A stretch of 64,000 nt of DNA from assembly GCA_026989535.1 (NCBI GenBank), contig JALSJD010000096.1, forward strand, positions 1 to 64,000, read 5' to 3'. Below, one piece after another: positions 1 to 64,000 of this stretch. The translations under genes and the position numbers were made by a program. The DNA comes from Cyclobacteriaceae bacterium (GTDB lineage Bacteria > Bacteroidota > Bacteroidia > Cytophagales > Cyclobacteriaceae). The first letter of the stretch is position 1; each line of letters starts with the position of its first letter. The notes beneath the pieces were generated by a model that saw only the letters and a list, made by a program, of their open reading frames with translations, made no database searches and was not told where the DNA came from.

Positions 1-283
1 GAAAACATAAAACAATTGGCAAGTTTTGTGAGAAATTATAAATTGAATTAACCACAAAGTACACGGAGTTACCTCACAAAGGTCACAGAGGCTTTGTGAA
101 CTTTGTGCCTTCTTTGTGAACTCTGTGGTTAAATATAAGATATGAATTCAGCCCTAGAAAACATAAAACAATTGGCAAGTTTTGTGAGAAATTATAAATT
201 GAATTAACCACAAAGTACACGGAGTTACCTCACAAAGGTCACAGAGGCTTTGTGAACTTTGTGCCTTCTTTGTGAACTCTGTG
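1..283. repeat. Tandem direct duplication, period 156 bp (127 bp identical: 1-127 = 157-283)
   Basis: gaaaacataaaacaattggc...tttgtgaactctgtg occurs identically at 1-127 and 157-283. Confidence 0.95.
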
Positions 284-304
284 CCTGCCTGCCGGCAAGG
301 CAGG
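284..304. repeat. 21-bp GC-rich near-palindrome inserted in second copy of the duplication
   Basis: cctgcctgccggcaaggcagg lies between ctctgtg and gttaaat; the first copy reads ctctgtg|gttaaat without it. Confidence 0.85.
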
Positions 305-321
305 GTTAAATAAAAAGTACT

Positions 322-1686
322 ATGAATTCAACTCTCATTCAAAAATACAACGTACCTGGTCCACGCTACACCAGCTACCCCACCGTGCCTTTTTGGGATA
401 AAGAAGGCATTGCGCAAACAGACTGGGAGCAAACAGTAATCCGTGCTTTTAACGAAAGCAACGATTCTGAAGGAATAAGCCTCTACATTCACTTACCTTA
501 TTGCGAAAGTATGTGCACGTTTTGTGCCTGCCATAAACATATCACCAAACGCCACGAAGTAGAAGACCCCTACATATCAACTGTTTTAAAGGAGTGGAAT
601 TTATATGTTGATTTATTGCCGAATCGCCCACAAATTAAAGAGGTTCATTTAGGCGGAGGAACACCTACTTTCTTTTCACCCGATAATTTGAAGGAATTAA
701 TAAACGGCATATTTAAATCGGCTGACCGCTGCGAAGAGTACGAGTTTAGCTTTGAAGGCCACCCCAATAATACAAGCAAGGAACACCTCCAGGCTTTATA
801 CGAAGTGGGCTTTCGTAGATGTAGCTTTGGTATTCAGGATTACGACCCCATTGTGCAAAAAGCGGTGAATCGCATACAATCTTTTGAAGCTGTAAAAACA
901 GTAACCGAAACAGCTCGTGCCATTGGCTATACCTCTGTAAGCCACGATTTAATTTTTGGCCTGCCCTTTCAGCACGAAAGCAGCATTCGCGATACCATTG
1001 CAAAAACCATTGCCCTAATGCCCGACCGCATCGCCTATTACAGCTATGCCCACGTGCCGTGGATCAAAGGAGTTGGTCAGCGTGGGTTTGATGAAAACGA
1101 CTTGCCCAAAGATGACGAAAAGCGGCATTTATACGAGTTAGGCAAGCAGTTATTCTTTGATAATGGCTATGTAGAAATTGGGATGGATCATTTTGCCTTA
1201 CCCACCGATTCGCTTTATAAAGCGATGAAAAGTAAAAAGCTTCACCGAAACTTTATGGGCTACTCTGCAGGTAAAACCAAGCTAATGATTGGCTTGGGTG
1301 CCTCCTCCATCAGCGATTCGTGGTATAGCTTTGGGCAAAACGAAAAATCAATTGCTGATTATACCAATGCTGTAAACGAAGGTCGCATTCCCATTTTTCG
1401 TGGTCACTTGCTTACCAAAGCCGACTTGATTGTACGACAGCATATTTTAAATTTAATGTGCCAGTTAGAGACGAATTGGATAGATGAGGATTTAAGCATT
1501 ACTGATTTAGAAGATAGCCTTGGCAGGCTTAAAGAAATGGAATCCGATGGTTTGCTAACCATTGGAGAAAAAAGCATTAATGTATCCGAAGAAGGAAGAA
1601 TGTACATCCGCAATGTGTGTATGGCACTCGACCGAAGGCTAATTGATAATAAACCTGAGACTAGAATATTTTCGATGACGATTTAA
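322..1686 (+). CDS. hemN: Oxygen-independent coproporphyrinogen III oxidase (radical SAM)
   Basis: YIHLPYCESMCTFCACH (CxxxCxxC radical SAM motif), GGGTPTFF, full length. Confidence 0.95.
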   Translation: MNSTLIQKYNVPGPRYTSYPTVPFWDKEGIAQTDWEQTVIRAFNESNDSEGISLYIHLPYCESMCTFCACHKHITKRHEVEDPYISTVLKEWNLYVDLLPNRPQIKEVHLGGGTPTFFSPDNLKELINGIFKSADRCEEYEFSFEGHPNNTSKEHLQALYEVGFRRCSFGIQDYDPIVQKAVNRIQSFEAVKTVTETARAIGYTSVSHDLIFGLPFQHESSIRDTIAKTIALMPDRIAYYSYAHVPWIKGVGQRGFDENDLPKDDEKRHLYELGKQLFFDNGYVEIGMDHFALPTDSLYKAMKSKKLHRNFMGYSAGKTKLMIGLGASSISDSWYSFGQNEKSIADYTNAVNEGRIPIFRGHLLTKADLIVRQHILNLMCQLETNWIDEDLSITDLEDSLGRLKEMESDGLLTIGEKSINVSEEGRMYIRNVCMALDRRLIDNKPETRIFSMTI

Positions 1687-1814
1687 GAAATGGCCACGAT
1701 TATCGTCATTATCGAGTGCCAGCCTTGCCAGCTCTGCTAGCAAAAAAGAGGCTATTTAAAGAGAAGAAAACACAGTTTTGAATTAGTTTTGCCAAAATCT
1801 AACTCTTATACCCA

Positions 1815-3140
1815 ATGCTCCTAAAATCTGCTACACTAGTTAACGAAGGCAAAGAAATTGAAGCTGATGTCCTCATTAAAAACGGTCGAATCGAAAAAAT
1901 AGCGTCCTCTATTTCCGCAACCAACGAAGAAGTAGTTGATGCCTCTGGCAAATACCTTTTTCCGGGAATTATTGACGACCAAGTACATTTTAGAGAGCCA
2001 GGCCTAACTCATAAAGCCAACATTTTTACCGAATCAAGAGCTGCGGTGGCAGGGGGTGTTACCTCTTTTATGGAAATGCCCAACACCGTACCAAATGCGC
2101 TTACCCAAGAATTACTAGCCGATAAATATGCCATTGGAGCAAAAGATTCCTTGGCTAATTATTCTTTTTTTATGGGAGCCTCCAACGATAACATCGAAGA
2201 GGTTCTTAAAACAAACCCAGCAGAAGTATGCGGATTAAAAATATTTATGGGGGCTTCCACGGGCAATATGTTGGTGGATGAAGAAAAAACACTGGAAGGG
2301 CTTTTTTCCAAAGTAGAGATGCTTATTGCCACACATTGCGAAGATGAAGCTACTATCAGAAAAAACACAGCAGCAGCCAAAACCCGGTTTGGTGAGGAAG
2401 TACCCATAGAGCAACACCCAGTTATTCGAAGTGCCGAAGCTTGTTATTTATCCTCTTCGATGGCCGTAGGCTTGGCCAAAAAGCATGGCACAAAACTGCA
2501 TATTTTACATATTTCCACCGCCAAAGAAATTGAGCTGTTCGACAATACACTTCCATTAGCCGAAAAGAAAATTACAGCCGAAGCCTGTATCCATCATTTG
2601 TGGTTTAATAATGCTGACTATAAAGAGAAAGGGGCTTTGATTAAATGGAATCCTGCTGTAAAAACAGCAAGTGACCAAAAGGCTATTTTGGAGGCAGTGC
2701 TTTCAGGAAAGATTGATGTAATTGCTACGGATCATGCTCCTCATACATTAGAAGAAAAACAAAACAGCTATTTTAAAGCTCCTTCAGGAGGGCCATTAAT
2801 CCAACATGGTATGGTAGCCATGCTCGATTTTTACCACCAGGGGAAAATAACTTTACCTCAAATTGCTGAAAAAATGAGCCATAACCCCGCCATCCTTTTT
2901 AACATAAAGGAGCGCGGTTATATACGAGAAGGCTTTTATGCAGATTTAGTTTTGGTTGACCTTGCTCGCCCTTGGGTCGTAAACAAAGAAAATATTTTAG
3001 CTAAATGTGGTTGGTCTCCTTTTGAAGGGCATAAATTCAACGCTAGTATTACACATACCTTTGTGAATGGGAAACTGGCTTACGCCAATGGGGTTATTAA
3101 TGAAGTAGGCAGTGGCAGCCGGTTATTATTTGCTCGTTAA
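1815..3140 (+). CDS. pyrC: Dihydroorotase (amidohydrolase family)
   Basis: DDQVHFREPGLTHKANI, ATDHAPHTLEEK, GGPLIQHG motifs. Confidence 0.9.
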   Translation: MLLKSATLVNEGKEIEADVLIKNGRIEKIASSISATNEEVVDASGKYLFPGIIDDQVHFREPGLTHKANIFTESRAAVAGGVTSFMEMPNTVPNALTQELLADKYAIGAKDSLANYSFFMGASNDNIEEVLKTNPAEVCGLKIFMGASTGNMLVDEEKTLEGLFSKVEMLIATHCEDEATIRKNTAAAKTRFGEEVPIEQHPVIRSAEACYLSSSMAVGLAKKHGTKLHILHISTAKEIELFDNTLPLAEKKITAEACIHHLWFNNADYKEKGALIKWNPAVKTASDQKAILEAVLSGKIDVIATDHAPHTLEEKQNSYFKAPSGGPLIQHGMVAMLDFYHQGKITLPQIAEKMSHNPAILFNIKERGYIREGFYADLVLVDLARPWVVNKENILAKCGWSPFEGHKFNASITHTFVNGKLAYANGVINEVGSGSRLLFAR

Positions 3141-3224
3141 AATTACTTGCTTAAGCGATTGCAATTATTAATTGAAGCAATATATTTGCACTCCAATTCG
3201 CCCAATGGCGAATAAAAAGTACAC

Positions 3225-3265
3225 GGTGGTTGTAGCTCTCCCGGTAGTTATCGGGATGGTTAGAG
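3225..3265 (+). pseudogene. tRNA-His 5'-fragment carrying an 18-bp palindrome in the D-loop
   Basis: ggtggttgtagctc[tcccggtagttatcggga]tggttagag versus the true tRNA ggtggttgtagctcagttggttagag starting at 3274. Confidence 0.75.
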
Positions 3266-3273
3266 TAATACAT

Positions 3274-3348
3274 GGTGGTTGTAGCTCAGTTGGTTAGAGC
3301 ATCGGTTTGTGGTACCGAGGGTCGCGGGTTCGAGTCCCGTCTTCCACC
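3274..3348 (+). tRNA. tRNA-His (GTG anticodon, with G-1)
   Basis: Cloverleaf: GGTGGTTG TA GCTC AGTTGGTTA GAGC A TCGGT TTGTGGT ACCGA GGGTC GCGGG TTCGAGT CCCGT CTTCCAC C; anticodon GTG at 3309-3311. Confidence 0.9.
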
Positions 3349-3362
3349 CATCTTGTTTAATT

Positions 3363-3396
3363 AACCCCTTGATATTCAATATCTTGGGGTTTTTTA
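3363..3396 (+). terminator. Intrinsic terminator after tRNA-His
   Basis: AACCCCttgATATtcaATATcttGGGGTTTTTT. Confidence 0.75.
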
Positions 3397-3539
3397 TTTT
3401 CTTTACCGTAAACATGTAGTAAACAAACATCTGTTTAACACACGTTTTACCTAGTATAATAGTATTTTTTCTATCTATACTAATAGTTTTATTTGGTATA
3501 GCCTCCACTTTAGTGGTGTTACAATTAAGTTTTATAACC

Positions 3540-3547
3540 TAGTTTTG
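3540..3547 (+). promoter_or_regulatory. Candidate Bacteroidota -7 element (TAGTTTTG) upstream of the Abi gene
   Basis: TAnnTTTG 18 nt before the ATG at 3565; -33 element weak. Confidence 0.4.
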
Positions 3548-3564
3548 TGAACAAATAAACCATA

Positions 3565-4449
3565 ATGGGTAAAACTGCCACCAATACTATCAAGCAAATA
3601 CAACACTTAAAAGATAGAGGTATGGATTTGGATTATGAAGAATCCAAAATCAAAGAATTTCTTTTAGATATTGGCTATTACCGATTAGGTTTTTACTGGA
3701 ATCCCTTTGAAAAGGATGATGAACACAATTTTATTGATGGCACAAAATTTTCTACTGTTATAAAACTATATTATATGGATGTAGATTTAAGAAACATCCT
3801 ATCAAGATACATAAACCGAATTGAAATAAACTTTAGAACTAAGTTAGTTTATTATGTTTCTAATGCTAATAAAAACTCCCCAACTTGGTTTGCAGACCCA
3901 ACTATTGTAGGCACTGATTTTACTGATAAAATTGATGAATATTATGATGATAAATTTAAACGGTATAACAAAACCATAAAAACCCACCACACTAAATATA
4001 TCAATGATAAATATGCCCCTGCTTGGAAAACACTTGAGTTTTTTACATTTGGTGTAATTTATAATATTTATAATAATGTGAAAGATGAAAATATTAAAAC
4101 AAGGATTTCAAAAGAGTTTGGAGTTTATAATTATACTAAATTCAAAAACTTAATCGAAACAATTATTTTGGTTCGAAACATTTGTGCACACGGTGATGTG
4201 TTATTCGATTTAAAAACACCTAAAGGGATTTCAATTATCCCTGAATTTAGTTTTAATAATAATGATAGAAGTTCATTAGATTCATGTATAAAGGTTGTTT
4301 ACTATTTTTTGGGGCAAATTTCAAAAAACCGCCAAAAGGATATGAAAAGAGATATTGAGGAGGTTTTTGAAGGCGTTAAAGCGAACCCTGATTTAAAAGA
4401 TATCGTTACTGGTTCTATTAATTATAATTATCATATTTTGCTAACATAG
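3565..4449 (+). CDS. Abi_2 / AbiD-AbiF family abortive-infection HEPN protein
   Basis: N-terminal IGYYRLGFYWNPF (typical of Abi_2) and C-terminal VRNICAHGDVLFD (R-x4-H HEPN ribonuclease motif). Confidence 0.88.
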   Translation: MGKTATNTIKQIQHLKDRGMDLDYEESKIKEFLLDIGYYRLGFYWNPFEKDDEHNFIDGTKFSTVIKLYYMDVDLRNILSRYINRIEINFRTKLVYYVSNANKNSPTWFADPTIVGTDFTDKIDEYYDDKFKRYNKTIKTHHTKYINDKYAPAWKTLEFFTFGVIYNIYNNVKDENIKTRISKEFGVYNYTKFKNLIETIILVRNICAHGDVLFDLKTPKGISIIPEFSFNNNDRSSLDSCIKVVYYFLGQISKNRQKDMKRDIEEVFEGVKANPDLKDIVTGSINYNYHILLT

Positions 4450-4467
4450 AAGTATTTCGTACCTTTG
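4437..4467 (+). promoter_or_regulatory. Bacteroidota primary-sigma promoter TTTG-N19-TACCTTTG overlapping the end of the Abi gene
   Basis: TTTG at 4437-4440, 19-nt spacer, TACCTTTG at 4460-4467; exact match to TTTG-N19-TAnnTTTG. Confidence 0.7.
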
Positions 4468-4471
4468 TGGC

Positions 4472-4557
4472 ATAGTGCACTGCTATTCATCTTATGCTTT
4501 AGTTTCTGCACTCAAAAATAATAAATATAAAACCTAGGCTTTGCCCTAGGTTTTTTG
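4472..4557 (+). ncRNA. Predicted ~85-nt structured small RNA downstream of the Abi_2/AbiF gene
   Basis: Consensus promoter just upstream, intrinsic terminator at the 3' end, no ORF, internal complementarities GTGCA/TGCAC and CATA/TATG in crossing order. Confidence 0.5.
4530..4556 (+). terminator. Intrinsic terminator
   Basis: AAACCTAGG ctttgc CCTAGGTTTTTT. Confidence 0.85.
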
Positions 4558-4661
4558 CTTTAATTACTTCACTTCTAACGCTTCTTAATATTTTGGAAAG
4601 CCTTAGGCAAAACTCAGGTTAAAAAATAATCTTATATTTACGCCCCTTAATCATCTACTCT

Positions 4662-5717
4662 ATGGCGTTAATTGGGTACTCCCTGTTATTATTAATATCA
4701 TTTTACATTTTAGCAGAAATCGGGGACAAGTATTTTGTTCCTTCTCTTGACAGAATATCTAAAGTTTTAAACTTATCGCATGATATGGCAGGAGCCACTT
4801 TAATGGCTGCAGGCTCCAGTGCGCCCGAAATATTTGTGGCAATTATGGCCGTATTTAAACCGGGTAATCATGGAGACCTTGGTGTTGGAACTATTGTGGG
4901 ATCGGCTATTTTTAATTTGTTAGCCATCATTGGAGTTGCTGGTATCGTTAAAAAATCAACCATTGCCTGGCAGCCTGTAGTCCGAGATTTATTGTTTTAC
5001 GCCATTTCAATAATTGCTTTTTACCTCGTGCTAGAAAATGAAAAAATCACCTTATTCGAGTCCATCGCTTTTATTATTATGTATGTCTTTTATGTGTACT
5101 CGGTAATTAATTGGAAAAAATGGTTTAAATACGAAGAGGTAGATTTAGAGCCTATTTATCAACAAGAAACGACATCAAAATATTGGTGGCGGTCTGTTTT
5201 TAAACCTATTGACCTTATTATAAAACTAATTGTTCCCAAGCCAGAGAGGTATTTTCAAGTATTCACAGTTTCTATTATGTTAATTGCAGCCACCTGCTGG
5301 GTACTTGTTGAAAGTGCGGTACATGTTTCTGCTATTTTAGGTGTTCCAGAAATGGTTATTGCGCTTATCGTGCTTGGCATAGGCACTTCTGTGCCAGACA
5401 TTGTTTCGTCTGCCATTGTTGCCAAGCAAGGCAGGGGCGGCATGGCCGTGAGCAATGCTGTTGGCTCCAATATTTTCGATATTTTTATAGGGCTTGGTTT
5501 GCCATGGTTTTTAAAGTATGCAATACTTCAAGAGGAAGTAACTACCCATATAGAAGGCTTAGAAGTAGCCGTTGGCCTACTACTTGGCTCGGTTCTACTT
5601 ATTTTATTTGCGTTAATATATCGAAAATGGGAACTCAATAAACAGTTAGGTTACATTCTAATCCTCCTATACATTTTGTTTGTAATTTACGAAATTGTGG
5701 ATCTTTACGTATTATAG
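4662..5717 (+). CDS. Calcium/sodium antiporter (CaCA family)
   Basis: GATLMAAGSSAPEIFVAI and GIGTSVPDIVSS...GSNIFDIFIGLGLPW alpha repeats. Confidence 0.9.
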   Translation: MALIGYSLLLLISFYILAEIGDKYFVPSLDRISKVLNLSHDMAGATLMAAGSSAPEIFVAIMAVFKPGNHGDLGVGTIVGSAIFNLLAIIGVAGIVKKSTIAWQPVVRDLLFYAISIIAFYLVLENEKITLFESIAFIIMYVFYVYSVINWKKWFKYEEVDLEPIYQQETTSKYWWRSVFKPIDLIIKLIVPKPERYFQVFTVSIMLIAATCWVLVESAVHVSAILGVPEMVIALIVLGIGTSVPDIVSSAIVAKQGRGGMAVSNAVGSNIFDIFIGLGLPWFLKYAILQEEVTTHIEGLEVAVGLLLGSVLLILFALIYRKWELNKQLGYILILLYILFVIYEIVDLYVL

Positions 5718-5723
5718 TTTAGT

Positions 5724-5900
5724 ACCTATCCTGAATTATTAGATTAATGTGGAGGCGAGGCGTCAAAAACATCGCTGGCCGCCCTTGGCGGGCATATTTT
5801 GAAAAACAACTACTAAAAATGGCATAAATAATGGGTTTTTAAAGCTTGAGGTTGGTTTTGGGTTTGTGTTCAAAATGTTTATGAATAATTCAGGTTAGGT
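5724..5900. repeat. 177-bp element bounded by 17-bp inverted repeats
   Basis: ACCTATCCTGAATTATT (5724-5740) and AATAATTCAGGTTAGGT (5884-5900), 16/17 complementary. Confidence 0.6.
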
Positions 5901-6017
5901 CGAACTCGGGTTGATAATTAAATTATCGTCTCTCTCATTAGAAGCCCATGTATAATGAGGTTGGCTTTTTCCATTTATTATCAATATTTTTATAGTGCAT
6001 AAATATGATACTAAGCT

Positions 6018-6359
6018 ATGACAGATTATACGATAAGACTGCATAACATAATTTGCTATTTGCCAGATGAAAGCACAGATGAAGTGTATTTAATGTGCAA
6101 TGGCAAAAAAATTTGGCCTAAAGCCGAAAAGTATAACTCCATGAACCAAGGTGATACGGCTACACTAAAAGTAGAAACTTCACTGGTGCGCGGTGCTTCT
6201 ATTAAGGTTGAGTTATGGGAGTTTGACGACCTTTCTCCTGACGATTACTTAGGAAAATTTATTTTAGAAGCAGACAAAATCGGAGGGCCCTACACCTCTG
6301 ATATGATAAAGGAAGATAAGGTAAAAGCAAAATATGCTATAAGCTGGGAGGTACGATAG
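6018..6359 (+). CDS. Hypothetical protein, possibly C2-like beta-sandwich
   Basis: Complete 113-aa ORF; VYLMCNGKKIWP...IKVELWEFDDLSPDDYLGKF resembles C2-type 'D-x-D..DDYLG' loops. Confidence 0.6.
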   Translation: MTDYTIRLHNIICYLPDESTDEVYLMCNGKKIWPKAEKYNSMNQGDTATLKVETSLVRGASIKVELWEFDDLSPDDYLGKFILEADKIGGPYTSDMIKEDKVKAKYAISWEVR

Positions 6360-6571
6360 CTGGGTTCTCGATTAACCCTGCCTTTTGCAGCACTCTCCGT
6401 TGCTGCTTTATTGTGTGGCTAAAAAAACACTAAAAAAGCTACAAACACAAAAGAGAGCAAAGCAAATTCGTCAACTTATTTTATAGACCCCTTTAAATGT
6501 AAGGCAAAATTGCAAAGAAAACATCTACTATAAGTTTATCCCAAACTTTGGGCAAGGAGCATTGGATACTA

Positions 6572-7975
6572 CTAGTTTAACGCTCTGCCCAACGCATACA
6601 TTGTGGTTAGTTTGGCCTTTCTGTTTTGGGTTAATAGCTCAATAAACGTTAGCTGTGTTTTAATAAAACCCACCTCTCGTGTGTTTACCATAAATAAAGA
6701 GCTTTCGCCTATATTAAATAGTTGGCGCTCCCCTTCCAATAAATTGCCTGCATCCTCAACCGTTTGTGCATACAATTCAATTTGTTCTTTGGTGGTACTC
6801 CATTGGTTCCAAGCAGCGATAACCTTATACCTTAATACTTGTTGCTTATTGTTTAGCTTAAGGTTGTTCTCCTGTATTTTTAAATCTGTTAGCTTAAGCA
6901 GCCCTCTTTCTTTTCTTAAAAAAAGAGGCATCTGAAACTCCAACCCCCACGTGTAATTATTAATAGAAAAGTTTGCCATTGATTCGCCCCCTACATACTC
7001 TGTGATGGGGTTGTATTTTAAATTTAGCATTGGCAATAGCTGGTTCTTTTTTAGGCGTTTATCTATTTCTAACTGGTTAATTACATAACGCGATTGGTTT
7101 AACTCTGGGTGGGTATTAATGAGCGAATCTATTTGTACAAAAGGGGGAGGGTTCGTATTTAACCCCATCGTGTTGCTAATAGATACGGGAACGGTGCCTG
7201 CTGCCAACTCTAATGGAACAACGCCTTCTGCCCATAAATAAACGGATAATAAGACCGTGGCATTTTTAAATTCAACTTCTGACTGCTGTAAACCAAGCAT
7301 TCTGTTTTGCACTTGTATGCCTGCTTCTAATGTATCAATAGCTGGGCGATCGCCTATGGCTGCCCCTAGCTTTACGGCATCAAACCTTTCTTTGGCCAGC
7401 CGATAGCCCTCTTTATACACAAACAACGAATTATAGGCTTTAAACCATTCCCAGTAGGTGGTACCCGCCCTGTAAACCAATTCGTTAAGTATAAGTTGTT
7501 GTTCCATCTCAGACACTTGTTGAAACAATCGCGCTTTTTTAAGTTCTGCTCTTCGTTTATCTATTAATAAACCCCTACCTACAGGAAACGATATGCCCGC
7601 ATGCACCAACCCGCTTCCAGGGGTGGTATTTTCTGGATTAAGAAATACTCCTTGGGTTTGTTCATACCCTCCTTTAAGCTCAACCCCAAACCAAGTGGGT
7701 ATTTTTAGCCCTCCATTAATTAAACTGTAATATTGGTTTTCTTTAAAATACTTTTGACTTATATCTGTATAAATTTTAGGGTCAAAGGCTCCTTTGGCGT
7801 ATAATAACGTGGCTTCGCCTTCATAAATTTTTATGTCGGCTTGTTTGGTATATGGGTGTTCTTTTTTTACTATTTCAATAAATTCTTGATAGCTTAAAGT
7901 AACCGTGCTGTCGCTTTGTGCCTGCACATAAAAACAACTGTTTAATACAAACAATGTAGTAATAAGGGCTTTCAT
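6572..7975 (-). CDS. TolC family outer membrane protein
   Basis: Signal peptide, long coiled-coil OEP architecture, adjacent to HlyD and ABC genes. Confidence 0.85.
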   Translation of the reverse strand: MKALITTLFVLNSCFYVQAQSDSTVTLSYQEFIEIVKKEHPYTKQADIKIYEGEATLLYAKGAFDPKIYTDISQKYFKENQYYSLINGGLKIPTWFGVELKGGYEQTQGVFLNPENTTPGSGLVHAGISFPVGRGLLIDKRRAELKKARLFQQVSEMEQQLILNELVYRAGTTYWEWFKAYNSLFVYKEGYRLAKERFDAVKLGAAIGDRPAIDTLEAGIQVQNRMLGLQQSEVEFKNATVLLSVYLWAEGVVPLELAAGTVPVSISNTMGLNTNPPPFVQIDSLINTHPELNQSRYVINQLEIDKRLKKNQLLPMLNLKYNPITEYVGGESMANFSINNYTWGLEFQMPLFLRKERGLLKLTDLKIQENNLKLNNKQQVLRYKVIAAWNQWSTTKEQIELYAQTVEDAGNLLEGERQLFNIGESSLFMVNTREVGFIKTQLTFIELLTQNRKAKLTTMYALGRALN

Positions 7976-7983
7976 TGTGCGTA

Positions 7984-9351
7984 TTACTTTGATTTTGTAT
8001 TGGTTGTCGATGGTGATATTGCTGTCGTTATGTCTTTATAATAATCGGGTGGAAAACCATTTATCTTTCGCCACAACTCATACCAAATAAAAACATCTTT
8101 AAGTAAAACCATATTTTTTGTGCCCGCCCCTACTCTTAGTGCATCGGGCCAGAGGTAGTCATTGGGGTCTTGTGCTACCATAATACGATACAGTCCGTTT
8201 TTACTAATGAAATTATCAATGGCAAATACAGTGCCTCCATAAGTGCCATGGCTGGTATTAGGCCAACCCGAAAATACAATGGCTGGCCAACCATCAAACT
8301 GAATACGAACATGCTGCCCCATCTCTAATAACGGAAGATCAATGGGTTTTATATACATTTCTATTGCCAAGTCATATACTGCGGGCATTATGCTCACTAT
8401 TTCTGCTCCTGCTTTTATGGTTTCGCCTATGCCCGATTGCATCGCCTTGGTAATATATCCGCTTTGTGGTGCGGTTATGTAATACATGCCCGAGCGTAAC
8501 GTGTAGTTTGCAAATTGGTTTTGTAGTTTAGTAACTACGGCTTCGGCATCGTACATATTAGAAAGTGCCGTGTATTTTTCTGATTTGGCCTTGGAAATTT
8601 TATCTATGTACTGTGCGTGAATGGATGTTCTTTCTACTTTTGCATTAATTACCTTGTTTTTGCTGGTAAGCATTTTGTTCTTTTTCGAAATCATTCCGGC
8701 CTGTGCTTTTTGCAAAGTCTGATTTCGCTTTTCTAAATCAGTTAGCGATTTTAACCCGTCTTTATACAGTTGCTCCATTCGAACATACTGTGTTTTTGCA
8801 ATGGTATAATTAATGCTGGCAGCCTCATAGGCTATGCTGTCGCTTGTAACCATTAAATGGGCTTGTTCTAACTTGTTTTTTGCTTGTTCTCTTTTAAGAT
8901 TGCTTGTTTTAAGCAAGGCATCAATCTGGCTGTCGAGCGCCTTTATTTTTTCCATATAAGAAAAAACCGAGCTTTCCTTTGCTTTTAACTGGTTTTCTGT
9001 TCTGTTTAATAGGTTGGGGTCTAGGTATTCGTTTTTTATTTCTGAAATAAAAAGTACGGTATCTCCTTTGTTTACAAAGTCGCCTTCTCGCACATACCAT
9101 TTCTCAATTCTGCCCGATATAATGGATTGAATGGTTTGTGGTCGCTGTTCAGGCTTAAGTGTAGTAACGGCTCCTCTAGATTGTATGTTTTGAGTCCAGG
9201 GCAAAAACATTATAAATAAAAACAACCCAGACATAGCCCCTATTAAACGTATTAAAACATTGCCAGATTTCCGTTTTTCAACATTTACAAGCGATTGGTA
9301 TTTTTCTTTTGCTACCGATTTACCTATTGTCTGCTTTGAAATATTAAGCAT
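7984..9351 (-). CDS. HlyD family periplasmic adaptor
   Basis: N-terminal TM, SGRIEKWYVREGDFVNKGDTVLFI biotinyl-lipoyl-like hairpin; start taken at the internal Met (MLNISKQ). Confidence 0.85.
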   Translation of the reverse strand: MLNISKQTIGKSVAKEKYQSLVNVEKRKSGNVLIRLIGAMSGLFLFIMFLPWTQNIQSRGAVTTLKPEQRPQTIQSIISGRIEKWYVREGDFVNKGDTVLFISEIKNEYLDPNLLNRTENQLKAKESSVFSYMEKIKALDSQIDALLKTSNLKREQAKNKLEQAHLMVTSDSIAYEAASINYTIAKTQYVRMEQLYKDGLKSLTDLEKRNQTLQKAQAGMISKKNKMLTSKNKVINAKVERTSIHAQYIDKISKAKSEKYTALSNMYDAEAVVTKLQNQFANYTLRSGMYYITAPQSGYITKAMQSGIGETIKAGAEIVSIMPAVYDLAIEMYIKPIDLPLLEMGQHVRIQFDGWPAIVFSGWPNTSHGTYGGTVFAIDNFISKNGLYRIMVAQDPNDYLWPDALRVGAGTKNMVLLKDVFIWYELWRKINGFPPDYYKDITTAISPSTTNTKSK

Positions 9352-11068
9352 TTTTATTGGCTTTAAAGTGTACAATATCTTTTAGTTCGTTGTATGTACC
9401 GGTGTGCTGTATTTTACCTGATTTTAATACCACTATTTTGTCTGATGATTTTGCCAAATATGTATTGGATGAAACGGCCACCATTGACCATCTATTTTGT
9501 TTATTGGTTAAAAACTTCATTATCTTTTTTCCCGAAACCTCATCCAGGTGTTCAAATGTGTTTTCTAGCAATAAAAGTTTTGGCTTAGAAGCAATGCTTC
9601 GAGCCAGTAATAGTTTTGTAACTATGCTTTCGGGCAATCTTTTGCCTTGGGCATTAAGCATTGTATTATAGCCTTGGGGTAGCGTTTTTATAAATTCGGT
9701 TAGTTCTAATTCTTCTACAGCCCATTTTACATTTTTAAACGTAGCGGCTTCTCTTCCTAAGGTAATATTATCAAGTACAGTGCCTTCAAAAAGGCGCTCC
9801 ATTGTCATGTGGCTACCTACTTGTTCTCTAATTGAGTTCAAAGAAAGGTTTCCAGCTGGCAGTTTATTATACGATACTGTGCCTTCCTGCACTTGGTACA
9901 AACCTGCCAATATGTATAATAGTGTGCTTTTGCCCGAATTGCTATCGCCTGTTATTAACAGTATTTCGCCTTTATTAACAGATACCGAAATATTATTAAG
10001 TGTTTTTTGATTTGCATCTGGGTAGGTGAAACTTACGTTTTCTATGGCTATTTCTATGCCAGCATCCTCGGGGTTAACCTCTACATTTATCCCGTTTTCC
10101 CGCTCCAACTCTAAATCTGTAACTTGGCCAATTTTTTCTAGTGATGTGAGTATATCATAAATAGACTCAATGCTAAGTATTAATTTTTCAACAGAAGCGA
10201 TAACCGTAAGTACTATAATTTCTGCTGCAATAAACTGACCTATGTTCATCTGCTGATCCATAACAAGAATTCCGCCAATGGCCAGTAAGCCCATAGCTAC
10301 CAAAACTTTAAAGGCTACCATTAAAGAATATTGCTGTACCAAAACTTTAAAGTGGTTTTCGCGGGCCTCTAGATAGCCCTCTACACATTTATCTGTTTTT
10401 TCTAAAGGCAATTCAGATCTGCCTCCCAATTTAAAGGTTGTTGCTGTACGCGACAGCTCTTCTAACCAATGGGCCACTTTATATTTAAATTTCGACTCAA
10501 CCAAACTTGTCCTCATTCCTTTGGCCGCTGTATATCTAAATATGGTATAAACCAACATTAGTAAAGCTATACTAAATAAAATGAAAAATGGATGGTAAAA
10601 CGAAAGCAATAACAAACTAAAAACAACTATAAAAAAAGCAGCTGAAAAATCAATTAATATCTTTGAAAGCCCTTTTTGAACCGTAACAATATCAAAAAAC
10701 CGATTCATTAGCTCTGGCGCATAATGACGGTAAAGTACTTCCATTCTAATTTTTGGAACCCGGTACGAAAACTCAAATGCTGCACGGGTAAAAATTTTTT
10801 GCTGTAGGTTTTCAGTAATACGTAACTGAAATATTTGAAGAACGCCTACTACTGCTATTCCAAGTACTACAAATATTACCAATATTATCCAAGAGGTGTT
10901 TATCTGCCCCCCTTGAATAAGGTTTACAATGGTTTGGATACCTAGTGGTAATGATAAACTAATCAATCCGCTAAATATAGAGTATATATAAACATTGCGT
11001 ACTTCTTTGCTATCTGGTTTTAGCAATTTCCAAAAGCGCTGAACTGGGGTTATTGGGTCGTTATCCAT
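9344..11068 (-). CDS. ABC exporter (TMD-NBD fusion) with degenerate ATPase motifs
   Basis: ABC TM domain; Walker A GDSNSGKST; signature/Walker B/H-loop positions non-canonical (see findings). Confidence 0.85.
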   Translation of the reverse strand: MDNDPITPVQRFWKLLKPDSKEVRNVYIYSIFSGLISLSLPLGIQTIVNLIQGGQINTSWIILVIFVVLGIAVVGVLQIFQLRITENLQQKIFTRAAFEFSYRVPKIRMEVLYRHYAPELMNRFFDIVTVQKGLSKILIDFSAAFFIVVFSLLLLSFYHPFFILFSIALLMLVYTIFRYTAAKGMRTSLVESKFKYKVAHWLEELSRTATTFKLGGRSELPLEKTDKCVEGYLEARENHFKVLVQQYSLMVAFKVLVAMGLLAIGGILVMDQQMNIGQFIAAEIIVLTVIASVEKLILSIESIYDILTSLEKIGQVTDLELERENGINVEVNPEDAGIEIAIENVSFTYPDANQKTLNNISVSVNKGEILLITGDSNSGKSTLLYILAGLYQVQEGTVSYNKLPAGNLSLNSIREQVGSHMTMERLFEGTVLDNITLGREAATFKNVKWAVEELELTEFIKTLPQGYNTMLNAQGKRLPESIVTKLLLARSIASKPKLLLLENTFEHLDEVSGKKIMKFLTNKQNRWSMVAVSSNTYLAKSSDKIVVLKSGKIQHTGTYNELKDIVHFKANKNA

Positions 11069-11272
11069 CTTTTTATTTTATATTCCTCTTTATCCTAAAA
11101 AACGATATTGTGAAATAAGTTTTAAACTACTTGTAGCTATATGTTAGGCTTTTTTTGGTTCTATCATTTCTACTAAATTGGTGTTCTCTTTTCTAATTTT
11201 CGAAATTAATTAATATTTTGGTGGTCATTAGCTGTTCTTGGGTATCTTTTGTTTGTGTGTTCATTATAAAAA

Positions 11273-12109
11273 TTAAGATGCTTGCCCCATTATTAAAACA
11301 GGAATATCAATATTGTTTATAAATTCTTTTGTGGATTGGTGTTGGCTAAACAAATTTGCAAAAAAGGATGTTTTTAAACGCTTTCTTGCAATACAAACCA
11401 GCTCTATTTTTTCATCTAGTATATGCTTCTTAATGCTATCTATAGTAGAAAAACAGTGTTTCGTTTTATAACATATTTTAAAGTTTGCTTTTTTAAGTTC
11501 AGCCCAGTTTTTAGGCAAAGATACCTCCTTTAAAACTGTTTTTTTATGATTAATAAAAACACATATAGGGGGGGTCGTTTTTTCATTTAACCAAAGTAAA
11601 AAATCCGACCCCTGATCGTTTAGCGACTCTCCATTACCCTCCATTGAAATTTGTGTGTCTTCTCTAAACTCGTGGTCGCCACTAATAATAAGCACATTAC
11701 CATTATTCTGATTAAGTAAATATTCCGTTGCTTCGCCAAGTTGGTTTGTGCTGTTTTTGCTTTTGCCCAATACAACTAAGTTTGGCTCAAACAACGTTGT
11801 ACACTCATCTAGTTTTGTGCGAAAGTTACCAGTTGTATTTATATACTCTGCGCTTAATTTCTCGGCTTCAATCATTTCAATAATTGACTTCAATTGTGCC
11901 TCGGCTTTATTTTTATCAATTTTTTGTGTTTTTAAACCAGCGGAATAATTTTTATCGTTTACTAACTCTCTTGGTAAAACAACATAGAGTAAAATTATTT
12001 TACCATTAATTACTTTGGCTAAAGAAATTGCATACTTTAAGGCTCTATACGAGATTTTTGTAAAGTCGATAAGAACTAAAAGCTTTTGCTTATGCTGTTT
12101 TTTCTTCAT
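11273..12109 (-). CDS. Universal stress protein (UspA-like, tandem domain)
   Basis: KLLVLIDFTKISYRALKYAISLAKVINGKIILLYVV at the N-terminus and a second C-terminal VCIARKR...IDIPVLIMG segment. Confidence 0.8.
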   Translation of the reverse strand: MKKKQHKQKLLVLIDFTKISYRALKYAISLAKVINGKIILLYVVLPRELVNDKNYSAGLKTQKIDKNKAEAQLKSIIEMIEAEKLSAEYINTTGNFRTKLDECTTLFEPNLVVLGKSKNSTNQLGEATEYLLNQNNGNVLIISGDHEFREDTQISMEGNGESLNDQGSDFLLWLNEKTTPPICVFINHKKTVLKEVSLPKNWAELKKANFKICYKTKHCFSTIDSIKKHILDEKIELVCIARKRLKTSFFANLFSQHQSTKEFINNIDIPVLIMGQAS

Positions 12110-12124
12110 TAGGTGTTTGCTAAT

Positions 12125-13717
12125 CTAGTAATCTGCCGTTTGCTCGTCTCCACGGTTGATGAGCGTTACCGTTACCCCTCTGCTTTCTGCCGTTTGTTTG
12201 TAGTTATCAATAATCTCCAACACATCATAATCTATATGTGCCGATTTACTCATATCTATGGTTAATTGGGTTTCTTTTGGGAGGCTGTTTAATTCTTTTA
12301 AAATGGCTCCTTTATTTAAAAAGGTTACTTCTTCTGCTAGTGTCATTTTTACTTTATGAAACCCATTATCCACCACTTTTTTATGTAAGAAATGCGAATT
12401 TTTAATGCTATTTCTCAAAATCATTAATACACCAACGGTTAATCCAATACCAATCCCTTTTAATAAATCAGTAAAAACAATTCCTAAAATTGTAATGATA
12501 AAAGGTAAGAACTGTGCCATGCCAAGCTTATACATTTGCTTAAATAAACTCGGTTTTGCTAATTTATACCCTACTACAAATAACACACTTGCAAGCACAG
12601 CCAAAGGAATCATATTAAGAACAAAAGGAATTGAAAACACACATAACAGTAAAAAAACACCGTGCATTATGGCCGAAAGTTTGGTACGACCTCCTGATTG
12701 GATATTGGCCGAACTACGCACAATTACTTGTGTAATAGGCAAGCCTCCTAACAAACCAGAAATCATATTGCCCGTACCTTGTGCCATTAATTCTCGGTTG
12801 GTGTTCGTGGTTCTTTTAAGAGGGTCTAGTTTATCGGTAGCTTCAACACTAAGCAGCGTTTCTAAACTTGCAACAATGGCTATGGTAAATGCCACCACCC
12901 AAACATCGCTGCTAAAAAAGTGGCTAAAGCTAGGAAAAGCAAATAGCGAAGCAAAGCCTGCAAGGCTATCGGCTACAGGAACGCTAACCAAATGCTCTGC
13001 ATTAATGCCATATACTGGAAAATATGCTGAAGCTAGTGTATGATAAAGTATCCCAAAAGCTACCGCCACAATAGGCCCTTGAATAAGCTGAAATACCTTA
13101 TGTTTCTTTGCCAAAATATTATCCCAAGTTAAAAGTATTAATAAGGAAACAACACTTACAATTAATGCCCCTGGCGAAATATGGTCTAACATTTTAAATA
13201 GTTCGGTAAATGTGTTTTCGCCATCTTTTTGCCAAAAAGACAGGTTTCCTTCATAATCGGCATCGTAGCCAAAGGCGTGAGGAATCTGCTTTAAAAAGAT
13301 GATAATACCAATACCGGCCAACATCCCTTTAATCACCGCTGAAGGAAAGTAGTACGCAATTACACCTCCTTTTAAAAAGCCCATTAATATTTGAATGGCT
13401 CCTGCAATAACAACAGCAACTAGGAATATCTCAAAAGCACCAAGCGACTCGATGGAGTTAAGTACTATTACAGCTAACCCTGCTGCCGGCCCACTAACTC
13501 CTAGAGATGAATTACTTAAACTCCCTACCACTATTCCTCCTATAATTCCTGCTATTAAGCCTGAAAAAAGAGAAGCTCCACTTGCTAATGCTATACCTAA
13601 ACAAAGTGGTATCGCTACAAATAGTACTACAATACTTGCTGGTAAGTCTTGTTTTATGTTTTTAAACAAGCCCCCGTTACTACTGTCTTCACTCATCGTT
13701 ATCGTATTTTTAGGCAA
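12125..13717 (-). CDS. SulP family anion transporter with C-terminal STAS domain
   Basis: DLPASIVVLFVAIPLCLGIALASGA, TNTNRELMAQGTGNMISGLLGGLPIT, STAS-like tail. Confidence 0.9.
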   Translation of the reverse strand: MPKNTITMSEDSSNGGLFKNIKQDLPASIVVLFVAIPLCLGIALASGASLFSGLIAGIIGGIVVGSLSNSSLGVSGPAAGLAVIVLNSIESLGAFEIFLVAVVIAGAIQILMGFLKGGVIAYYFPSAVIKGMLAGIGIIIFLKQIPHAFGYDADYEGNLSFWQKDGENTFTELFKMLDHISPGALIVSVVSLLILLTWDNILAKKHKVFQLIQGPIVAVAFGILYHTLASAYFPVYGINAEHLVSVPVADSLAGFASLFAFPSFSHFFSSDVWVVAFTIAIVASLETLLSVEATDKLDPLKRTTNTNRELMAQGTGNMISGLLGGLPITQVIVRSSANIQSGGRTKLSAIMHGVFLLLCVFSIPFVLNMIPLAVLASVLFVVGYKLAKPSLFKQMYKLGMAQFLPFIITILGIVFTDLLKGIGIGLTVGVLMILRNSIKNSHFLHKKVVDNGFHKVKMTLAEEVTFLNKGAILKELNSLPKETQLTIDMSKSAHIDYDVLEIIDNYKQTAESRGVTVTLINRGDEQTADY

Positions 13718-13815
13718 TAATAAGAACGTGGTATTAGAGTGAGATTAAAGCCACATTAAAATGAGATTAGAATTTGGCATCATACAAGTAATCCTGTAAA
13801 CTGTTTTTTAGGAAT

Positions 13816-13851
13816 ACCCCTCTTAAAGGGAAGAAAAAGAGGGGTTTTTTG
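13816..13851. terminator. Intrinsic terminator-like hairpin
   Basis: ACCCCTCTT ... AAGAGGGGTTTTTT. Confidence 0.6.
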
Positions 13852-13866
13852 GCTTTTAAAAACTAT

Positions 13867-13911
13867 TTCATCCTAGTCTGATTATTTATAAATTAATCAG
13901 GCTAGGATGAA
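13867..13911 (-). terminator. Long inverted repeat at the 3' end of the histidine kinase gene
   Basis: TTTCATCCTAGTCTGATTA / TAATCAGGCTAGGATGAAA (18/19 paired). Confidence 0.6.
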
Positions 13912-15254
13912 AACAGAGGAAGCCTTATCTCAACGGCTGTTCCTTCGCCCAGCTCTGATTGTATATGAAGGGTCCCTTGGTGCAGCGAAATAATTTTATC
14001 AGTTAAGGATAACCCTATACCAGACCCTTTTATTTGCACGGTATTATTGCCTCGGTAAAAAGGGGCTTTTATTTTAGTAATATCTGTTTTTGAAATGCCA
14101 ATACCATGGTCTGCTATCTCTATCATTAATTGATTTTTAGAAGCAGATAGAGAAATATAAACTACTCCGTTGGATGAAAATTTGCAGGCATTATCTAGCA
14201 TATTAAATATGGCCGCTTTTAACAAGCTCTTATTGCCCCATATCATAATACTTGTATTTGCACCCTTGATATCGACCACTATTTTATTCCCTGGTGTTAC
14301 AAAATCGAAACTGGTTTTTACTTCCTTTAAAAAAGCAATAAATTCGAGTTTTTCGAACTGCACCCCATCTTCATTAGCCGTAATTTTTGATAGTTGCAGC
14401 AGATTTGTCACCGTTGTGTTTAAGGTTTCCGCCTCTGTTAAAATGTGGTTTAACGACTCCATATACTCGGCAGGTGTACGAGTTTTGCTTGCAGCAACCT
14501 CGGCCTCGCCCATAATGGCGGTTAACGGGTTTTTTATTTCGTGCGAAGCATTGGATATAAATGCCTTTTGAGCTTCAAACGAATCCTCGAGGCGGTCTAA
14601 AAGGTTGTTAAATGCAATGGCTAGTTTGCCTATTTCGTCTTCGGAGTTAATTACCGTTAATCGTTGATGTAAACTAGAGATGCCAATCTCATTGGCGCGT
14701 GTAATTTTTTGGGTTAATGGCGCCAATGCTTTTTTAGTAATAACAAAACTGCCTATAAGTAACAGAGGGATTCCTATGCCTATAAGCAGCATAATTCTGT
14801 TTTTTAGAAACAGTAGATTTTTGAGCCCTGTTTCATCTACCGCAGCAACAATAATTACATATTCTTTCCCTTTAATTTTAAACTGTTTGCTAAGCCCCTG
14901 TATGGTCTCATATTCAAAAAAATAGGTGTCCTTTAATCGAAAGTTATCAGCAATAAGTTGTGGGTAGTTTTGCTTAAATCCAAGCTGTTGCCCTTTTTGT
15001 ATTTCTATTACTTCTTCCGTTTCGTTTGGGAGTGTGTTTGAAAATTGCTTTTTTATGAGGTCGAACTCGCTTTTACTAAAAGACTCTTTTTCTAAATAAA
15101 TTTTCTCCGTAATCAGTACCCGCTCATGCAGCCTTTCTCTAAACTCAGATATTCGATGGTTTGAGGCAAACCAATACACACTAACCCCAAACACTATAAA
15201 AATAGTGCTTGCAATAAGCGAAAAAGCCAACGAAAGTCGTGTGCTAATTTTCAT
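13902..15254 (-). CDS. Two-component sensor histidine kinase
   Basis: HAMP, FISNASHEIKNPLTAIMGEAE H-box, HATPase motifs GIGISKTD / GSGIGLSL. Confidence 0.92.
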   Translation of the reverse strand: MKISTRLSLAFSLIASTIFIVFGVSVYWFASNHRISEFRERLHERVLITEKIYLEKESFSKSEFDLIKKQFSNTLPNETEEVIEIQKGQQLGFKQNYPQLIADNFRLKDTYFFEYETIQGLSKQFKIKGKEYVIIVAAVDETGLKNLLFLKNRIMLLIGIGIPLLLIGSFVITKKALAPLTQKITRANEIGISSLHQRLTVINSEDEIGKLAIAFNNLLDRLEDSFEAQKAFISNASHEIKNPLTAIMGEAEVAASKTRTPAEYMESLNHILTEAETLNTTVTNLLQLSKITANEDGVQFEKLEFIAFLKEVKTSFDFVTPGNKIVVDIKGANTSIMIWGNKSLLKAAIFNMLDNACKFSSNGVVYISLSASKNQLMIEIADHGIGISKTDITKIKAPFYRGNNTVQIKGSGIGLSLTDKIISLHQGTLHIQSELGEGTAVEIRLPLFSS

Positions 15255-15257
15255 CTG

Positions 15258-15935
15258 TTAACCCTTAATAATATAGCCCATTCCAATAACGGTTTCAATC
15301 AGTTTTGTGGGGAAACCTTGGCCTGCTTTTTTTCGTAAATAATTAATATATACATCAATTACATTGGTGCCTAAATCAAAATCTACTTCCCATACATTTT
15401 CTAAAATATTTGTTCTGGAAACAACCCTGTTCTTGTTTTTTAAAAGATATTCCAATAATTTAAATTCTCTGGCCGTAAGCTTTATTGGCAACCCTTTTCG
15501 ACTTACCTCTTTGGTGGTTAAATTCATTGTTAGGCCTTGTGCCTCCAATATTTCAACCGGTGTGTTTGCTAGTTGTTTTCTTCGGTTTAAGGCTTTAAGT
15601 CGAGCAAGTAATTCTTTAAACTTAAACGGTTTGGTTAAATAATCATCAGCACCCGTTTCAAGACCAAGCACCACATCGTCTGTAGTGCCTAAAGCCGTAA
15701 GCATTAAAATAGGTGTTGCAATTTTATAGTGCTTTTTTAATTGGTTGCATACCTCAATGCCATTCATAATGGGCATAACCACGTCTAAAATAATTACATC
15801 AAACGCATGTTGGCAGGCCAAATTTAATCCTGTTTGACCATCAAATGCTTGCGTAACCTCTTCCCCTTGTTCTTCTAACCCCTTCTTTACAAAAGAAGAA
15901 ACACGAACCTCATCTTCAATTAGTAAAATTTTCAT
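15258..15935 (-). CDS. OmpR-family response regulator
   Basis: MKILLIEDEVRVSSFVKKGLEE, DVIILDVVMPIMNG, winged-helix output; start corrected to the internal Met. Confidence 0.92.
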   Translation of the reverse strand: MKILLIEDEVRVSSFVKKGLEEQGEEVTQAFDGQTGLNLACQHAFDVIILDVVMPIMNGIEVCNQLKKHYKIATPILMLTALGTTDDVVLGLETGADDYLTKPFKFKELLARLKALNRRKQLANTPVEILEAQGLTMNLTTKEVSRKGLPIKLTAREFKLLEYLLKNKNRVVSRTNILENVWEVDFDLGTNVIDVYINYLRKKAGQGFPTKLIETVIGMGYIIKG

Positions 15936-15988
15936 TATGGCAAAGAAACATGATAATTTGTGATATTCACGAATTGCCCTACGCAACT

Positions 15989-16912
15989 CTATTCTTTAGC
16001 CTGAACGAGCCCTTGCTCAAACCATTCTGCAATTATAGGAATATACGATACGGGCACTTTATGGCCTCCTTTAAAAAGTATTAATCGGTTTTGGTCTCCA
16101 CCAATTGTATTAAAAAGTTGAGTGGCCGAACCTGGTGTGTAATACCCATCACTATCGCCCATAATCATTAAAATAGGCTTTGTTTTAATACGTGGCGTAA
16201 AATTATAGGCATTTACAAGGCTATATTCGTTTCCATACACTACCGCCACGCCCACTGCGGCTGTTTTAATTCTTTGCTCTAGCCCTGTTAAAATAAACGT
16301 AACCGCACCTCCCATACTTAAGCCATATACTCCTATCTTATTCGTGTCAATATCTTCTCGTGTTTCGAGGTAGTCTAAACCACGCCTGTAATCTTGCACC
16401 GTGTGCCTAATTATATCTCGAACTGTGTACATTAAGTCGTTTTTTCGAAGTGTTAGCGGTTTTGGAAAAACGCCTGTGGTGTCAAATCGTTCTCCGTGCA
16501 TAGCAGCATCAATGGTAAAAACGGCAAACCCTTTTTCTATTAATGCCTCCACCGTTTCTAGTCCATTAGGCCAATTATCCTCTTTAAACCATCGGTTTTT
16601 TGAGCCGCCCATGCCATCAATTAATACTACTACAGGAAAAGGCGCATCTCCTGTGGTTGGTATCGCTAAGTAACCACCAACTCTTTCGTAAACGCCTGTA
16701 AAATAAAGTTCTGCTCTTGTATAAGTTGCAAACTCCTGTGTTTCGGTAATGGTTGTGTTTAATGGCAACGATTTATCGTATGAGTAGGCCTCTTTAATAA
16801 CCGAAAACCCTTCTTCTCCAATAGAGGGCTGGCCAATTCCAACAAAGAAACCATGGAGGGCAACCAAAAAAATCAGTGTAATTTTAGCCGTTTTCTTTAA
16901 CTTCATTCTCAA
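15989..16912 (-). CDS. Alpha/beta hydrolase (dienelactone hydrolase/acetylxylan esterase-like)
   Basis: FPVVVLIDGMGGSKNRW, GVYGLSMGGA nucleophile elbow. Confidence 0.85.
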   Translation of the reverse strand: MRMKLKKTAKITLIFLVALHGFFVGIGQPSIGEEGFSVIKEAYSYDKSLPLNTTITETQEFATYTRAELYFTGVYERVGGYLAIPTTGDAPFPVVVLIDGMGGSKNRWFKEDNWPNGLETVEALIEKGFAVFTIDAAMHGERFDTTGVFPKPLTLRKNDLMYTVRDIIRHTVQDYRRGLDYLETREDIDTNKIGVYGLSMGGAVTFILTGLEQRIKTAAVGVAVVYGNEYSLVNAYNFTPRIKTKPILMIMGDSDGYYTPGSATQLFNTIGGDQNRLILFKGGHKVPVSYIPIIAEWFEQGLVQAKE

Positions 16913-17408
16913 TTCGATTAAACATTTTTTTTATTATATGCGGAATGGTCGATTTAAATTTTTTAGGATTCCTATCCATAACGCTCTCTAACTGAGACTG
17001 TGCAAGAATATTGCCTGTTTTATCGTCCATAAGAACAAGTGTAAATGCTCCTTCGGTATAGTTAAAGCTATCTTGCTGGGTATCCACCCACGGCTTGTAA
17101 ATTACAGCAGAGTCTATGCGCGGATCCACCCTGTCTCTAATTAATAAAGTATAAGTAATAATTAAATCTGATTTTGATTGATTTTGAACCAGCCCCCAGC
17201 CTGTTAGTTCTTCGATAATGGCGCTATTAATGAGTTGTCTGTTTTCTGCGTTATCATATTCGGGCTGTGTAATGTTTATTTGCTGTGGAAACTCAACCAG
17301 CCTAAATGTTTGGTAGTTTTCAAACGTAGTGCCAGGGGCAACAATCGTAGTAAATGACGAAACCTTGCACCCAGCTAAAATCAAAAAAAGAAACCACTTT
17401 TTCTTCAT
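16884..17408 (-). CDS. DUF4136-like lipoprotein
   Basis: Lipobox FLILAGC, F..YQTFRL...DLIITYTL pattern. Confidence 0.7.
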   Translation of the reverse strand: MKKKWFLFLILAGCKVSSFTTIVAPGTTFENYQTFRLVEFPQQINITQPEYDNAENRQLINSAIIEELTGWGLVQNQSKSDLIITYTLLIRDRVDPRIDSAVIYKPWVDTQQDSFNYTEGAFTLVLMDDKTGNILAQSQLESVMDRNPKKFKSTIPHIIKKMFNRIENEVKENG

Positions 17409-17498
17409 AATCTAATATACAATATTTACTGGTGTCTCTAAGAAAACAGGTCTTTTTTTATAAAACGGATTATTATTAATGAGGTTTTTTTAGAGGCA

Positions 17499-17640
17499 CT
17501 AGAGCCTGTCCATAAAGTAACTGTTTTTGAAAAGCACAATTATCAAAAAGCAGTTATTTAATCGGTTTGAATTTTTTATTGTTGAGGTTTATTTGTTATT
17601 TGATTTTTGTTTATTGGAGTTTATAGACAAACACTAATTA
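17499..17640. repeat. MITE-like element; right-end sequence recurs at 44110-44147 and 48838-48880
   Basis: AGAGCCTGTCCATAAAGT left end versus TTTATAGACAAACACTAA right end (imperfect inverted); internal taactgtttttga/tcaaaaagcagtta hairpin. Confidence 0.45.
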
Positions 17641-18600
17641 GTTTTTAGCTAGTTCTTTCCAAGCCAATGAGCTTGCACCCAATACAGCCGCATTTTTATT
17701 TTGTAATCCTGAAACTAATAGTTTTACTTTCCCTTTAAAGTTGCGAAGCATATTATCTTCCATATGGTACTTGGCAGGTTTTAATAAATGATCGCCTGCA
17801 TTAACCAAACCACCAAATAGAAAGATGGCCTCGGGACTAAAATGAACTACGGTGTCGGCTAGTTTCATACCAAAAACTCTGCCGGTGTATTCAAAGGCTT
17901 GTTGTGCAATAAAATCTCCTCGCAAGGCCGCTTCCGTAATCATGTGACCCGAAAGGTCATTAAAAGAAACGCCTCTTAGTTCACTGTCGCACATATAATC
18001 TGCTAATAATTTGTAAACGGTACGTTTTATTCCTGTGGCAGATACGTAAGTTTCTAAACAGCCCTTGCGCCCACAGCCACAAGTTCTACCAAACACATTT
18101 ACCAGTGTATGTCCTATTTCGCCCGCAAACCCATCCGCACCATAAATAACTTCTCCATTGGCTACAATGCCACTGCCAAGCCCTGTGCCTAATGTAAAAA
18201 CAATAAAGTCTTTCATTCCTTTTGCACTACCAAATGTCATTTCACCAATTGCAGCAGCATTTGCATCATTGGTTAAAATAATAGGCATATCAGCAAAATA
18301 ATCTTTTAGCTGTTCTGTAAAGTAAACGGTTCCTTTCCACTCTAAATTAGTTGCTTCTTCAATGGTGCCTCTGTAATAATTACCATTAGGAGCTCCAACT
18401 CCAACACCCATCAGTTTATGTTCTGGTAGTTTAGCTCTTGCTTCCTCTACATTTAACATTAAATGAGAGAGGTAGTCTTTAAAAACAGGATACCCTTTGG
18501 TTTTGCACGAGCCCTCTGCTATAATTTCTCCTTGCTTATTTACCAGCCCAAACTTGGTGTTGGTTCCTCCTACGTCAATACCTAAAACTAATTCTTGCAT
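17638..18600 (-). CDS. ROK family protein (glucokinase-like)
   Basis: GIDVGGTNTKFGLV, GHTLVNVFGRTCGCGRKGCLETYVS. Confidence 0.9.
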   Translation of the reverse strand: MQELVLGIDVGGTNTKFGLVNKQGEIIAEGSCKTKGYPVFKDYLSHLMLNVEEARAKLPEHKLMGVGVGAPNGNYYRGTIEEATNLEWKGTVYFTEQLKDYFADMPIILTNDANAAAIGEMTFGSAKGMKDFIVFTLGTGLGSGIVANGEVIYGADGFAGEIGHTLVNVFGRTCGCGRKGCLETYVSATGIKRTVYKLLADYMCDSELRGVSFNDLSGHMITEAALRGDFIAQQAFEYTGRVFGMKLADTVVHFSPEAIFLFGGLVNAGDHLLKPAKYHMEDNMLRNFKGKVKLLVSGLQNKNAAVLGASSLAWKELAKN

Positions 18601-18618
18601 CTGTTCTTAACTGGTAAA

Positions 18619-19761
18619 TTATTTACACTTTTCTTTTAATTCTTTTTTTGCTTCTACCATGCCTAGTTCAACTGCCTTTTTTAAATCTAAACAGCCATCA
18701 AATTTATTGTTTAGTTCAAACTTTGCTTGCGATCTGAAATAATAATTTTCTGGGTTAATAGGCTCTAAATCAATTGCCACTGTATAATCTTGCGCAGCTT
18801 CTATAAATTTTCCGCTCTCAAAATAGGCGGCTCCTCTGTTTTCGTATAATAATGGAGCCGAAGGCTCTAGGTCTAACGCAAGGTTATAGTCTTGGATGGC
18901 TAGCTCGTATTGTTGCGAATTATAATAAACCACCCCTCTTAGGTTATAAAGTTCCGGGTCAGGCTCATATTTTTCTTCAAATAATTGAATAGCAACGGTA
19001 TAGTCTTTAATAGCCTCTTGATAAAGTTCGAGTTCGTTAAATACAAGCGCTCGACTTGCATATTTGAGCTCGTCCAAAGAATCGAGCAAAATGGCTTTGG
19101 TGTAATCGTTGAGCGCATAGTCTAATGCCCCTATTTCAAATTCGGCATCGGCACGCAATTGAAAAGTTTCGGCATCCAGCGAATCAAGTTCTATCGATCG
19201 ATTAAAATCATCAATCGCACCCACATACTCTTCTAAATCTGATCGAACAAAACCTCTGTTATAGTATAAATCTGCACTTTTAGGATTTAATTCAATGGCT
19301 TTTGAAAAATCGAAATACGCATTTTCATTAGCTCCAATCGCATAGTAAGCAAACCCTCGATTGCTGTATGCATCTATATAAGTTGGGTTAAGTTCAATGG
19401 CTTTTGAAAAATACTCAATGGCCAAATCGGGGTCTCCATTATAATGAATGGCAAGACCTTTCATATTAAAAGCTTCGGCAAAATTATTGTCAAGCTCTAT
19501 TGCAAATCCAAAATCACCTGCAGCACCGTAATAATCACCCCTCATAAACCGGAGCTGCCCTCTTTCAAAAAACAACTCCTTAGATAAGCCATTGTTTTTA
19601 ATCGCTTGGGTTAGAAGGCTGTCTGCTTCTTTAAACTTATTATTTTCGATTAGCTCTTTAGCCAAAGAGCTAACTTCTTTGGATTGTGCCAAAACTATAG
19701 TTGGCAATAAAAAGCCAAGTATTATAAGAGTAGCTGAAAAACGATTTGTAGATTTTGTCAT
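18619..19761 (-). CDS. Secreted tetratricopeptide-repeat protein
   Basis: Repeated AIDLEPxxxxxYxxRGxAxFE units; start corrected to MTKSTNR signal peptide. Confidence 0.9.
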   Translation of the reverse strand: MTKSTNRFSATLIILGFLLPTIVLAQSKEVSSLAKELIENNKFKEADSLLTQAIKNNGLSKELFFERGQLRFMRGDYYGAAGDFGFAIELDNNFAEAFNMKGLAIHYNGDPDLAIEYFSKAIELNPTYIDAYSNRGFAYYAIGANENAYFDFSKAIELNPKSADLYYNRGFVRSDLEEYVGAIDDFNRSIELDSLDAETFQLRADAEFEIGALDYALNDYTKAILLDSLDELKYASRALVFNELELYQEAIKDYTVAIQLFEEKYEPDPELYNLRGVVYYNSQQYELAIQDYNLALDLEPSAPLLYENRGAAYFESGKFIEAAQDYTVAIDLEPINPENYYFRSQAKFELNNKFDGCLDLKKAVELGMVEAKKELKEKCK

Positions 19762-20059
19762 TTTATTAAAGTAAGATAAATCAACAAATTCAAATTTAGG
19801 TCTAAATAAATTTGCGCCCATACTTTCGCTATAAATTAAGTGCAATTGTGGTTAATAATCTCCAATTTTAGACCAAATAGCACATAAATTCGATTTTTTT
19901 TATCATTTATTGAGCATTTCTTGGACATAATTAGTATTTTGCTTTTTCTTTGGCAATTAAATAGGTGCTTTATGCGTTTGTAGCTTAAAAATACATCGTA
20001 AAACCTGTTGAAATAATATGCCTAAGGAAGGTATTTAACAACTGAAAGAGAAAACAATT

Positions 20060-21313
20060 TTGATGAAAAAAACAGTATATATGAAATCTATTCATAGTGT
20101 ATCAAAAGCATTGGCTATACTAAGCCTTTCGGCATTGATATTTGTGGCTTGTGGTAAAGGAGGCGGTCAACCAAACAGTGAGTATCCGGGGCAGTTTAGT
20201 ACTTCAACAGGTTTGGCATACAGCCAAGATTATGAAGACTCTGCCGGTTATAAAACATTCCCTTTTCATGGACAGCCAGAAGGACCAAACCTTGTTTTTA
20301 TAGAAGGAGGTAGAATGGTGCTTGGTTCTTTTGAAGAAGATGTTATTATGGCGAGAGATAATATTGAAAGAACAGTAACCGTTGCTTCGTTTTATATGGA
20401 TGAAACCGAAGTTGCGAATATTCACTGGTTAGAATATATGTATTATATAGAAGCTTCAGATTCTTCTGCCGCATTTAAAGCAACCATTAACCCTGACCAA
20501 GAAGTATGGAAAGCCCGGTTAGCATTTAACGATCCTTATGCAGAGCATTACTTAAAATACCCAGGGTTTCGTTACTTTCCTGTAGTTGGCGTTAGCTGGC
20601 GACAAGCAACTGATTATTCTGAATGGAGAACAAATGCTGTAAATATGGGATTAGAAGATATAGCCATCGATAATGGCGATTGGGATCCCGATTTAATGGC
20701 AGAAGCAGAATCGGATGGAAGAATTCCATTGGAGTCTGGCATTATCCTTCCTGATTATAGATTGCCTTCTGAGGCCGAGTGGGAGTATGCAGCTCAAGCA
20801 CTTATTGGAACTCAATGGTTAGATGAAAACCAAACCCATAATAGACTATACCCATGGGATGGTCACTCTTTAAGAAATCCTTACGGTAAAGAAATGGGCT
20901 ATTTTTTAGCCAACTTTAAAAGAGGCAGGGGTGATTATGCAGGCGTTGCCGGTAAATTAAATGATGGTGCAATGATTACCGCTTACGTTTATGAATACCC
21001 TCCAAACGATTATGGCCTTTATAATATGGCAGGTAATGTAAATGAGTGGGTACAAGATTTATACCGTCCTCTTTCTTTTCAAGATATGGATGATTTAAAC
21101 CCGATGCGTAGAGATGATTTTCTTGATAATGTAGATAAGTATGATCCGCTAAAGCAATTGATAACAAATACTTCTCGTGTTTATAAAGGGGGTTCTTGGA
21201 AGGATGTTGCTTACTGGTTATCACCAGGAACAAGACGATACTTAGATCAAGATTCTGCCACAGCCACTATCGGTTTTAGATGTGCAATGATTAGAGCAGG
21301 CTCTAATTACTAA
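20060..21313 (+). CDS. gldJ: Gliding motility lipoprotein GldJ (SUMF1/FGE-fold)
   Basis: Lipobox LIFVACG, LVFIEGGRMVLGSFEEDV, YMDETEVANIHWLEYMYYI, YFPVVGVSWRQATDYSEWRT, GNVNEWVQD, FRCA. Confidence 0.8.
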   Translation: MMKKTVYMKSIHSVSKALAILSLSALIFVACGKGGGQPNSEYPGQFSTSTGLAYSQDYEDSAGYKTFPFHGQPEGPNLVFIEGGRMVLGSFEEDVIMARDNIERTVTVASFYMDETEVANIHWLEYMYYIEASDSSAAFKATINPDQEVWKARLAFNDPYAEHYLKYPGFRYFPVVGVSWRQATDYSEWRTNAVNMGLEDIAIDNGDWDPDLMAEAESDGRIPLESGIILPDYRLPSEAEWEYAAQALIGTQWLDENQTHNRLYPWDGHSLRNPYGKEMGYFLANFKRGRGDYAGVAGKLNDGAMITAYVYEYPPNDYGLYNMAGNVNEWVQDLYRPLSFQDMDDLNPMRRDDFLDNVDKYDPLKQLITNTSRVYKGGSWKDVAYWLSPGTRRYLDQDSATATIGFRCAMIRAGSNY

Positions 21314-21330
21314 AGCTTAAAAAAAATTAC

Positions 21331-21359
21331 AAGGTGCTGCTTTCGTAGCACCTTTTTTT
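21331..21359 (+). terminator. Intrinsic terminator after gldJ
   Basis: AAGGTGCT gctttcgt AGCACCTTTTTTT. Confidence 0.85.
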
Positions 21360-21391
21360 ATGCCCTCTTTTTTTAACCTGAGCTATTCAGG

Positions 21392-22084
21392 TTAAGCCAA
21401 TGCTAAACAGGCTATACTCAGCTTTTGTGCCCCTGCATTTAATATTGCCTGCCCGCAGCTTTCGAGTGTAGCCCCTGTTGTAATCACATCATCAACCAAT
21501 AATATATGTTTATTTTTAACTTTCTCTTCTAAATAAGGATCTGGTGATACACCAAATATATGTTCTACATTTTTCCATCGCTCCATTCGGTTTTTCTTGG
21601 TTTGGGTAGCTGTTTTAATTTTTCGAATAACGCAGTTTTGGTTATACGGTTTCTCCAACCCCTTGCTCATTCCTTCAGCAATTAAAGCACTTTGGTTAAA
21701 CCCTCTAAACCTAAGTTTGCTTTTATGAAGAGGGACAGGAACTATCAAATCAACACCTGAATACATTGATAAAGCTTTGCATTGGATTCCAAACAAAAGC
21801 CCCAGTTCTATTGCTAATGCTTGGTTGCCCTTATACTTTATAGCGTGAAGTAAGTTTTGCGTAAGTCCTTTTCGTTTAAACAATAAGAAAGCATGGGCTT
21901 CAGCTAGTGTTAACCTCCCATAAAATCGCTGCATTAAATCTTTACTCTTTAAACTTAACCTTACAGGTAGGTTTGATAAACAATGTAAGCAAATGGTTTT
22001 TTCTGTATTAAGCAAGGCTCGGCTACACCCTGCACACGTTTCAGGAAAAACCAAACTGATAATATCGGTAATATAATTGAACAC
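21392..22084 (-). CDS. comF: ComF family amidophosphoribosyltransferase
   Basis: CxxC zinc-ribbon-like N-terminus, HILLVDDVITTGATLESC PRTase motif. Confidence 0.9.
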   Translation of the reverse strand: MFNYITDIISLVFPETCAGCSRALLNTEKTICLHCLSNLPVRLSLKSKDLMQRFYGRLTLAEAHAFLLFKRKGLTQNLLHAIKYKGNQALAIELGLLFGIQCKALSMYSGVDLIVPVPLHKSKLRFRGFNQSALIAEGMSKGLEKPYNQNCVIRKIKTATQTKKNRMERWKNVEHIFGVSPDPYLEEKVKNKHILLVDDVITTGATLESCGQAILNAGAQKLSIACLALA

Positions 22085-22418
22085 AAAAACAAGATATGCG
22101 ATTTAGATGAATAATAAAAATGTAGCATAAGACTATATTTGTTAAATTGGTAACAAGCCCAACTATTTTAACCATAGATGTGGGTTAACTATTCAGCCAA
22201 TATAGTACCCTTTTTAGCCACAGCGTAGCGAAGACACCAAGGCTCAAAGTTTCACGAAATATTTTGCATTTTAAATGCTGATTTAGTGGTTCTTAGAGTC
22301 TTAAAGCCCTCGCCTCGCTGTGAGCACGTGTTTTTTTGCTGAATACATACGGTGCGGGTTAAAGAATTATAGAAAAAATGAATGAGGGTATCTTCCGCTT
22401 AGGAATTTATAAACTATA

Positions 22419-22778
22419 ATGATAAAAAAAGATTTAGAACTTGAACGTTATTGGCAGCGCCTTCGGTTAGCTTTAAAAGAGGCTGTGGGCAAAAAGCCTC
22501 GCGACCTTAATAGTATTTTACTTTTAATTGGCGTACAAGAACTTGGCAAAGGCACCATCGAGTTTAGTAAAGAGCAAAAACAAGATTTAATGCATATTGC
22601 CATTTGCAAAGTGTTAAGCCTTTCGGGTTATTACGTGCTCGAAGGTTTGGATGAAGATGGGTGGCCACATTGGAAAAATGTAAAACCGTTACCTCATTTT
22701 GATTTGATGGAGCAAGAACAGTTATTAAAAATGCATATCTTAGAATATTTTGAAGACGAAATTAACCTAGCATTTTAA
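22419..22778 (+). CDS. Conserved hypothetical protein
   Basis: Complete 119-aa ORF with coding-like composition; LLIGVQELGKG. Confidence 0.75.
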   Translation: MIKKDLELERYWQRLRLALKEAVGKKPRDLNSILLLIGVQELGKGTIEFSKEQKQDLMHIAICKVLSLSGYYVLEGLDEDGWPHWKNVKPLPHFDLMEQEQLLKMHILEYFEDEINLAF

Positions 22779-22904
22779 ACATGAAACTGGCATAGCCGTA
22801 ACATATTAAGAACATACACCTGTGTGCAGAAGCGCTTTGGTGCGCAGGCACAAAGGCATGATTAAGTGTTCTGGCATATTAACAGGTTTCGCAAAATATA
22901 AACA

Positions 22905-23669
22905 ATGAAAATTATATCATATAACGTTAACGGTATTAGGGCTGCTATTAAAAAAGGTCTGTACGAATGGATCAAAAACGAGAACCCGGATGTGGTTTGC
23001 ATCCAAGAACTAAAGGCAAGGCAAGAACAGGTAGATACCACCGAATTGGAGGGTATGGGGTATAAACACTACTGGATGTCGGCTGAGAAGCCAGGTTACA
23101 GTGGGGTTGCCATTTTTTCTAAAATTGAACCAAAACACGTAGAATATGGCTGTGGGATAGGAAAATACGACTTAGAAGGTAGAATTATCAGAGCCGATTA
23201 CGCTGGAGGATCCGTTATTTGCACCTATATGCCCTCGGGTACGAGTGGAGACGAACGTCAAGCCTTTAAAATGCAGTGGTTAGCTGACTTTCAAGACTAT
23301 ATTGATGAACTTAAAAAAACAATTCCGAACTTGGTAATTGTGGGTGACTATAATATTGCTCACGAAGAAATTGATATTCATAACCCAAAAGGTAACAAAA
23401 AGAATTCTGGCTTTTTACCAGAAGAGCGTGCTTGGGTCTCCTCATTTTTAGAAACTGGATTTGTGGATAGTTTTCGAAAAATGCATAGCGAACTAGGTAA
23501 ATATAGCTGGTGGACGTATCGGTTCAACGCCCGAAAAAATAATAAGGGGTGGCGGATTGATTACCAAATGGTAACAACCCCACTCGAAGAAAAAATAATA
23601 GATGCTGATATTTGTAACGAAGCCTTTCATTCGGATCATTGTCCTACCTTTCTCGAAATTGATTTATAA
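22905..23669 (+). CDS. xth: Exodeoxyribonuclease III
   Basis: YNVNGIRAAIKKG, CIQELKA, GDYNIAHEEIDI, SDHCPTFLEI. Confidence 0.95.
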   Translation: MKIISYNVNGIRAAIKKGLYEWIKNENPDVVCIQELKARQEQVDTTELEGMGYKHYWMSAEKPGYSGVAIFSKIEPKHVEYGCGIGKYDLEGRIIRADYAGGSVICTYMPSGTSGDERQAFKMQWLADFQDYIDELKKTIPNLVIVGDYNIAHEEIDIHNPKGNKKNSGFLPEERAWVSSFLETGFVDSFRKMHSELGKYSWWTYRFNARKNNKGWRIDYQMVTTPLEEKIIDADICNEAFHSDHCPTFLEIDL

Positions 23670-23710
23670 CCGCAATCAAACTAGCACCCATTAAATTCGT
23701 TATATAAAAA

Positions 23711-26700
23711 GTGAACTCTTCTTATTCACATATTGAAACTAAGCTTCGTCAATTTAAACACCGAGCTCTCAAGGTTAGGTTAATTAAAGGAAGTATAATT
23801 TGGGCTACCTTATTTATTGGGCTGGCTTTGCTTATAAGTATTACGGAGTGGTTAGGTGAGCTGAGTGCCTTTAGCAGAACCATTATTGTTAGTACATTTT
23901 TGCTTGTTTCACTTCTCTCATTTATTTATTTCATCATTAAGCCCATTATAGAATTATTACAAACAAATAAATCAATTAAAGATTTTGATGCCGCCAAAAC
24001 GATTGGTGATTATTTTCCTTCCATCAGTGATAAACTGATAAATTTTTTAGAACTAGCCCAGCAAAACAAACAAGCTAATTCCCTGAACGAAGCAAGCCTA
24101 AGCCAAAGGGCTGCCAAGCTCGATTCCTTTGAGTTTGTTGAAGCTGTTGATGCTTCTGAAACAAAAAAACCATTTAAAGTATTTATTCCTTTAATTGCAA
24201 TTATACTGCTTATTTTACTAGTTGCTCCTAAAGAATTTGCTTCAAGCACCACTAGAATTATCAATTTTAGAAAGGAATATATACCCGAAGCTCCTTTTGA
24301 GTTTAAAATAGTGGAGGAGCTAAAGGCGTATAAGCACGAAGATGTTGAATTAACCCTGCAATTAACAGGAAGCACCATACCTACAGAAGCCTATTTGGTA
24401 GAAAATAGTACAAGAACAAAGATGTCTTCCAGCCAATTAGGCACTTTCCAGCTGCTTTTTTCAAGAGTTCAGCAATCCAAAGATTTTTACATAGAGGCAT
24501 CCGGCTATAAATCAAAACCATATCGCTTAGAAGTAGTTGCACGCCCATCAATGAATTTGCTATCAGCCAATATTAAATACCCTCGGTATTTGAATAGAAA
24601 AGCAGAATTTGTAAACCCGGTGGGCGAATTAGAATTGCCAGAAGGAACCAGTGTTACTTGGATGCTTAAAGCTCAACACACCAATAATGTAGCTTTTTAC
24701 TATAATGGTGACACCTCGTCAATAAATAAAATAGGTGCGGATAGTTTTTCTACAAACCAAAAAATAACTTCCTCTGGTTTTTATGGTTTTTTCTTAACCG
24801 ATGGAGAAGCTGTTCAAAAAGGTAAAATCGAATATGCCATTCGCGCCATCCCAGATGAAAAACCAACCATTCAAGTACAGAGTTTTGCAGATACCTTATT
24901 GTATAAGTCAATTACCATCGGTGGCGAAATAGCTGATGACTATGGAATAACCAAACTATTACTAGTCTATCAAAAAGAAAACCGTACGGAGAATTTTGTT
25001 GAACTACCCTTTAACAAAAGCACTAATGGGCAACAAGTATATATTTATTGGCCCATAGATTCATTAAAACTCGCATCAGGTGAAAACCTGTCTTATTATT
25101 TACAAGTATTTGATAATGACCAAGTTAATGGAAACAAATCGAGTAAATCGAGTCTGATGCATTTAAAGTTGCCCTCTAAAAAAGAGCTTGAAGAAAGATT
25201 GAGCAAAGGGGAGAGTGCTGAAAAGTCGGACATTAATAAGGCTAAAAATAAAGCGGCCGAACTGAGAGAAAAACTAGATAAAGCGGTTGAAGAAATTAAA
25301 GGAAAGAAAGAACTAACCTGGGAAGACAAACAAAATATTAAGAACCTTTTAAAGGAGAAGGAAAAACTTACTGAAAAAATAGAAGACCTTAAAAAGCAAA
25401 ATGAGTTATTAAACCTACAACGCAATGAAATACAAAAGCCAAGTGAGGAGTTAGAGCAAAAAGCAAATCAATTACAAAACCTAATGAACGAGTTGCTTGA
25501 CGAAGAAACCAAAAAGCTCTACGAAGAACTCCAAAAATTATTGGAAGATCAAGCCGAAGCAGATAAGGTACAATCGATGTTAAACGACATCCAAAACAAA
25601 GAAATGAATTTGGAAGAAGAGCTTGAGCGCACACTCGAACTTTTTAAACGTTTGCAAGTTGAACAAAACTTAGAAAAGCTTACCGAAGATTTAAACGAGT
25701 TGGCAAATAAGCAAGATAGTTTGGCCAATGAAACTCAAAATAAAAAGAATAGCACAGAAGGTTTAAAGAAAAATCAGGAAGAAATAGAAAAGGTATTTGA
25801 AGACATTAAAGAAAAACTAGAGGAAACAAAAGAACAAAATAGTGAACTAAAACGACCAGAATCTTTCGAAGATACAGCAGGGGAAGAAGAAGATATAAAA
25901 AAGGAAATATCTGAGTCAAAAGAAAATTTAGATAAAAATAATAGGAAGAAATCTTCACAAAACCAAAAGAATTCGAGTAATAATATGAAGAAACTTGCAA
26001 AAAAATTAGAACAAATGCAAGGAGGTATGCAAATGGAGCAAATGCAGGAAGATGTGAACAATTTGCGAGCTATACTCGAAAACCTTATTACCTTATCCTA
26101 CACCCAAGAAAAAGTAATGGTTGATTTTAGAGCCGTTAACCAAAGCAATCCTCAATTTGTTAGTTTATCGGAACAACAGCTTAAAATTAAAGATGATTCT
26201 AAAATTATTAAAGACAGCTTGCTTTCGTTGGCCAGCAGAGTAATGTCCATTTCTTCCTTTGTTACGCGAGAATTAAACGAAATGGATGCTCAGCTCGATA
26301 AAAGTTCAAATGCAATTAAAGACAGAAAAAAAGCAGAGGCCGGTAAATACCAGCAATACTCTATGACCTCTATGAACAACTTAGCTTTAATGTTAGACAA
26401 CGTACTGCAACAAATGCAAGAAAGTATGGCCGATGCCATGGGTAAGGGCAAGGGAGATAAAAAACAACCGATGCCCGGCATGTCAGAATTGCAAGAACAA
26501 TTGAATAAAGAAATACGAGAATTGCAAAAAAGTGGGAAATCAGGGAAAGAATTATCACAAGAATTAGCTAAACTGGCTGCACAGCAAGAAATGATTCGAA
26601 AAGCCTTGCGAGATGCGGAAGAAAAACTTGGCAATAAACCCGGTGAAAAAAAAGGAGCAAGCCCCGGAAATTTAGGCAACCTACAAAAGCAAATGGAGCA

Positions 26701-26998
26701 AACCGAGCTTGATTTAGTGAATAAAAACCTATCCAGAGACTTGCAACGTAGGCAACAACAGATTCTAACTCGATTGCTCGAAGCTGAAAAAGCGTTAAGA
26801 GAACAGGAAATGGATTTGAAACGTGAATCAAAATCAGCCGTTCAGTATGAAAAAGAGCTACCCAAAGCCTTTGAAGAATATTTGAAACAAAAAGAGAAGG
26901 AAATCGAACTAATAAAAACAATACCTCCTAAATTGCATCCTTATTATAAAAATGAAGTAAACGAATACTTTAATCGATTGAAAAATAGAGATAACTAA
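23711..26998 (+). CDS. DUF4175-like large membrane protein with long coiled-coil (GTG start)
   Basis: N-terminal TMs, Gln/Glu/Lys-rich coiled-coil. Confidence 0.75.
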   Translation: MNSSYSHIETKLRQFKHRALKVRLIKGSIIWATLFIGLALLISITEWLGELSAFSRTIIVSTFLLVSLLSFIYFIIKPIIELLQTNKSIKDFDAAKTIGDYFPSISDKLINFLELAQQNKQANSLNEASLSQRAAKLDSFEFVEAVDASETKKPFKVFIPLIAIILLILLVAPKEFASSTTRIINFRKEYIPEAPFEFKIVEELKAYKHEDVELTLQLTGSTIPTEAYLVENSTRTKMSSSQLGTFQLLFSRVQQSKDFYIEASGYKSKPYRLEVVARPSMNLLSANIKYPRYLNRKAEFVNPVGELELPEGTSVTWMLKAQHTNNVAFYYNGDTSSINKIGADSFSTNQKITSSGFYGFFLTDGEAVQKGKIEYAIRAIPDEKPTIQVQSFADTLLYKSITIGGEIADDYGITKLLLVYQKENRTENFVELPFNKSTNGQQVYIYWPIDSLKLASGENLSYYLQVFDNDQVNGNKSSKSSLMHLKLPSKKELEERLSKGESAEKSDINKAKNKAAELREKLDKAVEEIKGKKELTWEDKQNIKNLLKEKEKLTEKIEDLKKQNELLNLQRNEIQKPSEELEQKANQLQNLMNELLDEETKKLYEELQKLLEDQAEADKVQSMLNDIQNKEMNLEEELERTLELFKRLQVEQNLEKLTEDLNELANKQDSLANETQNKKNSTEGLKKNQEEIEKVFEDIKEKLEETKEQNSELKRPESFEDTAGEEEDIKKEISESKENLDKNNRKKSSQNQKNSSNNMKKLAKKLEQMQGGMQMEQMQEDVNNLRAILENLITLSYTQEKVMVDFRAVNQSNPQFVSLSEQQLKIKDDSKIIKDSLLSLASRVMSISSFVTRELNEMDAQLDKSSNAIKDRKKAEAGKYQQYSMTSMNNLALMLDNVLQQMQESMADAMGKGKGDKKQPMPGMSELQEQLNKEIRELQKSGKSGKELSQELAKLAAQQEMIRKALRDAEEKLGNKPGEKKGASPGNLGNLQKQMEQTELDLVNKNLSRDLQRRQQQILTRLLEAEKALREQEMDLKRESKSAVQYEKELPKAFEEYLKQKEKEIELIKTIPPKLHPYYKNEVNEYFNRLKNRDN

Positions 26999-27016
26999 CT
27001 GATTATCAATTAGATA

Positions 27017-27418
27017 ATGGACACTATTAATATACAGATACCATCATTAACCGAGAACCTTCGCATTGTGGAGAGTTTTATTGATAACGTTAAAGAAAAG
27101 TTTAACCTTAATGATGACATCTATGGTAATATTATGATTTCTGTTACCGAGTCTGTTAATAATGCCATTCACCACGGCAACGGCCAAGATAAATCTAAGT
27201 TGGTTTCCATTACCTTGCTGTTAAATGATAATCAAATAAAATTTGCCATTACCGACCAAGGTACTGGCTTTGATTATAATGATTTACCCGACCCAACCGC
27301 GCCAGATAACATAGGAAAAATTGGCGGACGAGGCATTTTTCTAATGAAGAACTTGGCAGACGAAGTTCATTTTAAGGAGGAGGGGAGAGAGGTAGAGTTA
27401 GTTTTTTACATTAACTAA
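27017..27418 (+). CDS. ATP-binding protein, anti-sigma regulatory factor (RsbW-like HATPase)
   Basis: SVTESVNNAIHHGN, DQGTGFDYNDLPDP, GGRGIFLMKNLAD. Confidence 0.9.
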   Translation: MDTINIQIPSLTENLRIVESFIDNVKEKFNLNDDIYGNIMISVTESVNNAIHHGNGQDKSKLVSITLLLNDNQIKFAITDQGTGFDYNDLPDPTAPDNIGKIGGRGIFLMKNLADEVHFKEEGREVELVFYIN

Positions 27419-27419
27419 C

Positions 27420-27851
27420 ATGAACATTGCTTTTTTTACAGAAGATATTGATTCCAATATTTTTGCACTTACGTTAAATCAGAAAAAAAGTGTTCAATCT
27501 TGGGTTTCTGGCATAATAAAAGCCGAAGGGTACGAGCTTGCTCAACTTAACTATATTTTTTGTACTGATGCGTACCTCTACCAAATAAATCAGGAATATT
27601 TAAACCACGATACGTTTACGGATATTATTACGTTTGATAACTCAGACCAAGAGAAAACTATTGAATCTGATATTTTTATTAGTATAGATCGTGTGCGAGA
27701 AAACAGCCAATTACAAAACACGTTGTTTGAAGACGAGCTAGCCAGGGTGTTAATTCATGGGGTTTTACACCTTATGGGCTGGAGCGATAAAACCAATGCC
27801 CTCAAAAAAGAAATGCGATTAAAAGAAGAGGCTTGTTTATCTTTACGCTAA
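27420..27851 (+). CDS. ybeY: rRNA maturation endonuclease YbeY
   Basis: YLNHDTFTDIITFD and HGVLHLMGWSDKT zinc motif. Confidence 0.93.
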   Translation: MNIAFFTEDIDSNIFALTLNQKKSVQSWVSGIIKAEGYELAQLNYIFCTDAYLYQINQEYLNHDTFTDIITFDNSDQEKTIESDIFISIDRVRENSQLQNTLFEDELARVLIHGVLHLMGWSDKTNALKKEMRLKEEACLSLR

Positions 27852-27867
27852 TTTAAAAATCACCCCT

Positions 27868-28686
27868 ATGAAATCTTTATACTTATTACTTATACCACTT
27901 ATTTTATTTTCGTGTAGTAATACAAGTCCAGAAATGGATATGATGTATGCAGATAATGTGATGAGAGAGGTGGCTGACGACATTGAAACAGACCTTGCGC
28001 CAGTTCAACAAACCAACAATGCTGAACTAACCAAAAAACTTATTAAAACTGGTACCATTCATTTTCAATCAGAAAGCATTGCCCAAGATTATGAAAAAAT
28101 TAAACGCATCCTTTCTAAATACGATTCATACATCGGCTCTGAAAATGAAACCAATACTGGCTATCAAATAAGGTACGATATTTCTATTCGAGTAGCCTCT
28201 AAAAACTACGATAGCCTCTTTAATAAATTAAGTCTATTATCAAATAACGTTGAGTTTAAGTCTTCTAATATTGAAGATGTAACCGAGCGTTACTACGATC
28301 TTAAAACTAGAATTAGGAATGAAAAGTTACTGGAAGATAAATACATTGCTCTTTTAAAGAGAGCTGCTACTATAAAAGATGTACTTGAAATTGAACGCAG
28401 CATAAATGAAATTAGAAATGAAATTGAATCCGCTGAAGGCAGTTTTAAATACTTAAGCAAGCAAATTTCATACAGCACAATTCAGTTAAACTTTTATGAA
28501 ACATTGCCTGATTATTATAAGCCTGATGGCTTTTGGTCTCGGGTTTCAAATGCTATTGGCGGTGGTTGGCAGGAGTTTCTTTCCTTTTTAGTAGTATTAG
28601 CCCAAGGTTGGCCATTTATCATTCTGGTTGTTTTAGGTATTTATATTTTTAGAAAAAGAAGATCCTTCAAACTTAATAAAAAATAG
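27868..28686 (+). CDS. DUF4349-like lipoprotein
   Basis: Lipobox LILFSCS, E..TNTGYQIRYDISIRVASKNYDSL, C-terminal TM. Confidence 0.8.
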   Translation: MKSLYLLLIPLILFSCSNTSPEMDMMYADNVMREVADDIETDLAPVQQTNNAELTKKLIKTGTIHFQSESIAQDYEKIKRILSKYDSYIGSENETNTGYQIRYDISIRVASKNYDSLFNKLSLLSNNVEFKSSNIEDVTERYYDLKTRIRNEKLLEDKYIALLKRAATIKDVLEIERSINEIRNEIESAEGSFKYLSKQISYSTIQLNFYETLPDYYKPDGFWSRVSNAIGGGWQEFLSFLVVLAQGWPFIILVVLGIYIFRKRRSFKLNKK

Positions 28687-28702
28687 GTTTAAATGTTTTT
28701 AA

Positions 28703-28718
28703 CGTTCCACGTGGAACA
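28703..28718. promoter_or_regulatory. parS-like palindrome 1
   Basis: CGTTCCACGTGGAACA (14-bp perfect palindrome GTTCCACGTGGAAC). Confidence 0.65.
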
Positions 28719-28729
28719 CTAACAAAATA

Positions 28730-28745
28730 TGTTTCACGTGGAACA
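28730..28745. promoter_or_regulatory. parS-like palindrome 2
   Basis: TGTTTCACGTGGAACA; 1 mismatch to the widely conserved TGTTTCACGTGAAACA. Confidence 0.7.
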
Positions 28746-28751
28746 TTTGCT

Positions 28752-30629
28752 ATGTTTAAAAAATACGATGTAATTATAGTAGGTGCCGGGCACGCAGGTT
28801 GCGAGGCAGCAGCCGCAGCAGCCAATATGGGTTCGAGCGTATTACTGGTAACCATGAATATGGCTACCATTGCACAAATGAGCTGCAACCCTGCCATGGG
28901 TGGTGTGGCCAAGGGACAAATTGTGCGAGAGATTGATGCACTTGGTGGCTTGTCGGGCATAATATCTGATAAGTCGATGATTCAATTTAGGATGCTCAAC
29001 AAATCGAAAGGCCCTGCGATGTGGAGCCCTCGAACCCAAAACGACAGAATGCTGTTTGCTCAGGAGTGGAGGCTTGCCTTAGAAAAAATTAAAAACCTCG
29101 ATTTTTGGCAAGAGATGGTGAAAGAAATTACCGTTGAAGAGGGGAGGGTAACCGGTGTTATTACAGGAATGGGGCATACTATAAAAGGCAAATCCGTAAT
29201 ACTAACCAACGGCACTTTTTTAAATGGCATCATCCATATTGGCGAAAAGCAATTTGGCGGTGGGCGCACAGCCGAACACGCAGCCACTGGTTTAACCGAA
29301 CAATTGGTTTCGTTAGGGTTTGAGTCTGGTAGAATGAAAACAGGAACTCCCCCAAGAGTGGATGGCCGCTCACTCAATTATGAGTTAATGGAAGAGCAAG
29401 CAGGAGATGAAAACCCAAGTAAGTTTTCTTACACTAATACCAAACCCTTAGCTAAGCAAAGAAGCTGTTATATTACTTACACCAATACCAAAGTACACGA
29501 AATTCTAGAAACTGGCTTTGAGCAATCGCCTATGTTTGCCGGTAGAATACAAGGCATTGGCCCTCGCTATTGCCCATCTATCGAAGATAAAATAAACCGA
29601 TTTGCTGATAAAGACCGACACCAACTATTTGTAGAACCCGAAGGATGGGATACAGTAGAAATATATGTGAATGGTTTTTCTACATCGTTGCCAGAAGATG
29701 TGCAACTAAAAGCACTCAAGCAAATTAAAGGGTTTGAAAATGTGAAAATGTTTCGCCCTGGCTATGCCATCGAATACGATTATTTTCCACCCACTCAACT
29801 TAACCTTACCTTAGAAACCAAACTCATTAAAAATTTATTTTTTGCAGGGCAGATAAACGGAACTACTGGCTACGAAGAAGCAGCAGGCCAAGGCATGATG
29901 GCTGGCATAAATGCCCATCATAAAATCAATAAGTTAGAACCTTTTATCCTTTCCAGATCCGAAGCGTACATTGGTGTGCTCATTGATGACCTTATTAATA
30001 AAGGCACGGAAGAACCCTACCGAATGTTTACCTCAAGAGCAGAGTTTAGAATATTATTAAGGCAGGATAATGCCGATATTCGATTAACCGAAAAAGGGCA
30101 TCGTCTTGGGTTGGCCACTAAAGAAAGCTTGGATAGAGTAGCCACTAAAATTAAACAAGTTGCTGAACTTGAAAAGCTCATTACTACTACCAAAGTAAAA
30201 CCATCGCAAGTAAATACAGCACTTAAAAACATTGGTAGTGCCCAATTAAAAGAAGGCTCGAGTATGGAAAAATTACTTAAAAGACCAGAGCTAGGAATTG
30301 CTCAACTACGAACGTTAGATGAAAACTTTAATAAAAAGCTAACCTCCTACACAAATGAGGTTTTAGAACAAGCCGAAATTAAAATTAAATACGCTTCGTA
30401 TATCGATAAGGAATCGCAATTGGCAGGCAAACTAGAAACGATGGATTTGAAAAAAATACCTGAAGGATTTGACTATAATTCCATCGCTGCTTTATCGGCA
30501 GAGTCGAGAGAAAAGCTATTTAAAATTAAACCTAAAACCTTGGGGCAAGCAAGCAGAATTAGTGGGGTAACCCCTGCAGATATTTCTGTGCTGCTTGTTT
30601 ATTTAAATAATAGAGACTCCCTAAAATAA
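28752..30629 (+). CDS. mnmG: tRNA uridine-5-carboxymethylaminomethyl modification enzyme MnmG
   Basis: DVIIVGAGHAGCEAAAAAANMG, TGTPPRVDGRS, FFAGQINGTTGYEEAAGQG. Confidence 0.97.
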   Translation: MFKKYDVIIVGAGHAGCEAAAAAANMGSSVLLVTMNMATIAQMSCNPAMGGVAKGQIVREIDALGGLSGIISDKSMIQFRMLNKSKGPAMWSPRTQNDRMLFAQEWRLALEKIKNLDFWQEMVKEITVEEGRVTGVITGMGHTIKGKSVILTNGTFLNGIIHIGEKQFGGGRTAEHAATGLTEQLVSLGFESGRMKTGTPPRVDGRSLNYELMEEQAGDENPSKFSYTNTKPLAKQRSCYITYTNTKVHEILETGFEQSPMFAGRIQGIGPRYCPSIEDKINRFADKDRHQLFVEPEGWDTVEIYVNGFSTSLPEDVQLKALKQIKGFENVKMFRPGYAIEYDYFPPTQLNLTLETKLIKNLFFAGQINGTTGYEEAAGQGMMAGINAHHKINKLEPFILSRSEAYIGVLIDDLINKGTEEPYRMFTSRAEFRILLRQDNADIRLTEKGHRLGLATKESLDRVATKIKQVAELEKLITTTKVKPSQVNTALKNIGSAQLKEGSSMEKLLKRPELGIAQLRTLDENFNKKLTSYTNEVLEQAEIKIKYASYIDKESQLAGKLETMDLKKIPEGFDYNSIAALSAESREKLFKIKPKTLGQASRISGVTPADISVLLVYLNNRDSLK

Positions 30630-31510
30630 TGGCATTAGAAAATTTAACCAATTGTCCAGTCTGTAATTCGACCGAATCTAAATTGCACAAAACGGTAAAA
30701 GACTACACGGTTTCGCAAGAGGAGTTCAATATTATGCAATGCAAAAATTGTTCTTTCCTTTATACAAACCCACGGCCTACACCAGATTCATTAGGTGCCT
30801 ATTATAAATCCGATGATTATATATCGCATACCAATAAGAGCAATAGTCCTATACATTTAATTTATAAATTAGCCCGTACCCAAACCCTGCGTTGGAAGTA
30901 TAATTTGGTTAAAAAATCTAAACCCAAATTGCTCTTAGATTACGGCTGTGGTACAGGTCATTTTCTTACCTATTGTAAAAAGAAAGGATTAGAAGTAAAT
31001 GGATTTGAACCTGATCAACAGGCAAGATTAATCGCTAAACAAACACTGGGAGAATCTATTTTTTCATCCACTACTACTATCAAAAGCAAGTTTGATGTTA
31101 TTACTTTATGGCATGTATTAGAACATATACCAAATCTAAATGAAGTAGTTGATTGGCTAAAAAACCACCTTGCCGAAAATGGGCGTTTGGTTATTGCCGT
31201 ACCTAATCCAAACGCTTACGATGCCAAAATGTATGATAAATATTGGGCCGCTTATGATGTACCCCGCCATTTATATCACTTTACAAAAAAAACATTAACA
31301 AAATTAGCAGATAGGCATAGTTTTAGTGTAGAGTCTATCCATCCTATGAAATTAGATTCATTTTACGTAAGCTTATTGAGCAATAAACATAAACATAACC
31401 AAACCAAACCTATAAATTCTTTTTTAAATGGTTTAAAATCAAATAGTTACGCAAATAAAAAGATGGAATACTCAAGCCTTATTTATGTATTAAAACATAC
31501 CAATGTATAG
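30629..31510 (+). CDS. Class I SAM-dependent methyltransferase with N-terminal zinc ribbon
   Basis: CPVCNST...MQCKNCSFLYTNPRP, LLDYGCGTGHFL. Confidence 0.9.
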   Translation: MALENLTNCPVCNSTESKLHKTVKDYTVSQEEFNIMQCKNCSFLYTNPRPTPDSLGAYYKSDDYISHTNKSNSPIHLIYKLARTQTLRWKYNLVKKSKPKLLLDYGCGTGHFLTYCKKKGLEVNGFEPDQQARLIAKQTLGESIFSSTTTIKSKFDVITLWHVLEHIPNLNEVVDWLKNHLAENGRLVIAVPNPNAYDAKMYDKYWAAYDVPRHLYHFTKKTLTKLADRHSFSVESIHPMKLDSFYVSLLSNKHKHNQTKPINSFLNGLKSNSYANKKMEYSSLIYVLKHTNV

Positions 31511-33254
31511 ATTACTCACTGCAATTGCCATTTTGTTAATTTGGAGTGCTTGTGCCAACCGAGTGCCGCCAACAGGTGGCCCTAAAGATGAGACTCCACC
31601 AAAGTTAATTGCTTCCATTCCTAAAGATGGAAACACCAATGTAAGAACTAGAGAAATTACGTTACTCTTTGATGAATTAGTAGTAACTAAAAACATCAAA
31701 AAAGAATTGCTGATTACCCCAAGAATAGATTTTGATTACGAGTACAAAACCAAAAAGAATACTATTATTCTAACACTGGAGGAGTCCTTAGATTCTGCTA
31801 CCACATATACCTTTAATTTTAGAAAATCGCTTGTTGATATAACCGAAGCCAACCCGGCTGTTGATATGGTACTGGCTTTTAGTACAGGTCCTATACTTGA
31901 TACCCTCGAACTTAGCGGCAATATTAACGAGCTTTTTACAGAGAAACCAGTAGAAGAATTAATGGTTGGCTTATACAAGGCCAACGACACATTAAATTTA
32001 TTTAACAGTCCTCCTTATTATTTAGCACAAACCGATGAAAAAGGTGATTATCTTTTCAGAAATTTAAAACCTGATACATACGTACTTAATGCACTTGAAG
32101 ATAGCAATAATAATTTAATTTGTGAGTCTGGCAGGGAGGCTTATGCTTTTTTAGAACACCCTATCCGGCTCGATTCAACAATGATAGCCGATACCTTAAA
32201 ATTACACTCACTAAATATAGACACCTTGCAGCTTAAAAGAACCAGAAACAGTGGTCAATATTTTATAGCCGTTGCCAGTAAATATTTAACAAGTGTAACC
32301 CTTAAAGCTGCTAACGACAGCACACTTTGGTACACCTTAGATAAAGAGCATAAAGAAATAAACGTATATAATACCTTTAACATCAAAGACAGTTTATTGG
32401 TTAAATTGTCAATGACCGATTCACTCAACTCCTCAGTCATTGATACTTTCTATTTAAAATTCCCAGCCAGCGAACGAAAGTACGATACCTACGATACTAA
32501 ACTTAGTGAAGTAACTGTATTTCCTGAAACACGAAAAATTTCATTTAACATTAGCACCTCTAAACCCAGTAAGTTTATTTATAAAGATAGCATTTATATA
32601 AAGGTCGATACCCTGACTACCATACCATTCGACTCCACGTGGAACATTACCATTAACCCAACTAATACGCTATTTGAATTTAGTAATTATTTACCACAAC
32701 CTTATTTAGATTCCATACATGTTAATGATGATGTGGATAGGTCTGCCAGTAGAGGTAGAGGATCCGATAGAGTTTCTCTTTCTGCTGCTAACTTAAAAGA
32801 CAAAGCAAAAGTAGCTGAACCTAAAAACACACAAAGTAGCAGCAAAAATCTCACGTATGCATTGCAAATAGCAGCAGCAAGTTTCCAATCCGTTGAGTCA
32901 GATTCTTCCAAATTACTCACAGATAACTTAAAACCTAAATACGCCAAAGATTTTGGTATTCTTATGGGAGAAATTAATACCTCCTACACCCATTATTTTA
33001 TTCAATTAATAGATGAAAACTTTAAGGTAATAAACGAAATTCCTCAAGCTGATAAATATAAATTTACAAATGTAATTCCTGGTGATTACCTCATTCGAAT
33101 ATTAATTGATAGTAATAAAAATGGAAAATGGGATGCAGGTAATATTTTACTAAACCAATTACCAGAGCCAATTATCATCTATAAAAACGAAGAAGGTATT
33201 AGCAAAACAAGCCTAAGAGCTAACTGGATAGTTAACTTTGATCTTACTTTTTAA
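31503..33254 (+). CDS. Ig-like (Big_5-type) domain lipoprotein
   Basis: Lipobox IWSACAN, PPTGGPKDETPPKLIASIPKDGNTNV...ITLLFDE. Confidence 0.8.
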   Translation: MYRLLTAIAILLIWSACANRVPPTGGPKDETPPKLIASIPKDGNTNVRTREITLLFDELVVTKNIKKELLITPRIDFDYEYKTKKNTIILTLEESLDSATTYTFNFRKSLVDITEANPAVDMVLAFSTGPILDTLELSGNINELFTEKPVEELMVGLYKANDTLNLFNSPPYYLAQTDEKGDYLFRNLKPDTYVLNALEDSNNNLICESGREAYAFLEHPIRLDSTMIADTLKLHSLNIDTLQLKRTRNSGQYFIAVASKYLTSVTLKAANDSTLWYTLDKEHKEINVYNTFNIKDSLLVKLSMTDSLNSSVIDTFYLKFPASERKYDTYDTKLSEVTVFPETRKISFNISTSKPSKFIYKDSIYIKVDTLTTIPFDSTWNITINPTNTLFEFSNYLPQPYLDSIHVNDDVDRSASRGRGSDRVSLSAANLKDKAKVAEPKNTQSSSKNLTYALQIAAASFQSVESDSSKLLTDNLKPKYAKDFGILMGEINTSYTHYFIQLIDENFKVINEIPQADKYKFTNVIPGDYLIRILIDSNKNGKWDAGNILLNQLPEPIIIYKNEEGISKTSLRANWIVNFDLTF

Positions 33255-33728
33255 CTGTGGATAACTACAAAACTAACTGTTAACAAACTACAAGTTATAA
33301 ACAGCCACTTTAAAAACACTGCATATTTTAGATATGTTAGCACCACCACTGTAATTAACTTTGGTAAGTACTAAGTTATAAAGATTTAATAAACAGTTAA
33401 TCACCAAAAAGTTTTCAACACAACCAAAAGTGTATAACTTATGGATAAAATTAATAAATTGATTTTCAATAAATTAACTGTTTTATAAAATAGAGTAATC
33501 CACAAAAACGGGTATATTTATAAACAATTGATTTAATAAAATAGTAGCATAAAAACTTATGCACAAATTCACATAGCTAATAATTAATAATAGATATTTA
33601 TATATATATAATAATAATATATAGTTGAATAAATACGTGGATAACCCAGTAACGTTTTATATTCGTTAATAAAATTCCGTAAAGGTTAGGGAATTAAACC
33701 AAAAGGGTAATAGCCCTGCGATTAAATT
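33255..33728. other. Putative chromosomal replication origin (oriC)
   Basis: DnaA boxes TGTGGATAA (33256-33264), TTATGCACA (33557-33565), 8/9 boxes at 33429-33437, 33440-33448, 33496-33504, 33636-33644; AT-rich tract ~33599-33622; non-coding. Confidence 0.7.
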
Positions 33729-35552
33729 ATGAAGTCATTTTTTCAAATTATTTTAATAGGCATATTTATTACCTTAAATACCAAAGTAATAGCACAAAAA
33801 ACAAGCATTAATTTAGCGCAGCAATACTATGCCAATGGCGAATTAGATAAAGCCTTGGATACCTATAATAAATTAGCAAAAAACCAATCAAACTGGGCAA
33901 TTATTCATACACAATATTTTTCGCTACTTATCCAATTAAATGAGTTTCAAAAAGCGAATAAATACATTACTAAAATTAGTAGAGCATATCCAAAAAACAC
34001 GCATTATAAAATTGATAAAGGCAGCTTAATTCTTGCTGAAAAAGGAGAGGCTAGAAAAAAGCAATATTTCGAAAGTTTAAGAAAGCAATTTTCGGAAGAC
34101 CCTTTTACCTCACGCAAGGCTGCTCAGTATTATCTTCAAAAAGGAGAGCGAAACGAGGCTGTTGCTGTGTTAATTTTGGCCAGAGAAAAATCTGGAGACC
34201 CTGCATTATTTGCCTTAGACCTTGCCAATATTTATAGGTATATAAATAAAAAACAATTGATGATTGAAGAGTATATTTTATTTGCCAACACCAATCCAAC
34301 GAATGTAAGGTATGTAAAAAATTCGTTGCAAGTAACGCTAACAAAACCAGCAGACATTCAGAACTTAGAAAGCTATCTTTTTAGCAAAATACAAGACGAC
34401 CCTGAAAATAGTGTATACATAGAATTGCTTATTTGGGCTAACATTCAAAACAAAAATTTTGGGAGTGCTTTTATTCAGGCACGTGCCCTCGATAGGCGTT
34501 TGTTGCAGGGAGGAAAACCGCTATTAGAAATTGGAAAAATGGCTTTATCTAATCAAGATTATAGTTCGGCTCAAAAAATTTACGCCTACATTATGGCCAC
34601 TTATCCTGGCAGTAATATTGGTATTAAAGCAGAACTGTGGAATATTACCACCAAAGAAGAACAAATTAAAAACACCTACCCTGTAAGCGAAGAATCGTTA
34701 TTGCAACTAACCAAGTTGTATAAAAATTACATTGGGCAATATCCTACCAATAAATTGGCTTACAAAGCGCAGCTTCAACTCGCATTAATTGAAGGATATT
34801 ATCTTAATAGAAAAGCAGAAGCAATTATATCCTTACAGCAATTAATAGAAAACCCACGAGTAAATTCACAATTAAAATCGGAGGCCAAACTCACCTTGGC
34901 AGATATTTATTTATTAAATGAAGAACCGTGGGAATCGACTTTGCTTTATGCCCAAGTGGATAAAACCATGAAAGAAACGCCCATTGGTTATAAGGCTAAA
35001 ATAAAGCGAGCAAAACTTGCCTATTACCAAGGCGAGTTTGAGTTAGCACAGGCAATATTAGATATTTTAAAATTGGCCACTAGTAGAGAAATTGCCAACG
35101 ATGCCCTCGACCTTAGTATTTTTATTAAAGAAAACACCGTATTTGATAGCACTCATGCTGCATTAAAAACGTATGCTGCCATAGAATTATTATTATACCA
35201 ACATAAAAACGAGCAAGTATTAGCAACGATTGATACGGTGATTAATTATTTTAAAGGGCAAAGTTTAGAAGACAACTTTATAATGCTAAAAGCAACTGAG
35301 CTTAAAAAGAGTGGCGATTTTAATGGTGCAGCAACTAATTATGCTCAAATTGTAAACAATTTTCCAATGGGTGTGCTAGCCGATAAAGCGTTGTTTTTAC
35401 AAGCCAGCCTTTACCACAATAATTTGCATAATTATGAAAAGGCACAAGAACTCTATGTGCGTCTGCTAAAAGAATATCCCGGTAGTGTGTATGTAGCCGA
35501 GGCGCGAAAACAGTTTCGGATTCTTCGTGGCGATTTTGAACCCTCGAGCTAA
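33729..35552 (+). CDS. Secreted TPR protein
   Basis: Signal peptide, INLAQQYYANGELDKALDTYNKLAK and multiple TPRs. Confidence 0.88.
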   Translation: MKSFFQIILIGIFITLNTKVIAQKTSINLAQQYYANGELDKALDTYNKLAKNQSNWAIIHTQYFSLLIQLNEFQKANKYITKISRAYPKNTHYKIDKGSLILAEKGEARKKQYFESLRKQFSEDPFTSRKAAQYYLQKGERNEAVAVLILAREKSGDPALFALDLANIYRYINKKQLMIEEYILFANTNPTNVRYVKNSLQVTLTKPADIQNLESYLFSKIQDDPENSVYIELLIWANIQNKNFGSAFIQARALDRRLLQGGKPLLEIGKMALSNQDYSSAQKIYAYIMATYPGSNIGIKAELWNITTKEEQIKNTYPVSEESLLQLTKLYKNYIGQYPTNKLAYKAQLQLALIEGYYLNRKAEAIISLQQLIENPRVNSQLKSEAKLTLADIYLLNEEPWESTLLYAQVDKTMKETPIGYKAKIKRAKLAYYQGEFELAQAILDILKLATSREIANDALDLSIFIKENTVFDSTHAALKTYAAIELLLYQHKNEQVLATIDTVINYFKGQSLEDNFIMLKATELKKSGDFNGAATNYAQIVNNFPMGVLADKALFLQASLYHNNLHNYEKAQELYVRLLKEYPGSVYVAEARKQFRILRGDFEPSS

Positions 35553-35793
35553 AAACCTAAACCCGATTAATACTACTCACCACAAATCATTAAAAACTCC
35601 ATTTATAAGGTAGTTTTGTTAAAGTTAGGATTAACAGGGTTCATACAAAACACCTTTTTTGGTAATTATCTGCGTTCTTAAAATCTATCATCAAATTTTT
35701 TTTGTAGATTGAGGCAATTTCTTTCTGGAGCTAAATTTTGTTGAGAACAACAATTTAAAGTTCCGTTGTTTACGAACCAAAAAAACTTAACCT

Positions 35794-37554
35794 ATGGAAA
35801 TTACCCGATTATTTGATGTTATACCCTATCAGTTGGAAAATTACCCAACCGATAAATGCCTTAGTATAAAAAACGGAAACGAATGGAAATCATATTCTAC
35901 ACAAGATGTAATTGATGAAGCCAATAAACTTAGTGCAGGGCTTATAAAAAAAGGAATTAAGCCTGGAGATAAAGTGGCACTGGTTTCTTTTAACCGCCCA
36001 GAATGGATTTTTGTGGATATGGCAATAGAGCAGATTGGAGCCATCAGTATTCCGCTTTATCCTAACATTACAGTTAAAGATTATTATTATACCATAGAAC
36101 AATCGGGTGCTAAATTAGCATTTGTAGAAGGCAAAGATCTTTTTGATAAAGTTTCTGAAGCAATTGTAGATACCCCAACTTGCGAAGCCATTTATACATT
36201 TGATAAAGTTGATGATGCTAATCATTGGTCATCAATTCAAACAGATTATGAATCGGAAGCCGAGGAAATTGAAAAGCGAAAAGCCGCAATTAAACCCGAT
36301 GATTTAGCAACCATTATTTACACTAGTGGAACTACGGGGTTTCCGAAAGGGGTGATGCTTACCCATCGAAACATTTTAAGTAATTCTGAAGGTGTTGCAG
36401 AGCGTTTTAATGCAATCGAATCAGGCTATAGAGCACTAAGCTTTTTACCACTTTGCCACATTTTTGAGCGTACCGCCAGTTACACTCATATGCGCTTAGG
36501 GGTTGAAGTCTATTTTACTTCTATTGAAACCATTGGCGAAGCAATGAAAGAAATTAAGCCTCATTACTTTGCAACGGTGCCTCGCTTGCTCGAAAAAGTA
36601 TATGATAAAATTGTTAAAAAAGGCTATGACTTAACTGGAGTTAAAAAGAACCTGTTTTTTTGGGCACTAAAACTAGGAGAAAAATATGACCCTAATAAAG
36701 ACAATGGCTGGTGGTATAATAAACAACTAAAACTGGCAAACAAACTTATATTTAGCAAATGGCGCGAAGCACTTGGAGGCAATATTCTTTTTATTATATC
36801 TGGAGCTGCCGCTTTGCAACCAAGGCTGGCGCGTGTATTTTGGGCAGCACAAATTCCTTTGCTCGAAGCATACGGATTAACCGAAACATCACCAGGCATT
36901 AGCTTTTCAAAAATTGAACCAGGCGGATATCGACTTGGGTGCGTAGGTCCTTTATTAAAAGATGTAAAAGTTCGAATTGCCGATGATGGGGAAATCCAAG
37001 TTGCCGGGCCAGGCATTATGCAAGGCTATTATAAGTTGCCTGAGCAAACAGCCGAAGTATTAAAAGATGGCTGGTTTAACACGGGCGATATTGGCGAGTA
37101 TAAAGATGGATTCTTAAAAATTACTGATCGTAAAAAAGAAATATTTAAAACCTCGGGCGGCAAATACATTGCTCCGCAGCAAATGGAAAATAAGTTTAAG
37201 GAGAGTATGTACATCGAGCAAATTATGGTGGTGGGCGAGTCCCAAAAACACCCAGCGGCATTAATTGTACCCGATTATGAATCTGTAGCTGAATGGTGTA
37301 AAATCCACCATTCTTCGTGTGCCACTATTGAAGAAATGCTTAAGAGCGAAAAAGTAAGGGCAAAGTTTGATAAAGAAATGGCTCATTACAACAAGGAATT
37401 TGCTAATTACGAACAGGTAAAAAAATACACCTTAATGGCAGAGGCTTGGAGTATTGAAGGAGGCGAACTGACACCCACCTTAAAACTTAAACGCAAAAAC
37501 ATTTTGGCAAAATATAAAACGGAGGTAGCTGATTTTTATAAGGAAGAGGTGTAG
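35794..37554 (+). CDS. Long-chain acyl-CoA synthetase (AMP-binding)
   Basis: IIYTSGTTGFPKGVMLTH, GYRLGCVGPLLKDV, TGDIGEYKDGFLKITDRKKEIFKTSGGKYIAP. Confidence 0.95.
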   Translation: MEITRLFDVIPYQLENYPTDKCLSIKNGNEWKSYSTQDVIDEANKLSAGLIKKGIKPGDKVALVSFNRPEWIFVDMAIEQIGAISIPLYPNITVKDYYYTIEQSGAKLAFVEGKDLFDKVSEAIVDTPTCEAIYTFDKVDDANHWSSIQTDYESEAEEIEKRKAAIKPDDLATIIYTSGTTGFPKGVMLTHRNILSNSEGVAERFNAIESGYRALSFLPLCHIFERTASYTHMRLGVEVYFTSIETIGEAMKEIKPHYFATVPRLLEKVYDKIVKKGYDLTGVKKNLFFWALKLGEKYDPNKDNGWWYNKQLKLANKLIFSKWREALGGNILFIISGAAALQPRLARVFWAAQIPLLEAYGLTETSPGISFSKIEPGGYRLGCVGPLLKDVKVRIADDGEIQVAGPGIMQGYYKLPEQTAEVLKDGWFNTGDIGEYKDGFLKITDRKKEIFKTSGGKYIAPQQMENKFKESMYIEQIMVVGESQKHPAALIVPDYESVAEWCKIHHSSCATIEEMLKSEKVRAKFDKEMAHYNKEFANYEQVKKYTLMAEAWSIEGGELTPTLKLKRKNILAKYKTEVADFYKEEV

Positions 37555-37780
37555 CCTCGCCAATTTGAAGAACAGAAAATGAATTAGCAGCCACCCTCTT
37601 TTACTAAAGAAGAGTTTAATAGTGATACACCCATAATTAGCCAAATTGTAAAAGCAGGAGAAAGATTAATTTTTTAAACTGTTATATGAACACCATAACA
37701 CACAAAAAATACAATTACCTAATCATCAAATCATTAAGATTTTGATATTAGCCCTGTTGATTTAAGTATATATCGTTTAT

Positions 37781-37981
37781 TAGAGGTAGGCATTTACGTA
37801 CATATTTAATTTAGGTGTTTTTCTTACTTAATGGTAACACTCAAATTTTATAGCCGTCATTCCTGCGTAGGCAGGAATCCGTACATATGGTTAAGTTATG
37901 GAATTGAAAAATTTTGTACCTTAATATTCCATATTGACATATTTATCGCTATTGGTGTATGTATATAAATGCCTACCTCTA
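37781..37981. mobile_element. MITE-like element with 24-bp TIRs and 8-9 bp TSD (A)TCGTTTAT
   Basis: TAGAGGTAGGCATTTACGTACATA (37781-37804) / TATGTATATAAATGCCTACCTCTA (37958-37981); TCGTTTAT at 37773-37780 and 37982-37989. Confidence 0.85.
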
Positions 37982-38083
37982 TCGTTTATAATGCAGGCTA
38001 AGAAGAACAGGTTTTTTTTAAATCGTCAAACTTGCTTTGCTCACAAATTCTTTTTATCTTGAATACCCTTTAAAAAAACTGAT

Positions 38084-38470
38084 ATGAGCACCTTACGAAA
38101 AACAATTTGGATTGCCTTTGCCATTTTTATGTTAGTTCAACTAGGCAGCTCTTACCTTACCCATAAAAACCAAGATAACCTCAGTTTTTTAATGGAAATG
38201 CAAAGCTATATTCCATATATGCTTTATTTTTCGCTTATTGGTATTGTTCTTTTTATACTCAGTTTTATGGTGTACCAATTGGATGGAAGGAAAAAGAAAA
38301 AACAAATTGCTCGGCTTGAGCAAGATAAAAATGAGCTCAAGGCAAAGCTGTTTGATATGCAAGAAGCCAAATCCTCTAAAGATTTGCCTGCACTAAAAAC
38401 TAGCCCTCAAACAGAACCTAGACAAGAGATAGGTTCTGCAGAGGAAACCTCTAGCCCTGACACCGAATAA
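38084..38470 (+). CDS. Hypothetical membrane protein with coiled-coil
   Basis: Two TM segments, basic linker, coiled-coil tail; overlaps next gene start. Confidence 0.7.
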   Translation: MSTLRKTIWIAFAIFMLVQLGSSYLTHKNQDNLSFLMEMQSYIPYMLYFSLIGIVLFILSFMVYQLDGRKKKKQIARLEQDKNELKAKLFDMQEAKSSKDLPALKTSPQTEPRQEIGSAEETSSPDTE

Positions 38471-40011
38471 TGCTTTCCAAAACTTTTGGTAGTGCCGTTT
38501 ATGGGGTAGAAGCTACCCAAATAGATATTGAAGTTAATGTGTTGCAAGGCACTAAGGTGTGGATGAGCGGCCTGCCCGATAATGCGGTAAAAGAAAGCGC
38601 TCACCGGATAGAGTCTGCCATTAAGCACTACGGATATTTTTTCCCTCGGCAAAAAGTGGTGGTTAATATGGCACCTGCCGATGTTAAAAAAGAAGGCTCT
38701 GCCTACGACTTGCCCATTGGCTTAGGTGTACTTAAAGCATCAGGTCAAATAGAAGCACCAGCAATAGAAAAGTATTTAATTATGGGTGAGCTTGCTCTGG
38801 ATGGAGTGTTGCGCCCCATCAAAGGGGTTTTGCCCATTGCCATTGATGCCCGCAAGCAAGGGTTTAAAGGCATAATGCTACCTATGCAAAATACCACCGA
38901 AGCCGCCATAGTAAACGATTTGGAGGTAATAGGCGTAGCTAATATAAAGGAGGCTATTGATTTTTTGGATGGTAATTTGGAAATCGAGCCAGTTGAAATG
39001 GATACCCGAGATATGTTTATGTCGGAGCTTAATAATTACGAATCTGATTTTAGCGATGTACAAGGGCAAGAAAATATTAAACGCGCTTTAGAAATAGCTG
39101 CAGCTGGGAGCCATAATGTAATTTTGATAGGTCCTCCAGGGGCAGGCAAAACGATGTTGGCCAAAAGGCTGCCCTCCATTTTACCTCCCCTCTCCTTACA
39201 CGAAGCATTAGAAACCACCAAAATTCATTCTGTCGCTGGTCGGTTAGGCGATAATGCCGCATTAATGACCACCAGGCCGTACCGTAGTCCTCATCACACC
39301 ATTTCAGACGTGGCATTAGTTGGAGGCGGAGGGTTTCCATCGCCCGGAGAAATTTCGTTGGCGCATAATGGCGTGTTATTTTTAGATGAACTGCCAGAGT
39401 TTAAGCGTACCGCATTAGAAGTAATGCGCCAACCCATGGAAGACCGAAAAGTAACCATTTCTCGTGCCAAAATTTCCTTAGATTTTCCGGCCAATTTTAT
39501 GTTGCTGGCCAGTATGAATCCCTGCCCTTGCGGGTATTATAACCACCCCGACAAAGAATGTGTGTGTGGACCGGGCATTGTTCAAAAATACTTAAACAAA
39601 GTAAGCGGCCCCTTGCTCGATCGCATTGATATTCACGTAGAAGTTACGCCCGTTTCATTCGATCAAATGACGGGCAATGTAAAATCCGAATCGAGCGAAG
39701 TAATTCGTGGGCGCGTTATCAAAGCGCGAACCATCCAAACTAATCGGTTTAAAGAGTTGGGAGACGTGCACTCCAATGCCTTAATGCATTCGCAGCAAGT
39801 AAAAGAAGTGTGCGAAATAAACTCAGCAGGAAAAGTTTTGCTTAAAACCGCCATGGAAAAACTTGGCCTTTCTGCCCGTGCTTATGATCGTATTTTAAAA
39901 GTAGCCCGCACCATTGCTGATTTAGCAAACTCGGAAGACATAAAAGTGGAGCATTTGGCCGAGGCCATTCAGTACCGAAGTTTAGATAGAGAGGGCTGGG
40001 CAAATGGCTAG
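38470..40011 (+). CDS. YifB/ComM-family Mg-chelatase-like AAA ATPase
   Basis: VNMAPADVKKEGSAYDLPIGL, GPPGAGKTMLAKRLPSILPPL, MNPCPCGYYNHPDKEC. Confidence 0.95.
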   Translation: MLSKTFGSAVYGVEATQIDIEVNVLQGTKVWMSGLPDNAVKESAHRIESAIKHYGYFFPRQKVVVNMAPADVKKEGSAYDLPIGLGVLKASGQIEAPAIEKYLIMGELALDGVLRPIKGVLPIAIDARKQGFKGIMLPMQNTTEAAIVNDLEVIGVANIKEAIDFLDGNLEIEPVEMDTRDMFMSELNNYESDFSDVQGQENIKRALEIAAAGSHNVILIGPPGAGKTMLAKRLPSILPPLSLHEALETTKIHSVAGRLGDNAALMTTRPYRSPHHTISDVALVGGGGFPSPGEISLAHNGVLFLDELPEFKRTALEVMRQPMEDRKVTISRAKISLDFPANFMLLASMNPCPCGYYNHPDKECVCGPGIVQKYLNKVSGPLLDRIDIHVEVTPVSFDQMTGNVKSESSEVIRGRVIKARTIQTNRFKELGDVHSNALMHSQQVKEVCEINSAGKVLLKTAMEKLGLSARAYDRILKVARTIADLANSEDIKVEHLAEAIQYRSLDREGWANG

Positions 40012-40028
40012 TTGTAAAAGTTGAATAT

Positions 40029-40175
40029 AACCTAGATTGAGCGATTCAGTAAAGATGAGAAAGCCTGTCTGCCTTTTGGCTGGTGCTAAGAGGTTTTTGA
40101 AGCCTCTTTAACTCAGCACATTAATGCCTTGCTAGCCAGCCGGCTTATCGCTGTAACGAATCACTCAATTTAGGT
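40029..40175. repeat. 147-bp nested inverted-repeat element
   Basis: Ends aacctagattgagcgattc / gaatcactcaatttaggt; internal GGCTGG/CCAGCC, GTGCT/AGCAC, AGAGG/CCTCT pairs. End motif also at ~49782-49796 in inverse orientation. Confidence 0.6.
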
Positions 40176-40651
40176 GTAAGTGAGCCTCGCAAAAGAATAA
40201 CTTTTCGCTTATAAACGATTCGTTTAAAATAAGTAAACCATTGTTTATGAGCAGCAATAGCAGATAAACCAAGGTGTTGTAAGGAATTGGCATCAGCAGT
40301 CTAAAAAGGAAAGAGTGTATAATGTTCTTTGTTGAACCAAACACCTACGGGGAAGGATACCCAATCCACATAAAATTAGTAATTTTAGGGTTTAAATTAT
40401 AATTATTAAACAATAAAAAACTTTAAAAAAGCCAAGAGCTGGTAAAAGTACAGCTAAACCGCAAAGCCGAAGGATTGTTGCTAAAAGTGTTTTATGGAGA
40501 GCAAAAACCATCGTTGAGGCTTTTTTATGAAAGTATTTTGGCTATTCGGTTTCTTTATTACCCTTCTTCGTGGCAATGTTTTTTCGGCTGAATAGTTACA
40601 AATAATAACACTTTTAAATAAATAATACCTTTGTGGGGCTAATAATTTTTT

Positions 40652-41695
40652 ATGCATGTAATTAGGTTCGTTTTTCTAGTAGGCTTTATAGCTATTTCGC
40701 AATACATAAGTGCTCAAAATGAGGGAATTCACATTTCAAAAATAGAGGTCTATGAATATGATACTAATTATATTGAAAGCTATAATTCTAAACTAGCATT
40801 GCGGCTTGTGATACCTAAAAGGTTCGATCGGTTTGTGCTTAAAAATACCATTACAAATAAAAAATATGTGTATAAAGCCAATGAACACTATGGCTTTGGC
40901 ATAGGAATTACCTATAAATGGCTTGCTGTTGATTTAGCATTAAACCCTGCATTTACACAGCCCGATACGGATATTTTTGGTAAAACCGATGAGTTTAATT
41001 TAAAGGGTAGTGCGTACTTAAGACGGCATGTAATTGATGGTTATTTACGAAGGTATAAAAGCTATTATGTTTCAAATGTCACAGAGGTTATTCCAGACTG
41101 GTCGCCCGATGCACCATCATATCCAATACGATCAGATATTTCAACCGTAAGCTGGGGGTTTAATTATACCATTCCGTTTAATTGGAAAAAATATTCGCCT
41201 AAAGTAATTTTTGTGTTAGATGGAGAGTTAAAAAAAAGTGCTGGGTCTTTTATGGCGGTTTCTTCACTTTATTTTTACCACCTAAGAGCCGACTCGAGCA
41301 TTGTAGATGCTACCTTTAGCCCTGAAGCACAAATAAACAGCTTTAATTTGGCTTTGGTTGGGCAGTTGTTTGGGTACTCATACACCTATGTGTATAAAAA
41401 GTTTTACGCTTCTGCTTCTCTTTTGCCGGGCATTACGTATGCCATCGGCACGGTTTATAGCGAAGCTGGTGCATACAACCCTCGGTTTACGGCTAACTTT
41501 AAGCTAATGGTGCGAGCAGGTGTTGGCTATAATTCTAAACGTTGGTACTCCGGAGCTTATCTAATTTTAGATAATAATCAAATTATATTACCCTCAAATT
41601 TGGCACTGGGTAATGCACTAGGGGAGTTTAGGCTTTTTGTGGGCTACCGCATAAAGGCTCCTAAAATTGTGGACAATGTAATGGATAGGCTATAA
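40652..41695 (+). CDS. DUF4421-like secreted/outer membrane protein
   Basis: Signal peptide, YGFGIGITYKWLAVDLALN, repeated beta-barrel-like strands. Confidence 0.75.
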   Translation: MHVIRFVFLVGFIAISQYISAQNEGIHISKIEVYEYDTNYIESYNSKLALRLVIPKRFDRFVLKNTITNKKYVYKANEHYGFGIGITYKWLAVDLALNPAFTQPDTDIFGKTDEFNLKGSAYLRRHVIDGYLRRYKSYYVSNVTEVIPDWSPDAPSYPIRSDISTVSWGFNYTIPFNWKKYSPKVIFVLDGELKKSAGSFMAVSSLYFYHLRADSSIVDATFSPEAQINSFNLALVGQLFGYSYTYVYKKFYASASLLPGITYAIGTVYSEAGAYNPRFTANFKLMVRAGVGYNSKRWYSGAYLILDNNQIILPSNLALGNALGEFRLFVGYRIKAPKIVDNVMDRL

Positions 41696-43030
41696 CAACT
41701 CATTGGCTAAATTAGCCAATTCGGAGCGCTCCCCCTTTTCGAGCGTAATATGCGCATACAGTGGGTGGCTACCTACCCTATCAATTAAATAAGAAAGCCC
41801 ATTACTTTGAGAATCTAAATAAGGGGTGTCTATTTGATTTACATCGCCTGTTAAAATAATTTTGCAGTTTTCGCCTGCACGGGTAATAATGGTTTTTACT
41901 TCGTGAGGAGTAAGATTTTGGGCTTCATCCACAATAAAAATAATATTTGAAAAACTACGGCCTCTAATAAACGCCAAAGGCGTAATCACAAGTTTTTCTT
42001 GATTTACCATATCCGTAATTTTACCATACTCCTTGTCGGTTTCATTCCATTGGTTCTGAATAAATTTTAGATTGTCCCAAAGGGGCTCCATATATGGGTT
42101 AACCTTCGTTTTAAAATCACCGGGCAAATAACCAATGTCTTTATTGCTCAATGGCACAATGGGGCGAGCCAAATAAATTTGTTTAAACTCTTTTTTTTGC
42201 TCCATAGCAGCAGCTAGGGCTATCAATGTTTTACCAGTACCGGCAACACCACTAATGGTTACTAATTTTATATCTGTATTTAAAATGGCATTAATGGCAA
42301 ACGCCTGTTCTGCATTTCTTGGTTTTATACCATAAACTGTGCGTTTATCAACCCGTTCAATTAAATTATCAATGGGGTTTTTATAGGCCAAAACAGATTT
42401 TTTTCCATTTTTAAGAATGAGGTATTCGTTGTCTTTCAGGGTATGTTTAGGCAAAAGCTTATCTTGGGCAACACCCTTGGTTTCATAAATTTGATTGATT
42501 AGCGCTGTATTTACCTTTTGGTGGGTGCTTTTGCCCGTGTAAAGCGAGCTTACATTTTTAATTTTGCCTGTGGTGTAATCTTCGGCTGTTAAGTTTAACG
42601 ATTTTGCCTTTAACCTTAAATTAATATCCTTAGTTACAAGAATTACCTTTTTTAAAGGTTCCTCTTCTTGCAACTGTAAAGCAGCATTAAGTATGCGATG
42701 GTCGGGTTTGTCTTCTCCAAAAATTTCACTCGCATTTACAGTACTCTCCGATGACATTAACACTTTAAATACCCCTTTTTTAGCGGAGCCATTTAGTGGA
42801 ATCCAGTCTTGTAAGCCATACTCTTTCGAAAGTTTATCTAATAGCCTTGTAAACTCCCGAGCTTCATAATTACGCGTGTCGTTTCCTTTTTTAAAGGTGT
42901 CTAACTCCTCCAAAACTGTAATCGGAATACCCACATCATGCTCCTCAAAATTTAAGATGGAATTGTGTTCGTATAAAATTACACTTGTGTCTAGCACAAA
43001 TATTTTCTTCTCTTTTTTCTTAGCTGTCAT
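41690..43030 (-). CDS. PhoH family protein (PIN-PhoH fusion)
   Basis: FVLDTSVILYEHNSI (PIN), GVAGTGKTLIALAAAMEQ, FIVDEAQNLTPHEVKTIITRAG. Confidence 0.93.
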   Translation of the reverse strand: MTAKKKEKKIFVLDTSVILYEHNSILNFEEHDVGIPITVLEELDTFKKGNDTRNYEAREFTRLLDKLSKEYGLQDWIPLNGSAKKGVFKVLMSSESTVNASEIFGEDKPDHRILNAALQLQEEEPLKKVILVTKDINLRLKAKSLNLTAEDYTTGKIKNVSSLYTGKSTHQKVNTALINQIYETKGVAQDKLLPKHTLKDNEYLILKNGKKSVLAYKNPIDNLIERVDKRTVYGIKPRNAEQAFAINAILNTDIKLVTISGVAGTGKTLIALAAAMEQKKEFKQIYLARPIVPLSNKDIGYLPGDFKTKVNPYMEPLWDNLKFIQNQWNETDKEYGKITDMVNQEKLVITPLAFIRGRSFSNIIFIVDEAQNLTPHEVKTIITRAGENCKIILTGDVNQIDTPYLDSQSNGLSYLIDRVGSHPLYAHITLEKGERSELANLANELL

Positions 43031-43444
43031 TGTCTATATTGCGCTATTACATTAAGATGAATGTATTGACTTAAAAAAGGAAACCATAAAGGTTTCACAT
43101 ATTAATGATAAATTTACCTAATTCACTTTGAAACCTTTCAAAGAAGTGTCTTTTTTATAAGCATAACTAACATTTAATGCCATTTGAAACAATTACTTAC
43201 AATTGTGCTATTTCTCTTGTTTGGTTTTTCATTTTAATCCATTGTTTCTAAATAATTTTATGCCTGTTTCTTCGATTGGCTTTGTTTCTAAAAACATATC
43301 GGTTAATAACCACATACTTGTTCTTCTTGAGGAAGACCAGTTGATGTTAGCATCTGTTATAATAACTGCGATTGAGCCCATTCAAATTTGCATGTTGACA
43401 TATATTTTTGTTACTTGCCTTAATATTAAATAAATACGAATTCT

Positions 43445-44026
43445 ATGAAATTGTCAGTCCTAATTACTGCGATACTTTTAAATGCCTTCTCTGCTAACTC
43501 TCAGGATGCAGACATAAGTTTATCTCCAGATGTTAAAAACATTGGCTATATACTAACGCAAGATGGAGATACAATTCCTAAGCTTATAAGTATTATGAGC
43601 AGCACAAAAATTATTACTTATGACCTAGAGGGCAATAAAAAAAGTAAAGAAGTCTATAAGGCATCGAAATTAACAGCTTTTAATGTTGGAAATTATTATT
43701 TTGAGGCTCATAAATATAAAAATGTTGATATAGTTAATGCTTCTGCTGCAAGTCTAGCCGCACCTCCTAAATACTATTTTATGCTAAAAATACTTACAGG
43801 AAAAATCAACGTGCTACAGCACACTTATGCTGATGCTGATGGGAATACATTGGGTAAATTTCTTCTTAAAAAAGGAGATGATAAACTACGTACAAGAGCC
43901 AAGCTCCTAGAACTGGTTAGTGATTGTTCGGAGGTTTATACTAAAGTTGAAAACATGAAAGACTTTTCGATAACTGACGAGCAAATAATAGAAACTGCAA
44001 TGGATTATAATAATAACTGTAAGTAA
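43445..44026 (+). CDS. Hypothetical secreted protein
   Basis: Signal peptide ILLNAFSANSQ; complete 193-aa ORF. Confidence 0.65.
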   Translation: MKLSVLITAILLNAFSANSQDADISLSPDVKNIGYILTQDGDTIPKLISIMSSTKIITYDLEGNKKSKEVYKASKLTAFNVGNYYFEAHKYKNVDIVNASAASLAAPPKYYFMLKILTGKINVLQHTYADADGNTLGKFLLKKGDDKLRTRAKLLELVSDCSEVYTKVENMKDFSITDEQIIETAMDYNNNCK

Positions 44027-44141
44027 TCATTCAAAGCACTTAAACTCAATTCTATTTCCTATTCTTTTCTCATATTTTACTGTTTAATTTTTCACAAATG
44101 CTACTCTTTAATTTTTGTTTATTGGAATTTATAGATGAACA

Positions 44142-44651
44142 CTAATTCATGCCTTCTCTCACAAATTTTAGTAGCAATTCTGTCTGGTCTTCTCCCAACC
44201 GTTGCCCTATTTGCGAGGCAATAAACACAGCTAAGATTCCTACTGCGCAGCCAAGGGCGTACCATATTAAGCTTGTAGGCTGATTAAGCATCATTTGCGA
44301 AGTGCCATACACAACAAAACTTAAGCAAGCAAGCCCTAACCCAATATAGGCAAAAACAAAAAAGGTCCAAATAGCAGGTTTAGGACTTATATAACCACGA
44401 ACCAACGTAGGCTCTTGGTGGCTGGCAAACTCATCGCCTTTCATTGGGTTTTCTACTACTTCCAACGTCATTTCGGGCGACCAAAATGCCTGCTTATCGT
44501 TATAGTTTTTTACCACTAAATGATGTTCGATTATTTTAGCTTGAAAGGGGTATTTTTTTGAGTTGATAATATTTTTAAATTTATCAATCACTACTTCTTG
44601 CGAGAGGTTGGTAAACTCTCTAATGCGAGGGCGTATGCGGATACTAAACAT
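44142..44651 (-). CDS. Hypothetical membrane protein
   Basis: Two central TM helices; 169-aa complete ORF. Confidence 0.7.
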   Translation of the reverse strand: MFSIRIRPRIREFTNLSQEVVIDKFKNIINSKKYPFQAKIIEHHLVVKNYNDKQAFWSPEMTLEVVENPMKGDEFASHQEPTLVRGYISPKPAIWTFFVFAYIGLGLACLSFVVYGTSQMMLNQPTSLIWYALGCAVGILAVFIASQIGQRLGEDQTELLLKFVREGMN

Positions 44652-45006
44652 GGGTTGTTATTAAAGTTAACCCTGAAAGTAAGAAAAATATGGGAATAAC
44701 CCCACCTTCTTATGTCTTTCTACCATATACTTGTTGGCCTTGGTGCTTACGCATATTATTATATTGGTTTGGTTATAAAGCTCACCCGCTAAACCAAACA
44801 TCGATGTTTTGTACAAGCTATTTATACTTTTTACGAACCCAGTTAGCCACTACCGCAAGCACAACTAGGAGAAGAAAGCCCCACCAATTTATGTTTTCCA
44901 TTACTTATATTAATTTTATTGTAGATAACAATAGTTGCCAATCAAAGTTGCAACAATTTTATTTCTTCTTTTAAAGTTATAAGTTTGAAAAAAAAAATAA
45001 ATAGTT

Positions 45007-45843
45007 ATGAATTCTGAAGAAATTACATCTGACGCATTAAAGTATAAGGGCCTTGCTATGGACTTTATTATGGATTATGGGCCAAAGCTTATTGGAGCCA
45101 TAGTTGTTCTTATTATTGGCCTTTGGGTTATTAAAATAATTACCAAAGCAATCGACCGCATACTGGTAAAATCCAATGTTGATGATTCGCTTAGGCCTTT
45201 TATGAAAAGCCTGTTTGGGTCTCTGTTAAAAGTAATGCTTGTAATTAGTATCATGGGCATGATGGGCATTGAAATGACATCGTTTATTGCCATACTGGGT
45301 GCGCTTGGTTTGGCAGTTGGCATGGCCCTTTCGGGTACCTTACAAAACTTTGCCGGTGGAGTAATGATTCTTGTTTTTAAACCATTTAAAGTAGGCGATG
45401 TGATTGAAGCCCAAGGCTATACCGGTGCAGTAAAAGAAATACAAATTTTTGTAACTATTTTAACTACTCCAGATAACAAAACCATCATTATTCCAAATGG
45501 AGGACTCTCAAATGGCTCTATGATTAATTACAGCACCCAAGCTAACCGTAGGGTTGATTGGGTAGTTGGGGTTTCGTATGGCGAAGACATTGAAAAAGTT
45601 AGAGGGGTTATTGACAGGCTTATTGGGGCGGACCAACGCATTTTAAAAGACCCTGAACCTTTTATAAAAGTAGGCGAACTGGCAGATAGCTCGGTAAACT
45701 TTACGGTAAGAGTTTGGGTAAATGCTGCCGATTATTGGGATGTGTTTTTTGATATGAACGAAAATGTTTACACAACATTTGAAAAAGAAGGAATAGGCAT
45801 TCCATTTCCACAAATGGATGTTCATGTGAATAATATTAAATAA
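45007..45843 (+). CDS. mscS: Small-conductance mechanosensitive channel
   Basis: GALGLAVGMALSGTLQNFAGGVMILVFKPFKVGD, IIIPNGGLSNGSMIN. Confidence 0.93.
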   Translation: MNSEEITSDALKYKGLAMDFIMDYGPKLIGAIVVLIIGLWVIKIITKAIDRILVKSNVDDSLRPFMKSLFGSLLKVMLVISIMGMMGIEMTSFIAILGALGLAVGMALSGTLQNFAGGVMILVFKPFKVGDVIEAQGYTGAVKEIQIFVTILTTPDNKTIIIPNGGLSNGSMINYSTQANRRVDWVVGVSYGEDIEKVRGVIDRLIGADQRILKDPEPFIKVGELADSSVNFTVRVWVNAADYWDVFFDMNENVYTTFEKEGIGIPFPQMDVHVNNIK

Positions 45844-45857
45844 TTAATACCATCAAT

Positions 45858-46760
45858 ATGTTAAAAAAAATACATCTAATCGTTGTTGCTATAGGCATAA
45901 GTACCATAGCAATGGCTCAGAGTACCGATACTACTACGGTAGCAAAAGACACCATTTGGAGAGTAGGGGGAGCTTTTGGTTTTAAATTTAACCAAGTGGC
46001 ACTTACCAATTGGACTGCTGGTGGGCAAAACTCATTGGCTTGGAATACCACCTTTGATTTTACGGCCAATTATGCTAAAGATAAATGGAAATGGGACAAT
46101 ATAGTGCATTTAGGATATGGCATATCTAAACAAGGCGAAGACCCCCTAAATAAAACGGATGATCAGATTTTACTTAACACAAATTTAGGGTACGAACTCA
46201 AAGGCCCTTGGTATGCTACCTTAAGTGCTAACTTTAGAACACAGTTTGTAAATGGTTACGATTTACCAAACGACTCGGTAGTAATATCAACTTTTATGGC
46301 ACCGGGCTACTTGGTTGCCAGTGTAGGTGTTGAGTTTAAACCCAATGATAATTTTGTTTTTTCTGCAAGTCCTGTATCTAATAAAACCACCTTTGTAATG
46401 GACGATGTTCTTGCGGCACAAGGAGCTTATGGGGTAGATTCTGCCTCTAATATTAGGGCAGAATTTGGTGCATTTGCCTCCTTATTTTACAAAAAGGAGA
46501 TAGTTAAAAATGTAACTTTTACAACCCTCTACACTATGTTTGGCAATTATGAAGATTTAGCTGTTTGGGATATAAACTGGGATTTAATTCTTGATTTTAA
46601 GATAAACTCGTTTCTGGAAGCTAACTTAACAACCAATTTAATTTACGATCAGGATATTGCTATTCCGGTAGATAATACGGGGGATGGAATTAAAGAAAGC
46701 GTTGGCCCCAGAGTGCAATTCAGGCAAGCCTTAGGCATTGGATTTACAGCTAAGTTTTAG
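45858..46760 (+). CDS. DUF3078-like outer membrane protein
   Basis: Signal peptide, FKFNQVALTNWTAGGQNSLAWNTTFD. Confidence 0.85.
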   Translation: MLKKIHLIVVAIGISTIAMAQSTDTTTVAKDTIWRVGGAFGFKFNQVALTNWTAGGQNSLAWNTTFDFTANYAKDKWKWDNIVHLGYGISKQGEDPLNKTDDQILLNTNLGYELKGPWYATLSANFRTQFVNGYDLPNDSVVISTFMAPGYLVASVGVEFKPNDNFVFSASPVSNKTTFVMDDVLAAQGAYGVDSASNIRAEFGAFASLFYKKEIVKNVTFTTLYTMFGNYEDLAVWDINWDLILDFKINSFLEANLTTNLIYDQDIAIPVDNTGDGIKESVGPRVQFRQALGIGFTAKF

Positions 46761-46770
46761 GAAAAATGTT

Positions 46771-46810
46771 AGACCTGAGACTATTTTCTAATAGTCTCAG
46801 GTCTTTTTTA
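46771..46810. terminator. Terminator with 15-bp perfect stem between convergent genes
   Basis: AGACCTGAGACTATT ttct AATAGTCTCAGGTCTttttt. Confidence 0.9.
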
Positions 46811-48739
46811 ATACGTTTCTACCGTTAATCTATCATCAATCATTCGGTTGTTATATTGTTGGATAACCGCTTTGATTTTTAGGGTCATTTTTTCCTGAAT
46901 TTTAGGTTTCTTGTTTACTAGGTTGTTGGCCATTACTGGGTCTTCCTTTAGGTTAAACAAGCCCACCACTTTTTTTAAATCATATTGTAATACCCAGTCA
47001 TCCATTATTAGTTGATAAGCATTTCCATAATAGCTTATGGCAAACTTATCTTCGGTAGGATGAAGCATATCTTCGCCAAACGCAAAGTATGGCTTATCGT
47101 AATTTAAATAGGTTAGAACAGTTGGCATAATATCTATCTGCTGAACCACGGTACTATCAACACCAACTAAATTACTACCCGGTTGAAATAGTATGATTGG
47201 AACCGTATAAGCTCCAACGGCTGTTTGATACTCAGGGTAGTAGGAGGTACACGTATGATCTCCGGTTATTATAAAAAGAGTATTTTGGTACCAACTTTTT
47301 GTTTTTGCAGTTGCAAATAGCTCGCGAAGTGCATAATCTGCATAGCCAATGCTCTTGTGCATTTTAATTTTACCATCTGGGATTTGTGCATCTATAGATT
47401 TTGGTATTTTATGTGGGTGATGTGACGAAACCGAAAATATAGTACTTAAAAAAGGTTGACTAAACCCATCTATTGTGTTAATGGCATAGGGTAGAAACAA
47501 ATGATCCCAAATTCCCCAAACGCCATCATAGTCATCGTTATTCCCATACTCATCTAACCCAATATAATGCTCTACCCCTGCCTGTACAACAAAAGAGTTA
47601 AGCCCTAACGAACCATTGGGTGCGCCATGAAAAAAAGAGGTATGGTATCCTTTGCCTTTAAGTTCAGTTGCAAGTGTATTAATTTCGTTTCCTGAGTAAT
47701 TAGAAACCGTAAAAGATTCTTGAAGTGATGGAATACTTGCCAGAGCTGCCGGAGTACCTTCGATAGACCTACGGCTGTTAGCATAAGAGTTAACAAAAAT
47801 AAGAGAATGGCTAGCAAGGGAATCAAGAAAAGGTGTATAACCCGTATAATTGCCACCGTCTAAGTTTTTATTAAAAGCACCAACAGGCTCACGCCCCAAA
47901 CTTTCAATTAATAATAACACAACATTAAGTGGTTTAAAGGCGGTAGTATCTTGTGGTATTTTAAGTAAAGGGTATTCATGCTCTACCGTGGCACTATCAA
48001 AATAGGTTATTTTGGGTAAAACAGGTTTGTCTAGCGACATCATCATGGTAAATGGCGTGTTTTGTACTAACACAATATCTCCAGGATTTTTAACATATTG
48101 TCCTGCATCTGAGGGCGATAATGGAAAATCTTGTTTGGGGGGCAATCCACTTCGCATGCCCAGTATTGAAAGGCCAGCATAGAGTATGAAAAGGGTAGCT
48201 TGTAAAAGAAAAGTTTTAACGGACTCGATTTTTTGTAATGGTGTAGCCCACTTTTTACTGATAGCAATAAGCGCAGCCACAAGCAATAGAAATAGTATAA
48301 TAATATAGAAATAGTCAACCGCCATATTATAGGCTAATTGAGAAAAGTTTACTTCATTGGCAAACTCCTCAAACACGGTTATGGTTGTTCGCTTAGATGT
48401 AAATTTATAATAAGCAAAATCTATACAGTTAAAAGCCAGTGCTACTGTGTTTGTAATGTAAAAAAGGTAGTTTGTTATTCCACGGTAAGCAGGGTGGTTT
48501 TTGCCGTTTACCGGAACTAACATTAAGATGGCATACAGCGAATTTATATACAGAATAGCTGATAAATCAAACCTTAAACCTCCTAAAAAAATAACGGCAA
48601 GCTGAGATAGTGTCGTGGTATGAAAACTATTTAGATTAAACAAATAAAATAATAAGCGGGTAATCGTATATAAAATCATCACGAGCCCCAGCCGTGATAA
48701 AACTTCTATAAAGGGGTATGAGCGAATTGATTTAATCAT
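46808..48739 (-). CDS. LTA synthase family / sulfatase-domain membrane protein
   Basis: N-terminal TMs, VVLLLIESLGREPVGAF, NTLFIITGDHTCTS. Confidence 0.9.
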   Translation of the reverse strand: MIKSIRSYPFIEVLSRLGLVMILYTITRLLFYLFNLNSFHTTTLSQLAVIFLGGLRFDLSAILYINSLYAILMLVPVNGKNHPAYRGITNYLFYITNTVALAFNCIDFAYYKFTSKRTTITVFEEFANEVNFSQLAYNMAVDYFYIIILFLLLVAALIAISKKWATPLQKIESVKTFLLQATLFILYAGLSILGMRSGLPPKQDFPLSPSDAGQYVKNPGDIVLVQNTPFTMMMSLDKPVLPKITYFDSATVEHEYPLLKIPQDTTAFKPLNVVLLLIESLGREPVGAFNKNLDGGNYTGYTPFLDSLASHSLIFVNSYANSRRSIEGTPAALASIPSLQESFTVSNYSGNEINTLATELKGKGYHTSFFHGAPNGSLGLNSFVVQAGVEHYIGLDEYGNNDDYDGVWGIWDHLFLPYAINTIDGFSQPFLSTIFSVSSHHPHKIPKSIDAQIPDGKIKMHKSIGYADYALRELFATAKTKSWYQNTLFIITGDHTCTSYYPEYQTAVGAYTVPIILFQPGSNLVGVDSTVVQQIDIMPTVLTYLNYDKPYFAFGEDMLHPTEDKFAISYYGNAYQLIMDDWVLQYDLKKVVGLFNLKEDPVMANNLVNKKPKIQEKMTLKIKAVIQQYNNRMIDDRLTVETY

Positions 48740-48973
48740 TAAGTGACAGGTTTACAGAATAATCGAAGTTAGTTTGTGTAATAATCAAACTCTTAGTAGG
48801 TTTGAAATTATTGTGCTGATAATTATCGGGATTGGTGTCATTTGATTTTTGTTTCCTAGAGTTTACAGACGACCGCTAACCAAGGGGGTCTTTTTCAAAG
48901 AAGCCTGCTTTGCCAGTTGGTATAGGACAAAAAGGGCAACGTTTGGTTTGGCTAAAGTATGATCGACTTAACA

Positions 48974-49375
48974 CTAACCAACAAAATCGCCACTGAGCTT
49001 ACGGCAGTCCTTTTTCTTTTTATTTACGCGCAGTTTCCACCAAGGCCAAGCTGTAAAAAATAACGCTGTTTTTGTGCCAGCATTATGAAAAAAACGAGCA
49101 GGACCATTAAGGCTACCCGAACTTTTTTTATTTTGTACTGCGTACTGAAACCCTATGCTTTGCGTAAATTCTTCAAAGCATTTATTGCCGTATAAAATAC
49201 CCTTGGTGTCGTTTTTAATAATTGTTTTATAACGTGGTTTATCTGGTCGTTCTTTCTTTTTATCAATCTTAGCATTTACATCAATGGAGTTAGTTTTGGG
49301 CATTGGTTCTTGTGCAAGCAAAGTACTCGAAATTAAAAGACCAACCAATAATAAATAAAGTAACCTAAGGCTCAT
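48974..49375 (-). CDS. Hypothetical secreted/membrane-associated protein
   Basis: Signal peptide MSLRLLYLLLVGLLISSTLLAQ; start corrected. Confidence 0.6.
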   Translation of the reverse strand: MSLRLLYLLLVGLLISSTLLAQEPMPKTNSIDVNAKIDKKKERPDKPRYKTIIKNDTKGILYGNKCFEEFTQSIGFQYAVQNKKSSGSLNGPARFFHNAGTKTALFFTAWPWWKLRVNKKKKDCRKLSGDFVG

Positions 49376-49877
49376 AGATGTGATTTTAAGCAAAATAAAA
49401 CATTCTAACCTTACCAACGTACTTTCGATAGAATTATGTGCAAAAAATACAACTCCGAGCATTAAGATTTTTCATACCATTCAAAATGATGGGGTTATAT
49501 TCAAAACATCCTCCTTTCGAGAATTAATGCAATACTCCCTTAAAAATGCAACAGCTTTGTTTGGAGGCGGTTACATTTTGTATTTGCAGCCACCTTCAAG
49601 TTTAATCAAGGCGGCAAACTGTATTTTTACTTCAACTTGTTTTTTTGCTATGCCTGTATTCGGTGGCATAAAATGAATACTTCAAAAATTGTTAATCGAT
49701 GTTCGGTATTTTAAAAACACACACGTGTCGCTTCGCAACCGCTAAAGCTTTTAGCGAATGCGGTGAAGTTTTAGCCTCAATTGCTCAATCTAGGTTAAAA
49801 CCTCATCACGAACCCTATTGCATAATTCGGGTTGAATTGCCTCATTTATACTAATATTGCATTCCAAAAAAACGTCA

Positions 49878-49901
49878 TTCCTCCCAAGTACTTGGGAGGA
49901 A
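49878..49901. repeat. 24-bp perfect palindrome
   Basis: TTCCTCCCAAGTACTTGGGAGGAA. Confidence 0.95.
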
Positions 49902-49922
49902 CTTGTTAATGTGGGTATGCTT

Positions 49923-49956
49923 GTTCGTCATTCCTGCCTTTGCAAGAATGACGAAC
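49923..49956. repeat. Hairpin, 15-bp stem (1 mismatch)
   Basis: GTTCGTCATTCCTGC cttt GCAAGAATGACGAAC. Confidence 0.9.
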
Positions 49957-49963
49957 AGGTAGG

Positions 49964-50731
49964 ATGAAGCACATAATAAGTTTTTTAATACGATACATAC
50001 CACGCAAACACCTTCAGCTATTTAGCCACTGGGGGCTAAAAATGGTGTCAGTTTTTTATATAGGCAATAAAGTTAATTGCCCTGTATGCAACCATAATTT
50101 TAGAACTTTTTTGCCTTACGGTAGAAAAGCTAGGAGCAATGCCTTATGCCCCAATTGTTTGAGTTTGGAACGCCATCGTATGATGTGGTTGTTTTTAAAA
50201 AACGAAACGTCTTTTTTTAAGGATAAATTAGACGTTCTTCACATAGCTCCTGAAATATGTTTTATTGAAAGGTTTGAAAAAATACATCAAGAAAAATACA
50301 TTACAGCAGATATTGAATCTCCTTTGGCCAAGGTAAAATTAGATGTGCACAATATTCCTTTTGAAAAAGCTAAGTTTGATGTCGTTTTTTGCAACCATGT
50401 AATGGAGCACGTAGAAGATGATTATAAGGCGATGAGTGAAATTTACCGTGTATTAAAGGCTGGTGGTTTTGCTATTTTACAGGTGCCCCTTTTCTATCCT
50501 TTGCTTGATAATACTTACGAAGACTCTTCCATTACATCCCCTACAGCTCGTGAAAGAGCCTTTGGTCAAAGTGACCACGTGCGTATGTATGGCAAGGACT
50601 ATGCCGACCGTTTGCGGTCTGTTGGCTTTAAGGTAGATGAAAACAGGTATTTTGAAAAACTACCCATAGAGGAAGTAAAACGATACGCATTACCTATGGA
50701 TGAGCCTGTTTTTTATTGTAGGAAAGAGTAG
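49964..50731 (+). CDS. Class I SAM-dependent methyltransferase
   Basis: NCPVCNHNFRTFLPYG...NALCPNCLSLERHR; FDVVFCNHVMEHVEDDYKAMSEIYRVLKAGG. Confidence 0.9.
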   Translation: MKHIISFLIRYIPRKHLQLFSHWGLKMVSVFYIGNKVNCPVCNHNFRTFLPYGRKARSNALCPNCLSLERHRMMWLFLKNETSFFKDKLDVLHIAPEICFIERFEKIHQEKYITADIESPLAKVKLDVHNIPFEKAKFDVVFCNHVMEHVEDDYKAMSEIYRVLKAGGFAILQVPLFYPLLDNTYEDSSITSPTARERAFGQSDHVRMYGKDYADRLRSVGFKVDENRYFEKLPIEEVKRYALPMDEPVFYCRKE

Positions 50732-50907
50732 TAACCTGAACCCTAATAAAAGTTTGAGAAAAGGAGGGTATCGCAAAAAGGGATACTAAAAAAATGTTTT
50801 CATAACAGTGCAATTAGTAGGCTTATAACGTGCCAATGCTCTTGTTGGCTAATTAATTTTTCTATTTTGCCATATTTTTAATTGGGTAGAAGCAATGAAA
50901 ATGTCAG

Positions 50908-52605
50908 TTATTCCATAGAAACTACTACCGCAACCCCTTTTACAAACACTACTCGGTTCTTTTTGTCTTCCGGTATTAGCCCAAGGGCGTTAACTAAAAT
51001 TGCTTCTTCAGCTATTCCTTTCGTTTTAAGGTGCTGTACAAGCGTTTTGGCATAATGGGGGGTTCTATCATTATGATATACTGGAACTTTTTCCCAGGTT
51101 TCAATCGAATCTACACCGCTCATTCTAGCTTGATAATCGTTGGCAATAAGCGTGTCTTCCACGGTGGTGTTACCGAGCGAATCGTTCATTTCCATGAGCA
51201 AGGAGTCTTTTTGAGTGTTATCCATACTATCGATTTCAATCGGAGGTAACATTACCTTAATGCTATCATATTTTACCTCCGTCAACCAATCAAGTTGAAT
51301 ACTATCTTGATGGTAGCTTTCTTGATAAATATCAATACTAAATGTTAGGTCTTTATGTTGCTTCATCAGTCGTGCAAGTCGTAACATTTCAAAATTTGAG
51401 GAAGCCGTAATGGTACTTGAAAGCGTATCAAATACAATGCCTCCCACATTAAAGGTGGCCCCTGGTTTTACAGTTACCAACTCCACCATAGGGTATTCCC
51501 TTCGTGAACTCCTCAACTCCTCCACATTAATAATTTCTGTTTTAAAAGCTAATTTGCCCGACCTATCTTCATAGGTAATTTCAAAAGTGCTTCCTTCGGT
51601 TAAAACTGCCACAAAATCACCTGTTTCTTTCTCAGATATTACCCGTGAAACCAATTTTCTGGTTCCTAAATCATTAATTCTAATATCTAATGAATGTGGG
51701 TTTCCTTGGTCATCCATCACCTTACCCATTAGCATAATTACATCTTTGGGTCTAAACTTTTCAGGCACTTTGGCTTTTACAATGCCATTAAACCCGCTGC
51801 TATTTTTGCGAGTAAAATAAGTGTAATCCGTTCTAAACGACATGCTCATATAGCGATCGTCATCTACAGTATTTGCAAAATCAACATTTACTGGCTGGCT
51901 CCACACGCCTGCTTCTAAAGTTGACATCCACAGGTCTAACCCTCCTTTTCCACCTGGTCGGTCGGAGGCAAACACCAAGGTTTTATTATCGCTTAATATA
52001 CGCGGAGATAGGGTGTTGCCTACATTTAAGTAATCAGGCAGTTTTACGGCTTCTTTCCAAGGCAGCCCTCGGCCTTTATTCCTTTCGCTTACATAAATTT
52101 GGCAACCTTTGGCTGTTTTAGGCGCAATTCTGCTGCACCGCATAAAATAAAGCTTTTGATTATCCGGGCTAATGGAAGGGTCGCCCTCATCCATATTGGT
52201 ATTTAATGGTTTGCCAGGGTTTTTCGCTCGTCCCCAACTCGAACCGCCTTTTTGGGTCACCCAAATATCATAACCGCCAAGCCCATCGGGTTTACGAGAT
52301 GAAAACCAAATAGCTTCTCCGGTATTGTCTAAAAAATAGCCTCCGGCATTATTGAGTCGCATTGGGTTAAGTACCGAAATCTCTTTTGGGTCATCCCATC
52401 GACCTGCTTTATAATGGGTCATTTCCATCACCATTTCGCCAGAGTTAGAATAATCTGTAAGGTAAATCATCGTTTTTCCATTGCCACTAATGGCGGGTAT
52501 AATATTGTTTTTAGAAGCATGGTTAATGTTTCGATGCAAAAATTCTTCTTGCGCAAAAAGCGATACTGAACTACATAAGAAAAGCAATAGAATCAATTTG
52601 TTCAT
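50908..52605 (-). CDS. PD40 (WD40-like beta-propeller) secreted protein
   Basis: Repeated WFSSRKPDGLGGYDIW / VFASDRPGGKGGLDLW; degenerate OmpA-like tail. Confidence 0.85.
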   Translation of the reverse strand: MNKLILLLFLCSSVSLFAQEEFLHRNINHASKNNIIPAISGNGKTMIYLTDYSNSGEMVMEMTHYKAGRWDDPKEISVLNPMRLNNAGGYFLDNTGEAIWFSSRKPDGLGGYDIWVTQKGGSSWGRAKNPGKPLNTNMDEGDPSISPDNQKLYFMRCSRIAPKTAKGCQIYVSERNKGRGLPWKEAVKLPDYLNVGNTLSPRILSDNKTLVFASDRPGGKGGLDLWMSTLEAGVWSQPVNVDFANTVDDDRYMSMSFRTDYTYFTRKNSSGFNGIVKAKVPEKFRPKDVIMLMGKVMDDQGNPHSLDIRINDLGTRKLVSRVISEKETGDFVAVLTEGSTFEITYEDRSGKLAFKTEIINVEELRSSRREYPMVELVTVKPGATFNVGGIVFDTLSSTITASSNFEMLRLARLMKQHKDLTFSIDIYQESYHQDSIQLDWLTEVKYDSIKVMLPPIEIDSMDNTQKDSLLMEMNDSLGNTTVEDTLIANDYQARMSGVDSIETWEKVPVYHNDRTPHYAKTLVQHLKTKGIAEEAILVNALGLIPEDKKNRVVFVKGVAVVVSME

Positions 52606-52707
52606 AAGCCTAAGGGTTTTAAGATAGCTAAATTACGTATTTCAAAGGAACAATTAAAAACTCTAACTAACTCTTTGCTATTTTTGCTATCCTAAATTTA
52701 AGTAAGT

Positions 52708-54396
52708 ATGAGCAAACAATTAATAGAGTGCGTTCCTAATATTAGTGAAGGCCGTGATGAACAAAAAATCAAAGCCATAACAGATGTAGTGGAAACCATA
52801 GAAGGGGTTAAGTTATTAGATGTTGATCCTGGCAAGGCAACCAATCGTACGGTAATCACTTTTGTGGGTGAGCCCGAAAAAGTGATTGAGGCCGCATTTC
52901 TATTAATTAAAAAAGCAGCCGAGCTTATAGATATGAGCAAGCATGCGGGTGAGCATCCACGATTTGGCGCAACCGATGTATGCCCACTGGTACCTATTGC
53001 CAATATTACGATGGATGAAACGGTAACGTATGCCCATAAATTGGGTAAACGTGTGGGCGATGAACTGGGCATTCCAGGTTACTTTTACGAAAATGCAGCT
53101 GCCTCCGAAGAACGAAAAAACTTAGCCAACTGCCGTGCAGGTGAGTATGAAGGCTTAGCTGATAAACTCACTAATCCACATTGGGCTCCTGATTTTGGTC
53201 CTGCCGAATATGTTAAAGCTAAAACCACAGGCGTTACCGCCATTAGTGCGCGCGATTTTTTAGTGGCTTATAATGTAAATTTAAATACTACTTCTCCACG
53301 AAAGGCAAATGCCATTGCCTTTGATATTCGTGAGCGTGGCCGAGTAAAAAGAGAAGGTGGAACCCTTACAGGCAAAATCATAAAAGATGAGAATGGAGAA
53401 CCAATGAGTACTCCGGGAAGCTTAAAAGCCGTGAAAGGCATTGGTTGGTATATTGAAGAGTATGGCATTGCGCAACTCTCGCTAAACCTTACCAATATTA
53501 ACATTACTCCAATGCATATTGCTTTTGACGAAGCATTAAAAAAAGCACAAGCCAGAGGGGTACGAGTAACAGGGTCAGAATTGGTTGGGTTGGTGCCATT
53601 ACAAGCAATGCTGGATGCAGGAAAACACTTTTTGAAAAAGCAAGAACGCTCATTAGGCATTGCAGATGAAGAAATTATAAAAATTGCCATTAAGTCGATG
53701 GGGCTTGATGACCTAAAACCATTTAACCCTCGAGAGCGAATTATTGAGTACCTTATCGAAGATAAAGCACCAAAGCTTATCGATATGGATTTAAAAGCCT
53801 TTGCAGATGAAACGGCCTCAGAATCTCCTGCTCCTGGGGGCGGATCAATTGCCGCTTATGTGGGTGTTTTAGGCGTGTCGTTGGGTACAATGGTGGCTAA
53901 TTTATCGGCACATAAACGAGGCTGGGACAACCGGTGGGAAGAGTTTTCGGATTGGGCCGAAAAAGGAATGGGCTACCAAAAACAATTGCTTGCATTGGTG
54001 GACGAAGACACCAATGCTTTTAATAAAATTATGGGGGCTTTTGGCCTGCCCAAAGGTAGCGATGAAGAAAAGGCCGCACGAAAGCAAGCCATCCAAGAGG
54101 CCACCAAATATGCTACTGAAGTGCCTTTAAAAGTGGTGGAGGTTTCTCTACAATCGATGGAAGTGATGAAGGCCATGGCCGAAATTGGCAACCCTAACTC
54201 GGTTACCGATGCAGGTGTGGGCGCATTATGTGCCAGAACAGCCGTTAGAGGAGCCTTGCTAAACGTAAAAATTAATGCAGGAGACTTAGACGATAAAGAA
54301 GTGGCCAACGCATTGGTTTCTAAAGGAGAGGCTTTTGCTGCCCAAGCCCTTGCCTTGGAGGAGGAAATTATGAAAGTGGTGGAAGGAAAGATATAA
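52708..54396 (+). CDS. ftcD: Glutamate formimidoyltransferase / formimidoyltetrahydrofolate cyclodeaminase fusion
   Basis: LIECVPNISEGRDEQKI, HPRFGATDVCPLVPI, cyclodeaminase ESPAPGGGSIAAYVGVLG. Confidence 0.95.
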   Translation: MSKQLIECVPNISEGRDEQKIKAITDVVETIEGVKLLDVDPGKATNRTVITFVGEPEKVIEAAFLLIKKAAELIDMSKHAGEHPRFGATDVCPLVPIANITMDETVTYAHKLGKRVGDELGIPGYFYENAAASEERKNLANCRAGEYEGLADKLTNPHWAPDFGPAEYVKAKTTGVTAISARDFLVAYNVNLNTTSPRKANAIAFDIRERGRVKREGGTLTGKIIKDENGEPMSTPGSLKAVKGIGWYIEEYGIAQLSLNLTNINITPMHIAFDEALKKAQARGVRVTGSELVGLVPLQAMLDAGKHFLKKQERSLGIADEEIIKIAIKSMGLDDLKPFNPRERIIEYLIEDKAPKLIDMDLKAFADETASESPAPGGGSIAAYVGVLGVSLGTMVANLSAHKRGWDNRWEEFSDWAEKGMGYQKQLLALVDEDTNAFNKIMGAFGLPKGSDEEKAARKQAIQEATKYATEVPLKVVEVSLQSMEVMKAMAEIGNPNSVTDAGVGALCARTAVRGALLNVKINAGDLDDKEVANALVSKGEAFAAQALALEEEIMKVVEGKI

Positions 54397-54440
54397 TATT
54401 TACCTAGTTCTGAAAATATTCTGAACGGAGTCTGCTCCAA

Positions 54441-55412
54441 ATGTACACCAAGCACCAAGCAATAGAATTAATGAATAAATGGGGAGGGCAAGGGTTGCCC
54501 TTCTTTTTTATGATAGACTTTGAGTTGCAAAAGCCCGTACTCTACTTGCTAGAGGAGCTTCCAAAAGCTATTTCATTTGATATAAATGGAGTAAAAAGAA
54601 ATGCCCCCCCTCAAACGGTAAAAAAACCATTTACGTTTGAGCCAAGACCTGTTCCGTTTCAAACGTACAAAAAGGCATTTGATAAAGTAATAAGTGAACT
54701 GGATTACGGCAACTCCTATCTATTAAACCTAACACTCCCAACACCACTTCATACTAACCTCGATTTAGCATCCATCTTTTACCGAAGCAAAGCTCCTTAT
54801 AAATTATTAATAAAAAACGAGTTGGTCGTATTCTCTCCTGAACCCTTTGTAAAAATTAAGGAGGGTGTTATCTCAAGCTATCCGATGAAGGGCACCATAG
54901 ATGCCTCTTTGCTAAATGCCGAGCACCTATTACTAAACAACCCCAAAGAGGAAGCAGAGCATGCTACCATTGTTGATTTAATAAGAAATGACTTAAGCAA
55001 AGTGGCTACGAAAGTAAAGGTGGCTAATTATCGGTATGTTGAAAAAGTAAAAACCTCTCGAAAAGAATTATTGCAAGTATCTTCTAAAATAGAAGGAAAA
55101 CTGCCTAATAAATATCAATCAAAACTAGGTGATATTATATTTTCATTATTACCCGCAGGCTCCATTTCTGGGGCTCCTAAAAAGAAAACGGTTGAAATTA
55201 TAAAAAAGATTGAATCTAACGAAAGGGGGTACTTTACAGGAATAGTTGGAATATTTGACGGCTTAATACTTGACAGTGGTGTATTAATTCGTTATATTGA
55301 ACAAAAAAATGATGAATTTGTATTTAGAAGCGGAGGAGGAGTAACAGCCCAAAGTAACAGCCGCACAGAATACCAAGAATTATTAGATAAAGTGTATGTT
55401 CCTTTTAATTGA
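54441..55412 (+). CDS. pabB: Aminodeoxychorismate synthase component I-like
   Basis: YPMKGTIDA, EEAEHATIVDLIRNDLSKV, LLPAGSISGAPKKKTVEII. Confidence 0.9.
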   Translation: MYTKHQAIELMNKWGGQGLPFFFMIDFELQKPVLYLLEELPKAISFDINGVKRNAPPQTVKKPFTFEPRPVPFQTYKKAFDKVISELDYGNSYLLNLTLPTPLHTNLDLASIFYRSKAPYKLLIKNELVVFSPEPFVKIKEGVISSYPMKGTIDASLLNAEHLLLNNPKEEAEHATIVDLIRNDLSKVATKVKVANYRYVEKVKTSRKELLQVSSKIEGKLPNKYQSKLGDIIFSLLPAGSISGAPKKKTVEIIKKIESNERGYFTGIVGIFDGLILDSGVLIRYIEQKNDEFVFRSGGGVTAQSNSRTEYQELLDKVYVPFN

Positions 55413-55992
55413 AACCATTGCTTGCGTTGATGGAAAATTGCAAAATTTATTTTGGCATACGCTAAGAGTAAATAAGAGCCGTTCTATTTTATTTAATGCT
55501 ACCAATAAACTTTCGCTCGAAAAAACGCCACTGCCAGATTTTGTGCAAAAAGGGAAATGGAAGTGCAGGATATTATACGACCAAAAAATTAATGGCGTAA
55601 GCTTTGAACCCTATATTCCCAAAAAGGTAAAAACCTTAAAATTAATTGAAAGTGATATTGAGTACTCCCATAAATACCAAGATAGAAGTGCCATTGACGA
55701 ACTATTTGCACAAAAAGGCGAGGCAGATGAAATTATTATTATAAAAAATGGGCTTGTAACCGACTCTAGTATTGCCAATATTTTATTATTTGATGGGCGA
55801 GGTTGGCTAACCCCAGATACTCCCTTGCTAGAAGGCATAATGCGCGCTCAGCTTATTAGTAAAAAGGTGGTTAAACCTAAAAAAATTAAAGCATCCGACC
55901 TCTTTAAATACAAAAAAATTATGTTGATAAATGCGCTGAACCCATTTAATGAATCCAACGCAATAAATTTACCGAAGGCATTGGTGCGTTAA
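55396..55992 (+). CDS. pabC: Aminotransferase class IV (aminodeoxychorismate lyase-like)
   Basis: NGLVTDSSIANILLFDGRGWLTPDTPLLEGIMRAQLI; overlaps pabB. Confidence 0.85.
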   Translation: MFLLIETIACVDGKLQNLFWHTLRVNKSRSILFNATNKLSLEKTPLPDFVQKGKWKCRILYDQKINGVSFEPYIPKKVKTLKLIESDIEYSHKYQDRSAIDELFAQKGEADEIIIIKNGLVTDSSIANILLFDGRGWLTPDTPLLEGIMRAQLISKKVVKPKKIKASDLFKYKKIMLINALNPFNESNAINLPKALVR

Positions 55993-56023
55993 CCTCTGCG
56001 CCAGTAACCCGGGTTCCAAATAT

Positions 56024-56187
56024 GAGTCCACTCCGAAAACAGACAATTTTCAAAAAAGAGTTATTTTGGAGTAGATTTTCATTTTTTGAGATTCGTTGAT
56101 GCCTGGGTATCAACGGATTGAAAAAGGTGAAAAGATGCCCATCCGCCAGTTGGCGGGATTGGTTTTAGGTGTTTTCGGAGTGGACTC
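56024..56187. mobile_element. MITE-like element A: 164 bp, 17-bp perfect TIRs, 6-bp TSD AAATAT
   Basis: GAGTCCACTCCGAAAAC (56024-56040) / GTTTTCGGAGTGGACTC (56171-56187); AAATAT at 56018-56023 and 56188-56193. Confidence 0.92.
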
Positions 56188-56453
56188 AAATATGACCTCT
56201 ATGTGGCACCCTAGCCCAATAGCCTTGCGTGTACCTATACCCTCTTCTATTTTTTACATAATACCCGTTAACCCAAACATACGAATGCGTTGATTTCTTC
56301 CATCGCCAATGCCCTTTTACCCATGTGTGATGTGGCCTGGCTTTAACAGGCTTAACCACTGCTCTATGTTGTGGTTTAACCCTAACAACTACTTGAGCCT
56401 CGGACTGGAAACTTGCCCCCGTTAAAAGGAATACGATTATTGCGATTGCTATA

Positions 56454-56715
56454 GGACACCTCTATTAATTGATTTTGCCCTCTGTTAGAAATAAAGTGCT
56501 TAGATGCAAGGCAGAATCGACAGAGAAGGCTGGTTGCCTTTTTGTCGATTATAACGAAGCAGATAAGTGCTTTAATCTAACCCAAAGGGGCTTTTTCTGA
56601 GGCTCGTGCTCTTCGTTGTGGTTTCTAGTCAGGCGACCAGCCTGCCTTCGAAACCACGCCTCAATCAAAAACCTCAGAAAAAGCCAGAGGGTACAAGCAA
56701 TTAATAGAGGTGTCC
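56454..56715. mobile_element. MITE-like element B: 262 bp, 18-bp perfect TIRs, TSD TATA
   Basis: GGACACCTCTATTAATTG (56454-56471) / CAATTAATAGAGGTGTCC (56698-56715); TATA at 56450-56453 and 56716-56719. Confidence 0.92.
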
Positions 56716-56798
56716 TATATTTAACTTTTTCATCTTGCTATGTGTTTGTTTGGTAGTAAGACTTAAAGAAGACAAAAAGGTTTAACCTGATAACTTTT

Positions 56799-56815
56799 GT
56801 TTTAGGAGTGGACTC
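56799..56815. repeat. Solo right-end TIR of the element A family
   Basis: GTTTTAGGAGTGGACTC, 16/17 identical to the element A right end. Confidence 0.7.
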
Positions 56816-56816
56816 A

Positions 56817-57581
56817 TTACTTATAAATCTCATTTATCACACCCGCCAATCGAACTCCTGCTTCTTTTAATCTTCTATGCACTTGTGCCTTGTGGTCATA
56901 TACATAGCGATAGGTTAAATTGTCTTTTCCTTTGGTGTCATACACCGATGCACGTAAGGCTTTCGACTCGTTTGCCCAATCTAATGGCGTTGAGTTTTGG
57001 AGCTTTTCAATTTCACCCTTTGTATTATGGTCTAACATGCTCGCAAACTCCGTAAAGCTTAATTTCTCTCCATCAATCATACCCGAATCCCATACTCGGT
57101 GGAGGTTTGAGCTTTGCCAAAAAAACTTTAATTTTACATCATTTCCGCCTCTATCTTCTCCATTACCTACGTGTAAGGGTTGGTGAATGTCTCCCACCAA
57201 ATGAATAAGTACCCTTAAAGCAAGCCGCTCTTCATCTAATGTTAATGTATCAGATTTTAACTGACCCGTAAAATTAGTAATCGCCCAAATAATGTCCTTT
57301 TCTTCGGGTGTACCTGCTTCAGCATAGGTTTTGCCATCGGGTATGGTACAATAATGCCATGGTTTCATATAGTTATAACTCGATTCAGATTTTACAAAAT
57401 CCATCCAATTGGCATTGTGGGCTAAGCCTTGATGCCCAAAAACACGCTGTAAATTCTTTTTGGCTTTGTTGCTAAGGTGTTTTTGAGCAATTTCCCCAAC
57501 TACTCTATGCCCTGTTAATCCCCAACTAATGGCATTAAAAGATATGAATAAGGCTATTATTAAAGTTACTTTTTTAATCAT
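56817..57581 (-). CDS. S1/P1 nuclease
   Basis: SWGLTGHRVVGEIAQKHL, VHLVGDIHQPLHVGNGEDRGGNDVKL. Confidence 0.93.
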   Translation of the reverse strand: MIKKVTLIIALFISFNAISWGLTGHRVVGEIAQKHLSNKAKKNLQRVFGHQGLAHNANWMDFVKSESSYNYMKPWHYCTIPDGKTYAEAGTPEEKDIIWAITNFTGQLKSDTLTLDEERLALRVLIHLVGDIHQPLHVGNGEDRGGNDVKLKFFWQSSNLHRVWDSGMIDGEKLSFTEFASMLDHNTKGEIEKLQNSTPLDWANESKALRASVYDTKGKDNLTYRYVYDHKAQVHRRLKEAGVRLAGVINEIYK

Positions 57582-57678
57582 GGCAATCAAATTATTAATT
57601 ATGGCGTAAATATAAGACCATCTCAACACTCGATTGAGTTTATCCTAGTATTTTTAAGCTTTAAAAGCGCATTAAGTT

Positions 57679-58338
57679 ATGTCAAATTACAACCCCTCTA
57701 AATTATCAAAAGTTAAACGAGGTAGCAAGAGAGCCTCCTACGATAAGGCTACAGTTTTTAACATACTAGACAGCCATTTTATATGCCATGTGCCATACGT
57801 TTTTGATGAAACACCCATCACTATTCCAATGGCTTATGCTAGGTCGGGCGAAACTATTTATTTGCATGGAGCCACAGGCAACCGAATGCTACAATCAATT
57901 GCCGACCTTAAAAAAATGAGCCTTACAATAACCCATTTAGATGGGTTGGTGCTGGCGCGTTCAGCCTTTCATCACTCTGTAAATTACCGTTCAGTGGTGG
58001 TTTTTGGCACCCCAAGAATTGTAACAGAAGAAGAGGAGAAAAGAAATGCCTTTGAAATGCTTTTAGAACAGATGGCCAAAGGAAGATCAAAAGAAGTGCG
58101 CCCAACAAATGAAAAGGAACTAAAAATTACTAAAGTGTTGGCCTTAGACATTACAGAGGCTTCGGCAAAGGTAAGAACGGGGCCTCCGGTGGATGATGAA
58201 GATGATTATAACCTAGAATTATGGGCGGGCGTAGTTCCGATAAAACACTGGTATGAAAAAGAAGTTGCAGACCCTAACTTAGTATTTGATTTAGCTATTC
58301 CTCCATCGGTAAAAAAATTAACTAAAAATGACCAATGA
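57679..58338 (+). CDS. Pyridoxamine 5'-phosphate oxidase family (FMN-binding split barrel)
   Basis: ITIPMAYARSGETIYLHGATGNRML, FHHSVNYRSVVVFG. Confidence 0.88.
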   Translation: MSNYNPSKLSKVKRGSKRASYDKATVFNILDSHFICHVPYVFDETPITIPMAYARSGETIYLHGATGNRMLQSIADLKKMSLTITHLDGLVLARSAFHHSVNYRSVVVFGTPRIVTEEEEKRNAFEMLLEQMAKGRSKEVRPTNEKELKITKVLALDITEASAKVRTGPPVDDEDDYNLELWAGVVPIKHWYEKEVADPNLVFDLAIPPSVKKLTKNDQ

Positions 58339-59749
58339 ACATTTCCGAAAATCGGCTCATGAAATAGTAGATTGGATGGCCGACTACATGGAAAACGTAG
58401 AGCAACTTCCTGTTAAATCACAGGTTGAGCCAGGCGAAATTAAAGCGAAATTACCAAGTACTCCACCTCAAGCAGGAGAAGAAATGGACGCTATTTTTAA
58501 TGATTTTAAAAAAATTATTATGCCCGGAATTACGCATTGGCAACACCCGTCTTTTCATGCTTACTTCCCCGGCAACAGCAGCAAGCCCTCTGTGTTAGCC
58601 GAAATGCTTACCGCCACCCTTGGAGTACAAGCTATGATTTGGAACACCTCCCCCTCGGCAGCAGAGTTGGAAGAGCAAATGATGGAGTGGTTTAAAAGTA
58701 TGATGGCTTTGCCAAGTAATTGGACAGGCAGTATTCAAAATGGCGCTTCCGACTCAACCCTAAATGCTATTTTAACAGCTCGCGAAAAAATAAGTGGGTT
58801 TACCACCAACAAAGAAGGCATAACCCATAATAAGCTGAGGGTGTATTGCTCCGAGCAAGCACATTCATCGGTTGACAAGGCTATGGCCATTGCAGGGTTG
58901 GGCAAAAACAATTTGGTAAAAATTGCTGTGGATGAAACCTTTGCTCTTAACCCGATTGAGTTAGAAAAGAGCATTCAACAAGATGTAACCAATGGTTTAA
59001 CTCCTTTAATGGTGGTTGCGGCTATTGGCACCACTGGCACCACCGCCATCGACCCTTTGCCCAAAATTGCTTTAATAACCGAGAAGCATAAACTGTGGTT
59101 GCATATTGATGCAGCCTTAGCGGGTACGGCTCTTATTTTACCCGAAATGCGATGGATGGTACAGGGACTGGAAAAAGCCGACTCTTTGGTTTTTAATCCG
59201 CATAAATGGATGTTTACCAATTTTGATGCTTCGGTCTATTTTGTCAAAGATAAAGCCGCCCTTATTAATACATTTGCCGAATCGCCTGAGTATTTAAAAA
59301 CAAAAGAAGACAGCCAAGTAACCAATTATAGAGACTGGGGCGTGCCACTTGGCAGGCGATTTAGAGCGCTTAAACTATGGTTTGTGATTAGAAACTTTGG
59401 CGTAGAAAAACTGCAAAAAAAGATTCGGTTGCATTTGCAGTTAAGCCAAAACTTTAAAAAATGGATAGAGGAATTTCCTCAATTGGAGTTGATGGCACCT
59501 GTAGATTTAAACACCATTTGTTTTAGATTTGCTGACCTGAGCAAAACAAAAGAAGAACTGAATGTATTAAGTGAGCAACTCTTAGAACAAATAAACGACT
59601 CCGGCAAAGCCTATTTAACACATACAAAATTGAACGATTGGTTTACAATTAGGTTAGTTATTGGACAAACCAATGTAACCTCAACACATATTAGCAATAT
59701 TAAAAAGTTAATAAGCGAGCTAGTAGAATCAACTGTTTTTCAAACCTAA
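58328..59749 (+). CDS. PLP-dependent aromatic-L-amino-acid decarboxylase family
   Basis: THWQHPSFHAYFPGNSS, HIDAALAGTALILPEMRW, SLVFNPHKWMFTNFD. Confidence 0.93.
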   Translation: MTNEHFRKSAHEIVDWMADYMENVEQLPVKSQVEPGEIKAKLPSTPPQAGEEMDAIFNDFKKIIMPGITHWQHPSFHAYFPGNSSKPSVLAEMLTATLGVQAMIWNTSPSAAELEEQMMEWFKSMMALPSNWTGSIQNGASDSTLNAILTAREKISGFTTNKEGITHNKLRVYCSEQAHSSVDKAMAIAGLGKNNLVKIAVDETFALNPIELEKSIQQDVTNGLTPLMVVAAIGTTGTTAIDPLPKIALITEKHKLWLHIDAALAGTALILPEMRWMVQGLEKADSLVFNPHKWMFTNFDASVYFVKDKAALINTFAESPEYLKTKEDSQVTNYRDWGVPLGRRFRALKLWFVIRNFGVEKLQKKIRLHLQLSQNFKKWIEEFPQLELMAPVDLNTICFRFADLSKTKEELNVLSEQLLEQINDSGKAYLTHTKLNDWFTIRLVIGQTNVTSTHISNIKKLISELVESTVFQT

Positions 59750-59752
59750 TTT

Positions 59753-61246
59753 ATGACTAGATTTTTCCGTTTTTTATATACTCATTTATTAATTCTTGTG
59801 GCAGTTTCTGCTTTGGGGCAATCTGCCAAAGGTGTTATAAGCCACGATAGCTTAATGGCATTAAATGAGAAGGCATTTACGCTTATTTTTAGCGACCTAA
59901 AAAAAGCAGATAGCCTGAGTAATATAGCTTATAATATGGCTTTATATCAAAAGGATTCGGTCGCTATTGCCAGAGCCGCATCGGTAAAAGGAAGTGTAAA
60001 CTGGGCCTCTGCAAAGTATAACCTTTCGCTAAAATGGTACTTTAATGCACTTACACGCTATGAAGTGTTACAAGATACTATCGGCATAATTAGTAATTAT
60101 AATAACATTGCGGAGGTCTATAAAAAATTGCAGTATCACAAAAACTCTTTACGCTACTTACGGAAGACCCGACATTTAATCAAGGCATATTCAAAAACAG
60201 ATAATACCATATTAAACAATTTAAATATAGCGCAGGTATTTATTAATATGAATGTTAACGACTCTGCCAGCTTCTACCTCGATTTAGCCAAAAAATTGCC
60301 TGAAAAAAGCGTAAACATTAAAATGACCTCATTTATGAATTATTTGTTTGCGAAACTCAAAAAAAACCAAGGTTATTATGAAGAGGCTATTGTGTACATA
60401 GAGCAAAGTATTTATTTTGCAGGTTTGATTAATAATGCATTGCGCTTAGCTGAGGCTCACCTTCTTTTATCGGGATTACATACAATTGTAAATAATTTAA
60501 ATGAGGCAGCAATAGAATTAGATAAAACACTTGCAATGGCTCAAAAATACGGGTACGAACATATAGAGTTAGAAACCTATAAAAACCTTTACCAATTAGC
60601 TTTGAAGGAAGGGGATACCACTCAGGCTTTTAATAATTTGCTTCTGTATTCTAACCTTAAAGACAATATTTACAACCTATCTGTTTCAAGACAAGCAACT
60701 GAATTTGAAATGGTTTACCAACTTGAAAAGATGGAAAAGGAAAACAGTCTCCTTCAACAAAAACACGATAGCAGTAGCAATACTATTAAGTACCAAGTAG
60801 CCATTATAGCAGGAGCTATTTTTGCCTTACTGGTTGCTATTTACCTCTTGGTTGCCATAAATAAGCAGCGGAAATCATTAAAAATAGCCCTGTCCGAACT
60901 TGAAGTAAAAAGCAGATTAGTTGAATCTCAAAAACATAAACTTGAAAAACAATCGAAGACTACCGATGTGCTCAATAAAGAGCTAACGCTACTCAACAAA
61001 AATCTCGACTCAAGGGCACAAGAGATTGCACGTGAAATGGAGGTGAAAAATAAAAAAATGAACAAATATGCGTTTATGAATGCGCATAAATTGAGAGCCC
61101 CAATTGCAAGCATCCTTGGTCTTATTAATCTTTTTGGTAAAAACATTAGTGCAGAAGACGAAGAAACGATGATTCAGATGTTAAAAGAATCGGCTCATAA
61201 ATTAGATAATGTAGTGCACGAAATTAAGGATGTGATTGATGAATAA
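59753..61246 (+). CDS. TPR-transmembrane protein ending in a HisKA/DHp-like domain, no HATPase
   Basis: Signal peptide, TPR-like repeats, TM at VAIIAGAIFALLVAIYLLVAI, NAHKLRAPIASILGLINLF then stop. Confidence 0.85.
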   Translation: MTRFFRFLYTHLLILVAVSALGQSAKGVISHDSLMALNEKAFTLIFSDLKKADSLSNIAYNMALYQKDSVAIARAASVKGSVNWASAKYNLSLKWYFNALTRYEVLQDTIGIISNYNNIAEVYKKLQYHKNSLRYLRKTRHLIKAYSKTDNTILNNLNIAQVFINMNVNDSASFYLDLAKKLPEKSVNIKMTSFMNYLFAKLKKNQGYYEEAIVYIEQSIYFAGLINNALRLAEAHLLLSGLHTIVNNLNEAAIELDKTLAMAQKYGYEHIELETYKNLYQLALKEGDTTQAFNNLLLYSNLKDNIYNLSVSRQATEFEMVYQLEKMEKENSLLQQKHDSSSNTIKYQVAIIAGAIFALLVAIYLLVAINKQRKSLKIALSELEVKSRLVESQKHKLEKQSKTTDVLNKELTLLNKNLDSRAQEIAREMEVKNKKMNKYAFMNAHKLRAPIASILGLINLFGKNISAEDEETMIQMLKESAHKLDNVVHEIKDVIDE

Positions 61247-61373
61247 TGTTGAGTTGGCTAAAATCATCTGAACCCGATTAATTCACATTTTGCTTTCTGT
61301 TATTTATAGTTTGATTATTGGTGCTTCGGCAAGAGAACCACTACATTTGCCAAAATTTTAATTTCTACTAGTT

Positions 61374-62663
61374 ATGCAGCGAGACGAAGCTATATTTAAC
61401 CTTATTGGGCAAGAAAGAGAAAGACAACAAAAAGGACTTGAACTAATTGCCTCCGAAAATTTTACCTCACCACAGGTAATGGAAGCAATGGGGAGTGTGC
61501 TCACCAATAAATATGCAGAGGGGCTTCCTAAAAAACGGTATTATGGCGGTTGCGAAATAGTAGATGAAATAGAACAGTTAGCCATTGACAGAGCAAAAGA
61601 ATTATATGGGGCTTCTTGGGCAAATGTGCAACCTCACTCGGGCGCACAAGCCAATGCCGCAGTTATGCTTGGTGTGCTCGAAGCCGCAGATAAAATTTTA
61701 GGATTTGATTTATCGCACGGTGGGCATTTAACTCACGGCTCGCCCGTTAATTTTTCGGGTAAACTATACAACACTTCGTTTTATGGCGTAGAAGAATCAA
61801 CAGGGCTTATTGATTGGGATAAACTGCGCGAAACGGCCCGTAAAGAGAAGCCAAAATTAATTATTTGTGGGGCATCGGCTTACAGCCGAGATTGGAATTA
61901 TGAGCATATTAGAGAAACGGCTGATGAGGTTGGCGCGCTCGTGTTAGCAGATATTTCGCACCCATCAGGCTTAATTGCACGAGGGCTTTTAAACGACCCC
62001 TTGGAGCATTGCCATATTATTACCACCACTACGCATAAAACGTTAAGAGGCCCCAGAGGAGGTATGATTATGTTGGGCGAAAATTTCGATAACCCTTGGG
62101 GTAAAACTACCCTAAAAGGAGTGGTTAAAAAGATGTCGGCTATTTTAGACAGTGCCGTTTTTCCTGGTACGCAAGGTGGCCCGCTAGAGCATGTTATTGC
62201 AGCCAAAGCCATTGCTTTTGGCGAAGCCTTAACTGATGAGTACTTAGAGTATGTAATTCAAGTGCAAAAAAATGCATATACGTTGGCAGAAGCGTTTAAT
62301 CAAAAAGGCTATAACTTAATTTCTGGAGGTACAGATAACCATATGATGCTTATTGACCTTAGAAATAAAAACGTAACTGGCAAACAAGCAGAAAATGCCC
62401 TCACAAAGGCGGATATCACTATCAACAAAAACATGGTGCCTTTCGATACCCAATCTCCATTTGTTACTTCAGGAATTCGTGTGGGCACGGCAGCGGTAAC
62501 CACACGTGGTTTGCTAGAGTCGGATATGGAAAGCATTGCTAACTTTATAGATAAAGTAATTATAAATATTGCAAATGAGGAGGCCCTTGGGGAGGTTAAA
62601 TCGGAAGTTAATCAGTGGATGAAGGCTTTTCCTCTCTACGCTAGTGCCCAGCTCATTTCTTAA
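61374..62663 (+). CDS. glyA: Serine hydroxymethyltransferase
   Basis: [56 protein letters not shown]. Confidence 0.98.
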
Positions 62664-62671
62664 CAAAGCAA

Positions 62672-63511
62672 ATGTCCTTAGATCAAATAGAAGTTTATAA
62701 CGAAGATGAAGGTGAGAAGGAAATGACCTTTTTGGATCACTTGGAAGAATTGCGTTGGCATTTAATTAGAGCCGTTTCTTCCATTTTAATTTTGGCCGTT
62801 GTTGTTTTTCTTTCGAAAGATTTTGTGTGGCATAGCGTGATTTTAGCTCCCTCACGATTAGATTTTTGGACGTATCGTATGATGTGCGAAGCGGGTGAAT
62901 ACTTTAATTCCCCTGCACTTTGCATTCAAGATTTACCTTTCATTATTCAAAATCGAAAAATGACAGGGCAATTTACAATGCATATTACGTCCTCTGCTTT
63001 AATTGGTTTTTTAGTTTCCTTCCCCTATGTTTTTTGGGAGATATGGCGTTTTATTAAACCAGGATTACGTTCCGAAGAACAAAAACATTCCAGAGGCGCT
63101 GTGTTTTTTGTTAGCTTATTATTTACGCTAGGTGTTCTTTTTGGATACTATATAATTTCTCCACTTTCAGTTAATTTTTTAGCACATTACTCGGTAGATG
63201 GCTCCATTGCCAATGAGTTTGAACTGTCTAATTATGTATCTACTATATCAATGATTGTATTGGCAAGTGCCGTATTATTTCAATTGCCTATGGTGGTGTA
63301 TTTCCTCTCGAAAGCAGGATTAATCACACCACATATAATGAAACATTATAGACGCCACGCCATTGTGGTTATCTTAATTTTGGGTGCACTGCTTACCCCA
63401 CCTGACCCTATGAGCCAGGTACTAATTGCCATACCTTTGCTTGGTTTGTATCAAATAAGTATATTTATATCGGCAGCAGTACATCGAAATAAAGAAAAAA
63501 ACGCAGTTTAA
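62672..63511 (+). CDS. tatC: Sec-independent protein translocase TatC
   Basis: MTFLDHLEELRWHLIRAV, FPYVFWEIWRFIKPGL, LTPPDPMSQVLIAIPLLGLYQ. Confidence 0.96.
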   Translation: MSLDQIEVYNEDEGEKEMTFLDHLEELRWHLIRAVSSILILAVVVFLSKDFVWHSVILAPSRLDFWTYRMMCEAGEYFNSPALCIQDLPFIIQNRKMTGQFTMHITSSALIGFLVSFPYVFWEIWRFIKPGLRSEEQKHSRGAVFFVSLLFTLGVLFGYYIISPLSVNFLAHYSVDGSIANEFELSNYVSTISMIVLASAVLFQLPMVVYFLSKAGLITPHIMKHYRRHAIVVILILGALLTPPDPMSQVLIAIPLLGLYQISIFISAAVHRNKEKNAV

Positions 63512-63528
63512 CAAAAAACAATTCTATT

Positions 63529-63963
63529 ATGAGCTTGAATGTAGCAATTGGAGGAGACCATGCAGGGTACGGTTTAAAGAAAGTAATTGTTGAGTTATTG
63601 GAAAAAAAAGGGCATAAGGTCAAAGACTTTGGGCCTCATTCGGGCGACTCTGTGGATTATCCTGATTTTGCGCATCCGGTAGCAACAGGCGTGCACTCTG
63701 GCCAATACGATTTAGGTGTGGTAATTTGCGGTAGCGGCAATGGAGTTTGTATGACTGCCAATAAGCATGCTGATATTCGTGCTGCGCTTTGCTGGCAACC
63801 TGAGTTAGCCTCTTTAGCGCGCCAGCATAATAATGCCAATGTGCTTTGTATGCCAGCTCGCTATATTTCAGAAGCTGATGGCATTGCCATTACCAATGCT
63901 TTTTTAGAGGCTGAATTTGAAGGTGGAAGGCATCAAAAAAGAGTGAGCAAGATTAATTTGTAA
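63529..63963 (+). CDS. rpiB: Ribose-5-phosphate isomerase B
   Basis: IGGDHAGYGLKK, VVICGSGNGVCMTANKH. Confidence 0.96.
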   Translation: MSLNVAIGGDHAGYGLKKVIVELLEKKGHKVKDFGPHSGDSVDYPDFAHPVATGVHSGQYDLGVVICGSGNGVCMTANKHADIRAALCWQPELASLARQHNNANVLCMPARYISEADGIAITNAFLEAEFEGGRHQKRVSKINL

Positions 63964-64000
63964 TCAGCTTATTTTCTCTTTTTCAAGAGGCCAATTTCTT

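Follow-up and report, generated by a model that had tools for sequence, protein, structure and literature searches.

The window, meaning the whole 64,000-nucleotide stretch of DNA that was analysed, carries near its start a conserved Abi_2 gene with its HEPN motif, followed by a structured RNA with a promoter and a terminator, an arrangement that is linked to a single clade of Abi_2 proteins. The features, all on the plus strand, are given below.

3540..3547, plus strand: possible promoter of abi itself, -7 box TAGTTTTG (from sequence; a weak candidate)
3565..4449, plus strand: abiF-type (Abi_2) putative HEPN RNase gene, 294 aa (Pfam, PADLOC, PDB 8vz6 by sequence and predicted fold)
4174..4191, plus strand: HEPN R-x4-H motif RNICAH, residues 204-209 (R204, H209)
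4437..4440, plus strand: -33 element TTTG of the RNA promoter, within the end of the abi ORF, with a 19-nt spacer to the -7 element
4460..4467, plus strand: -7 element TACCTTTG of the RNA promoter (sequence and conservation in homologs)
4473..4557, plus strand: partner RNA downstream of abi (model R1), with a predicted transcript length of approximately 85 nt (R1 match, conservation, fold)
4474..4479, plus strand: 5' side of the outer stem, AGUGCA, pairing with 4507-4512, near-invariant in 79 sequences
4482..4485, plus strand: 5' side of the inner stem, GCUA, pairing with 4500-4503 (compensatory changes across the family; fold)
4486..4499, plus strand: apical loop with conserved CAU...GC (A4 alignment)
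4500..4503, plus strand: 3' side of the inner stem, UAGU (alignment and fold)
4507..4512, plus strand: 3' side of the outer stem, UGCACU (alignment and fold)
4513..4528, plus strand: conserved A-rich single-stranded linker of the UAAAA type (A4 alignment, invariant A columns)
4529..4557, plus strand: Rho-independent terminator, probably common to the RNA and the abi mRNA (fold, 4529-4554; homologs)

Judged by its domain, its conserved R-x4-H motif and its predicted fold, the 294-aa protein is a member of the AbiF/Abi_2 family. The ORF matches Pfam PF07751 (Abi_2) with 151.2 bits (E = 5.2e-44; curated cut-off 25.6), PADLOC calls the product AbiD (5e-47), and the sole relative in the PDB is PbAbiF (8vz6; sequence E = 6.5e-24, profile E = 3.8e-36). 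The predicted model (pLDDT 94.7) matches 8vz6 with a TM score of 0.82 (E = 4e-12), with 24% identity in the fold alignment, as for distant kin. The ORF and its RNICAH motif, already pointed out in a sequence-only reading of this DNA, were both borne out when read in the sequence. Residues R204, N205 and H209 are without variation across 47 aligned homologs, R-N-x3-H is found in all intact homologs, and R204/H209 are equivalent to the catalytic R202/H207 of AbiFCd and R210/H215 of PbAbiF (PMC12373285). RNase activity, toxicity and phage resistance would be expected of the window AbiF by analogy with these homologs. It is the product of the one Abi_2 gene of the window's own genome; among the homologs, a -7 box at most 60 nt from the abi ATG is present in 30 of 78.

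A six-protein profile scan of 85,462 species genomes yielded 80 loci, all of Bacteroidota, and whole-genome searches contributed six further ones, including that of the window. An RNA of the same plan lies 17-117 nt (median, 42) after the abi stop codon in 84 of 84 testable loci across Bacteroidota, namely those on contigs that reach far enough (L095 and L120 end too early). From 5' to 3' the plan consists of the promoter, AGUGC, two bases, the 5' side of a covarying inner stem, a CAU..GC loop, the 3' side of the inner stem, GCACU, the A-rich linker and the terminator. Model R1 was built from 79 distinct sequences, so that its matches in all R1 loci are partly by construction; that in the window spans 4468-4520 (55.4 bits, E = 1e-12, the window sequence being part of the model). 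A GTGC...GCAC-AAA motif 3' of the stop codon is present in 77 of 79 loci, as opposed to 6 of 897 control windows and none of 52 other Abi_2 loci.

Across the alignment of 79 sequences, 85.7% of the cells of the 12-pair structure are paired and 104 cells show two-sided changes, as opposed to 43.5 in shuffles. The covariation score is 0.312 (0.148 when shuffled, at most 0.145 when slid); RNAalifold independently returned the same outer and inner helices. The three central pairs of the outer stem GUGCA/UGCAC are constant in the 79 sequences, a conservation that stems partly from selection, since the first extraction pattern included both outer-stem arms; the inner stem, the promoter and the terminator played no part in selecting the RNAs. 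The covariance check downstream of homologous abi genes, which had been proposed along with the original observation, has brought out a conserved RNA with a strongly covarying inner helix. Its two loop-proximal pairs are U-U, unpaired, in approximately half of the family, the window included. The predicted fold of 4473-4557 has an energy of −20.7 kcal/mol and a z-score of −3.5, to which the terminator contributes much, the hairpin alone giving z = −1.25. As for the complementarities noted earlier, GCATA (4470-4474), TATGC (4493-4497), GTGCA (4475-4479) and TGCAC (4507-4511) are all where they were said to be and the outer pairing GTGCA/TGCAC stands, but the crossing one, and with it the suggested pseudoknot, had to be given up: CATA/TATGC pairs in 31.5% of cells, which is the shuffle level, its covariation (0.077) is that of the control, and the expected transcript start is at GCATA or 3' of it.

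The TTTG element, the 19-nt spacer and the -7 box occupy the positions first read for them. A -7 box of the form TAnnTT(T/C)G is found within 45 nt before the stem in 78 of 79 loci, with a chance expectation of 4-6% from shuffles and control windows. A -33 TTG at a spacing of 17-24 nt is present in 43 of 79 homologs (at 19-20 nt in 37 of these), and in approximately half of the loci, that of the window among them, the promoter overlaps the end of the abi ORF. These data support transcription of the RNA from a promoter of its own, as predicted from sequence. The terminator, correctly read as extending to 4556, has a homologous counterpart 3' of the RNA in 75 of 79 loci, compared with 6.4% of control windows; in the loci of the A4 alignment it follows the RNA stem after approximately 14 nt, and its loop is often (A)CUUGC(U). 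A terminator-like hairpin between the abi stop codon and the RNA occurs in just 1 of 82 loci, so that the abi mRNA probably uses the terminator of the RNA. The read-through of abi mRNA expected from this last figure is also what would be seen if the hairpin were a structured 3' UTR or terminator of that mRNA, acting in cis on its stability or termination, with no separate RNA being made. We regard this as improbable, however, because the distance between the Bacteroidota promoter and the stem is held constant at 4-13 nt in 76 of the 78 box-bearing loci, and because the conservation of the loop and of the internal bases exceeds what a terminator would call for (A4 alignment). The comparative data instead agree with the unit originally envisaged, of a protein and a structured RNA endowed with its own promoter.

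The RNA is tied to one lineage of proteins. When placed in a tree together with 52 other Abi_2 proteins, the R1-bearing ones are all set apart from the rest by one branch (SH-aLRT 100), and the RNA subtypes track the protein subclades, with 15 changes as compared with 42 when shuffled. Strong R1 matches are confined to the neighbourhood of this abi clade in approximately 340 class-level genome draws, and a search of 57 further loci besides that of the window, almost all of which are Abi_2 loci, found no R1. Each R1 locus has one RNA unit, with the exception of L109 (Pedobacter frigoris), where an extra partial copy (2805-2837, 29.8 bits) lies upstream of abi. Two weak R1 matches were set aside, one of 29.6 bits in L149, antisense within an ORF, and one of 26.6 bits in L150, an unlinked R1-like remnant. 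Genes within 1.2 kb upstream are common to only 1.0% of locus pairs, and those within 1.2 kb downstream to 1.1%, while abi is common to 100%; with flanks so rarely shared (approximately 1% of pairs), abi and the RNA travel as a unit. In two genomes of the same genus (G136 and G014) pyrC and tRNA-His are kept and different DNA follows the tRNA, and in G093 similarity resumes at 4626, in a different neighbourhood, so that abi and the RNA share one segment that is specific to the window's genome. Variable DNA is found in the genus at the 3' end of the tRNA-His (window 3275-3348; L164), and in G014 the tRNA-end repeat ATCTTCCACCCA is found further downstream, as after integration. Adjacency to a tRNA was discarded as a general trait, a tRNA or tmRNA being within approximately 0.8 kb in just about 6 of 60 loci.

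The link between AbiF and non-coding RNAs, already brought up in the sequence-only reading, is established (PMC12373285; Rfam RF03085), but the downstream RNA cannot be equated with the known abiF RNA, from which it differs in its fold and its side of the gene, and it has no Rfam match. At the window locus no family of Rfam 15 matched it at E values up to 10 beyond chance matches, such as OrzO-P, whose 20 bits fall short of the cut-off of 60. RF03085 specifically gave no match around this locus at E up to 10, and 15 R1-clade loci were likewise without a match at E up to 1. A literature search that did not take in Zilberzwige-Tal et al., Cell 2025, a work that may already cover this clade, turned up no account of an AbiF RNA lying downstream. 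As cited in PMC12373285, that study links AbiF with ncRNA, including PbAbiF with its ncRNA, and another paper shows that two or more models of AbiF RNAs are available from it.

Abi_2 genes of other clades are accompanied by an upstream RNA of a different kind, mostly unlisted, with the pattern AACAGTAC-n-CGCCACGCTACCC..AGAACAGCGTCCCAGGGCG-n-GTCTTTT. This R2-type RNA aligns with RF03085 members and has the same topology, and its 11 pairs have a covariation score of 0.498 versus 0.184. The RF03085 model detects only part of the upstream RNAs and model R2 nearly all of them, including loci outside its building set (L003, L016-L018, L027, L030, L042, L048 and others). The class occurs upstream of Abi_2 genes at L004-L064 (e.g. 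L004:2205-2256, minus strand; L049:1410-1463, plus strand), as two tandem copies in L007, L024, L025 and L041. The PbAbiF ortholog L060 (E = 1.7e-108) has RF03085 upstream (53.9 bits), which makes PbAbiF a protein of the upstream type. An R2-type RNA of 47.1 bits is also present in the window's own genome, at a contig end (G000:C44:10-59, minus strand, identical with L033:10-59); the assembly holds no abi gene for it, and the gene may sit in a gap. At L031 (1496-1544, minus strand) an R2-type RNA behind a promoter is followed by a RhuM-family gene (PF13310) rather than by abi, and is possibly an orphan antitoxin.

The two kinds of RNA are mutually exclusive by protein clade. No RF03085/R2 RNA was found upstream of the R1-clade abi genes, the single good R2 match, in L137, belonging to a second abi gene; a geometry-only search returned R2-like hairpins in 27 of 82 R1-clade upstream regions and in 100 of 373 controls, and model R2 was used as evidence instead. 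L137, from a Prevotellaceae genome, contains Abi_2 genes at 3001-3982 and 5811-6790, 2 kb apart, one with a downstream R1 and the other with an upstream R2. We put forward, at what we judge to be even odds, that the R1-clade AbiF swapped the ancestral upstream abiF RNA for an unrelated and independently evolved downstream RNA antitoxin with its own promoter.

Regarding function, AbiFCd is toxic and is neutralised by RCd22 through direct binding (PMC12373285), PbAbiF binds one RNA per monomer (PMC12737573), and the tested AbiF-RNA pairs all act as toxin and antitoxin (PMC12373285, PMC12737573). From the homology of the protein and the analogy of the RNA with AbiFCd-RCd22 and PbAbiF, the most likely role of the window RNA is that of antitoxin to AbiF. 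With good confidence, although on comparative grounds, we consider the locus to be a two-gene, type III-like toxin-antitoxin or abortive-infection module, in which the RNA would bind and silence AbiF; toxicity, direct binding, neutralisation and phage defence are all carried over from the homologs. AbiF would be a homodimeric HEPN RNase, and the RNA would be made in excess from the promoter inside the 3' end of abi, binding AbiF directly and blocking its active site. With no terminator separating the two, the RNA sequence would probably also be present once at the 3' end of each abi mRNA. The 3' location would leave the antitoxin dose to the RNA's own promoter, with attenuation of a common transcript playing no part. 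Upon a block of transcription, for example by a phage, or loss of the locus, the RNA would decay first, and the freed AbiF would cleave RNA so that growth stops. In three loci (L096, L124 and L128; abi at approximately 3001-3880) abi has in-frame stops and the RNA is intact (58, 61 and 45 bits, respectively). This pattern fits loss of the toxin first, as expected if abi is toxic, sequencing error being another possible source of the stops.

Two other modes of action have been weighed. The vicinity of the two genes and the small size of an RNA with a loop would also suit a type I-like system, with the RNA silencing the abi mRNA through base pairing and no binding to the protein. This is very hard to credit, for the duplex energy with the locus's own abi leader (−16.4 kcal/mol) is that with the leaders of other loci (−16.6 kcal/mol), and the RNA and abi are on the same strand, without antisense overlap. 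In the other, the RNA would be a cofactor or sensor required for AbiF activity, for instance in the recognition of a phage product, rather than its inhibitor. The RNA has a fold and a position unlike those of the known AbiF antitoxins, so that another binding mode or function might apply, and a phage protein has been reported to bind the leader RNA of the related AbiD1 (PMC12373285). We nevertheless attach only a small probability to a cofactor role by taking into account that the tested pairs behave as toxin and antitoxin, and that the RNA is kept in loci with a broken abi. The antitoxin function thus stays the preferred one.

AbiF has been reported to be the RNA-regulated ancestor of Cas13, which is thought to descend from this HEPN family. 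A clade with another RNA, on the opposite side of the gene, offers a natural comparison for how HEPN RNases gain or change their RNA partners; the change of partner, if true, would mean that the RNA was replaced within a family thought to be ancestral to Cas13. The downstream position also decouples the supply of RNA from transcription of the toxin. Moreover, an RNA family absent from Rfam is added, with a usable covariance model, and natural cognate and non-cognate pairs become available for specificity tests, even in a single genome (L137).

By comparison with known systems, the locus shares with type III toxin-antitoxin systems (ToxIN, AbiQ, CptIN, TenpIN) the logic, by analogy, of a protein RNase and an RNA antitoxin. 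In those systems the antitoxin is an upstream tandem-repeat array, with a terminator in between, and the toxins have another fold, whereas here a single-copy downstream RNA accompanies a putative HEPN toxin; the one crossing helix that was examined for a ToxI-like pseudoknot pairs at shuffle level. The RF03085/R2 RNAs are likewise small hairpin RNAs beside an Abi_2 gene, with an outer and an inner stem. They lie upstream and have an outer stem of 6-7 bp, an inner stem of 3-4 bp, a large loop of approximately 11 nt and a 3' bulge of approximately 6 nt, while R1, downstream, has a near-constant 5-bp outer stem, 2-nt bulges on both sides, an inner stem that covaries and has up to 7 bp, a short CAU..GC loop (approximately 8 nt) and an A-rich tail. 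With PbAbiF (8vz6, a dimer with ncRNA) the window protein has in common the fold, the HEPN dimer family and a single RNA partner, but, unlike in the window's clade, the PbAbiF ortholog L060 carries its RF03085 RNA upstream. The AbiFCd-RCd22 pair of Clostridioides difficile phi027 (PMC12373285) also comprises an Abi_2 HEPN protein with R-x4-H and a small structured RNA (approximately 100 nt) that adjoins abi and has its own promoter and terminator. However, RCd22, located upstream and with two RF03085 motifs, is transcribed together with abiF through read-through, whereas the window RNA is one unit, placed downstream under its own promoter and with another fold.
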